Positions 1-35,670 of a DNA stretch of 35,670 nt are shown piece by piece (position 1 is the stretch's first letter; each line of letters opens with the position of its first letter). Origin of the DNA: Desulfocapsaceae bacterium (GTDB lineage Bacteria; Desulfobacterota; Desulfobulbia; Desulfobulbales; Desulfocapsaceae). The notes below the pieces were generated by a model. That model was not told the origin of the DNA, ran no database searches, and saw only the letters and a list, made by a program, of their open reading frames with translations. The position numbers and the translations under genes were made by a program. The stretch lies in assembly GCA_030653035.1 (NCBI GenBank), contig JAUSAB010000098.1, forward strand, positions 1 to 35,670. Reading direction: 5' to 3'.

Positions 1-282
1 GCTCGTGCGGAAGCGGATGGACTACCCTGCATGGCGGCAGGTATTTCTTGACCAACCGGCTGAACCGGGACCATGACAACCTATGCCGCTGACTTCTTCG
101 CATCAGCGCGTGCCGCCAAGCGCGGCTCAACTCGCTGCGAAGGAATTTAGTCGGCACATGTTACCCGGCACCGCGTAGTAGTTTGAAATATCCTTGAACC
201 ACTTGGCCCAGCCATCACCCTACAACCGGTATCGCTTCATGGCGTCGTCGCATCAATGTCTCACGAATGACTGCCACCTCAA
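1..282 (-). pseudogene. Decayed group II intron reverse transcriptase/maturase, C-terminal remnant
   Basis: Reading the minus strand across three frames recovers the C-terminal part of a group II intron-encoded reverse transcriptase/maturase. The pieces in order are ETLMRRRHEAIP, WLGQVVQGYFK, YYAVPGN, RLNSF, RSELSRAWRHALMRRSQ and RLVKKYLPPCRVVHP. This matches the family's thumb/maturase region, where a W-L...G-(Y/H)-F-x-Y-Y-A-V-P-G-N segment precedes an R-R-R-S-Q segment. The copy is broken by an in-frame TGA at 215-217, an apparent one-base insertion near 180-184 and an apparent one-base deletion near 137-142, so it cannot make protein. Recognisable similarity stops near 282, and the fragment continues beyond the left edge. 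No intron RNA domain V was identified. It lies downstream of tatC on the same strand and looks like an old insertion scar. Confidence 0.8.
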
Positions 283-399
283 AGTAACAATATGACAACA
301 AGGAACGGGAGAAGAAATGTAGATTTGAGGTGTTTCATTCTGCTTGTGTGGACAGAGGTTGGTTAATGGTGAGAAAGAGTGTGGATTGTTAAAACTTTA
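283..399. other. Spacer between intron remnant and tatC
   Basis: This AT-rich stretch has no convincing gene, no clear hairpin and no T-tract terminator. It separates the tatC stop from the decayed maturase remnant. Confidence 0.5.
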
Positions 400-1143
400 T
401 CATTTAAGTGTGTTAGGGTTGTTTTTCTCGGCGCTCAAGAGGGCAGTGAGGAAGATCCCTGCTTCGTACAGGCCAAACAGGGGGATGGCCAGCATGGCCG
501 TTGCCATGAAGTCACCGGCGGTCAGGAGAAAGGCCAAGACGACAATGGCTGCATAAAATAAAAACCTTTTTTTACGGAAGTAGTCAGCCTTGACAAATCC
601 TGCCTTGCCGGCCATGACCATGAGGAAGGGGATCTCAAAAGAGAGTCCGAAGGCCAGCATGGCGCGGGCCACAAAGGTCAGGTAGCCTCCGAATCTTGGC
701 AGCGGTTCCAGGTTCGGGGTGGCATAACTCATGAAGAAGTGGAGCATTCTCGGCAGGACTGCCAGAAAGGCAAAGGCCGCTCCGGCGGCAAACAGGAGAG
801 TAGCCCAGAAGACGACCACTAACGCGAGTTTTTTTTCACTGCTCTTAAGTCCCGGGGCGATAAACATCCAAATCTGATAGAGGATGATCGGAAAGCTGGT
901 GACAAGGCCTACGAGTAGTGCCAGTTTGATGTAGGAAATAAAGGCATCGGGCAGGTTGGTGTATACCAGCTTGTGTATCAGGGGGCTGGCTTGAAAGAGC
1001 GGGGCCAGGAAGATTCTGGCAATATGGTCGGAAAGACCATAAGCGATGGCTGTGCAGACGAAAATGGCCAGGAAAATCTTGATTAATCGTGCACGAAGCT
1101 CCTGATGGTGAGGTACAAGGAGCTCAAGGCTTCCGGCTAACAT
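400..1143 (-). CDS. tatC: Sec-independent protein translocase TatC
   Basis: TatC is the multispanning inner-membrane receptor of the twin-arginine translocon. It binds the RR signal peptide of folded, often cofactor-bearing, proteins and recruits TatA/B. The 247-residue product has the usual TatC length and about six hydrophobic segments. Near the N-terminus it carries HHQELRARL, matching the family H-x-x-E-L-R-x-R start. The cytoplasmic/second-helix hallmark FPIILYQIWMFIAPGL lies near residues 84-99. The start codon overlaps the tatB stop by seven bases (ATGTTAG), so the two genes are probably translationally coupled. The gene is intact, with no terminator visible after its stop. The call is firm. 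Confidence 0.96.
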   Translation of the reverse strand: MLAGSLELLVPHHQELRARLIKIFLAIFVCTAIAYGLSDHIARIFLAPLFQASPLIHKLVYTNLPDAFISYIKLALLVGLVTSFPIILYQIWMFIAPGLKSSEKKLALVVVFWATLLFAAGAAFAFLAVLPRMLHFFMSYATPNLEPLPRFGGYLTFVARAMLAFGLSFEIPFLMVMAGKAGFVKADYFRKKRFLFYAAIVVLAFLLTAGDFMATAMLAIPLFGLYEAGIFLTALLSAEKNNPNTLK

Positions 1144-1598
1144 GCTGGTGGAGCGTTCTTGACTGGTGGGGTTTCTGTTTCCGGCGCGGCATGTCTAGTT
1201 GTCGCGCCGGCCTCATCAGTTGCCTGGTCATCGGTTGGTGGAGCAGGCGAGACAGGCTTGGTGTCATCCTCTACGGTGATTTCGGCTTCGATAATCGTCC
1301 CTTCCGATTTTTCAGGGGGTGAATTCACTCCTTTGCCAGGAGTGAGGGTCTTCCAGGATTGATCGGAAGATTCAAGCAGGTTATCTTTGTGTCCGAGAGC
1401 AGCAACGTTAAGGTCAGATTTGATGGCGTCCAGGGTGCCGTCTGCTGCCAGCTCTTTCTTGAGTGTTTCGGCTGTTTTCTTCAACTCCAACATCCACTTT
1501 GCAGCAGATCGGGCGAGGCCAGGCAACTTGTCCGGCCCGACAACGATAAGGGCAAGGGCCAGGATCACAATCATTTCAGGAAGACCGATGCCAAACAT
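1137..1598 (-). CDS. tatB: Twin-arginine translocase subunit TatB (TatA/B family)
   Basis: This 153-residue protein is a single-span Tat component that partners with TatC in substrate recognition. The N-terminus, MFGIGLPEMIVILALALIV, has the polar Glu8 at the edge of the membrane helix. It is followed by the G-P hinge at residues 21-22 and an amphipathic helix containing LARSAAKWMLELKK. The remaining roughly 100 residues are acidic and proline-rich, the long tail typical of TatB rather than TatA. TatA and TatB are hard to separate by sequence alone; the length and direct linkage to tatC favour TatB. An AAGG stretch lies about nine bases before the ATG. No separate tatA is seen in the window. 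Confidence 0.88.
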   Translation of the reverse strand: MFGIGLPEMIVILALALIVVGPDKLPGLARSAAKWMLELKKTAETLKKELAADGTLDAIKSDLNVAALGHKDNLLESSDQSWKTLTPGKGVNSPPEKSEGTIIEAEITVEDDTKPVSPAPPTDDQATDEAGATTRHAAPETETPPVKNAPPAC

Positions 1599-1737
1599 AG
1601 AAGGTGCCTTGTGGGAGAAGAAATCAGGAGAGAAAGGGTGTCTTTTGTCTCAATCTATTCTGTAACTCGTGGATATGGAAAATAAATGTACGCCATTTGC
1701 CGGAGGGTGTCAATGTTTGATGATTTTGCCTGTATCT

Positions 1738-2742
1738 TTACGGGTGACCAATGGACTGAATCTCCTGGTAATAGTGGCGAAAGGCTTCAGTCGGGATCTG
1801 GTTCTGCCAATGACCGCTCAGTCTGGCCACAAGCCAGAAAAGGAGGAAGAAACCGATGATCAGCATTGGCAGCAGGAGCGGTGGCGCAGCCGTTTTTCCA
1901 GGCAGGGAGAGCGTGAGACACTCCTTTTGCGGGCAGACCGGGAGGCATTCAAGGCAGCCGATACATTCACAATTGCGTACAGTTTGTCTGGTGGTGATCT
2001 TAATGTCTGCCGGGCAGACTGTCTCGCATCTTTTGCAGTCAATGCACAACTGTGGGTCACGTCTGACCTGAAAGGGGCTGAAAATGGCCAGAAGGCCAAG
2101 GAGGCCGCCATAGGGGCAGAGATAGCGGCACCAGAGATTTCTTACCACAAAGGACAGGGCGATGAGCACGAGCATGATCGAGCCGGCAAGCAGACTGGGT
2201 GCCAGAAAGAAATGGAGCATCTTGGCGTCGGAGATCAGGTTATAGGATGAAAAATGAAAGGCGCTGAGTTCCTTCAGATTCATCTTCCAGAGGATGAGCC
2301 AGCAGAAGACGGCGAGCAGTAGATATTTCAAAGAGAGCAGCGGCAGGTCGAGCCAGAAGGGAATGGTCACCAGGACACGCATCTTTCTGCCGATCTTTTC
2401 CGCAAGATTTGAGGCAAAACCAACCGGACAGATCCATCCGCAGAACCCTTTGCGTAAAAAAAAGCCCAGAAACAGGGCGGCCAGGAAGATGGTGAGCCCC
2501 GCCGGATGGATTGCGTCATATTCTCCGGAGAGAACAAGCCGCTTCAGGCTGACCAGGGCACCAAGGGGAAGAAAGGCCTCAACAGCTGGCGGCCGCATGG
2601 GGGCGACGCGGTCAGATGCACTGGTTGCCCAGAGATAAAATTGATAAAATTGCCAGCCGACGACGAGACAGAACAAGGCGAAGACGGACTGGCTGGTCAG
2701 GCGCAATCTGGCAATAGTGTTAGCAGGGGAAGAAGGTTTCAT
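1738..2742 (-). CDS. NapH/CcoG-like membrane 4Fe-4S polyferredoxin
   Basis: This 334-residue integral-membrane protein has about five hydrophobic spans and several cysteine motifs. CGWICPVG and CRYLCPYG mark the two membrane-proximal C-x3-C-P motifs of the NapH/NosR/CcoG group. CIDCKRCETVCP and CIGCLECLPVCP are two cytoplasmic [4Fe-4S] ferredoxin clusters. Members of this family pass electrons from the quinone pool or reduced carriers to periplasmic or membrane reductases. No nap, nos or cco gene is nearby, so the partner is unknown and no gene symbol is given. It lies between dxs and tatB on the same strand, with spacers of 97 and 139 bases. Proximity to tat genes would suit a redox system with Tat-exported partners, but that is only inference. 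Confidence 0.85.
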   Translation of the reverse strand: MKPSSPANTIARLRLTSQSVFALFCLVVGWQFYQFYLWATSASDRVAPMRPPAVEAFLPLGALVSLKRLVLSGEYDAIHPAGLTIFLAALFLGFFLRKGFCGWICPVGFASNLAEKIGRKMRVLVTIPFWLDLPLLSLKYLLLAVFCWLILWKMNLKELSAFHFSSYNLISDAKMLHFFLAPSLLAGSIMLVLIALSFVVRNLWCRYLCPYGGLLGLLAIFSPFQVRRDPQLCIDCKRCETVCPADIKITTRQTVRNCECIGCLECLPVCPQKECLTLSLPGKTAAPPLLLPMLIIGFFLLFWLVARLSGHWQNQIPTEAFRHYYQEIQSIGHP

Positions 2743-2839
2743 AGTTGTAGGATGTTTCTTGCTTCAATGCGGTACGGTCTCATACAGAGTTCCCATGGCG
2801 TAGGAAACCAGAAAATTTCAGTCTTCAGCCTTCAACACT

Positions 2840-4747
2840 TCAGTCTCTCTTCATCAGTTCCATGGCGGCGCCGATAATAGATGGAGAGTCCAGGCCGCTG
2901 TTCTTCCACAGGGTCTTCTGGGGGCCATGCTCGATAAAATGATCGGGGTGGGCCAAGATCGTGGTCTTGATGTGAAAGAGGTGGCGCGCCGACAGCAGTT
3001 CCAGCACCGCACTGCCCCAGCCACCTTGCCGGACATTGTCTTCAATGGTCAGTACCCGACCGGTTTGTCCTGCCCAGAAGGAGATGAGGTCACCATCCAT
3101 TGGTTTGATGAACCGGGGGTTGATGACTGCAGCGTCGATGCCGAGCTTCTGCAGGCCCTCGGCGGCACGCAATGCCGGATAGACCCGGTTGCCGACAGGC
3201 AGCAGGAGGATATCGGTTCCTTCCCGCAGGAGTTCACCCTTGCCGAACTCAAGTTTTTTCAGCTCGCCTGCGAGTGTCACTCCCTCGCCTGCCCCGCGCG
3301 GGTAGCGCACAGCGCACGGAGAATGATGAGAGATGGCGGTGTAGAGCATATGTTGAAGCTCATCCTCATCTTTTGGGGCCATGTAGCTGAGATTGGGGAT
3401 AAAGCGCAGAAAGGAGATGTCGAAAACCCCGTGATGGGTGGGGCCGTCATCGCCCACAATCCCGCCGCGGTCGATGGCGAGTGTGACTGGTAGGTTGGGC
3501 ATGCAGACGTCATGGATGATCTGGTCAAGAGAACGCTGGAAAAAGGAAGAGTAGATCGCCACCACCGGCAGGATCCCTTCCAGGGCCAGTCCGGCGGCAA
3601 AAGTGACCGCGTGCTGCTCGGCAATCCCCACATCAAAAAAGCGGTCGGGAAATTCTTTGGCAAACCCGCTCAGTCCCGTACCGGCAGGCATGGCGGCGGA
3701 AATGGCGGCAATCCTGCGATCAGTCCGGGCCATTTTAATCATGGTGTTGCCAAAGACCTTGGTGTAACTGACAGATTCTCCTGTGGGCAGAGGAATACCG
3801 GTCTTTACATCAAAAGGCCCAACCCCGTGATAATTGCCTGGCTGAGTCTCCGCCGGTTTGTACCCCTTGCCTTTGGTGGTCAGGACATGGACCAGCACCG
3901 GGCCATCAAGGTTATCGCGGATGTTTTCAAGGGTGGGAATCAGATTTTCGAGTTTATGACCAGGGATCGGCCCGACATAGTAAAATTTCAGGGCCTCAAA
4001 GAGCATACCGGGGGTAAAGAAACATTTGAAATTCTCTTCACTCTTCTTGAGGAAGCTGAGAATGTTGTCCCCAATACCCGGCATCTCGCGTAATCTGGTG
4101 GCGATATGATTGCGGATCTGACTGATGGTCTTGCCGGTCATCCTGCGGTTGAGAAAGCTGGAGAGAGCCCCGACATTCGGCGAGATGGACATCTCGTTAT
4201 CATTGAGGATGATAATGAGATCCTTATCAAGATGGCCGGCCTGATTCAGGGCCTCAAAGGCCATGCCTGTGGTCATCGAGCCATCACCGATCACGGCGAG
4301 TACCCGATTATGATCCCCCTTCAGGTCTTTGGCAAGCGACATGCCGAGTGCCGCCGAGATAGAGGTGCCGGCATGACCCGTTTCCAGGGCGTCGTATTCG
4401 CTTTCCTTGAACTTAGGAAAACCGCTCATCCCCTTGTACTGGCGCAGGGTAGAGAATTGTTCCTGCCTGCCGGTGACCAGTTTATGGGCATAGCATTGAT
4501 GACCCACATCCCAGATCAGTTTGTCTGCCGGTGTATTGAAGACAGAGTGCAGGGCCAGGGTCAGCTCAACCACGCCCAGACTTGGCGCCAGATGGCCGCC
4601 GGTCTTGGCCACGGTATTGATAATGACTTCGCGGATATCCTGGGCTATGACCTCAAGCTCTGGGATGGAAAGGGGGCGCAGATCTTTGGGAGAGTGAATG
4701 TCCTTGAGTCTGGCGGTTTTTGGGGCAAGGTTATGGCTTGTCAACAT
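2840..4747 (-). CDS. dxs: 1-deoxy-D-xylulose-5-phosphate synthase
   Basis: Dxs condenses pyruvate and glyceraldehyde 3-phosphate to DXP, the first step of the methylerythritol phosphate pathway to isoprenoids. It also feeds thiamine and pyridoxal synthesis. The 635-residue length is standard. The thiamine-diphosphate motif GDG at about residues 154-156 is followed by LNDNEMS near residue 182, the classic GDG-x(~25)-N metal/ThDP site. The catalytic-Glu segment GIAEQHAVTFAAGLA is present, as is the C-terminal transketolase signature EDNVRQGGWGSAVLELL. The gene is third in a xseB-ispA-dxs order that is common in proteobacteria. A long hairpin separates it from ispA. No clear ribosome binding site precedes the ATG, so the exact start is less certain than the identity. 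Confidence 0.96.
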   Translation of the reverse strand: MLTSHNLAPKTARLKDIHSPKDLRPLSIPELEVIAQDIREVIINTVAKTGGHLAPSLGVVELTLALHSVFNTPADKLIWDVGHQCYAHKLVTGRQEQFSTLRQYKGMSGFPKFKESEYDALETGHAGTSISAALGMSLAKDLKGDHNRVLAVIGDGSMTTGMAFEALNQAGHLDKDLIIILNDNEMSISPNVGALSSFLNRRMTGKTISQIRNHIATRLREMPGIGDNILSFLKKSEENFKCFFTPGMLFEALKFYYVGPIPGHKLENLIPTLENIRDNLDGPVLVHVLTTKGKGYKPAETQPGNYHGVGPFDVKTGIPLPTGESVSYTKVFGNTMIKMARTDRRIAAISAAMPAGTGLSGFAKEFPDRFFDVGIAEQHAVTFAAGLALEGILPVVAIYSSFFQRSLDQIIHDVCMPNLPVTLAIDRGGIVGDDGPTHHGVFDISFLRFIPNLSYMAPKDEDELQHMLYTAISHHSPCAVRYPRGAGEGVTLAGELKKLEFGKGELLREGTDILLLPVGNRVYPALRAAEGLQKLGIDAAVINPRFIKPMDGDLISFWAGQTGRVLTIEDNVRQGGWGSAVLELLSARHLFHIKTTILAHPDHFIEHGPQKTLWKNSGLDSPSIIGAAMELMKRD

Positions 4748-4798
4748 GAAGGTAATGAGGGTGATATTTTTTAACTTTTAACCCCGATAAACGGGATA

Positions 4799-4854
4799 AG
4801 TGCCTTAGAGATTATTTTCTTGCAAAAAAATAAGAAAATAATCTCTAAGGCACT
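4799..4854. terminator. 23-bp perfect hairpin between ispA and dxs
   Basis: Arms at 4799-4821 and 4832-4854 are perfect reverse complements (23 bp), separated by a 10-base loop that is mostly A on the plus strand (T on the coding strand). The structure overlaps the ispA stop codon at 4853-4855. No run of T follows on either strand, so it is not a classic intrinsic terminator. It could attenuate dxs, protect the ispA 3' end, or be a small palindromic insertion. A second small stem (CCCG/CGGG) lies at 4783-4795. Confidence 0.6.
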
Positions 4855-5758
4855 AATTCGATCGGGTAAGGATGTACCGGGCAATGGCCCGTAAGGGGGC
4901 AGCTTTTTCGTCAAAGAGAACCAGAGCGTTCAGGGCCTCTTGCACAGCATTTTCTGCCTTTTCACTGGTGGTTTCGATACCAAAGAAGGCAGGATAGGTG
5001 GCCTTGCCTTTGTTCGCATCGCTGCCGGCGGCTTTGCCGAGTTGTTCGGTGGTGGCAGTGACGTTGAGCAGGTCATCGACAATCTGGAAGGCCAGACCCA
5101 CTTGTTCGCCATATCTGGTCAGGGCCTCCTGCTGTTTCTGGTCTGCCCCGGCAGCAATGGCCCCGGCCAGGATCGAGGCGGTAATCAGGGCGCCGGTTTT
5201 GCTGCGATGGATCGCGCGCAGGGTTTCAAAGGGGAACTCTTTGTTTTCATATGCAATATCAAGTGCTTGTCCGCCAACCATTCCAAGAGAACCGGCAGCC
5301 CGGGCAATGAGGTTGATGATTTTTAATCGTTTTTCCGGTAGCAGCGTGTTTTGTTCGCTGTTGCTGAGCAGGTCAAAGGCCCAGGTCAGCAGGCCGTCTC
5401 CGGCAAGGATGGCCCCAGCCTCGCCATACAGGATATGGCTTGTCGGCTTGCCTCTCCGCAGGTCATCGTTATCCATGGCTGGCAGATCGTCATGGATAAG
5501 GGAATAGGTGTGGATGCACTCCAGGGCACAGGCGATAGGCAGCAGAACAGTGTCAGGGGCAGGTCGCATCCCAATGGCCTGGCCGGCCGCCAGACAGAGA
5601 ATGGGGCGGACTCGCTTACCTCCGACAAAGAGGCTGTAGCGCATGGCCTCAATGTGATGGGCAAAGATGCCATGTTCCACTTCAGTCGTAAGCATAGAGT
5701 GTTCAAGGGCCCGCTCAATCACCAGCCGTTGTTCATTCAGATAAGTCTTGATCTCCAT
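4853..5758 (-). CDS. ispA: Polyprenyl diphosphate synthase (farnesyl/geranylgeranyl type)
   Basis: This all-alpha prenyltransferase extends DMAPP with IPP to a short-chain isoprenyl diphosphate. The first aspartate-rich motif is intact ([11 protein letters not shown]), as is the upstream GGKRVRP substrate-binding segment. The second motif reads DDLLN rather than DDxxD; the Asn is a known-looking variation, but it should be kept in mind when assigning chain length. I chose the ATG at 5758 (about 301 residues, [11 protein letters not shown]), which overlaps xseB by 26 bases. An in-frame ATG 13 codons upstream (5797) is possible but would sit deeper in xseB. The position between xseB and dxs supports an isoprenoid role. 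Confidence 0.92.
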
Positions 5759-5981
5759 TGGTGATCTCGTTAAAAGGAATTGATTCAAGCTGGCCATCTT
5801 TATTCAGGATCAGCTCGACTTTGGCCCGTGCCTCGGTAAGACTGCTGTTGCAAAATGCGGCGAGCTTGATCCCTTCGTCAAATTTTTTGAGACTCTTGTC
5901 CAGGCTCAAGTTGCCGTCTTCCAGTTCTTCGGTGAGCTGCTCAAGGCGGGCCAAGGCATCTTCAAAGGTTTGTTTGGCCAT
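5733..5981 (-). CDS. xseB: Exodeoxyribonuclease VII small subunit
   Basis: XseB is the small helical subunit that binds in multiple copies to XseA to form the single-strand-specific exonuclease VII of DNA repair. The 82-residue length fits. The N-terminus, [23 protein letters not shown], contains the family pattern F-E-x-A-L-x-x-L-E-x-(I/L)-V/T...L-E-x-G-x-L-x-L-(E/D), and [14 protein letters not shown] follows. It is the first gene of the xseB-ispA-dxs group and overlaps ispA. No xseA is in the window. The gene starts about 145 bases from the divergent xerC. Confidence 0.93.
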
Positions 5982-6059
5982 AATAAATTAAGAAATATTC
6001 AGTGGTTAAATCGTCAGTAAATCTCGATAATTGTCTTTTGACTGCAAAGTCGAATCAGC

Positions 6060-6086
6060 ATGACAACCGATGACTCAAATTATAAT
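6060..6086 (+). promoter_or_regulatory. Candidate sigma70-type promoter for xerC-hslVU
   Basis: A perfect TATAAT lies at 6081-6086, 40 bases before the xerC ATG. ATGACA at 6060-6065 is one base off TTGACA, with a 15-base spacer that is shorter than ideal. It lies in the AT-rich divergent spacer 5982-6126, where no other gene is seen. This is a sequence match only. Confidence 0.4.
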
Positions 6087-6126
6087 CTTAACACTTAAAC
6101 CTTAAAATTTAAAACTTAATTATAGC

Positions 6127-7056
6127 ATGAAAGAGCTGATCCCGGATTTTCTGCGCTGGCTGAACTATGAGAAGGGGTATTCCCCACATACGGTTGCCGG
6201 CTATCAGCATGATCTCCTGGAGTTTTCCGCAACCCTGGCTGAAGGAACAGCCGTGCAAGCTATCGACGCCTCTTTGATCCGGAAGTTTGTGGTCAGTCTG
6301 CACGGGCATAATAGTGCTGCGACACTTGCCAGGAAGCTTTCGGCCCTGCGCACTTTCTTTCGTTTTCTCCAGCGGCGGAAGGTGGTGGTACTTGATCCGC
6401 TTGCTGGTATTTCCGGCCCTAAAATCGCTCAGTTAATCCCTGTATTTCTGACGGTAGATGAGGTTTTCCTGCTCCTTGAGACTCCCAATAAAAATGACAC
6501 CTTTATGGCCCGCGATCTGGCTATCCTGGAGCTCTTGTATTCAACGGGAATGCGGGTGGCAGAGCTTGTTTCCCGCAATCTGGAAGACCTTGATTTTGAA
6601 ACTGAAATGCTTAGGGTGCGCGGCAAGGGAAATAAGGAACGGCTGGTACCGGTAGGACGACCGGCCATGGAGGCGGTGCAGTCATGGCTGCCCAATCGGC
6701 AGCAATTAATGCAGGAACGGGCCGGTCGAGGGCTGGCGCTGGAAAAAGATGCCCTGTTTCTTAATAGCCGGGGCAGCCGCTTGACTACAAGAAGCGTGGA
6801 GCGAATGGTTCAGACCTATAGCGAGCGGGCCGGAATTCCGCAGACGGTGACCCCGCATGCCCTCCGCCATTCCTTTGCGACCCATCTGTTGGAGATGGGC
6901 GCGGATCTTCGTTCGGTGCAGGAACTGCTCGGCCATGCCAGTCTGTCAACAACCCAGCGTTACACCCATTTAACTCTTGACCATCTGGCTGAGGTGTATG
7001 ACAAGGCGCATCCCCTGGCTAAGAAGGCTAAGAAGGCTAAGAAGGCTGAAGGCTGA
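6127..7056 (+). CDS. xerC: Tyrosine recombinase XerC
   Basis: XerC-type site-specific recombinases resolve chromosome dimers at dif with XerD. The 309-residue protein has an N-terminal SAM-like core-binding domain (about 1-100) and a C-terminal catalytic domain. All catalytic residues are visible: Arg143 (GMRVAEL), Lys167 (RVRGKGNKER), His244 and Arg247 (HALRHSFATHLL), His270 (LLGHASL) and the nucleophile Tyr279 (TTQRYTH). The order xerC-hslV-hslU matches the codV-clpQ-clpY arrangement known from Bacillus and other bacteria, which favours XerC over XerD or an integrase. The last 13 or so residues (AKKAKKAKKAEG) are encoded by a 9-bp tandem repeat that continues past the stop. No clear ribosome binding site precedes the ATG. 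Confidence 0.92.
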   Translation: MKELIPDFLRWLNYEKGYSPHTVAGYQHDLLEFSATLAEGTAVQAIDASLIRKFVVSLHGHNSAATLARKLSALRTFFRFLQRRKVVVLDPLAGISGPKIAQLIPVFLTVDEVFLLLETPNKNDTFMARDLAILELLYSTGMRVAELVSRNLEDLDFETEMLRVRGKGNKERLVPVGRPAMEAVQSWLPNRQQLMQERAGRGLALEKDALFLNSRGSRLTTRSVERMVQTYSERAGIPQTVTPHALRHSFATHLLEMGADLRSVQELLGHASLSTTQRYTHLTLDHLAEVYDKAHPLAKKAKKAKKAEG

Positions 7057-7075
7057 AGGTAGAAGGTAGAAGGTA
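7021..7075 (+). repeat. Simple repeat overrunning the xerC 3' end
   Basis: Three copies of AAGAAGGCT (7021-7047) are followed by the heptamer GAAGGCT (7048-7054) and three copies of GAAGGTA (7055-7075). The array crosses the xerC stop codon (7054-7056), so slippage here would change the length of the lysine-rich tail. Confidence 0.9.
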
Positions 7076-7085
7076 GATAGGCTGA

Positions 7086-7157
7086 AGACTGAAGGAAAAG
7101 CTGTGCCTTCGGCCTTCCAGTCTGGCGAACAGCCAGACGACCGTCAGCCTTCAGTCT
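7086..7157. repeat. Nested inverted repeat after xerC
   Basis: A perfect 10-bp inverted pair (7086-7095 and 7148-7157; AGACTGAAGG/CCTTCAGTCT) encloses a 7-bp stem (GTCTGGC at 7120-7126, GCCAGAC at 7132-7138) with a 5-base loop. There is no T run, so termination is unproven. A related CAGTCTTCAGCCTTCA string occurs at about 2820-2838, at the end of dxs. Confidence 0.6.
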
Positions 7158-7173
7158 ATCAATCCGAACCGTG

Positions 7174-7191
7174 AAATGATTTTAATCATTT
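7174..7191. promoter_or_regulatory. Palindrome immediately upstream of the hslV ribosome binding site
   Basis: AAATGATT (7174-7181) and AATCATTT (7184-7191) form a perfect 8-bp palindrome with a 2-base centre. It abuts the AGGATA Shine-Dalgarno-like sequence and ends 13 bases before the hslV ATG. It could be an operator or an RNA hairpin; it does not match the CIRCE element. Confidence 0.4.
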
Positions 7192-7204
7192 AGGATACTC
7201 AAAC

Positions 7205-7735
7205 ATGAAAATACGATCAACAACAATCCTGGCCGTGCGCCATAAAGGTGAGGTGGCCCTTGCCGGTGACGGTCAGGTCTCTCTGGGCAATACGATTATG
7301 AAGCATGAGGCTCGCAAGGTGCGGCGTCTCTATCATGACAAGGTGATCACTGGTTTTGCCGGGGCCACGGCCGATGCCTTTACCCTTTTTGACAAGCTTG
7401 AGCAGAAGCTGGAGCAATATAACGGCAATCTGATGCGGGCTGCAGTTGAGCTGGCCAAAGAGTGGCGCACCGACAAGATGCTGCGCAAACTCGAGGCCAT
7501 GCTGGTGGCTGTCGATAGTCAGTATTCCCTGCTGTTGACCGGTACGGGTGATGTGATTGAGGCGGATAACGGGGTGCTGGCCATCGGCTCCGGCGGCCCC
7601 TATGCCCAGGCCGCGGCCCTTGCCCTGATCAACCATAGTGATCTCGATGCTGAGGCCATCTGCCGCGCGTCCATGGATATTGCCGCTTCCATCTGCGTCT
7701 TCACCAATCATTCCATTATTGTTGAAACAATATGA
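7205..7735 (+). CDS. hslV: ATP-dependent protease subunit HslV (ClpQ)
   Basis: HslV is the proteasome-beta-like threonine peptidase of the cytoplasmic HslUV complex. The 176-residue length is typical. The N-terminus, [15 protein letters not shown], implies processing to expose Thr6 or Thr7 as the nucleophile. It is followed by the conserved [17 protein letters not shown] and [13 protein letters not shown] segments, and by [14 protein letters not shown] near the C-terminus. The stop overlaps the hslU start in ATGA (7732-7735), indicating translational coupling to its ATPase partner. The AGGATA upstream of the ATG supports the start chosen. Confidence 0.96.
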
Positions 7736-9141
7736 AACCCATACAGTCATTGACCCCCAGAGAGATCGTCAGCGAGCTCGATAAATATATTGTTGGTCAA
7801 GCGGATGCCAAGCGCTCTGTGGCCATTGCCCTCAGGAATCGCTGGCGGCGGCGGCAGGTTGAGTCTCCCCTGCGGGAGGAGATTGCCCCCAAGAATATCA
7901 TCATGATCGGACCCACCGGGGTCGGCAAAACCGAGATTGCCCGGCGTCTTGCCACCCTGGCCCAGTCACCGTTTTTCAAGGTGGAGGCCTCCAAGTTTAC
8001 CGAGGTCGGCTACGTGGGCCGTGATGTCGAGTCAATGATCCGTGATCTGGTGGAGATTGCCATCAGCATGGTCAAGGAGGAGGAAAAAGAGCGGATAGAG
8101 GGTTTGGCCGAGGCCAATGCCGAAGAGCGTATTCTTGATATCCTGCTGCCTTCGCCACTCTCGGCATCCATGCACGAAGGCCCGGTTGGCAGTCATTCTT
8201 TTCTGCTGCATGATGATGGCGAACGGGGGATAACTTCTGGACACCGGGAGAGTGATTCAACCCGTGAAAAATTCCGGGAGATGCTGCGCGATGGCAGGCT
8301 TGATGAGCGTGAGCTGGAGCTTGATCTCACTGAATCGCATGGTGCGCCGATGGTGGAAATCATGACCACCTCCGGGATGGAGGATATGCAATCTAATCTC
8401 CAGGATGCCTTCAGCAAGATCTTCTCCCAGAAGAAAAGGAAGCGGAGGCTCAAGGTGCCTGAGGCGATGAAGGCCTTGATCAAGGAGGAGATGGAGCGCT
8501 TGGTGGACATGGACAAGGTGATGAAAGAGGCCTTGCGTCGTACCGAGGAATCAGGGATCATCTTTCTCGACGAGATTGATAAGATCGTGTCCAAGAGTGG
8601 AGGCGGTGGTCATGGGCCGGAGGTTTCCCGCGAAGGGGTGCAGCGTGACCTGTTGCCTATTGTTGAAGGTTCCACCGTGACCACCAAGCACGGCATGGTC
8701 AAGACCGATCATATCCTCTTTATCGCCAGCGGCGCCTTTCATATGAGCAAGCCCTCCGATTTGATCCCGGAGCTGCAAGGCCGTTTCCCGATCCGGGTGG
8801 AACTGCACTCTTTGGGCCAGGAGGAGTTCGTTCGCATCCTTACCGAGCCGGAGAATGCCCTGATCAAGCAATACATCGCCCTGATGGCGACCGAGGGGGT
8901 GGAGCTGGTCTTTGAGCCGGAGGCCATCCAGGAGATGGCGAGGATTGCGGTGGAGGTGAATCAAAACACCGAGGAGATCGGGGCCAGACGGCTGCACACG
9001 GTTATAGAGCGGGTGCTGGATGAGCTTTCTTATGATGCCTCGGAACGAGGCGCGGGACAATTTGTGGTCAGCGCCGAATATGTCCGCGCCCAGCTTGATG
9101 CTATTGCCCAGGATCAGGATTTGAGCCGGTTTATTCTCTAA
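7732..9141 (+). CDS. hslU: HslUV protease ATPase subunit HslU (ClpY)
   Basis: HslU is the AAA+ unfoldase that feeds substrates to HslV. In the 469-residue protein, the Walker A motif GPTGVGKT is at about residues 60-67. The intermediate (I) domain occupies the middle (roughly 110-245). The Walker B segment [10 protein letters not shown] follows, then the sensor/arginine region [12 protein letters not shown]. The C-terminus ends DLSRFIL, the hydrophobic tail that docks into HslV. The family hallmark [16 protein letters not shown] is at the start. The gene is intact and coupled to hslV. It converges on eno with a composite repeat between them. Confidence 0.97.
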
Positions 9142-9199
9142 ATTTGTAAGATTATAATTTTCCCTGATAAGCAGATGCAGCAATAATATCCGAATAATT

Positions 9200-9306
9200 C
9201 CCTCTCCCAGAGGGAGAGGGTTAGGCTGAGGGGGAAAGGCCTGATTTAAAACCCCCTGCTGCCCCCCTCATCCAGCCTTCGGCCACCTTCTCCCTCAGGG
9301 AGAAGG
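9200..9306 (+). repeat. Composite palindromic repeat, copy 1 (hslU/eno spacer)
   Basis: The element opens with a 9-bp perfect stem (CCCTCTCCC 9200-9208, GGGAGAGGG 9212-9220). It continues through a TTAGGCTGAGGGGG-type segment and a CCTCATCCAGCCTTCGGCC segment. It closes with a 10-bp perfect stem (9286-9295 and 9297-9306, CCTTCTCCCT/AGGGAGAAGG). The length is 107 bp. The same plan recurs at 14423-14530, 18487-18590 and, reversed, 34695-34854. Between these convergent genes it may also act as a bidirectional terminator. Confidence 0.85.
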
Positions 9307-9358
9307 ATTCAATGAAAACTACGTGCTCATTAATCATCAAGATTTTTTATAAGTGGCA

Positions 9359-10744
<1,386 letters not shown>

Positions 10745-10757
10745 TTATAATCCAAGG

Positions 10758-10812
10758 CTGCCCTCCTCATCCCTGCCCTTGTCCCTCAGGGAGAAGGCCG
10801 GGGTGAGGGTCT
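10758..10812 (-). repeat. Degenerate palindromic repeat, copy 2 (eno/hybrid kinase spacer)
   Basis: This short, imperfect relative of the family contains CCCTCCTCATCCC, GTCCCTCAGGGAGAAGG and GGGGTGAGGG blocks. It lies just after the hybrid kinase stop. Only part of the 107-bp plan is present. Confidence 0.55.
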
Positions 10813-10831
10813 TACCTGTAAAAAGCTATCC

Positions 10832-13501
10832 TTATGGCTTCTCTTGTTCGTCCAGGACCATTCTGACGGTTCTTGCAAGTTCATCTCCATGGATCGGTTT
10901 GCAGAGATATTTCTTGATACCCATAGCCAGGGCATCTGCTGCTGAGGTCATCTCACTATGCCCGGTGCAGAGGATGATCGGCATGAGTGGTGAAATCTCC
11001 AGTATGGCCTTGGCCAGCTCATTACCGGTGAGACCCGGCATGGTCTGATCAGTAATGATCAGGTCGAACTGCTGCGGATCTGCCCGTACTTTTTCCAATG
11101 CTTCTCTGCTGTCAGTGACCCCGGTGACCGTGTAGCCATAATTTTCAAGGAGTCTTGAACTGATGTGAACCAGCAGAGGCTCGTCATCAACAATGAGAAT
11201 CCGTTCGGTGCCGGTAGGCAAGGATTTTTGTTGCTGTGGACTTTCCGGAATAATGCTGTTCTCTGCCAGGGCCGGCATAAAAACATGGAACGTACATCCT
11301 TGTCCAGGCTTGCTTTCCACTTGGGTAAACCCATTGTAGCCCTTGATGATCCCATGAACAACAGCCAGGCCGAGACCAGTCCCTCTACTCCTTTCTTTAG
11401 TGGTAAAGTAGGGCTCAAAGATGTGGGCCGCTGTCTCAGGGGCCATACCCTGTCCGGTGTCGCTGACCGAGAGGACGATATAGTGGCCGGGGGCCGCACC
11501 GTCTTTATTACAATCTGCCATTTTCCTTTCCTGACGATGGAGGGCGATCCGCAAGGTCCCCTTTTCATCCTTCATGGCATGGAAGGCATTGGTGCACAGG
11601 TTCATGACAACCTGATGGATTTTGGTCGGATCGGCCATGACTGCTCCGCAGGCCGAATCAATATCTGTCTGGATTTCGATGGTAGTCGGCAGGGTGGCGC
11701 GCAGCATCTGCATGGCTTCTTGCACGAGCAGATGCGGATGTACTGGTTCCAGGCATTGTTCCGTCTTGCGGCTGAAGTCGAGAATTTGCTGGATAAGGGC
11801 GCCAGCCCTGTGTCCTGCGGTGATGATCTGGTTGATATCCTCTTGTGCTGCCGCTTCCGGCGGCAGTGAGCGTTGTGCCAGTTCCGAGTAGCCCAGGATT
11901 ACTGACAGGATATTGTTGAAATCATGGGCGATACCGCCAGCCAGGGTGCCGATGGCATCCAGCTTCTGCGACTGAAGAAGTTTTTCTTCCATTTTTTTCT
12001 GGTCGGTGATGTCCCTGGCAATGTGGACCAGATTGTTGATGGCTCCACTTTCATCAGGAATCGGGGAAGAGGAGACCTGAAAGATTCTTCCTGATTTTTC
12101 ATGGGTGATGATTCCGGCATGGCTGCCTTGATTGTCAAAAGTCTCAACCAGTGGACAGCCGGGGCAGGGGCAAGCCCCCCCCCGGAAGAGCTCATAGCAG
12201 TGTCGGCCGGTCAATTCTCCTTCTCTGGCCTGAAAAAACTGGTAGGCGGCCTTGTTGGCCCGGACAATGCGCATCTCCTTATCCTGGATGGTGATAATGT
12301 CGCTGATGGCATTAAATGTTTTTCCCCATTCATCTCTGCTCCTGGCAAGTTCTTGTGCAATCCGCAGGCGTTCCGTGATGTCGAAGATTGTTGAACAGAG
12401 CACTTGACGGTCATCAATGATGAATGCTCCGATGTAGATTTCCACCTCGCGTACCGCACCATTTTTTAGCCGGTGCTGAAAACGAAAGATTGCTTTTCCC
12501 TTGGCCTCGACCTCTTTCATCTTTATCAGGATCTCTTCCTGACTGAGCAAGTTAATGTTTGAAATCTTCATCCCCCGCCATTCCTCTCTGCTATAACCAT
12601 AGAAGGAACAGGCGGCGGGGTTGGCATCTATAAAGCAGGCAGTTCTGGGATCTGAGAGCACCATGATGCTGGGATTGTCGTTAAAAATGGTGGCGTAGCG
12701 GGCTTCGCTTTTCTGCAGGGCACTTACTGCCTTTTTCCGCTCCGTGATATCGATCCCATATTCCACCGCCCCGATAATCCGTCCTTCTTTATCCTTGACC
12801 GGGCTGGTTGTGACCTCGATATATCTGTCCCCGAGTTCCCTTTCATAGCTGTATGTCTGGCCGTCAATCAGGGAATATTGGGCGTTGCAGGCGTCGCAGA
12901 TCTTTTCTCTGCCATTTTTTGCGGAGTCATGTGCATACTGGCCCCAGATGTCATAACAGTGTTTGCCTTTTACCTGTTCTGATTTCCAGCCGACGAACTG
13001 TTCCATGAGCAAATTTATTTTTATCACCCGCATCTCTGTGTCCAGATACGTGAGAAAAAACGGGACATTACGTAAGACGGCCTCATTTTCGGCAATGGCG
13101 GTATTGAGGGTGTCCTGCAGCTCTTTCTCCTGAGAGTAATCCTTAGTGACACTCATCAGTCCGGTTATTGTCCCGTTTTCATCTTGGAGGGGGGAGGAGG
13201 AGATTTGCAGGAATTTTTTTGCCCCATCGGCCAGGGTATGAGAGTGACGCATGACAACGGGAAGGCCGGTGGTAAAAACCTGGTGGTGAACGCATTCTTG
13301 CTCAAAAATGTTTTTACCGGCACAGGGAAACGGCGAATGAGGCAGAATCTCATAACATTTTTTACCCAGGATCATCTCATTGGAGACGGCACATAGATCG
13401 CAGAAAGGCTGATTGGCAAAGACAATGGTGTAATCCAGATCGATTATAAGGACAGAATCGGGAAGATGGTTCAAGATAGCGTATTGATCCTGTGGTGACA
13501 T
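10832..13501 (-). CDS. Four-PAS hybrid histidine kinase with C-terminal receiver
   Basis: This 889-residue protein has no membrane span, so it should sense in the cytoplasm. Four PAS domains (about 1-125, 135-258, 262-380 and 388-502) are followed by a HisKA domain with phospho-acceptor His526 (GGIAHDFNN). Next is an HATPase domain with N box near 634, DTGQGMAP at 681-688 and GTGLGLAVV at 707-715. A receiver domain follows with Asp818 (LIITDQTMPG). PAS1, PAS2 and PAS4 have cysteine-rich loops after a G-K/R-x-C-Y motif. PAS1 has Cys49/60/70; PAS2 has Cys182/202/205; PAS4 has Cys435/444/446/449. The output partner is unknown; the receiver suggests a phosphorelay. A GGAG lies upstream of the ATG. 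Confidence 0.92.
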   Translation of the reverse strand: MSPQDQYAILNHLPDSVLIIDLDYTIVFANQPFCDLCAVSNEMILGKKCYEILPHSPFPCAGKNIFEQECVHHQVFTTGLPVVMRHSHTLADGAKKFLQISSSPLQDENGTITGLMSVTKDYSQEKELQDTLNTAIAENEAVLRNVPFFLTYLDTEMRVIKINLLMEQFVGWKSEQVKGKHCYDIWGQYAHDSAKNGREKICDACNAQYSLIDGQTYSYERELGDRYIEVTTSPVKDKEGRIIGAVEYGIDITERKKAVSALQKSEARYATIFNDNPSIMVLSDPRTACFIDANPAACSFYGYSREEWRGMKISNINLLSQEEILIKMKEVEAKGKAIFRFQHRLKNGAVREVEIYIGAFIIDDRQVLCSTIFDITERLRIAQELARSRDEWGKTFNAISDIITIQDKEMRIVRANKAAYQFFQAREGELTGRHCYELFRGGACPCPGCPLVETFDNQGSHAGIITHEKSGRIFQVSSSPIPDESGAINNLVHIARDITDQKKMEEKLLQSQKLDAIGTLAGGIAHDFNNILSVILGYSELAQRSLPPEAAAQEDINQIITAGHRAGALIQQILDFSRKTEQCLEPVHPHLLVQEAMQMLRATLPTTIEIQTDIDSACGAVMADPTKIHQVVMNLCTNAFHAMKDEKGTLRIALHRQERKMADCNKDGAAPGHYIVLSVSDTGQGMAPETAAHIFEPYFTTKERSRGTGLGLAVVHGIIKGYNGFTQVESKPGQGCTFHVFMPALAENSIIPESPQQQKSLPTGTERILIVDDEPLLVHISSRLLENYGYTVTGVTDSREALEKVRADPQQFDLIITDQTMPGLTGNELAKAILEISPLMPIILCTGHSEMTSAADALAMGIKKYLCKPIHGDELARTVRMVLDEQEKP

Positions 13502-13592
13502 GTGACCGACTCCGTTTGATGATGACGATAAGGGACCTGCGTGTATGGTCAGAATATTCTATTACTCTGAGAATAGCCCCCCTCACCCCAAA

Positions 13593-13611
13593 CCTCTCCC
13601 TCAGGGAGAGG
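13593..13611 (-). repeat. Palindromic repeat half-element, copy 3
   Basis: CCTCTCCCT (13593-13601) and AGGGAGAGG (13603-13611) form a 9-bp stem with a one-base loop, preceded by CCCCCCTCACCCCAAA. It lies upstream of the hybrid kinase. The rest of the 13502-13789 spacer holds no gene; a further weak palindrome-like block lies at about 13699-13720. Confidence 0.7.
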
Positions 13612-13789
13612 GAGGAAGTTTCATTTCAGCCTTTTCTTAATAAGGGTATACCTGGGCAAAATCAGGATAATCTGGCTCACGATGTGCCTTTAAAGAGTTA
13701 CTCTCTCCTTCCGGGGATAAGGCTTTTGAAATAGTAATACAAAATTCCAACCGAACAATAATGGGGCTAAAGACTTGCATTTAACGTGG

Positions 13790-14161
13790 TTACTCCCTCT
13801 CCCCTCGGGGAGAGGGTTGGGGTGAGGGGGCAACCTCCATGCGCACTTGCTCGTATATCCGCTGTAAAACGGCCTCTGGTTCCGAAAGCATATCATTATT
13901 CCAGAACCGGATAACCTTGTATCCTTCTGCCTCCAGAAATCTGGTTCTGGTTTCATCGTAGGTGATGGTTTCAGCGTGTTGCCCTCCGTCTAACTCGATA
14001 ACGAGTTGGCGAGGCAGGCAGGCAAAATCGACAATATATGTCCCGATGGGCCATTGACGACGAAACTTGCAGTCTTCTATCTGCCGGTTTCTCAGGTAAC
14101 TCCAGAGCAGTTTTTCAGCTTCCGTCTGATTTTTCCTGAGCTGTCGAGCATGCTCTTTCAT
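13790..14161 (-). CDS. DUF559-type PD-(D/E)XK endonuclease-like protein
   Basis: This 123-residue protein matches the DUF559/Vsr-like nuclease family. The N-terminus, RKNQTEAEKLLWSYLRNRQ, is the usual helix with Glu16. IVDFAC carries Asp45. VIELDGGQH carries Glu56, Asp58 and Gln61/His62, which align with the PD-(D/E)XK core. VIRFWNNDML is the conserved last strand. Activity has not been shown for most family members. The gene lies inside 39-bp perfect inverted repeats. Its last 12 or so residues (APSPQPSPRGERE) and stop codon are encoded by the left repeat, and its ATG lies just inside the right repeat. Nothing adjacent forms a restriction or repair operon with it. Confidence 0.85.
   Translation of the reverse strand: MKEHARQLRKNQTEAEKLLWSYLRNRQIEDCKFRRQWPIGTYIVDFACLPRQLVIELDGGQHAETITYDETRTRFLEAEGYKVIRFWNNDMLSEPEAVLQRIYEQVRMEVAPSPQPSPRGERE
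13792..13830 (-). repeat. Left 39-bp inverted repeat of the DUF559 unit
   Basis: This copy is the exact reverse complement of 14169-14207. It contains a 10-bp palindrome (CCCTCTCCCC 13795-13804, GGGGAGAGGG 13807-13816) and a TTGGGGTGAGGGGG tail pointing into the gene. It also encodes the C-terminus of the DUF559 protein. Confidence 0.9.
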
Positions 14162-14168
14162 CGGAATC

Positions 14169-14207
14169 CCCCCTCACCCCAACCCTCTCCCCGAGGGGAG
14201 AGGGAGT
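14169..14207 (+). repeat. Right 39-bp inverted repeat of the DUF559 unit
   Basis: This is the perfect inverted partner of 13792-13830, ending eight bases from the DUF559 start codon. Its 10-bp palindrome is at 14183-14204, and it doubles as the first boundary of the 120-bp tandem repeats that follow. Confidence 0.9.
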
Positions 14208-14422
14208 TATAAAGAAATCATTGCCCCCTCGGGGAAAAGAAGCAGAATCATCTCTGATCAGTACGACAGCGCGAAGATTCAGCAAAAATATCAGAACAGT
14301 CCCCCTCTCCCCGAGGGGAGAGGGAGTTATAAAGAAATCCTTTCCCCCTTCGGTGAGAAGAAGCATACTCATCTCTGTTCAGCACGACAGCACGAAGATT
14401 CAGTAAAAATATCGGAACAGTT
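14183..14422. repeat. Two tandem 120-bp repeat units
   Basis: Units 14183-14302 and 14303-14422 share the same plan. Each has an opening CCCTCTCCCC palindrome, an AGTTATAAAGAAATC segment (14205 and 14325, exactly 120 bases apart), a CCCC-TCGG-type block and a CACGACAGC/CAGTACGACAGC-ACGAAGATTCAG segment. The first 37 bases are identical between units; the rest has scattered changes. A third boundary palindrome begins at 14423. No gene is supported here. Confidence 0.85.
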
Positions 14423-14530
14423 CCTTCTCCCTGAGGGAGAGGGTTAGGGTGAGGGGGAAAACCTGTTTTCAAACTTCCGCTGCTCCCCCCCCTCATCCGG
14501 ACTTCGGCCACCTTTTCCCTCAGGGAGAAG
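14423..14530 (+). repeat. Composite palindromic repeat, copy 4
   Basis: This near full-length relative of 9200-9306 has an opening near-palindrome (14423-14443), GTTAGGGTGAGGGGG, CCTCATCCGGACTTCGGCC and a closing CCTTTTCCCTCAGGGAGAAG. It ends 39 bases before the cyclase stop codon. Confidence 0.8.
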
Positions 14531-14568
14531 AAAATACGCGCTAATCAGGATTCCATTTATGCAACTTT

Positions 14569-16560
14569 TCACCCAACCTTTCCCTGCTCCATCGGTCCCG
14601 TAGCTGTCTTCCTCTTCTTCTTGGCTGCATACATCTTGGCGTCTGCCAACGCCAGGAGCTCATCCAGGGAGCTGCCTCCCTGATTATGGACAATACCAAA
14701 ACTGATGGAAATCTGTTGTTCCGGTGGGAGTCCTTTGTTGATTTCGGCCAGTTCCTGTTCCAGCCTGGCCAGGATGATGGGCTCAGAGTCACTGCTTGAC
14801 ACGGAGGTGAGCAGGACGGCAAATTCATCCCCGCCCATGCGGCCGACAATATCGGTTTCTCTGACCGCTATGCGCAGAAGTTTTGCTGTCAGGATCAGGG
14901 CCATGTCGCCTATCTCATGGCCCTGGGTATCGTTGATCCACTTCATGTTGTCGAGGTCGGCGAAGATGATAAAGACCTCGCCGCCGGCGCGCTCGACATA
15001 GTTGAGCTGCTGCTGGGCAAGGTTCATGAAGCCGCGGCGGTTGCACAGTCCGGTGAGCTCATCGGTTGTGGACAGGGCCTGGAGTTGCTGTTCCAGCCGT
15101 TTTCGCTCGGAGATGTCCCGGAAGTCCTCAATGATTCCAGTTAATTCACCACTGTCATTGTAAAAGGGGGTGGCTGTTATCATACAGGACAATATGGTTC
15201 CATCCGGCCGGACCTTTTCCGCGTCATGCTCGATATGTTCAATCCCCTTGCTGATCAGACGTAAGGGGCAGTTCTCGGTATGGCAGTCGGAGCCGGGGAA
15301 AATATCATAACACTTTTTGCCGATTATTTGATCCTGGGGCATATTGACAAGATCGGCAAAGGTGATGTTGGCGCGTTTGATCTCGAAATCAAGATCAATG
15401 AGCCGCATACCGTCTGCCGCAGTATTGAAGATCTGATCAAGATCGGCGTGGGATTCGTTAAGTTCCCGCTGGAGTTTTTTGAGCAGGCGCATTCGATTTA
15501 AAAGTTTGGTTGTGTACAGGGCGTGCCCGGCGATGATCAGGAGTGAAAAAACGGTGACCAGGAGATAGCCAATGGTATAACGCCATTTCATGGCAATCAG
15601 GGTTGGACACCTCTCATAGGTCATAAGATAACCTGCCGGCTCCCCCGAAATATCGTTGATTGGCAAAAGATGAACCAGGAACCCCTCGTGTGCCAGAAAG
15701 AAAGGGAGAGAAACTTTTTCGTGTGCCGAGAGATGTCTGGCCAATGGTTTCCGCAGGCCCTGATTTAACTGTTCTATTATCTGTTGGTTGATGCCATTTT
15801 GATTTCCTGGGCTGTTATGGTTATGTTCATCAATAACTTTTTGATCAGCGGTTTCCATGAGGAAGTCATCGGCAAGAGAGGTGACGGTAAAGTGCTCGCG
15901 CAGGTCAGCAGCGCTCAGATGCTTTTCGGCCATTTGTTTGTTGGTAATAAAACGATATTCGGCGGGAAAGCTGGACATGAGTTCATTGAGGAAAGTGGAA
16001 AGGGGAATGCCAATTTCAACTGAGCCAAGATAATGACCGGCGGCACTTGTCAGGGGGAAAATAAAACGATACGCCTGCCAGTTCCGCCCCATTTCATAGC
16101 CGGCAACCGGCTGTTTGGTGCTGTTGACCTGCATGATTGAGGGACGGATGTCGGCCAGTTGGTCGCCAAAGAGCTCCGGCAAGTGCATGCGCAGAAAGCT
16201 GGTCCCGTCAGCGAGGTGAAAGTGCATCTGCCTGAATGAATTTTTTCGTAGATGCTGGTAGAGAGGGAATGCCATGTTATAGACTTCCCGGCGCAGTCTG
16301 GTTTGTTCTTCTTTGTTGGCTGTCGATGCCTTCTCTATGAGGGCAAGCATCTCAGGAGTGCTGAGCCTTTCATAGGCCATCTTCATTCGCTGTTGGTAGG
16401 TATGAGTTACCAGATTGTATTGGCCTTTGATCTCAGTTTGTCGCTCTGTGATAAACGAACCGAGTTCCTGCTCTTTGAACAGGTAGAGAGAAAACAGGGT
16501 GATTCCCTGGATGATCACAAAAAAGAAAAAATAGCGGAGGAGATTTTTTATCTGTCTCAT
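14569..16560 (-). CDS. Membrane-bound PAS-GGDEF diguanylate cyclase
   Basis: This 663-residue protein should make c-di-GMP from GTP. Transmembrane helices at about 10-28 and 329-349 flank a periplasmic sensor of about 300 residues, Cache-like by layout. A cytoplasmic PAS domain (about 370-490) follows with the loop GKKCYDIFPGSDC and Cys417, Cys426 and Cys431 (C-x8-C-x4-C). The GGDEF domain (about 495-650) has the intact motif GRMGGDEF at 573-580. It also has an RETD inhibitory I-site at 567-570, exactly five residues before GGDEF, so product feedback is expected. It is flanked by repeats on both sides. No clear ribosome binding site is seen before the ATG. Confidence 0.93.
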   Translation of the reverse strand: MRQIKNLLRYFFFFVIIQGITLFSLYLFKEQELGSFITERQTEIKGQYNLVTHTYQQRMKMAYERLSTPEMLALIEKASTANKEEQTRLRREVYNMAFPLYQHLRKNSFRQMHFHLADGTSFLRMHLPELFGDQLADIRPSIMQVNSTKQPVAGYEMGRNWQAYRFIFPLTSAAGHYLGSVEIGIPLSTFLNELMSSFPAEYRFITNKQMAEKHLSAADLREHFTVTSLADDFLMETADQKVIDEHNHNSPGNQNGINQQIIEQLNQGLRKPLARHLSAHEKVSLPFFLAHEGFLVHLLPINDISGEPAGYLMTYERCPTLIAMKWRYTIGYLLVTVFSLLIIAGHALYTTKLLNRMRLLKKLQRELNESHADLDQIFNTAADGMRLIDLDFEIKRANITFADLVNMPQDQIIGKKCYDIFPGSDCHTENCPLRLISKGIEHIEHDAEKVRPDGTILSCMITATPFYNDSGELTGIIEDFRDISERKRLEQQLQALSTTDELTGLCNRRGFMNLAQQQLNYVERAGGEVFIIFADLDNMKWINDTQGHEIGDMALILTAKLLRIAVRETDIVGRMGGDEFAVLLTSVSSSDSEPIILARLEQELAEINKGLPPEQQISISFGIVHNQGGSSLDELLALADAKMYAAKKKRKTATGPMEQGKVG

Positions 16561-16607
16561 TTATATTATTTGATTAACGCTTATTGCCGGCGTGTCTTTT
16601 CCTTAGT

Positions 16608-16720
16608 GGAAGGTGGCCAAAGGCCGGATGAGAGGGGCGCCGTAAAATCAGGCTTTTCCCTCTCGTGTCTTTTTTGTGCCATTCCTGGCCGTCGTTTCAC
16701 CTCACCCTGCGGGAGAGTTT
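16608..16720 (-). repeat. Degenerate composite repeat, copy 5 (reversed)
   Basis: AAGGTGGCCAAAGGCCGGAT followed by GAGAGGGGC matches the reversed end of the family (as at 34711). Farther right, TTCACCTCACCCTGCGGGAGAG and a run of eight T follow. The opening and closing palindromes are eroded. It fills most of the 184-base spacer between the cyclase start and the receiver-kinase stop. Confidence 0.6.
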
Positions 16721-16744
16721 TTTTTAAGCAAGATTGTCAGCCTT

Positions 16745-18445
16745 TCAACTATCCAGGGGCAGGCGAATGATAAAGGTGGTGCCAACCCCGACTTCTGATT
16801 CAATGGTAATGGTTCCCTTGTGTTTGCCGGTGATTACGTCATGGGCAATGGCCAGACCCTGGCCGGTGCCCTTGCCCACCTGTTTGGTAGTGAAAAAGGG
16901 ATCAAAGACCCGTTGACGGATTTCCTCGGGGATGCCGGCGCCGGTATCGCTGATGCGCAGTTCCGCCCATTGTTCATCTTGCCTGGTGGTAAGGGTAATC
17001 ACTCCCTTTTGTCCCTCCGGGTTCTCGCCCAGTTTGTCACCAATGGCATGGGCGGCGTTGACCAGCATATTAAGAATAACCTGGCCCATTTCATCGACAA
17101 GACATAAGACCGAGGGTAAGTCCGGATCAAGGTCGGTTTTGATCTCCGCTACATATTTCCATTCATTGGTGGCGATCGTAATGGTGGTTTGGATAATGGT
17201 GTTCAGATTGGCTGCCACCTTGTCCTTGTTGCCGGGATGGGAAAATTCCTTCATTGCCCGGACAATGGATGTCACCCGTTTTATCCCGTCCCGTGATTGT
17301 CCGATGGCTTTGGGGATCTCGGTTTCGAGATACTCCCAGTCGGCATCATCAAGTGCCTGACGCGCATCCTGGAACTGTTGCGGAGACAGGCTGCCATCCT
17401 CTTCACCATGCAGCAGCGTCTGCAGGTGGTCCATCAGTTTACTGATATCGTGAAAGGCCTCATCAAGAAAATCAATATTGGTGCCCACATATTGAGAGGG
17501 GGTGTTGATCTCATGGGCAATACCTGACGCCAGGCGTCCCACAGATTCAAGCTTCTGGGCATGCAGCAGTTGTATCTGGAGCTTCTTCTGCTCTTCTTCC
17601 GCCTCCTTGCGGGCCGTGATATCCCTGGCGATATGGATTGAGCCGATCAGGGTCGTGTCGTCGAAATCATAGCGCGGCACGACAATAACCTCGTAGGTGC
17701 CGCCCAGATGTTCTTCGTGTATCTCGATTGTGTGCGGTTGACCATCGGTCATCATCTGGAGATGGGGGCAGTGTTCAGGGGGGCATTTTTGGGTATGGAT
17801 GTAATCATAGCACTTTCTCCCTACTGTCTCGGCGGGCGTTAACCCCAGGGCCGCGGCCATAGGTTTGTTGACCCGGATCATCCGTTGATTGATATCGAGC
17901 AAGGCGATGAGGTCCGGCATGGCATCCATGGTCCGTTCCCATTCCTGTTTGGCCCTGATCACCAAGCGTTCAATCTTTTTTCGTTCCTGGAGTTCGTCCT
18001 CCAGCTTTTGCGTCCTTTCGTGGACCGTCTGTTCCAGTAACTGTTGATAATTACTGGAATCACGCCGCATTTTCGAGCGCTCCAGGGCCTTGTCTATCGC
18101 ATGCACCAGAATGCTCATTTCCTCTATCGGTTTAGTGAGATAGTCCCAGGCGCCAAGGTGTAGGGCTTCAATGACATCGGTCATGGTTCCCACTCCGGAA
18201 ATAATGATGACGGGGGTGTCTGGCGACTCATTGATGACCTTGGTCAACAACTCAAATCCATCCATAACCGGCATTCGCAGATCGGTGAGAACCAGATCAG
18301 GCCTTTCCTGTTGGAAGATCTGCCAGGCATCCATGCCGTTTTCAGCCTCCAACGTCCGGAACCCAAGAGTATTGAGGTACTGGGTTGTTGAGTGGCGCAG
18401 CAGGGAGTCATCTTCAGCGTGCAGGATAGTAATAACAGGTTCCAT
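16745..18445 (-). CDS. Receiver-PAS histidine kinase
   Basis: This 566-residue soluble protein has an N-terminal receiver domain (about 3-120, Asp55 in LVLTDLRMP, Lys105 in LTKP). A coiled coil follows, then a PAS domain (about 165-285). Next are HisKA (His311 in GIAHEINTP) and HATPase (DTGAGIPEE near 500-508, GTGQGLAIAH near 527). The PAS loop GRKCYDYIHTQKC carries Cys212, Cys221 and Cys226 (C-x8-C-x4-C). An N-terminal receiver driving a kinase suggests a phosphorelay step or a sensor regulated by another kinase. The membrane kinase directly upstream is an obvious candidate donor. A palindrome overlaps the likely ribosome binding site. Confidence 0.92.
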   Translation of the reverse strand: MEPVITILHAEDDSLLRHSTTQYLNTLGFRTLEAENGMDAWQIFQQERPDLVLTDLRMPVMDGFELLTKVINESPDTPVIIISGVGTMTDVIEALHLGAWDYLTKPIEEMSILVHAIDKALERSKMRRDSSNYQQLLEQTVHERTQKLEDELQERKKIERLVIRAKQEWERTMDAMPDLIALLDINQRMIRVNKPMAAALGLTPAETVGRKCYDYIHTQKCPPEHCPHLQMMTDGQPHTIEIHEEHLGGTYEVIVVPRYDFDDTTLIGSIHIARDITARKEAEEEQKKLQIQLLHAQKLESVGRLASGIAHEINTPSQYVGTNIDFLDEAFHDISKLMDHLQTLLHGEEDGSLSPQQFQDARQALDDADWEYLETEIPKAIGQSRDGIKRVTSIVRAMKEFSHPGNKDKVAANLNTIIQTTITIATNEWKYVAEIKTDLDPDLPSVLCLVDEMGQVILNMLVNAAHAIGDKLGENPEGQKGVITLTTRQDEQWAELRISDTGAGIPEEIRQRVFDPFFTTKQVGKGTGQGLAIAHDVITGKHKGTITIESEVGVGTTFIIRLPLDS

Positions 18446-18455
18446 AATATAGGCT

Positions 18456-18468
18456 CACCACGGTGGTG
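18456..18468 (-). promoter_or_regulatory. Palindrome at the ribosome binding site of the receiver kinase
   Basis: CACCAC (18456-18461) and GTGGTG (18463-18468) are perfect halves around one base. The coding-strand GGTGAG that could serve as the Shine-Dalgarno, eight bases before the ATG, is partly inside the stem. It could therefore hide the ribosome site, or be an operator. Confidence 0.4.
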
Positions 18469-18486
18469 TTGGTTTAATTTTTAGGT

Positions 18487-18590
18487 CCCTCTCTTTAATA
18501 GAGAGGGTCGGGATGAGGGGAAAAGGCCTGATTTTAAGCTACTGTTCCCCTTTATCCGACCTTAGGCCATTTTCTCCCTCAAGGAGAAGG
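18487..18590 (+). repeat. Composite palindromic repeat, copy 6
   Basis: It opens with CCCTCTCT/AGAGAGGG (18487-18494, 18500-18507). GTCGGGATGAGGGG and TTATCCGACCTTAGGCCA follow, and it closes with TTCTCCCTCAAGGAGAA. This is the same plan as 9200-9306 but more diverged. It lies between two kinase genes of one apparent operon. Confidence 0.75.
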
Positions 18591-18613
18591 GCTGAATTGA
18601 AAACAGGTGTTCG

Positions 18614-21517
18614 TCAAGATATATCCTGTTGCTGCTTTTTATGATTGAGCGGCAGGTCAACGGCAAAGGTCGCTCCCTGGCCAGGCACTGACAGGACGGT
18701 CAATTGTCCTCCGTGTTTAGTGACAATAATGGTGTAGGAAACAGACAGGCCTAGTCCGGTGCCCACTCCGATATCTTTGGTGGTGAAAAAGGGATCAAAG
18801 ATATGGCGCCTGGTTTCTTCATCTATGCCCGGGCCATTATCAGCTATCTCCACACGGATCATTTCATTGAGTTGCCGGATACGCAAGGTAATCCTGGGTT
18901 TGGGCTTTGGCTCCGGCTGGTCGCCCATGGCCTGGGCCGCATTTTTCAGCAGGTTGATGAACACCTGCTCGATATCCATGGATACACACAATACCGGGGG
19001 GAGGTCAGGTGTGTATTCCCTGATGATTTCAATGTTCAGGATATCATAATTTTTTTTCAGATTATAATCATTTTTAGCCAGCTCTACTGCTTTGTCCAGT
19101 AACAGGGCCAGATCCTCCGGGGCAAATTCCAGTTTTTGCGGGCGGCTGAACTGGAGCAGGTTGGTGATGATCTTTCCCGACTTGATTGCCGACTCCCGGA
19201 TGCCGTCCATGAAGAAATTGATCTCTCTTGCCTGGAAATAGTCTTGCGCCTTGGCGAGATCAAGGCCGCATTGGTCGGCAACATCCTGATTTTTAGCGAG
19301 TTTTGGATCAAGACTCTGCTGGATGACCTGGATGGACTGGAGGATGGCAGAGAGCGGGGTGTTGATCTCATGGGCAACGCCTGCGGCCAGGCTGGCAATG
19401 GTGGTCATTTTTTCCGCCTGCAGCATCCTCTCTTCCATGAGTTTATGGTCGGTCATGTCGCGTAGGACTCCTACAGCATGCCAGCCTCCATCCTGGAAGA
19501 TCGCCGATAACGACAGGGTGATGGGTATCTCTATGCCATCCTTGCGCAGGGCCGACAGCTCAACTGTCTTGCCGACAGCTTCGCCGTGTCCGGTACGGAC
19601 AAATTCCGGTAAGGCGGCATGATGGGCGGCATAATAGCGCGAGGGTGCCAGCAGGGTATGCAAGTTTTTGCCCACGGCCTCTTCGGCGCGATAGCCGAGG
19701 ATTTTCTCGCTTGCCGGATTCCAGTAAGTGATAGCCCCTTGCGCATCCATCATCAGGATGGCATCCTGAGCGGAATCAGTGATCCCACGCAATCGCTCTT
19801 CACTTGCGCGCAGGGAACTTTCCATCCACAGTTTTTCCTCTTGCTGTTCCAGATTGAACAGGGCGTAGCCAAGATCTTCGGCGAGTTCGCTGAACCTGTT
19901 TTTCTCATCCTGACCCTGAATGAAGTCAATGGGAAGCAAGACATTCAGGTAACCAAAGATGTGGGACTCATACTCGAGTTCGGCGCACATGATTCCAACT
20001 TGTGGAAAGCTGTTAACCATAAGGCATTCATTACAGAAGACGGAGGGTGTATCAATGGCCATTATTTCATGGCGTGCTTTGCACTCCAGGATGCAGGGCG
20101 GTAGATTGCCGCTATCTACCCGCTCTTTAAACTGATCGAAATTGAGAAGCAGTCCGGACTTGGCGCTGATTACTATCTTCTCCTCTTGATTGAGGAGGAG
20201 AATCCAGGCGCTGGTGTAACCACGATTGGTGACCAGAATGTCACAGCATTGCTGTACCAGTTCTTGTCTCTCTTTTGCCTGACTGAACAGTTGATGGATC
20301 TTAATGATGGTCTGCAATACGATTTTGAGGTGGGCCATTCGCTGTTCCTGGGCCTGCATCAGGGTTTTGTCCCGCTGTCTTTTATCCAGGAGCAGCGCTA
20401 CCCATAGGATCAGGGGTAGGGTGCATATGACGAGGACCAGAAACAGGAGGAGGTTGAACCGCTGGGTGTGGGAATGCAGGAGGTTCAATTTCTCCGAGGG
20501 GATCTGATTGAGCAGAATCCAGAAAGGAGCCGGGGCTTGTCCCGCATCTGCATTAAAATCTGCGGGGTAAGTAGTGCTGTTTGCTTTTGCGTTTCCCTTT
20601 TCTGCGACCAGGGCAAGGGTCGTAAAGGTGAATAAGCCGTCAGCGGTCTTGATCTGGCCTTGGCCTTGCTTGCGCATGGCTTGCCAGATCTCCGGGAAAC
20701 GGTGATCAAAACGGTGCTGTGAATCACGGGTAAATCCCCATTCCTCTTCTTTGTTCAGTGTCAGCAGCCAATACCCTTCCTGATTCAGAATCTGGGGATT
20801 ATTACCGTTAAGGTGTTTGTCAGGATCTTGGTGTTGCTTGATCGTGCTGGTATAAAGATCAAGAATTTGTTGTCCTCTGGCGGTGAACAGAAGGATGCCG
20901 ACCTTGTGGTCATGCAGGTCAAAGATCGGGGTAGCCATGTGGAATACGGGGTGGAATGGCCGGGTTATCTCGCCCTTTTGGTCGCGTGTAAGTTCCATGG
21001 GCGAGATCGTTATCCTGTCTTGAATCTGTAACTGCAGGGCCAGTTTCACAAAGGCGTTCGGTGTTTTGTCGTTCAGTTCCTGAACAGGAATGATTACGGT
21101 CTGTCCGCCTTTTTTTTCTACCCGGACCAGCTCCCGACTGTTGTTGTCAAAGATCTGGGCTTGATCATAGTCCTCTCTGTTCTTGAGATAATTGCTGAGC
21201 CCCGCCTGGAGTGATTGTCGGGCGATCTGCTCAGACGGGTTGGCTAAAAAATGCCGGATGACCGGCGTGCCGCTAAACGTCCGAAGGTCTATGGACATCC
21301 TCTCCAGTTCCTGGCGGAGCAAAGATCTTACCAGTTCCATGTGACTCTGCTCTTCGTGCGTCAGCAACTGGAAATTATAACGCATGCTTTCCCAGGTGCG
21401 GATGGACAGGAAGATGGCAAGCAAGGTGGTCAGAAAAAAGGCCAGCTTTAGAAAGGTTGGCAAAATTCTTCGCCAGTGGATGTCTTTGAGGCTGGAGGCA
21501 GCGAACAGATTGGGCAT
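18614..21517 (-). CDS. Membrane sensor histidine kinase (periplasmic sensor, GAF, PAS)
   Basis: In this 967-residue kinase, transmembrane helices at about 21-41 and 355-377 bracket a periplasmic sensor of about 310 residues, Cache-like by layout. A GAF-like domain (about 395-560) carries paired cysteines at 475/479 and 495/498 plus Cys424/425 and Cys511. A PAS domain (about 568-692) lacks the C-Y loop seen elsewhere. HisKA has His716 (GVAHEINTP), and HATPase has NLLKNAAQAM, DNGPGID and GTGLGLSVS. It begins 11 bases after the HD-GYP stop and precedes the receiver kinase, so the three are probably one transcript. The kinase has no fused receiver; the neighbouring receiver proteins are its likely targets. 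Confidence 0.92.
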   Translation of the reverse strand: MPNLFAASSLKDIHWRRILPTFLKLAFFLTTLLAIFLSIRTWESMRYNFQLLTHEEQSHMELVRSLLRQELERMSIDLRTFSGTPVIRHFLANPSEQIARQSLQAGLSNYLKNREDYDQAQIFDNNSRELVRVEKKGGQTVIIPVQELNDKTPNAFVKLALQLQIQDRITISPMELTRDQKGEITRPFHPVFHMATPIFDLHDHKVGILLFTARGQQILDLYTSTIKQHQDPDKHLNGNNPQILNQEGYWLLTLNKEEEWGFTRDSQHRFDHRFPEIWQAMRKQGQGQIKTADGLFTFTTLALVAEKGNAKANSTTYPADFNADAGQAPAPFWILLNQIPSEKLNLLHSHTQRFNLLLFLVLVICTLPLILWVALLLDKRQRDKTLMQAQEQRMAHLKIVLQTIIKIHQLFSQAKERQELVQQCCDILVTNRGYTSAWILLLNQEEKIVISAKSGLLLNFDQFKERVDSGNLPPCILECKARHEIMAIDTPSVFCNECLMVNSFPQVGIMCAELEYESHIFGYLNVLLPIDFIQGQDEKNRFSELAEDLGYALFNLEQQEEKLWMESSLRASEERLRGITDSAQDAILMMDAQGAITYWNPASEKILGYRAEEAVGKNLHTLLAPSRYYAAHHAALPEFVRTGHGEAVGKTVELSALRKDGIEIPITLSLSAIFQDGGWHAVGVLRDMTDHKLMEERMLQAEKMTTIASLAAGVAHEINTPLSAILQSIQVIQQSLDPKLAKNQDVADQCGLDLAKAQDYFQAREINFFMDGIRESAIKSGKIITNLLQFSRPQKLEFAPEDLALLLDKAVELAKNDYNLKKNYDILNIEIIREYTPDLPPVLCVSMDIEQVFINLLKNAAQAMGDQPEPKPKPRITLRIRQLNEMIRVEIADNGPGIDEETRRHIFDPFFTTKDIGVGTGLGLSVSYTIIVTKHGGQLTVLSVPGQGATFAVDLPLNHKKQQQDIS

Positions 21518-21528
21518 GACGGCCTTTT

Positions 21529-22593
21529 TTATGATAAAGAGTCGAGGGAAAACCGTTTATTGATAAAGAGAGTAAGGCAGGCCGTGACCACATCGGTATC
21601 ATAGAGGACACCCTGATTCTCGGTAATTTCGGCAAGCGCCAATTCAATGCCTAAAGCCGCCCGGTACGGCCGGTGTGAGGCCATGGCTTCAACAACATCG
21701 GCAACCGCCAGGATGCGTGATTCAATAAGCAGGTCCTGCCCCTTAATGCCAAGAGGGTAGCCGCTGCCGTCCATTCGTTCATGGTGCTGAAGGACAATGG
21801 TCTTGATCGGCCAGGGGAATTCCGCCGCTCCCCTGGTCAGGATGTCATAGCCTGTCTGGGCATGGGTCTGGATCAGTTGGTACTCAATGGTGGTGAGCTT
21901 GCCGGGTTTGGAGAGGATCTCACTGGGGATCGCTACCTTGCCCAGATCGTGGATGGTCGCGGCCAGCCCCAGCCCCTCATAGCGCTGCTCGTCTAATTCC
22001 AGCTCTCTGGCAATGGCCAGGGCCAGTGAGGCCACCCTGCGTTCGTGGCCAGCCGTATAAGGGTCACGTTTTTCAACCATAGAGGCCACTACATCCACAA
22101 TACTGATCAAGGTCATCTTCAGATCTTGTTCCCGCCGCTGCAGTTCTGCGGTACGCAGGGTGACCTCTTCCTCCAGATGGAGTTGGTAGTGTTTGTTTTC
22201 CGTGATCAGATGGGCCTTTTCCAGAGCCTGGACCACGGCGTTCTCAAGAACTGCCAGGTCCTCAATGGGTTTGGTCAGATAATCCCAGGCCCCGAGTTTT
22301 AAGGTGGCGATGACATCGTCTCGGGAGCCTGTGCCGGAGACAACAATAGTCGGGATGACCGGGAGATCGTTTTTGATGGCCGCCATGAGATCGAGCCCGC
22401 TCATTCCGGGCATCTGCAGGTCGAGAATTATGAGATCAGGGCTTTTTTCGTTAAAGAGCGCCAGCCCCTCATGGCCATTTTTGGCCTGCAGGATATGAAA
22501 ACCGCTGTTCTCCAGAAAAACGGCCATAGTCTGCCGTACTAATGGGTTATCTTCAACGATTAAGAGTGTTGCTTTAGGGATAAGAGTGTTCAT
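21529..22593 (-). CDS. Response regulator with HD-GYP c-di-GMP phosphodiesterase domain
   Basis: The 354-residue protein has a receiver domain (Asp58 in LIILDLQMPG, LTKP lysine) and a linker helix, then an HD-GYP domain. GHERR, the HD pair at about 215-216 (HDLGKVAIP) and HHERMDGSGYP at about 270-280 mark an intact metal site and GYP motif. Known members hydrolyse c-di-GMP. I chose the ATG at 22593; a GTG at 22626 is an alternative, and neither has a good ribosome site. The gene leads the operon with the two kinases and lies near a GGDEF cyclase of opposite activity. Confidence 0.92.
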   Translation of the reverse strand: MNTLIPKATLLIVEDNPLVRQTMAVFLENSGFHILQAKNGHEGLALFNEKSPDLIILDLQMPGMSGLDLMAAIKNDLPVIPTIVVSGTGSRDDVIATLKLGAWDYLTKPIEDLAVLENAVVQALEKAHLITENKHYQLHLEEEVTLRTAELQRREQDLKMTLISIVDVVASMVEKRDPYTAGHERRVASLALAIARELELDEQRYEGLGLAATIHDLGKVAIPSEILSKPGKLTTIEYQLIQTHAQTGYDILTRGAAEFPWPIKTIVLQHHERMDGSGYPLGIKGQDLLIESRILAVADVVEAMASHRPYRAALGIELALAEITENQGVLYDTDVVTACLTLFINKRFSLDSLS

Positions 22594-22925
22594 GTTTTTT
22601 GCTGCGCTTATTTGGAGTGTGATCACTCATGATTTATGTAAAGTAACCCTCTGGATTTGGAGGAGATAATAAAAAATTGACAGTTTCAAAAACGTGAATG
22701 CTCAAACTTACGAAAGAGAAAACTTAATGAACTATATAAAAGGTTTAAATCATAAGAAATGGGATTGCAAGGACCATGTGGTTTGAATTCCGATTTCGGA
22801 GAGAGAACTACAGGGAGTGTATTTCTGGGTACAAAGAGATTTTATATCCACAGTAGGGACCGATGAAGAAATTATCGAGTCCATAAATTCTAAAAGCCCC
22901 ATGACGGTTCGGGATCTGAGTCTCA
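22594..22925. other. Intergenic region before the HD-GYP operon
   Basis: This AT-rich spacer lies between the YkgJ-like stop and the HD-GYP start. Only a 5-bp palindrome (22789-22800) stands out. No gene, clear promoter or terminator could be supported, although a promoter for the HD-GYP operon should lie here. Confidence 0.45.
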
Positions 22926-23360
22926 TCACGTTCTCTTTTCCAGCTCCATGCCAAAGCTGTTTTGGCCGAGAAGGAGATAGCCATCACTGCCGAAGAGATC
23001 AAGGAAACTGTTGTCTGCCAGGTTACAGCAAAATCCCCGGCAGGCAAGGGGACGGTAATGGTAGATCGTGCAGGAGTATAAACCGTTGCGACGTTGGAGA
23101 AAGATACAGCCCTTATCATCGGGATGGATCATATAAACCTTGCCCTGCGTCTTGTTTTCTTCGATAAGGCGGCTCAGAGGTGTCTCCCGGAGTTGACGCA
23201 GTGTGGCATCAACTCCCACATGGCCGCCCATTTTTTTTATAAATTCGACCTCACTCCCCTGAAGCACAACTTTTTTGTATTGTATACAACAGGTGCCGCA
23301 TTGCCGGCATTCCTGCAGGATGGTTTTGAGGGTTTCGTTGTCGAGGTTGGGGATGGCCAT
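22926..23360 (-). CDS. YkgJ-family cysteine cluster protein
   Basis: This 144-residue protein carries CRQCGTCC at residues 18-25 and later single and paired cysteines (GCIF, YSCTIYHYRPLACRGFCC). That layout defines the YkgJ/UPF0153 family, thought to bind zinc or iron. The biochemical function of the family is not settled. It lies 34 bases downstream of the deacetylase-family gene on the same strand, so it is probably the last gene of the GNAT-deacetylase-YkgJ transcript. No strong ribosome site is seen. Confidence 0.85.
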   Translation of the reverse strand: MAIPNLDNETLKTILQECRQCGTCCIQYKKVVLQGSEVEFIKKMGGHVGVDATLRQLRETPLSRLIEENKTQGKVYMIHPDDKGCIFLQRRNGLYSCTIYHYRPLACRGFCCNLADNSFLDLFGSDGYLLLGQNSFGMELEKRT

Positions 23361-23394
23361 GATCGTTCAGGTTTTGTTGTAAAATAACAAAATA

Positions 23395-24423
23395 TCAGAC
23401 AGTCCAGTATCGTCGCAACGGATGATCGTCAAGAATCTTTTCTGCTCGGGGAACGGACAGAATACCAGGTCTTTCAAAATCTTTCTGGAGCATAGCGTCA
23501 ATGGTCGCTAATACAGATTTCTCCAGGGCTGCAGGATTATAGCCTCCCTCCAGGATATAGAGCAGGCGGTTATTGCAGTTTTCAAAGGCGTGCCGTCGGA
23601 GGATGTGGGTAATCGTGGCAAACCACTGAGTGCTCAGGAGTGTTCCACTGATTGAATCATCCTGATGGGCATCATAACCGGCGGAAACCAGGATAAACTG
23701 GGGGAGATATTGTTCTACGACCCCTTGAAGCAGGCGACCAAGGAGGCAGGTATATTCACTGTCGCCAAACTGGGGATGGACAGGAATGTTTATTGTATAT
23801 CCAGTTCCCGCTTCCGTCCCTATTTCGTCCGATTCTCCTGTGAATGGAAAGAGCCCATTTTGATGAATAGAGAGGACAAGAACCTCGCTGGTGTCATAAA
23901 AGATTTCCTGGGTGCCATTGGGATGATGGACGTCAAAATCGAGGATGAGAATCCGGCTTAGTCCGTACTTCCGGCGGAGATATTCAGCGGTGATGGCAAT
24001 ATTGTTGAAGATACAGAAACCCATTCCTCTCCCTGGCGTGGCATGATGGCCGGGAGGACGGACCAGGGCAAAGCCGTAATCAAGTTCTTCCGCCATTATA
24101 CGGTCCGTCAGGGCCAGGCAGCCGCCAGCCGCCAGCCTGGCCGTAGGCAGAGAGTCGTCCATCAGGTAGGTGTCACGGTCGTATGAGAAAGGATCAGATT
24201 TTATGGCATGTTCGCGGAGCTGCTCTACATAGAACGATGAGTGAACCATGTGGATATCCTCACTGGTAGCACTCCGTGGCGGGATATGGAAGGTGGACTT
24301 GGTATATTTTTCCTGTTGCAGCTGAAGGTAGAGGCTGCGGAGCCGTTCCGGATTCTCCAGTGATGGGATGGCTATCGTATGGTGCAGATATCTACTGTCA
24401 AAGACCAGACCGAGCCTATTCAT
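23395..24423 (-). CDS. Histone deacetylase superfamily (AcuC/HDAC-like) hydrolase
   Basis: This 342-residue zinc-dependent amidohydrolase should remove acyl groups from lysine or polyamines. VRPPGHHA (His126/127) is the catalytic histidine pair. DFDVHH carries the metal ligands Asp164 and His166, and SAGYDAH carries Asp251. LEGGYN near 291-296 supplies the active-site tyrosine. The usual HHGNG after the metal site reads HHPNG here. Substrate cannot be told from sequence; acetoin-utilisation AcuC, acetylpolyamine amidohydrolase and protein deacetylase are all possible. The ATG overlaps the end of the GNAT gene by eight bases, implying coupled translation with an acetyltransferase. Confidence 0.93.
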   Translation of the reverse strand: MNRLGLVFDSRYLHHTIAIPSLENPERLRSLYLQLQQEKYTKSTFHIPPRSATSEDIHMVHSSFYVEQLREHAIKSDPFSYDRDTYLMDDSLPTARLAAGGCLALTDRIMAEELDYGFALVRPPGHHATPGRGMGFCIFNNIAITAEYLRRKYGLSRILILDFDVHHPNGTQEIFYDTSEVLVLSIHQNGLFPFTGESDEIGTEAGTGYTINIPVHPQFGDSEYTCLLGRLLQGVVEQYLPQFILVSAGYDAHQDDSISGTLLSTQWFATITHILRRHAFENCNNRLLYILEGGYNPAALEKSVLATIDAMLQKDFERPGILSVPRAEKILDDHPLRRYWTV

Positions 24424-24982
24424 AATGAAATTGATATATAGGATGTGAGTGGTATTGCTCAGCGGTCAGCCGGAAGAGATGGCCTGTTCTTTTTTCCTGC
24501 TGATCGTCGTAAACCAGGGATTCGATGAGCTCAAACCCGAGTTTTTGGAGACATCGCTGCTGGGCGGTGTTGTTGACGTCTGTATGCATCTCGATAGCCT
24601 CTACCGGCAACTGATCAAAGACATACATGATAAGAAATTTCTGGATCTCGGTACCGTATCCTTTTCCCCGTTCTTCCGGGATGGCCACTTTCAGGGCCAT
24701 GGAAACCGTATTGCGCCTTCCGGGGGAGTACCAGTAATGGGCGGTACCAATTGAACGTCTATCTTCTCTCAATTCCACCAGAAACATCTTCTCTCCGTCA
24801 CTCCAGAAGACATTGGAACGGACTTGCTGACGCATCTGTTCCATGTCGTGTTTTCCGGGATTCAGATACTCCCCGCAGGCAATTTTCGATTGGCTCCAGG
24901 CGACAATGATGGGGATATCGATTTCCTGGATTTTTCTTAGAATGAGCCTGCGGGTAAAGATTTTGTCACCAAAAAGACTCAT
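24416..24982 (-). CDS. GNAT-family N-acetyltransferase (RimJ/RimL-like)
   Basis: In this 188-residue protein the N-terminal FTRRLILRKIQEID fits the RimJ/RimL subgroup start (x-T-x-R-L-x-L-R). The acetyl-CoA pyrophosphate loop IPEERGKGYGTE shows the R/Q-x-x-G-x-G/A motif. NNTAQQRCLQKLGFEL matches the family N-x-x-(A/S)...-x-K-x-G-F motif. The substrate is unknown. It overlaps the deacetylase-family gene by eight bases. A terminator-like hairpin separates it from the upstream chemoreceptor. A GAG lies six bases before the ATG. Confidence 0.9.
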   Translation of the reverse strand: MSLFGDKIFTRRLILRKIQEIDIPIIVAWSQSKIACGEYLNPGKHDMEQMRQQVRSNVFWSDGEKMFLVELREDRRSIGTAHYWYSPGRRNTVSMALKVAIPEERGKGYGTEIQKFLIMYVFDQLPVEAIEMHTDVNNTAQQRCLQKLGFELIESLVYDDQQEKRTGHLFRLTAEQYHSHPIYQFHYE

Positions 24983-24998
24983 AGTATCTCAATAGTAG

Positions 24999-25036
24999 TT
25001 GCGGCGCCAAACCGGATAATGGCTCTGGCGCCGCAA
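24999..25036. terminator. 11-bp GC-rich hairpin between chemoreceptor and GNAT gene
   Basis: TTGCGGCGCCA (24999-25009) and TGGCGCCGCAA (25026-25036) are perfect inverted arms with a 16-base loop. On the plus strand ATTTTT follows, on the minus strand only the preceding AAAAAT is present. It lies after the minus-strand chemoreceptor, so it may terminate it inefficiently or sit in the GNAT leader. Confidence 0.55.
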
Positions 25037-25100
25037 ATTTTTCCGTATGCCGGTTGTGTACGACATTCCAATTTTAAAGTTCTTTTTAAATGAGACTGTC

Positions 25101-28100
25101 TTACATCTCGCTGATGGCTTTATTCAGTTCTGTACTTGAGGTTTTAAGCCTGTTCAGCGCCTCGATTGTGCCATCAATAGAAAAATTGACCGCCTTGGTG
25201 GATTCCTGATTCTCATGGGAGGAGCTGACCACACTCCCTAGTTGCACCTTGACGGCCTGTCCGTTCTTGCTGAGGATGTCTGCCTTCTTGTCGAGGGCGT
25301 CAACAGAACTGGAGATGGTGACAATACCGGAAGAGATTTTTTCCATGGAGTCAAGGGCGGTCTTGATAACCTCACTGCCGTCACCAAGCATCTTCATACC
25401 GTCTTTCATGGCGACAATGGTCTCTTTGGATTCGGATTCCACTTTTTTGACGATATTGGCAATATCCACTGCGGATTTGGAAGATTTTTCCGCAAGTTTA
25501 CGGACCTCATCGGCAACCACGGCAAATCCCCGACCGGCATCTCCAGCCCGGGCCGCTTCAATGGCCGCATTAAAGGCCAGAAGGTTGGTCTGGGAGGCGA
25601 TCTCTTTGATGATATCGACAAAGCCGCCGATTCTTTCAAGCTGGCTGACCAGATTGGCAACCATTTGATTTGAGCTGCTCATGGATTCGTTGATGGCCTG
25701 CATCTTTTTCCCGGCATCGGCCCCTGCCTTTTTACCTTGTTCCGCATCTCCGGCAACACCGGATGCCATTGCACTGGATTGAGTGGTGAGTTCCACCATT
25801 TCCTTGGCAAAGTTGAGCATCCCGTCCACAGTGAAGGATGCGTCGCCCAAGAGCTTAACCTCCCGTTCGATGAGCTGGCTCATCGTTTCAATGGAGTTAT
25901 TGGCCTCGTTCATCTTGAGCAGGGAGTCGGAGACCAGAGATTCCACCTCGGATGAAGCATTGTTGATCAGTTGCTCCACCGCTGCTTCCGAGGTCACATC
26001 AACCATGTACTCCAGGCCGCCTTTTATATTGCCCTTGGCATCTTTAATGGTAACACTGGTGACCTTGATCGGGATAGCTCTGCCCTTAATGTGGGCAATA
26101 GTCTGTTCCGAGATTGTGGTGTTGCCACGAATAGCCCGCTGGATTCCACAGTTTTCGGTTTTGCAGTTATCTTTCCCGAAAAGGTCCCAGCACTTCTTGC
26201 CCAATGCCTCTTCTACAGTCAACCCTGCCATAGCCGCTCCGGCCGGATTGATATAGGTAATGGTGTGATTCAGATCCACGGCATGAATGGGGTTGGGGAT
26301 GACATTGAGGTTTTCTATCTTTTCGTTGGCCTCCTGTCGCTGTCTGACCTCGGCCGTGATATCGAGGACAAATTCCAGCGCCCCTTTGATATTCCCTTTG
26401 GCATCCTTGATGGGAGCGCCGGTGTACTTTATGGGGACAATCATCCCATCTTGTGGTCTGGCGATAGTTTCTTCGCTGACGATTCTGTCTTCACGCATTG
26501 CCCGACCGACGGCACATTTTTCTGTCCGGCAATGGGCTGTTTTGAAAAGATCAAAGCATTTTTTACCAATGGCCTCGTCCGGGGTAAGTCCAACAACCCC
26601 GGCCCCTGCCGGGTTCATGAAGGTAACGTTGAAATCCGTATCAATGGACATGATCGGCGTGGGGATGGCATTGAGGTTGTTAATTTTCTCGTCCGACGCC
26701 TGTTTCTGTTTTGCTTCTTCAGTGATGTTGAGGACATATTCCAGGGCGCCCTTGATATTGCCCTTGGCATCCTTGATGGGAGATCCTGTGTACCTGATGG
26801 GGATAATCACCCCTTCCGCCGGCCGGGCAATGGTCTGTTCGGTGACTACCGAGTCGGTTTTCATGGCCCTGCCACAAGCGCACTTTTCCGTCCGGCAATG
26901 GGGGGTCTTGAAGAGGTCGTAACACTTCTTGCCTATCACTTCGTCCGGGGTCATGCTGACCACGGCTGCCCCTGCCGGGTTCATGAAGGTGATGTTGAAA
27001 TCAGTATCAATGGCCAGAATCGGGGTAGGGATGGTATTGAGGTTGTTGATTTTCTCATCCGCTGCCTGTTTCTGCCTTGCCTCTTCGGTGATATTGAGGA
27101 CATATTCCAGGGCCCCTTTGATATTGCCCTTGGCATCCTTGATGGGAGATCCAGTGTACCTGATAGGGATAATCACCCCTTCTGAAGGCCGGGCAATGGT
27201 CTGTTCGGTGACCACCGAGTCGGTTTTCATGGCCCTGGCACAGGCGCACTTCTCTGTCTTGCAATGAGGGGTTTTGAAGAGGTCATAACACTTCTTGCCC
27301 ACTACTTCGTCGGGGGTCATCCCGGCAATGGAAGCTCCTGCCGGATTCATGAAGGTGATGTTGAAATCGGTGTCAATGGCGAGAATCGGGGTAGGGATGG
27401 TGTTGAGGTTGTTGATTTTCTCATCCGCCGCCTGTCTCTGCTTTGCTTCGTCAGTGACATCAAGGATGTATTCAAGGGCCCCCTTGATATTGCCCTTGGC
27501 GTCCTTGATGGGAGATCCGGTGTATTTAATGGGGATAATTATCCCTTCCGCCGGCCGGGCAATGGTGAATTCGGTGACTACCGAGTCGGTTTTCATGGCC
27601 CTGGCACAGGCGCATTTTTCCGTCTTGCAATGAGGGGTCTTGAAGAGGTCGTAACACTTCTTGCCCACCAACTCGTCCGGCGTTAACCCGGCGATGGCAG
27701 CCCCAGCCGGATTCATGAAAGTGATGTTGAAGTCGGTGTCAATGGCCATGATCGGGGTGGGGATGGTGTTGAGGTTGTTGATTTTTTCATCCGCCGCCTG
27801 TTTCTGTTTCGCCTCTTCGGTGATATTGAGGATGTATTCAAGCGCCCCTTTAATATTGCCCTTGGCGTCCTTGATGGGGGCGCCGGTGTATCTGATCGGA
27901 ATGATCACCCCATCGGCAGGACGGGCAATGGTCTGTTCGGTAACCACTGAATCAGTTTTCATGGCCCTGGCGCAGGCACATTTTTCCGTTTTGCAATGGG
28001 GGGTCTTGAAGAGGTCGTAACACTTCTTGCCCATCACCTCGTCCGGGGTCATACTGACCACGGCAGCCCCAGCCGGGTTCATGAAGGTAATGGTAAACTT

Positions 28101-28538
28101 GTCATCGATTTCCATGATGGGAGTGGGAATGACATTGAGATCGGTCTCCATCTGACGCAACCGGGATTGCATCTCTTTCACCAAAGTGATGTCGCGCAAG
28201 GTGACCAGGATTCCGCTCTTGTCCGCCATTGGAGTAGCTTTGGCATGGTACCAGGACACCTTACCGTTCTGGGTAGAGAGGACCTCACCCTCGGCCATCT
28301 TTTTCAGCCGTTTTGCCTTGTTTACCGGACAGTCTTTGGTGCCGCAGAGCTGCGAAGGACAAAGCTCTTCGCAGGTGCGTTTCCCGTCAATCTGGGTTGC
28401 CTTGATGTTGAATTCTTTGAGAAAAGCTTCATTGGCCCAGGTGATGACCATGTCGTCATTGACAAGATAGCTGGGTTCCGCCAGCAGGGAAAAACAGGAA
28501 TCATCGATTGTTGCCTGGTTTGATGTGATAACAGTCAT
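25101..28538 (-). CDS. Soluble chemoreceptor with seven PAS domains
   Basis: This 1145-residue methyl-accepting chemotaxis protein has no membrane span. A first PAS (about 15-125) has Cys56/60/65/70. Six tandem 122-residue PAS units (about 135-866) are followed by an MCP signalling domain (about 870-1145). The hairpin tip [20 protein letters not shown] and the flanking [15 protein letters not shown] region identify the CheA/CheW-binding tip. Every PAS has C-x8-C-x4-C; units 1-4 extend it with another Cys (C-A-C or C-G variants). No CheR-tethering pentapeptide is seen at the C-terminus. It follows the triple CheW gene by 14 bases with a GGGGGG ribosome site, so the two are probably a receptor/coupler pair. 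No CheA is in the window. Confidence 0.94.
25941..28136 (-). repeat. Six in-frame 366-bp PAS-coding repeats
   Basis: Anchor sequences for the G-K-K-C motif fall at 28023, 27657, 27291, 26925, 26559 and 26193, exactly 366 bases apart. The four units nearest the gene start are nearly identical in protein; the last two are more diverged. This indicates tandem duplication with later homogenisation of part of the array. Confidence 0.93.
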
Positions 28539-28552
28539 ACCTTACCCCCCTT

Positions 28553-30070
28553 TTATACGATTTCAGTAGATGACTCTTCTTTCAGTTTTGCTTCGTAATG
28601 CAAGGTCTGATTTAATGATGATATATCATGTCGCAGGTGATTGTTGATCAGGTTGTGGGTATTTACCACCAGGACATGTTCGGTGAGTTGTTTTTCGTTA
28701 CTATATTCAATGAGACGATCCAGGGTGTCCTGCTTCGGTTGCAGCTGAGCGTTCAGTGATGGGGTTGGGTAATATTGCTCCTGTTTGTAAATAGTGACTA
28801 TTTTATCTACCTGCAGCCCAATAACCTGTTTGCCGTCACGGCAGATGATAAGCTTGAAGTTGTTCTGCTCTTCCTCTGGTTGTCGGTAATTGTAGAACTG
28901 ACGAAGGTTGATCACCGGAATGATCTGTCCCCGCAGGTTGAGAACCGCCGAATCAAATCCCGTTACCGCCGGAATGGACATAAGCGTATCTCGTTCTATG
29001 ATTTCCTGTACGTCCTTGAGCTCGATGGCGAAATTTTTGCCAATGGAAAAGATCAGGTAACAATTCTCGGTGATCAGGTGTCTGGCCCTGACCACTGCCG
29101 CTTTTTCATCCTCCTCGGCGTCGGTGTTGATTCTGGCCATGGATGTAAGCAGCTCCTTTTGGGCCGCAATCAGGTTTTCTACATCAAGAAGCATAATATT
29201 ACGGTCGGGAACAGGTTCATAAATACCGACTACGGACTGCTCGGTCCTTGCAGGCATAGGGAGGATCTCTTCATTGACCACGGTGAGAATTTCCAGTATC
29301 TCGTCAATGACCATGCCGAAAATTAGTGAATCCGTGGACATGATCAGGACGCGTCTTAATTCGCTGCCACCTTCCGAAGCTGGGCAGCCATTGAGCAGGG
29401 ATCCTGCGCTCATGATCGGGATGGTATGCCCTCGTAATTGCAAGGCGCCTTCCAGATAGCCGGTTTTGAAGGTAGCGTCGATGTCGGCAAGAAAGGTTAT
29501 TTCTCGGGAGTTTTCCACCGGGATGCCATATTCGTGGCCATCGGCAGCAAAGATTACATATCTGGAATAGGTCCGGATTCGGGAGGCATCCGCCTGGAGC
29601 TTGGTTGCGCCGGCCTTACTGACAAGCAGGCTGCTGTCAGAAAAAAGTTTTTTCAGATCAAGAACTTCAAGGGTACGTTGTTCTTTTTCCAGGGTAATCA
29701 GGTCGGAGATAATATAATCAGCAGATTGCAGGGCCGGCTGGACAGGAATAATCAATGATTCCTCTATTCTTAGAACCTCTCTGATGTCATCAAAAAGGAG
29801 TCCAAATGATTGATTTGCGAGTGTGACTACCGCAATCTTCGCATCTTTATCATACCTGGCATCGTCAAGTCCCAGCCGTCTTTTCAGGTTGAGTATTGGA
29901 ATGACAGCATTCCGAAGATGCATGATTCCCTCGAGAAAAGGGACGCTGGCAGGTAAGGGTTGAATATTTCCGGTGATGGGCGTCGCTTCAGTGACACTCT
30001 CAGCAGCAATGGCAATTTCCAGCCCCTGTTCCCGGTCGAGAATAAACGATGCAAAAAGTTGTTCCGCCAT
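28553..30070 (-). CDS. Triple-CheW-domain coupling protein
   Basis: This protein of about 505 residues carries three successive CheW-like domains (about 1-150, 165-325, 335-480). Each has a region such as LRNAVIPILNLKRRLG, LRGHTIPIMSAG or LRGQIIPVINLRQF that matches the CheW G-x-(I/V)-x-P-(I/V)-x-(D/N)-L motif. CheW links receptors to CheA. Three copies in one chain suggest multivalent array building or dedicated coupling to the adjacent receptor. The ATG at 30070 is preferred because AAGGAGG lies nine bases upstream; an ORF extension to 30091 would bury that site. A candidate promoter is at 30197-30223. Confidence 0.93.
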   Translation of the reverse strand: MAEQLFASFILDREQGLEIAIAAESVTEATPITGNIQPLPASVPFLEGIMHLRNAVIPILNLKRRLGLDDARYDKDAKIAVVTLANQSFGLLFDDIREVLRIEESLIIPVQPALQSADYIISDLITLEKEQRTLEVLDLKKLFSDSSLLVSKAGATKLQADASRIRTYSRYVIFAADGHEYGIPVENSREITFLADIDATFKTGYLEGALQLRGHTIPIMSAGSLLNGCPASEGGSELRRVLIMSTDSLIFGMVIDEILEILTVVNEEILPMPARTEQSVVGIYEPVPDRNIMLLDVENLIAAQKELLTSMARINTDAEEDEKAAVVRARHLITENCYLIFSIGKNFAIELKDVQEIIERDTLMSIPAVTGFDSAVLNLRGQIIPVINLRQFYNYRQPEEEQNNFKLIICRDGKQVIGLQVDKIVTIYKQEQYYPTPSLNAQLQPKQDTLDRLIEYSNEKQLTEHVLVVNTHNLINNHLRHDISSLNQTLHYEAKLKEESSTEIV

Positions 30071-30442
30071 GAATACTTGCCTCCTTACCAAATAGGTTGA
30101 ACATTACTTTTGTATGCAGGGGATACCCAATAGAAAATAGGGCGCAACGAGTGGCGCAAATTTACATATCCCTAAAAAATCCTATCTACAAAAGAGCTTA
30201 TACTCATATTTGAGAAAAGTCAAATTCAACACTTTGTGTACATGTCATTGTCGCCTTGACAGGTGTTGATCTTCATGTTGCCAGGTGATTTTAGCATGTG
30301 CGGGCACGCTTCAAGTTCCAGATATTTGATTGAAAAAGGGGGAATATTCTTTTTTATTATGCCATCGATTGTCGACCGTGTCTGTAGGGAAACCATGACA
30401 TGTTGTTTTGATTACTGAAGGGAGCTTGTTGAGTAATCTTAG
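30071..30442. other. Intergenic region before the CheW gene
   Basis: This 372-base spacer separates the CheW start from the LuxR-type regulator stop. It is AT-rich and contains the candidate promoter, a GGCGCAA direct repeat (near 30141 and 30153) and the AAGGAGG ribosome site. No gene is supported. Confidence 0.5.
30197..30223 (-). promoter_or_regulatory. Weak candidate promoter for cheW-mcp
   Basis: On the minus strand, TTGACT (30218-30223) and TATAAG (30197-30202) have a short 15-base spacer. This is about 130 bases before the CheW start. Confidence 0.3.
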
Positions 30443-31093
30443 TTAGTTGGCTTGCTCAATAGAGGTCAGGCCGTGTTGAATGGCGAATTTTACCAGGGAG
30501 GGAATATCGTGCAGACCAAGCTTTTCCATGATCCGGCTTCTGTAGGTCTCCACGGTCTTGGGAGAGAGGGTGAGTCGGTTGGCAATAGAGGCGCTGGTGG
30601 CCCCTTCAACCACAAGTTGCAGCACCTGTCGTTCCCGGTTACTTAAACTGGTCAGAGGCGACTTGGCCGCAGCAAGAATGTTCATTTCAAGATCGGTATC
30701 GTCTAAGCTTTTGCTCAGATAACGTTTGTTGCTCTGGACAGCCTTGATGGCATTGATAAGCTCGCTGCCGATGGACTCTTTCAACACATAGCCACAGGTA
30801 CCTGCCTGAAAGGCCCGGTAGATATATTCCGAGGTGGAGTGCATTGAGAAGATAATAACCTTGATTTGCGGCCACTGGTTTTTGAGGATTCGTGTAACTT
30901 CAATGCCATTAATGTCGGGCATGCTGATATCCATAATCACCACATCCGGCCGCCACTCTTCGATCCTGGCCAGACATTCACGACCTGTGGCCGCTTCACC
31001 AACAATCTCAATAAATGAATTCTGTCCGAGAAGAGATCGTAGACCTTCACGGATAATGGCATGATCATCCACTAAGGCCAGCCGGACATTCAT
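30443..31093 (-). CDS. NarL/LuxR-family response regulator
   Basis: This 216-residue protein has a receiver domain (about 4-118, Asp55 in VVIMDISMPD, conserved Lys in VLKES) and a LuxR-type helix-turn-helix (about 149-205). The latter is marked by LSNRERQVLQLVVEG and SPKTVETYRSRIMEKL. It should bind DNA as a dimer after phosphorylation. The start overlaps the stop of the kinase gene by four bases, so the pair is coupled. Target promoters are unknown. No terminator is evident after it. Confidence 0.95.
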   Translation of the reverse strand: MNVRLALVDDHAIIREGLRSLLGQNSFIEIVGEAATGRECLARIEEWRPDVVIMDISMPDINGIEVTRILKNQWPQIKVIIFSMHSTSEYIYRAFQAGTCGYVLKESIGSELINAIKAVQSNKRYLSKSLDDTDLEMNILAAAKSPLTSLSNRERQVLQLVVEGATSASIANRLTLSPKTVETYRSRIMEKLGLHDIPSLVKFAIQHGLTSIEQAN

Positions 31094-32127
31094 ATCTGCA
31101 CCTCGGCGGTAATGACTGTCCCACCCCCGGGCCGTGAAGCTATGATCAGTTTTCCGCCAAATGATTCAATCCTCTCCCGCATAGAAAGCAGGCCCCATGA
31201 GTGGAATTCCGACGGCTGCCCTTTTTCGCCTATGTTTTGAATGCCGCAACCATTGTCGTGTATGGCCAGAGACAGTGTCTTGCCCTCCAGGGAACCATGA
31301 ATTTCCACCTCGGTTGCCTGGGCATGTTTGATCACATTATTCAAAGCCTCCTGAGTGATGCGGAACAGGGTTATATCCAGGTTGGGGGAAAGGCGGGGAA
31401 TTCTGGCATGAACGATGACCTTCACCCCTGTTCGTTTGGTAAAAACAGAACTGTACCAACGTAAGGCCGCCCGTAGACCATAGTCGTCAAGGACCGGCGG
31501 TCTGAGGTCGGCCATGATGTTGCGCACCTGCCCGGTCATTGCCGCAATTAGTTCAAGTGAGTCGTCGATGCGTTTACGCTGCTCGGACGGGACACTCTGT
31601 CCGAGAATATGCAGGTTAAGACCGAGGGCGGTAAGTTGTTGACCGATTTGATCATGTAACTGCCTGGCGATATGTCGGCGCTCCATTTCTTCGGTCTCGA
31701 TCAAGCGTGAAGACAGTTGTTGCAACAATTCGCGGTGATTTGCCAGTTTATTCTCGATATTCTTCTTTTCAGTTATATCAGCCCCTATCTCCATTACCCC
31801 GACGATCTTGCCATTTAGGTCCCGAACAGGACTGGCGGTAACTGTTAAGATTTTATCTCCGATCCTTCTTTCATAGGAATATTTTTTGCCATCGTTCAAG
31901 GTTGCTGGTATGACACAAACATCACATATTCTTTCTGTTCCCTGACGAGTATTATCCTTGGCATATTGTCCCCAGCAGTCGTAGCAATGTCGCTCCCGGA
32001 CTTCTTCAGATTTGAATCCAATCAGTGCTTCCATGGCTGGATTTATCCGTAATACCCTCATCTCATTATCAAGAAAGTTGATAGCGAACGGAGAGTTGAC
32101 AAAGATATGTTGCAGTTCATTATCCAT
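31090..32127 (-). CDS. NarX/DegS-type PAS histidine kinase
   Basis: This 345-residue soluble kinase is the cognate of the downstream regulator. A PAS domain (about 1-120) carries Cys48, Cys51, Cys68 and Cys71. The dimerisation domain is HisKA_3, with phospho-acceptor His158 in RQLHDQIGQQ. The C-terminal HATPase has HDNGCGI and an MRERIESFGG end, typical of this class. The PAS closely resembles PAS2 of the hybrid kinase, including C-x19-C-x2-C spacing and the CYD-x-WGQYA motif, so the two proteins may sense the same signal. The gene begins 30 bases after the 3D lipoprotein stop, with AGGAG upstream. Confidence 0.94.
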   Translation of the reverse strand: MDNELQHIFVNSPFAINFLDNEMRVLRINPAMEALIGFKSEEVRERHCYDCWGQYAKDNTRQGTERICDVCVIPATLNDGKKYSYERRIGDKILTVTASPVRDLNGKIVGVMEIGADITEKKNIENKLANHRELLQQLSSRLIETEEMERRHIARQLHDQIGQQLTALGLNLHILGQSVPSEQRKRIDDSLELIAAMTGQVRNIMADLRPPVLDDYGLRAALRWYSSVFTKRTGVKVIVHARIPRLSPNLDITLFRITQEALNNVIKHAQATEVEIHGSLEGKTLSLAIHDNGCGIQNIGEKGQPSEFHSWGLLSMRERIESFGGKLIIASRPGGGTVITAEVQI

Positions 32128-32157
32128 TGTTTTTATGTCTCCTAAAAAGATTGCCTT

Positions 32158-32769
32158 TCAGCGGCGTTCAATCTCAACGGTTGCTTTTCTTCTTCCCCAG
32201 TTGATGGCGTCTGCGTGGGAGTCAAAGAACAGATCGATCCGGTCAGGCCCTTTGATCGCCCCGCCTTTGTCTTCGACCACTCCCCAGCCATAGCCGGGGA
32301 TGTACATGCGGGTGCCAAAGGGATAATACTGGGTGTCGGCGGCGATGGTGCCTTTTTCGGGCAGGAAATACCAGGGGAAGAGGATCAGGCGGGTGGGGAT
32401 CATCCACGGCCGTTCCAAGGAGTCGAGCGAGAAGAAGCCGGGCTGGGGCTCAGTGGGGGTGGTGCCGCTGGCAGTCCGGCCGGTGTAGGGGCGTCCGGCA
32501 TATTTCCCGTAGTTGACATAGCGGTTCCAGAAATCGAGTTTGAGAAAGAGCCAGTTGCCGCGTTCCCAGCCGCAGCATTGGGAGCAGCCGCAGTAACCGG
32601 TGGTTTCGATGACCATGGTGTTTACTCCGTCGCTTGGACCGATTTGTCGTTTGGCGCAGCCGGTGAAGAACAGGGTGACAGTTAGAAGGATAAAAAATGA
32701 TATCTGGCCACGCAGGATGGCCTGGGAGGAGGCGGTGACTTGCTCTGCTATCATGTGCGGTGGAACCAT
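32158..32769 (-). CDS. 3D-domain lipoprotein (MltA/RlpA-like cell-wall family)
   Basis: This protein of about 203 residues has an N-terminal membrane segment ending in LFFTGC, a plausible lipobox with Cys38, so it is probably anchored in the outer or inner membrane. The C-terminal region has the 3D aspartates in AADTQYYPFGT, VEDKGGAIKG and DRIDLFF. It ends FFDSHADAINWGRRKATVEI, typical of peptidoglycan lytic-transglycosylase-like 3D domains. A CGCSQCCGW motif follows the signal. I chose the ATG at 32769 because GGAGG lies seven bases upstream. An in-frame ATG at 32754 overlaps the mutL TGA (ATGA). It is coupled to mutL and lies upstream of a two-component pair. Confidence 0.87.
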   Translation of the reverse strand: MVPPHMIAEQVTASSQAILRGQISFFILLTVTLFFTGCAKRQIGPSDGVNTMVIETTGYCGCSQCCGWERGNWLFLKLDFWNRYVNYGKYAGRPYTGRTASGTTPTEPQPGFFSLDSLERPWMIPTRLILFPWYFLPEKGTIAADTQYYPFGTRMYIPGYGWGVVEDKGGAIKGPDRIDLFFDSHADAINWGRRKATVEIERR

Positions 32770-34601
32770 TTTTTGACCTCCGTGGCAGTGAAATGTTTCA
32801 GGACCGGTCGTCCGTGCGGGCAATGGGAAAAAAGATCGGCACGGGCCATGCGGGTGAGCAGGGCATTGATCTCGAGTGCGTGCAGCGTATCACCGGCCTT
32901 CACCGCCGCCTTGCAGGCCATGGAGGCCAGGATGTCATCGAGGATGGAGCCTTTTCCCTTTTTCTCATCTGCATTGCCGAACCTTGCCAGAATATCAACA
33001 AAAAGCTCGCCTGGATTGCACTGACCGGCCATGGCCGGAACTGCGGAGATGATAAAGGAATTGCCGCCGAATTCCCGGACCGTAAAACCCATCTGTTTGA
33101 TCTCGTCGCCATGCTGTTCCACACATTCGGTCTCGGCAATGGAGAGCTCGACCGTTGCTGGAAAAAGCAGGGTCTGGCTGGCGATGTGTCCCTGCATGAA
33201 CTGCCTTTTCAGATCTTCAAAGAGAAGACGTTCATGGGCGGCATGTTGATCGACCACCAGGAGGTCGCCGTTTTCCGACTGGCAGAAGATGTAGAGATTG
33301 TTGTATTGGCCGATGATCTTGAGGCCATGGCCCGGTGCTTTTGCCGCTGGCAGGGCTTGCTGCGTAGTGGAGAGAGGCTGGGTGGTGGGCGAAAAAGGAG
33401 CGGGGATGGGTTCCGTGGTCTGCAGTGTGGAAGCAGCGGCAGGGGACACGGGTGATTCCGGGTAAAACGGTTTGGGGACAGAGGAAAAAGGAAGGGGAGT
33501 TGTTGGCAGCTTGTCCTGTCTGGGTACGGGCTGAGACGTGGGTTCCGGCTGTGGCCTGTGTTCCTGTAAAGGTGCTGCCCGGAAGATGGTGGACTGGAGC
33601 TTTTTTTGATGCTCCTGCATCGCCTGCTCAACGGCCTGGCAGATCATCTGGTGGATGGCCTGACTGTCGCGCAGCCGGATCTCCTGCTTGGTCGGATGGA
33701 CATTGACATCCACGTCCTCCGGCGGCAGGCGCAGGTGGATCAGGCCTGCCGGATTTCTTCCTTTCATCAGGAAATTGCGCAACCCTTCGGCAACGCCATG
33801 GACGATCATCCGGTCGCGAACGGCCCGGCCATTGACCAGCAGCCGGATCCCGGCAGAGCTGGCCACGATAGCATCCGGCGGCAGGAGGTAGCCGTGAACG
33901 TAGGCAGCGTGACAGTCCTTATTGTCCGCCTTTCCCACCTCCATGAACTGTCCCTGATAGTGGAGGATGGCAGCCAGTCGATCCGGCAGGGACTGGCTTG
34001 ATTCAAAATGAAGGACCTCTCGTTCATCGACGCGCATGATAAAGGTGATGGCGGGTGCGGCGACGGCGTAGCTTTTGACCACCTCCTCGATATGGGCCAG
34101 TTCGGTCCTGGTGGTGCGCAAGAATTTCCGGCGGGCCGGGGTGTTGCCAAAAAGGTTGTGGATTTCAAAGATGGTGCCGCGGCTGCAACCGATCTCGTGC
34201 ACATTGATCACCTTCCCATAGTCGAGTGCGACCCTGGTACCAAGGGATGAACCCTGGGGGCGTGAGGTGATGGTCATCCGCGACACTGAACCGATGGAGG
34301 GAATGGCCTCGCCTCGGAAGCCGAGTGAACTGATGGCGGCCAGATCCTGGTCAGTGGCGATCTTCGAGGTGCCGTGCCGCTCCAGGCAGAGGAGCATGTC
34401 GTCTTCATCCATGCCTTCACCGTTATCGATGACCCGGATCAGTCGGGTGCCGTTGCCCTCAATCTCAATCTCGATCCGACTGGCTCCCGCATCAAGACTG
34501 TTTTCAAGCAGTTCTTTGACCACCGAGGCCGGACGTTCGACTACCTCGCCTGCGGCGATACGATTAGCCAGTTGTTCGGGAAGGATGCGGATTTTGGACA
34601 T
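32751..34601 (-). CDS. mutL: DNA mismatch repair protein MutL
   Basis: MutL links mismatch recognition by MutS to strand excision. The 616-residue protein has an N-terminal GHKL ATPase (LLENSLDAGA near 31-40, VIDNGEGM near 57-64, GFRGEA near 94-99) and a proline-rich linker (about 345-425). The C-terminal domain carries the endonuclease metal motif DQHA-x2-E-x4-E at 451-462 (DQHAAHERLLFE). ACKAAVK at about 562 and CPHGRP at 594-599 complete the zinc/metal site. It is therefore predicted to be a nicking MutL, unlike the E. coli protein. The 3D lipoprotein start overlaps its end. No mutS is in the window. Confidence 0.97.
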   Translation of the reverse strand: MSKIRILPEQLANRIAAGEVVERPASVVKELLENSLDAGASRIEIEIEGNGTRLIRVIDNGEGMDEDDMLLCLERHGTSKIATDQDLAAISSLGFRGEAIPSIGSVSRMTITSRPQGSSLGTRVALDYGKVINVHEIGCSRGTIFEIHNLFGNTPARRKFLRTTRTELAHIEEVVKSYAVAAPAITFIMRVDEREVLHFESSQSLPDRLAAILHYQGQFMEVGKADNKDCHAAYVHGYLLPPDAIVASSAGIRLLVNGRAVRDRMIVHGVAEGLRNFLMKGRNPAGLIHLRLPPEDVDVNVHPTKQEIRLRDSQAIHQMICQAVEQAMQEHQKKLQSTIFRAAPLQEHRPQPEPTSQPVPRQDKLPTTPLPFSSVPKPFYPESPVSPAAASTLQTTEPIPAPFSPTTQPLSTTQQALPAAKAPGHGLKIIGQYNNLYIFCQSENGDLLVVDQHAAHERLLFEDLKRQFMQGHIASQTLLFPATVELSIAETECVEQHGDEIKQMGFTVREFGGNSFIISAVPAMAGQCNPGELFVDILARFGNADEKKGKGSILDDILASMACKAAVKAGDTLHALEINALLTRMARADLFSHCPHGRPVLKHFTATEVKKWFHRT

Positions 34602-34934
34602 AATGAGTAGCGGTTAAAGGGGTTAGCGATGAAAGGGCCTCACCTGTAAAAAACATCGAAGGTATCTTTGTACATACATATCTTGATGATTAATCCTTCT
34701 CCCTGAGGGAGAAGGTGGCCAAAGGCCGGATGAGGGGGGCAGCAGGAGCTTCAAACTCAGACTTGCCCCCTCACGTCGCTCCTGCGCCGTCCATGGCGCT
34801 CGCGACACTAAGGCGTCCTTGCCAGTCGCCTGCCCCTTTCCTTCAGGGAGAGGGAATCACTTTTTCAATTCAGGACCGAAGCCGGCAACAAAAATAATGC
34901 TATAGATTTATAGAGTATAACAGCTTTTCCCGTT
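34602..34934. other. Intergenic region between mutL and LOG-like gene
   Basis: This 333-base spacer holds the reversed composite repeat (34695-34854) and otherwise AT-rich sequence. No gene or clear promoter was found. Confidence 0.6.
34695..34854 (-). repeat. Composite palindromic repeat, copy 7 (reversed, enlarged)
   Basis: It begins with a perfect 10-bp stem (34695-34704, 34706-34715; CCTTCTCCCT/AGGGAGAAGG). GGCCAAAGGCC and GGATGAGGGGGGCAGCAGG follow, so its orientation is opposite to 9200-9306. About 55-60 bases (roughly 34775-34832, CGCTCCTGCGCC...) are extra compared with other copies. It ends in CCTTTCCTTCAGGGAGAGGG. Confidence 0.75.
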
Positions 34935-35670
34935 TTATGTCCCCTGGTTTTTTGATGTCTTCCCTGATTGCTCAATGCCACCGCGCACGGTCAGGATTGC
35001 CTGTTGCAGATAGGGCGGAATGATCACCTTGCTGCGGACGGCATTGTCCCAGGCCTGGAGAAGGTCAGAATCGGATATCCCGGTCTTTTGCCAGTAGGCC
35101 ACCGGGTCATGGACAAATCCGGCGATGATGGCAAAGACCTCTTTATAGTCATGGGCCACATGACAGAAGTTGGGCACCCAGGCCGGTGCCAGGCGGACGT
35201 TGTGGCCACCGATGTTCTTCATGCTGGAGGCGGTTTTGAGCTGCTCCAGGGTTGATTGCCATAGATGGGTCCCATTTTCGCCCAGTCCGAAGGGATCGAC
35301 AAAGATATGTGGGGCGGGCAGACTCTCAAAGAGCTTGAGGTTGGTGACGGCGATCAGCAGTTCTTCAAAGGTGCCCATACCGCCGATATTGTAGATCTTG
35401 AACAGCGAGGTGCGGTCGAGGATGTTCTGGCGCATGTGGCGGGCGGAATTGTTGAAGTTGAGCAGGATCGGCGGCTGGAGATTAGCGCGTTGACCGATCC
35501 TTTCGCTGTCGATGCCGACACCGATCCGGAGGACGCCAAGACTGGCCGCGGTGTCATCGGCGATCTTCATAACCCCTGGGCCGCTGCCGTGACAGACCGC
35601 GAAATGGTCACCGATCTCAGGGACAGAACGGAGTTGCTCAAAAAAATCGTGAATCTGCTGGGTGAGCACC
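34935..35670 (-). CDS. LOG/lysine decarboxylase-like Rossmann protein, partial
   Basis: The 5' end of this gene is cut by the right edge; about 244 residues are present. The HGSGPGVMKIADD motif and NIGGMGTFEELL correspond to the G-x-G-P-G-(V/I)-M and P-G-G-x-G-T-x-x-E motifs of the LOG family. Characterised members are cytokinin-activating phosphoribohydrolases; others are uncharacterised nucleotide-binding proteins. The sequence reads through to the edge, so the true start is outside the window. The C-terminal 80 or so residues (TSSMKNIGGHNV... to the stop) are not typical of short LOG proteins, so it could be a longer relative. Confidence 0.8.
   Translation of the reverse strand, partial: VLTQQIHDFFEQLRSVPEIGDHFAVCHGSGPGVMKIADDTAASLGVLRIGVGIDSERIGQRANLQPPILLNFNNSARHMRQNILDRTSLFKIYNIGGMGTFEELLIAVTNLKLFESLPAPHIFVDPFGLGENGTHLWQSTLEQLKTASSMKNIGGHNVRLAPAWVPNFCHVAHDYKEVFAIIAGFVHDPVAYWQKTGISDSDLLQAWDNAVRSKVIIPPYLQQAILTVRGGIEQSGKTSKNQGT

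Follow-up and report, generated by a model that had tools for sequence, protein, structure and literature searches.

A DUF559 nuclease gene between inverted triplex-motif repeats: a candidate partner for TM/BoxC elements

The window, that is, the whole 35,670-nucleotide stretch of DNA analysed here, carries a DUF559 (PF04480) gene that encodes 123 amino acids and is single-copy in its genome. The PF04480 profile matches the protein at E = 2.5e-43 (146.8 bits; gathering cut-off 20.6), and the only other match, to PF18741, is below its own cut-off. As predicted from the sequence alone, the gene is enclosed by a perfect inverted repeat, the two arms of which are 39 nt long, 100% complementary and separated by 338 nt. 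The predicted tight fit of gene and repeat was likewise observed, with corrections in detail: the left arm encodes about 12 final residues (PSPQPSPRGERE) but overlaps the stop codon by only 1 base, and the right arm stops 7 bases, not 8, short of the ATG. Each arm has a 9-bp hairpin (4-nt loop) and, after it, a G-rich tail (GGGAGAGGG-TT-GGGGTGAGGGG), which is the mirror of the purine strand of the stem, and both tails point toward the gene. As DNA hairpins, the left arm (-9.9 kcal/mol, z = -1.12; 28/200 shuffles equally stable) and the right arm (-10 kcal/mol, z = -1.74; 11/200) are not unusually stable for their composition. We identify the repeats as the BoxC or intrastrand triplex motif (TM, TM_ECO) of Holder et al. 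2015 (PMC4666352).

Related palindromes, also part of the original prediction, are present at seven other sites of the window, and the core CCCTCACCCCAACCCTCTCCC occurs 7 times at up to 5 mismatches, compared with 0-2 times in 20 mononucleotide shuffles. According to domain names read from sequence, the ORFs adjoining DUF559 encode a PAS-kinase and a GGDEF protein, and neither is a methylase. Near TM hairpins, a 121-bp segment upstream of the DUF559 ATG is tandemly duplicated, which may have doubled the promoter region.

Table 1. Features of the DUF559 locus and neighbouring repeats in the window
Feature	Position	Strand	Basis
DUF559 (PF04480) gene, Vsr/EDxHD-like PD-(D/E)XK fold	13790..14161	-	ORF, profile, model
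Left flanking TM, hairpin outside, G-rich third strand gene-facing	13792..13830		repeat search, folding
Right flanking TM, exact reverse complement of left	14169..14207		repeat search, folding
Outer TM on the gene's 3' side, orientation opposite to left arm	13578..13613		repeat and core search
Extra TM hairpin upstream of gene, without third strand	14303..14327		repeat search
Tandem segment upstream of gene, 2 copies, 83 nt, 86% identical, 121 nt apart	14221..14424		repeat search
Inverted TM pair without gene, REPIN-like, third strands inward	14422..14530		repeat search, by eye
Inverted TM pair without gene	9201..9306		core search, folding
Double-tailed TM palindrome	10762..10814		repeat search, by eye
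Degenerate TM pair without gene	18488..18590		core search
Half TM pair	34696..34720		half-pair search

Across DUF559 loci the repeat sequence varies by lineage (GAGAGGG, GGGGAGGG, GGGGGAAGG, AAAGGGGG and others), while the plan of hairpin and mirrored tail is constant. The mirror identity between tail and stem was 0.81 for a locus's own stem, 0.72 for stems of other loci and 0.60 after shuffling, with an own-stem advantage in 108 of the 114 loci having a hairpin; orientation was picked by the own mirror score, which favours the own stem, and the result is supportive only. Where the mirror identity is at least 0.75, 65 loci have gene-facing tails and 17 have tails pointing the other way. Earlier work, in its main text, had described triplex formation by TM_ECO in vitro, unsupported in vivo, had reported no mobility gene near the motifs and left their origin open, and had cited prior work in which the motifs were without promoter or terminator activity (PMC4666352). 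The terms DUF559, ycjD and nuclease gave no hits in that main text, and a search of open-access papers yielded, among the matches listed, no paper linking DUF559 with TM repeats.

A predicted model of the window protein (pLDDT 85) resembles NGO0050 (3HRL; TM-score 0.89), the homing endonuclease I-Bth0305I (3R3P_B; TM-score 0.80 by Foldseek; profile E = 0.0012) and Vsr (1CW0_A; TM-score 0.50), all scores being normalized by target length. The motif E.DG.[QS]H, the acidic and His residues of which we take to be the catalytic site, is present in 156 of 168 DUF559 loci examined. To our knowledge, stand-alone PD-(D/E)XK nucleases have no strand-transfer activity. The protein is 76% identical to one from a genome of another family in the same order (G061) and 43-58% identical to ten other aligned proteins; because its closest match is from another family, the window gene likely arrived horizontally. 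Paralogues within one genome are only 38-55% identical, so no fresh DUF559 copies were caught, and recent duplication was rejected. Two further genomes (G068 and G074; loci L043 and L044) have the domain inside frames of 1008 and 944 amino acids without flanking repeats, which is a different architecture. Known family members include ycjD of E. coli K-12, according to the part of the source available (PMC12817139), and Caulobacter VsrA (CCNA_02930), a DUF559-domain protein that causes an SOS response upon loss of a cytosine methylase and proposed as a mismatch-repair nuclease, again as far as the available part of the report goes (PMC12907096). A defence system was rejected as an explanation, PADLOC matches being weak and partial only, as were a phage element (DUF559 in 3/50,697 phage records) and a plasmid element (45/72,556 plasmid records; 23 of the 40 among the matches listed exceed 0.5 Mb).

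The original prediction called for a search for DUF559 genes with inverted copies at both ends. As flank score we took that of the best inverted alignment of the 250 nt before with the 250 nt after the DUF559 core, and 107 of 168 loci reached at least 40; the E.DG.[QS]H motif is present in 102 of these 107. When loci sharing genes on both sides were collapsed into sites, 74/119 scored at least 40 and 90/119 at least 30. Scores of at least 40 were found in Proteobacteria, Desulfobacterota, Nitrospira, Chloroflexi, Planctomycetota, Gastranaerophilales and Deinococcus. The rate among the 80 loci of the genome_contigs set (56/80 at this threshold) is inflated because the query used to pick them contained the repeat-coded tail. 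Sets picked by PF04480 only are blind to that tail and thus free of the bias; in these, 8/19 loci of the window and its relatives and 38/60 loci of one other order scored at least 40. The plasmid collection gave 5/9, with 9 of its 16 DUF559-bearing loci scored: L211-L215 (repeat-less copies of the site of L210, scoring 17-22), the truncated L220, and also L227 were excluded, and L221 and L226 were included owing to their position in an hpa operon. A further 78 IMG/VR loci (L130-L207) lay outside the scoring; the score of L111 rests on a poly-C run, and L115 contains gap Ns. The window genome holds one DUF559 gene, so that its within-genome flank test has n = 1, and the tests capable of refuting the prediction were done in other genomes, where none of the three did so.

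Control ORFs in the genome_contigs loci scored at least 40 in 4/501 cases and at least 30 in 8/501, some of the 8 lying beside DUF559 repeats, and none of the 217 control ORFs shorter than 250 amino acids reached 30. Pairing the upstream flank of one locus with the downstream flank of another gave at least 40 in 38/315 and at least 30 in 99/315 combinations, so the kind of repeat is common to the loci, yet each locus matches itself far better. We regard the association of DUF559 genes with TMs as real and widespread, and are close to certain of it. Two loci, L089 (Legionella anisa) and L092 (Planctomycetota), stand out by the great length of their flanking inverted repeats (scores 252 and 173) and are possibly recent units.

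Flanking repeats are not universal, with 61/168 loci scoring below 40 and 40/168 below 30. By flank scoring, the DUF559 genes of Azospirillum brasilense and N. gonorrhoeae have no flanking repeats, and the synteny groups L250.. and L230/L284 are likewise without them. E. coli ycjD has a TM on one side only: in the sapF-fabI region (L208, 2950-3500) BoxC copies are found downstream of ycjD, and immediately upstream there is a long non-BoxC palindrome (CACCTCATTCTGACAAG..CTTGTCAGAATGAGGTG). Three groups were rejected as empty-site systems. The ycjD region matches 3365/5426 E. coli genomes, and what the alternative allele carries there, according to the available part of the source (PMC12817139), is the eef operon, not a simple empty site. 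In the A. brasilense group, one shared site is occupied in 6/6 records without repeats. In Sinorhizobium, the flanks are too poorly conserved beyond a few gene-bearing records.

Sites without the gene were found in Deinococcus and in the window genus, along with spacers without repeats. In the Deinococcus hpa operon, a DUF559 gene with inverted repeats is located between hpaB and an oxidoreductase gene in D. proteolyticus, between the oxidoreductase gene and hpaE in strain NW-56 and after a VOC gene in D. aetherius, antisense to the operon; the copy of D. wulumuqiensis is truncated. In D. radiodurans, D. ficus, D. deserti and D. radiophilus, no DUF559 gene is annotated and no TM is present at the hpaB-oxidoreductase and oxidoreductase-hpaE junctions, where D. 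ficus has a G-rich run. By eye, no target duplication was recognised at the Deinococcus junctions, nor was a target-site duplication recognised for DUF559 units generally. In the window genus, the kinase-GGDEF pair is kept in G008, G004 and G013, all of which lack DUF559. Their spacers are approximately 267, 172 and 68 bp long, respectively, between alignment ends, compared with 1067 bp in the window; by eye, that of G008 contains a TM pair and a double-tailed TM, that of G004 a half pair and that of G013 none. Gain and loss of the unit cannot be polarised at each site, and many DUF559 genes sit at fixed, vertically inherited sites.

Repeat counts were predicted to track the gene across genomes, and did so in two sets. 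Among 97 relatives of the window genome, DUF559 is present in 14, in 2 of them inside large open frames, and 7 of the 11 genomes with at least 8 core matches are DUF559-positive (Fisher p = 6.6e-5), a value weakened by the MITE described below and including one genome, G068, that is positive only through a large open frame. In 151 genomes of the Luteimonas order, 39 of which carry DUF559, the gene is present in 21 of the 22 with at least 8 core matches (p = 4.6e-14). Adding a second repeat variant gave 26/28 DUF559-positive among TM-rich genomes versus 13/123 among the others (p = 2e-17), with G125 counted as TM-rich (128 matches, control 117) though its repeats differ. TM-rich genomes without DUF559 are G195 and G228 in the Luteimonas order and G004, G008, G038 and G095 among the window relatives; the repeats of G195 and G228 are as expected after gene loss, and also if other transposases spread the TMs.

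Two protein clades, X and Y, were defined from the protein alone and assigned on 60 of 64 places (4 missing). Genomes with clade X have a median of 18 X-type repeats versus 1 without it (MWU p = 2.5e-5), and those with clade Y have 51 Y-type repeats versus 5.5 (p = 0.009), with cross terms of p = 0.49 and 0.08. By these counts, clade X clearly tracks one repeat variant, and clade Y tracks another more loosely. At least 20 Y-type matches are present in 12 of 32 DUF559-positive genomes without clade Y (for example, G100, G125 and G144), and the clade Y genome G252 has only 4; at least 8 X-type matches are present in 5 of 26 DUF559-positive genomes without clade X (99 in G136), and only 3 are present in G237, which has clade X. 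Near mirror symmetry of the X pattern makes a reversed control uninformative. Protein and repeat similarity were correlated (Mantel rho 0.28, against no more than 0.16 in 500 permutations), and in 19 of 24 cases the repeat of a gene was nearer to that of its closest relative elsewhere than to that of its genome-mate (p = 0.007); the Fisher, rank and Mantel-type tests ignore shared ancestry. One syntenic site holds 12 of 13 clade X loci and another holds all 7 clade Y loci, and because these sites are fixed, part of the match between protein and repeat is probably plain inheritance.

We read 40 dispersed copies, taken from listed, mostly exact matches in four genomes: 11/16 X-type in G182, 9/54 X-type in G202, 13/153 Y-type in G207 and 7/106 Y-type in G161. 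On a loose count, 31/40 are accompanied by an inward-oriented partner tail no more than 130 nt away (20/20 X, 11/20 Y), including three Y rows (L335, L338 and L339) in which the partner is the interior of a 0.9-kb element; on a strict count requiring a hairpin and a mirrored tail, 19/40 do (12 X, 7 Y), one row (L338) being doubtful. By eye, the sequence immediately beyond the hairpins is locus-specific, and none of the 40 copies has MITE ends. Inward partners and locus-specific outer sequence together mark at least half of the X copies, and a smaller share of the Y copies, as short-range gene-less versions of the bracket around the gene.

Genome G207 contains at least 2 inward pairs about 0.9 kb apart (L361:2690-3575 and 15589-16591), both ends of which consist of a TM and CGGGTGCTCGCGGTAACG, exactly or nearly. 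Upstream of the clade Y gene, the arm shares this end, with a one-base difference in G161 and as a near-match in G207, and the downstream arms diverge beyond the TM; in these elements and in the Y gene arm, TM ends resemble TIRs. The interior of the 0.9-kb elements is a nested palindrome (TTTTCTTTGC..GCAAAGAAAAGTAACC) with no obvious gene inside, and many partial matches at approximately 70-87% identity are found in G161, G168 and G105. One orthologous spacer is occupied by a 0.9-kb element in G207, by an inward pair of about 150 nt in G161, by TMs of a different variant in G227 and by a different insertion in G103, and is free of TMs in G168 and G105; a second is occupied by a 0.9-kb element in G207 and is free of TMs in G105, G161 and G168. 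The comparison shows turnover of TM units. The families of TM elements found in one and the same intergenic spacer differ between species (L366 of G227 versus L361/L363), as if some spacers were preferred targets.

The genome of the window itself is less straightforward. A MITE of approximately 170-190 bp with 16-bp ends (CCTAAAAACGGCAGTT) and, by eye, apparent 4-5-bp duplications contains 28 of its 36 TM core matches (25 read as loci and 3 checked later, with 2 of the 36 left unread), embedding being judged by a loose end pattern by which L022, L024 and L027 have one or a diverged end. The MITE carries an outward-facing TM pair (for example, in L002, L008, L009, L026, L303 and L305 on G000 contigs), and some copies terminate contigs (L016, L017 and L024), so the copy number may be underestimated. 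The repeat count of this genome is thus mostly MITE, and outside the window contig the scattered family consists mostly of the MITE with its TM pair; because 28/36 matches lie in an element with its own ends and apparent duplications, most TM copies of this genome were spread by other machinery. The window makes up 1% of the genome, yet contains 6/36 core matches (p ~2e-6) and 4 of the 9 B-type half-pairs (p = 1.4e-6). Accumulation of repeats near the gene has been reported for some RAYTs, in the part of the source available (PMC2817692). The prediction that no RAYT is present holds for the window contig, which has no Y1_Tnp match, but 7 matches are found elsewhere in the genome. None of these 7 loci has flanking inverted TMs (scores 17-28; one single TM-like match about 0.9 kb away), and a RAYT acting in trans was rejected on this basis.

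Taken by analogy with RAYTs, the DUF559 protein is probably the cognate nuclease of TM/BoxC repeats. More tentatively, with a probability of roughly 0.4, we propose a new class of bacterial transposable unit, in which a stand-alone Vsr-like PD-(D/E)XK nuclease recognises intrastrand-triplex DNA at both ends of its own gene and spreads BoxC/TM repeats and TM-bounded elements of approximately 0.1-1 kb across many phyla, which would include E. coli BoxC through YcjD. For a cognate nuclease in general, the gene between two inverted TMs would be the full element and the dispersed inverted TM pairs its gene-less derivatives. Exposed as a single strand during replication or repair, a TM may fold into the hairpin and third-strand structure, which the nuclease would recognise and nick or cut; repair of the breaks could then copy, insert or delete TM-bounded units in spacers. 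The gene itself would move rarely and otherwise descend vertically, and it may be domesticated upon losing its flanks. Of the original interpretation, which is partly supported, the nuclease-repeat unit is now well supported: most DUF559 genes surveyed have flanking copies, repeat counts follow the gene and sites lacking it exist. That the nuclease moves the repeats we infer.

An unlikely alternative is that other transposases spread the TMs and that DUF559 is a passenger using them as sites of recombination-mediated spread. In its favour are the MITE of the window genome with 28/36 core matches, the probable horizontal origin of the window gene and the orthologous spacers in G008 and G004 that keep TM sequence without the gene. 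Such a process should have bracketed other passengers as well, but no short control ORF (0/217) has such flanks; repeat counts, and for clade X also repeat variants, follow the DUF559 gene, and the 40 copies read in clade X and Y genomes are by eye without MITE ends. Less probable still is homing-type spread, in which the nuclease would cut empty TMs and the gene would be copied in by repair across the arms. The solved relative I-Bth0305I is a homing enzyme, and the G008 spacer has a TM pair and a double-tailed TM at the position of the window's gene unit; but the Deinococcus junctions without the gene are also without TMs, and because DUF559-positive genomes have 1-5 DUF559 matches and in many cases dozens of TMs, such homing would at best be a rare event.

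It is about as improbable, or slightly more so, that DUF559 is a domesticated Vsr-like repair nuclease whose TMs serve expression control or are neutrally inherited. The fold resembles Vsr (1CW0), many copies occupy fixed vertical sites or are without repeats, and a repair function would agree with the SOS response of Caulobacter VsrA, as described in the accessible part of that report (PMC12907096). This would leave unexplained both the co-occurrence with genome-wide repeat load and the usually inward geometry of the repeats (65 in, 17 out). Moreover, no methylase is encoded next to the window gene, the neighbours being those of a PAS-kinase and a GGDEF protein, and the motifs are without promoter or terminator activity according to work cited in the main text of Holder et al. 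(PMC4666352). The remaining possibility, which the original prediction had itself raised, is that the gene landed by chance in a repeat-rich spacer. The window is indeed TM-rich, but the cross-phylum association and the control ORFs refute chance as a general account, and we consider it highly implausible here.

A nuclease partner makes the origin of TM repeats testable in E. coli K-12, which bears ycjD. If the proposed relationship is true, it would suggest a function for a large family of nucleases annotated as unknown, show that the RAYT-REPIN arrangement has been reached a second time with a non-homologous enzyme and offer an enzyme that may act on three-stranded DNA. In annotation, C termini such as PSPQPSPRGE in DUF559 proteins are translated repeat and not protein family.

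Among known systems, the TM_ECO/BoxC motif shares with the repeats described here the GGGAGAGGGTTAGGGTGAGGG core, the hairpin with a third strand and the inverted pairs, but no gene partner is named and no mobility gene was found in the main text of its description (PMC4666352). Vsr, YcjD, NGO0050 (3HRL) and Caulobacter VsrA have the same fold, and all except Vsr belong to the DUF559 family; in the accounts available to us, none of them is tied to flanking repeats or mobility. I-Bth0305I (3R3P, EDxHD), an intron-encoded phage enzyme with extra DNA-binding parts, has a related catalytic domain but lacks inverted TM ends. Short, dispersed, gene-less elements with inverted ends are also known as MITEs of DDE insertion sequences; DUF559 units, by contrast, have no clear target duplication, and the ends of the MITE in the window genome differ from theirs. 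The closest likeness is to the RAYT/REPIN systems (TnpA-REP, REPtrons): a gene in few copies per genome lies between two inverted hairpin repeats, gene-less inverted pairs are dispersed, the repeat variant partly matches the protein clade, and in some genomes copies cluster near the gene, as described for RAYTs in the available part of the source (PMC2817692). The differences concern the enzyme, which is a PD-(D/E)XK nuclease and not a Y1 HUH protein, there being no Y1_Tnp domain in the window protein, and the repeat, which has a G-rich third strand and, by eye, no GTAG/CGTC tag; flanking is also not obligate for DUF559 (107/168 loci), as it is stated to be for RAYTs. RAYTs, too, are vertically inherited and of low copy number. 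The DUF559 system is not a RAYT but, by this analogy, appears to work like one.
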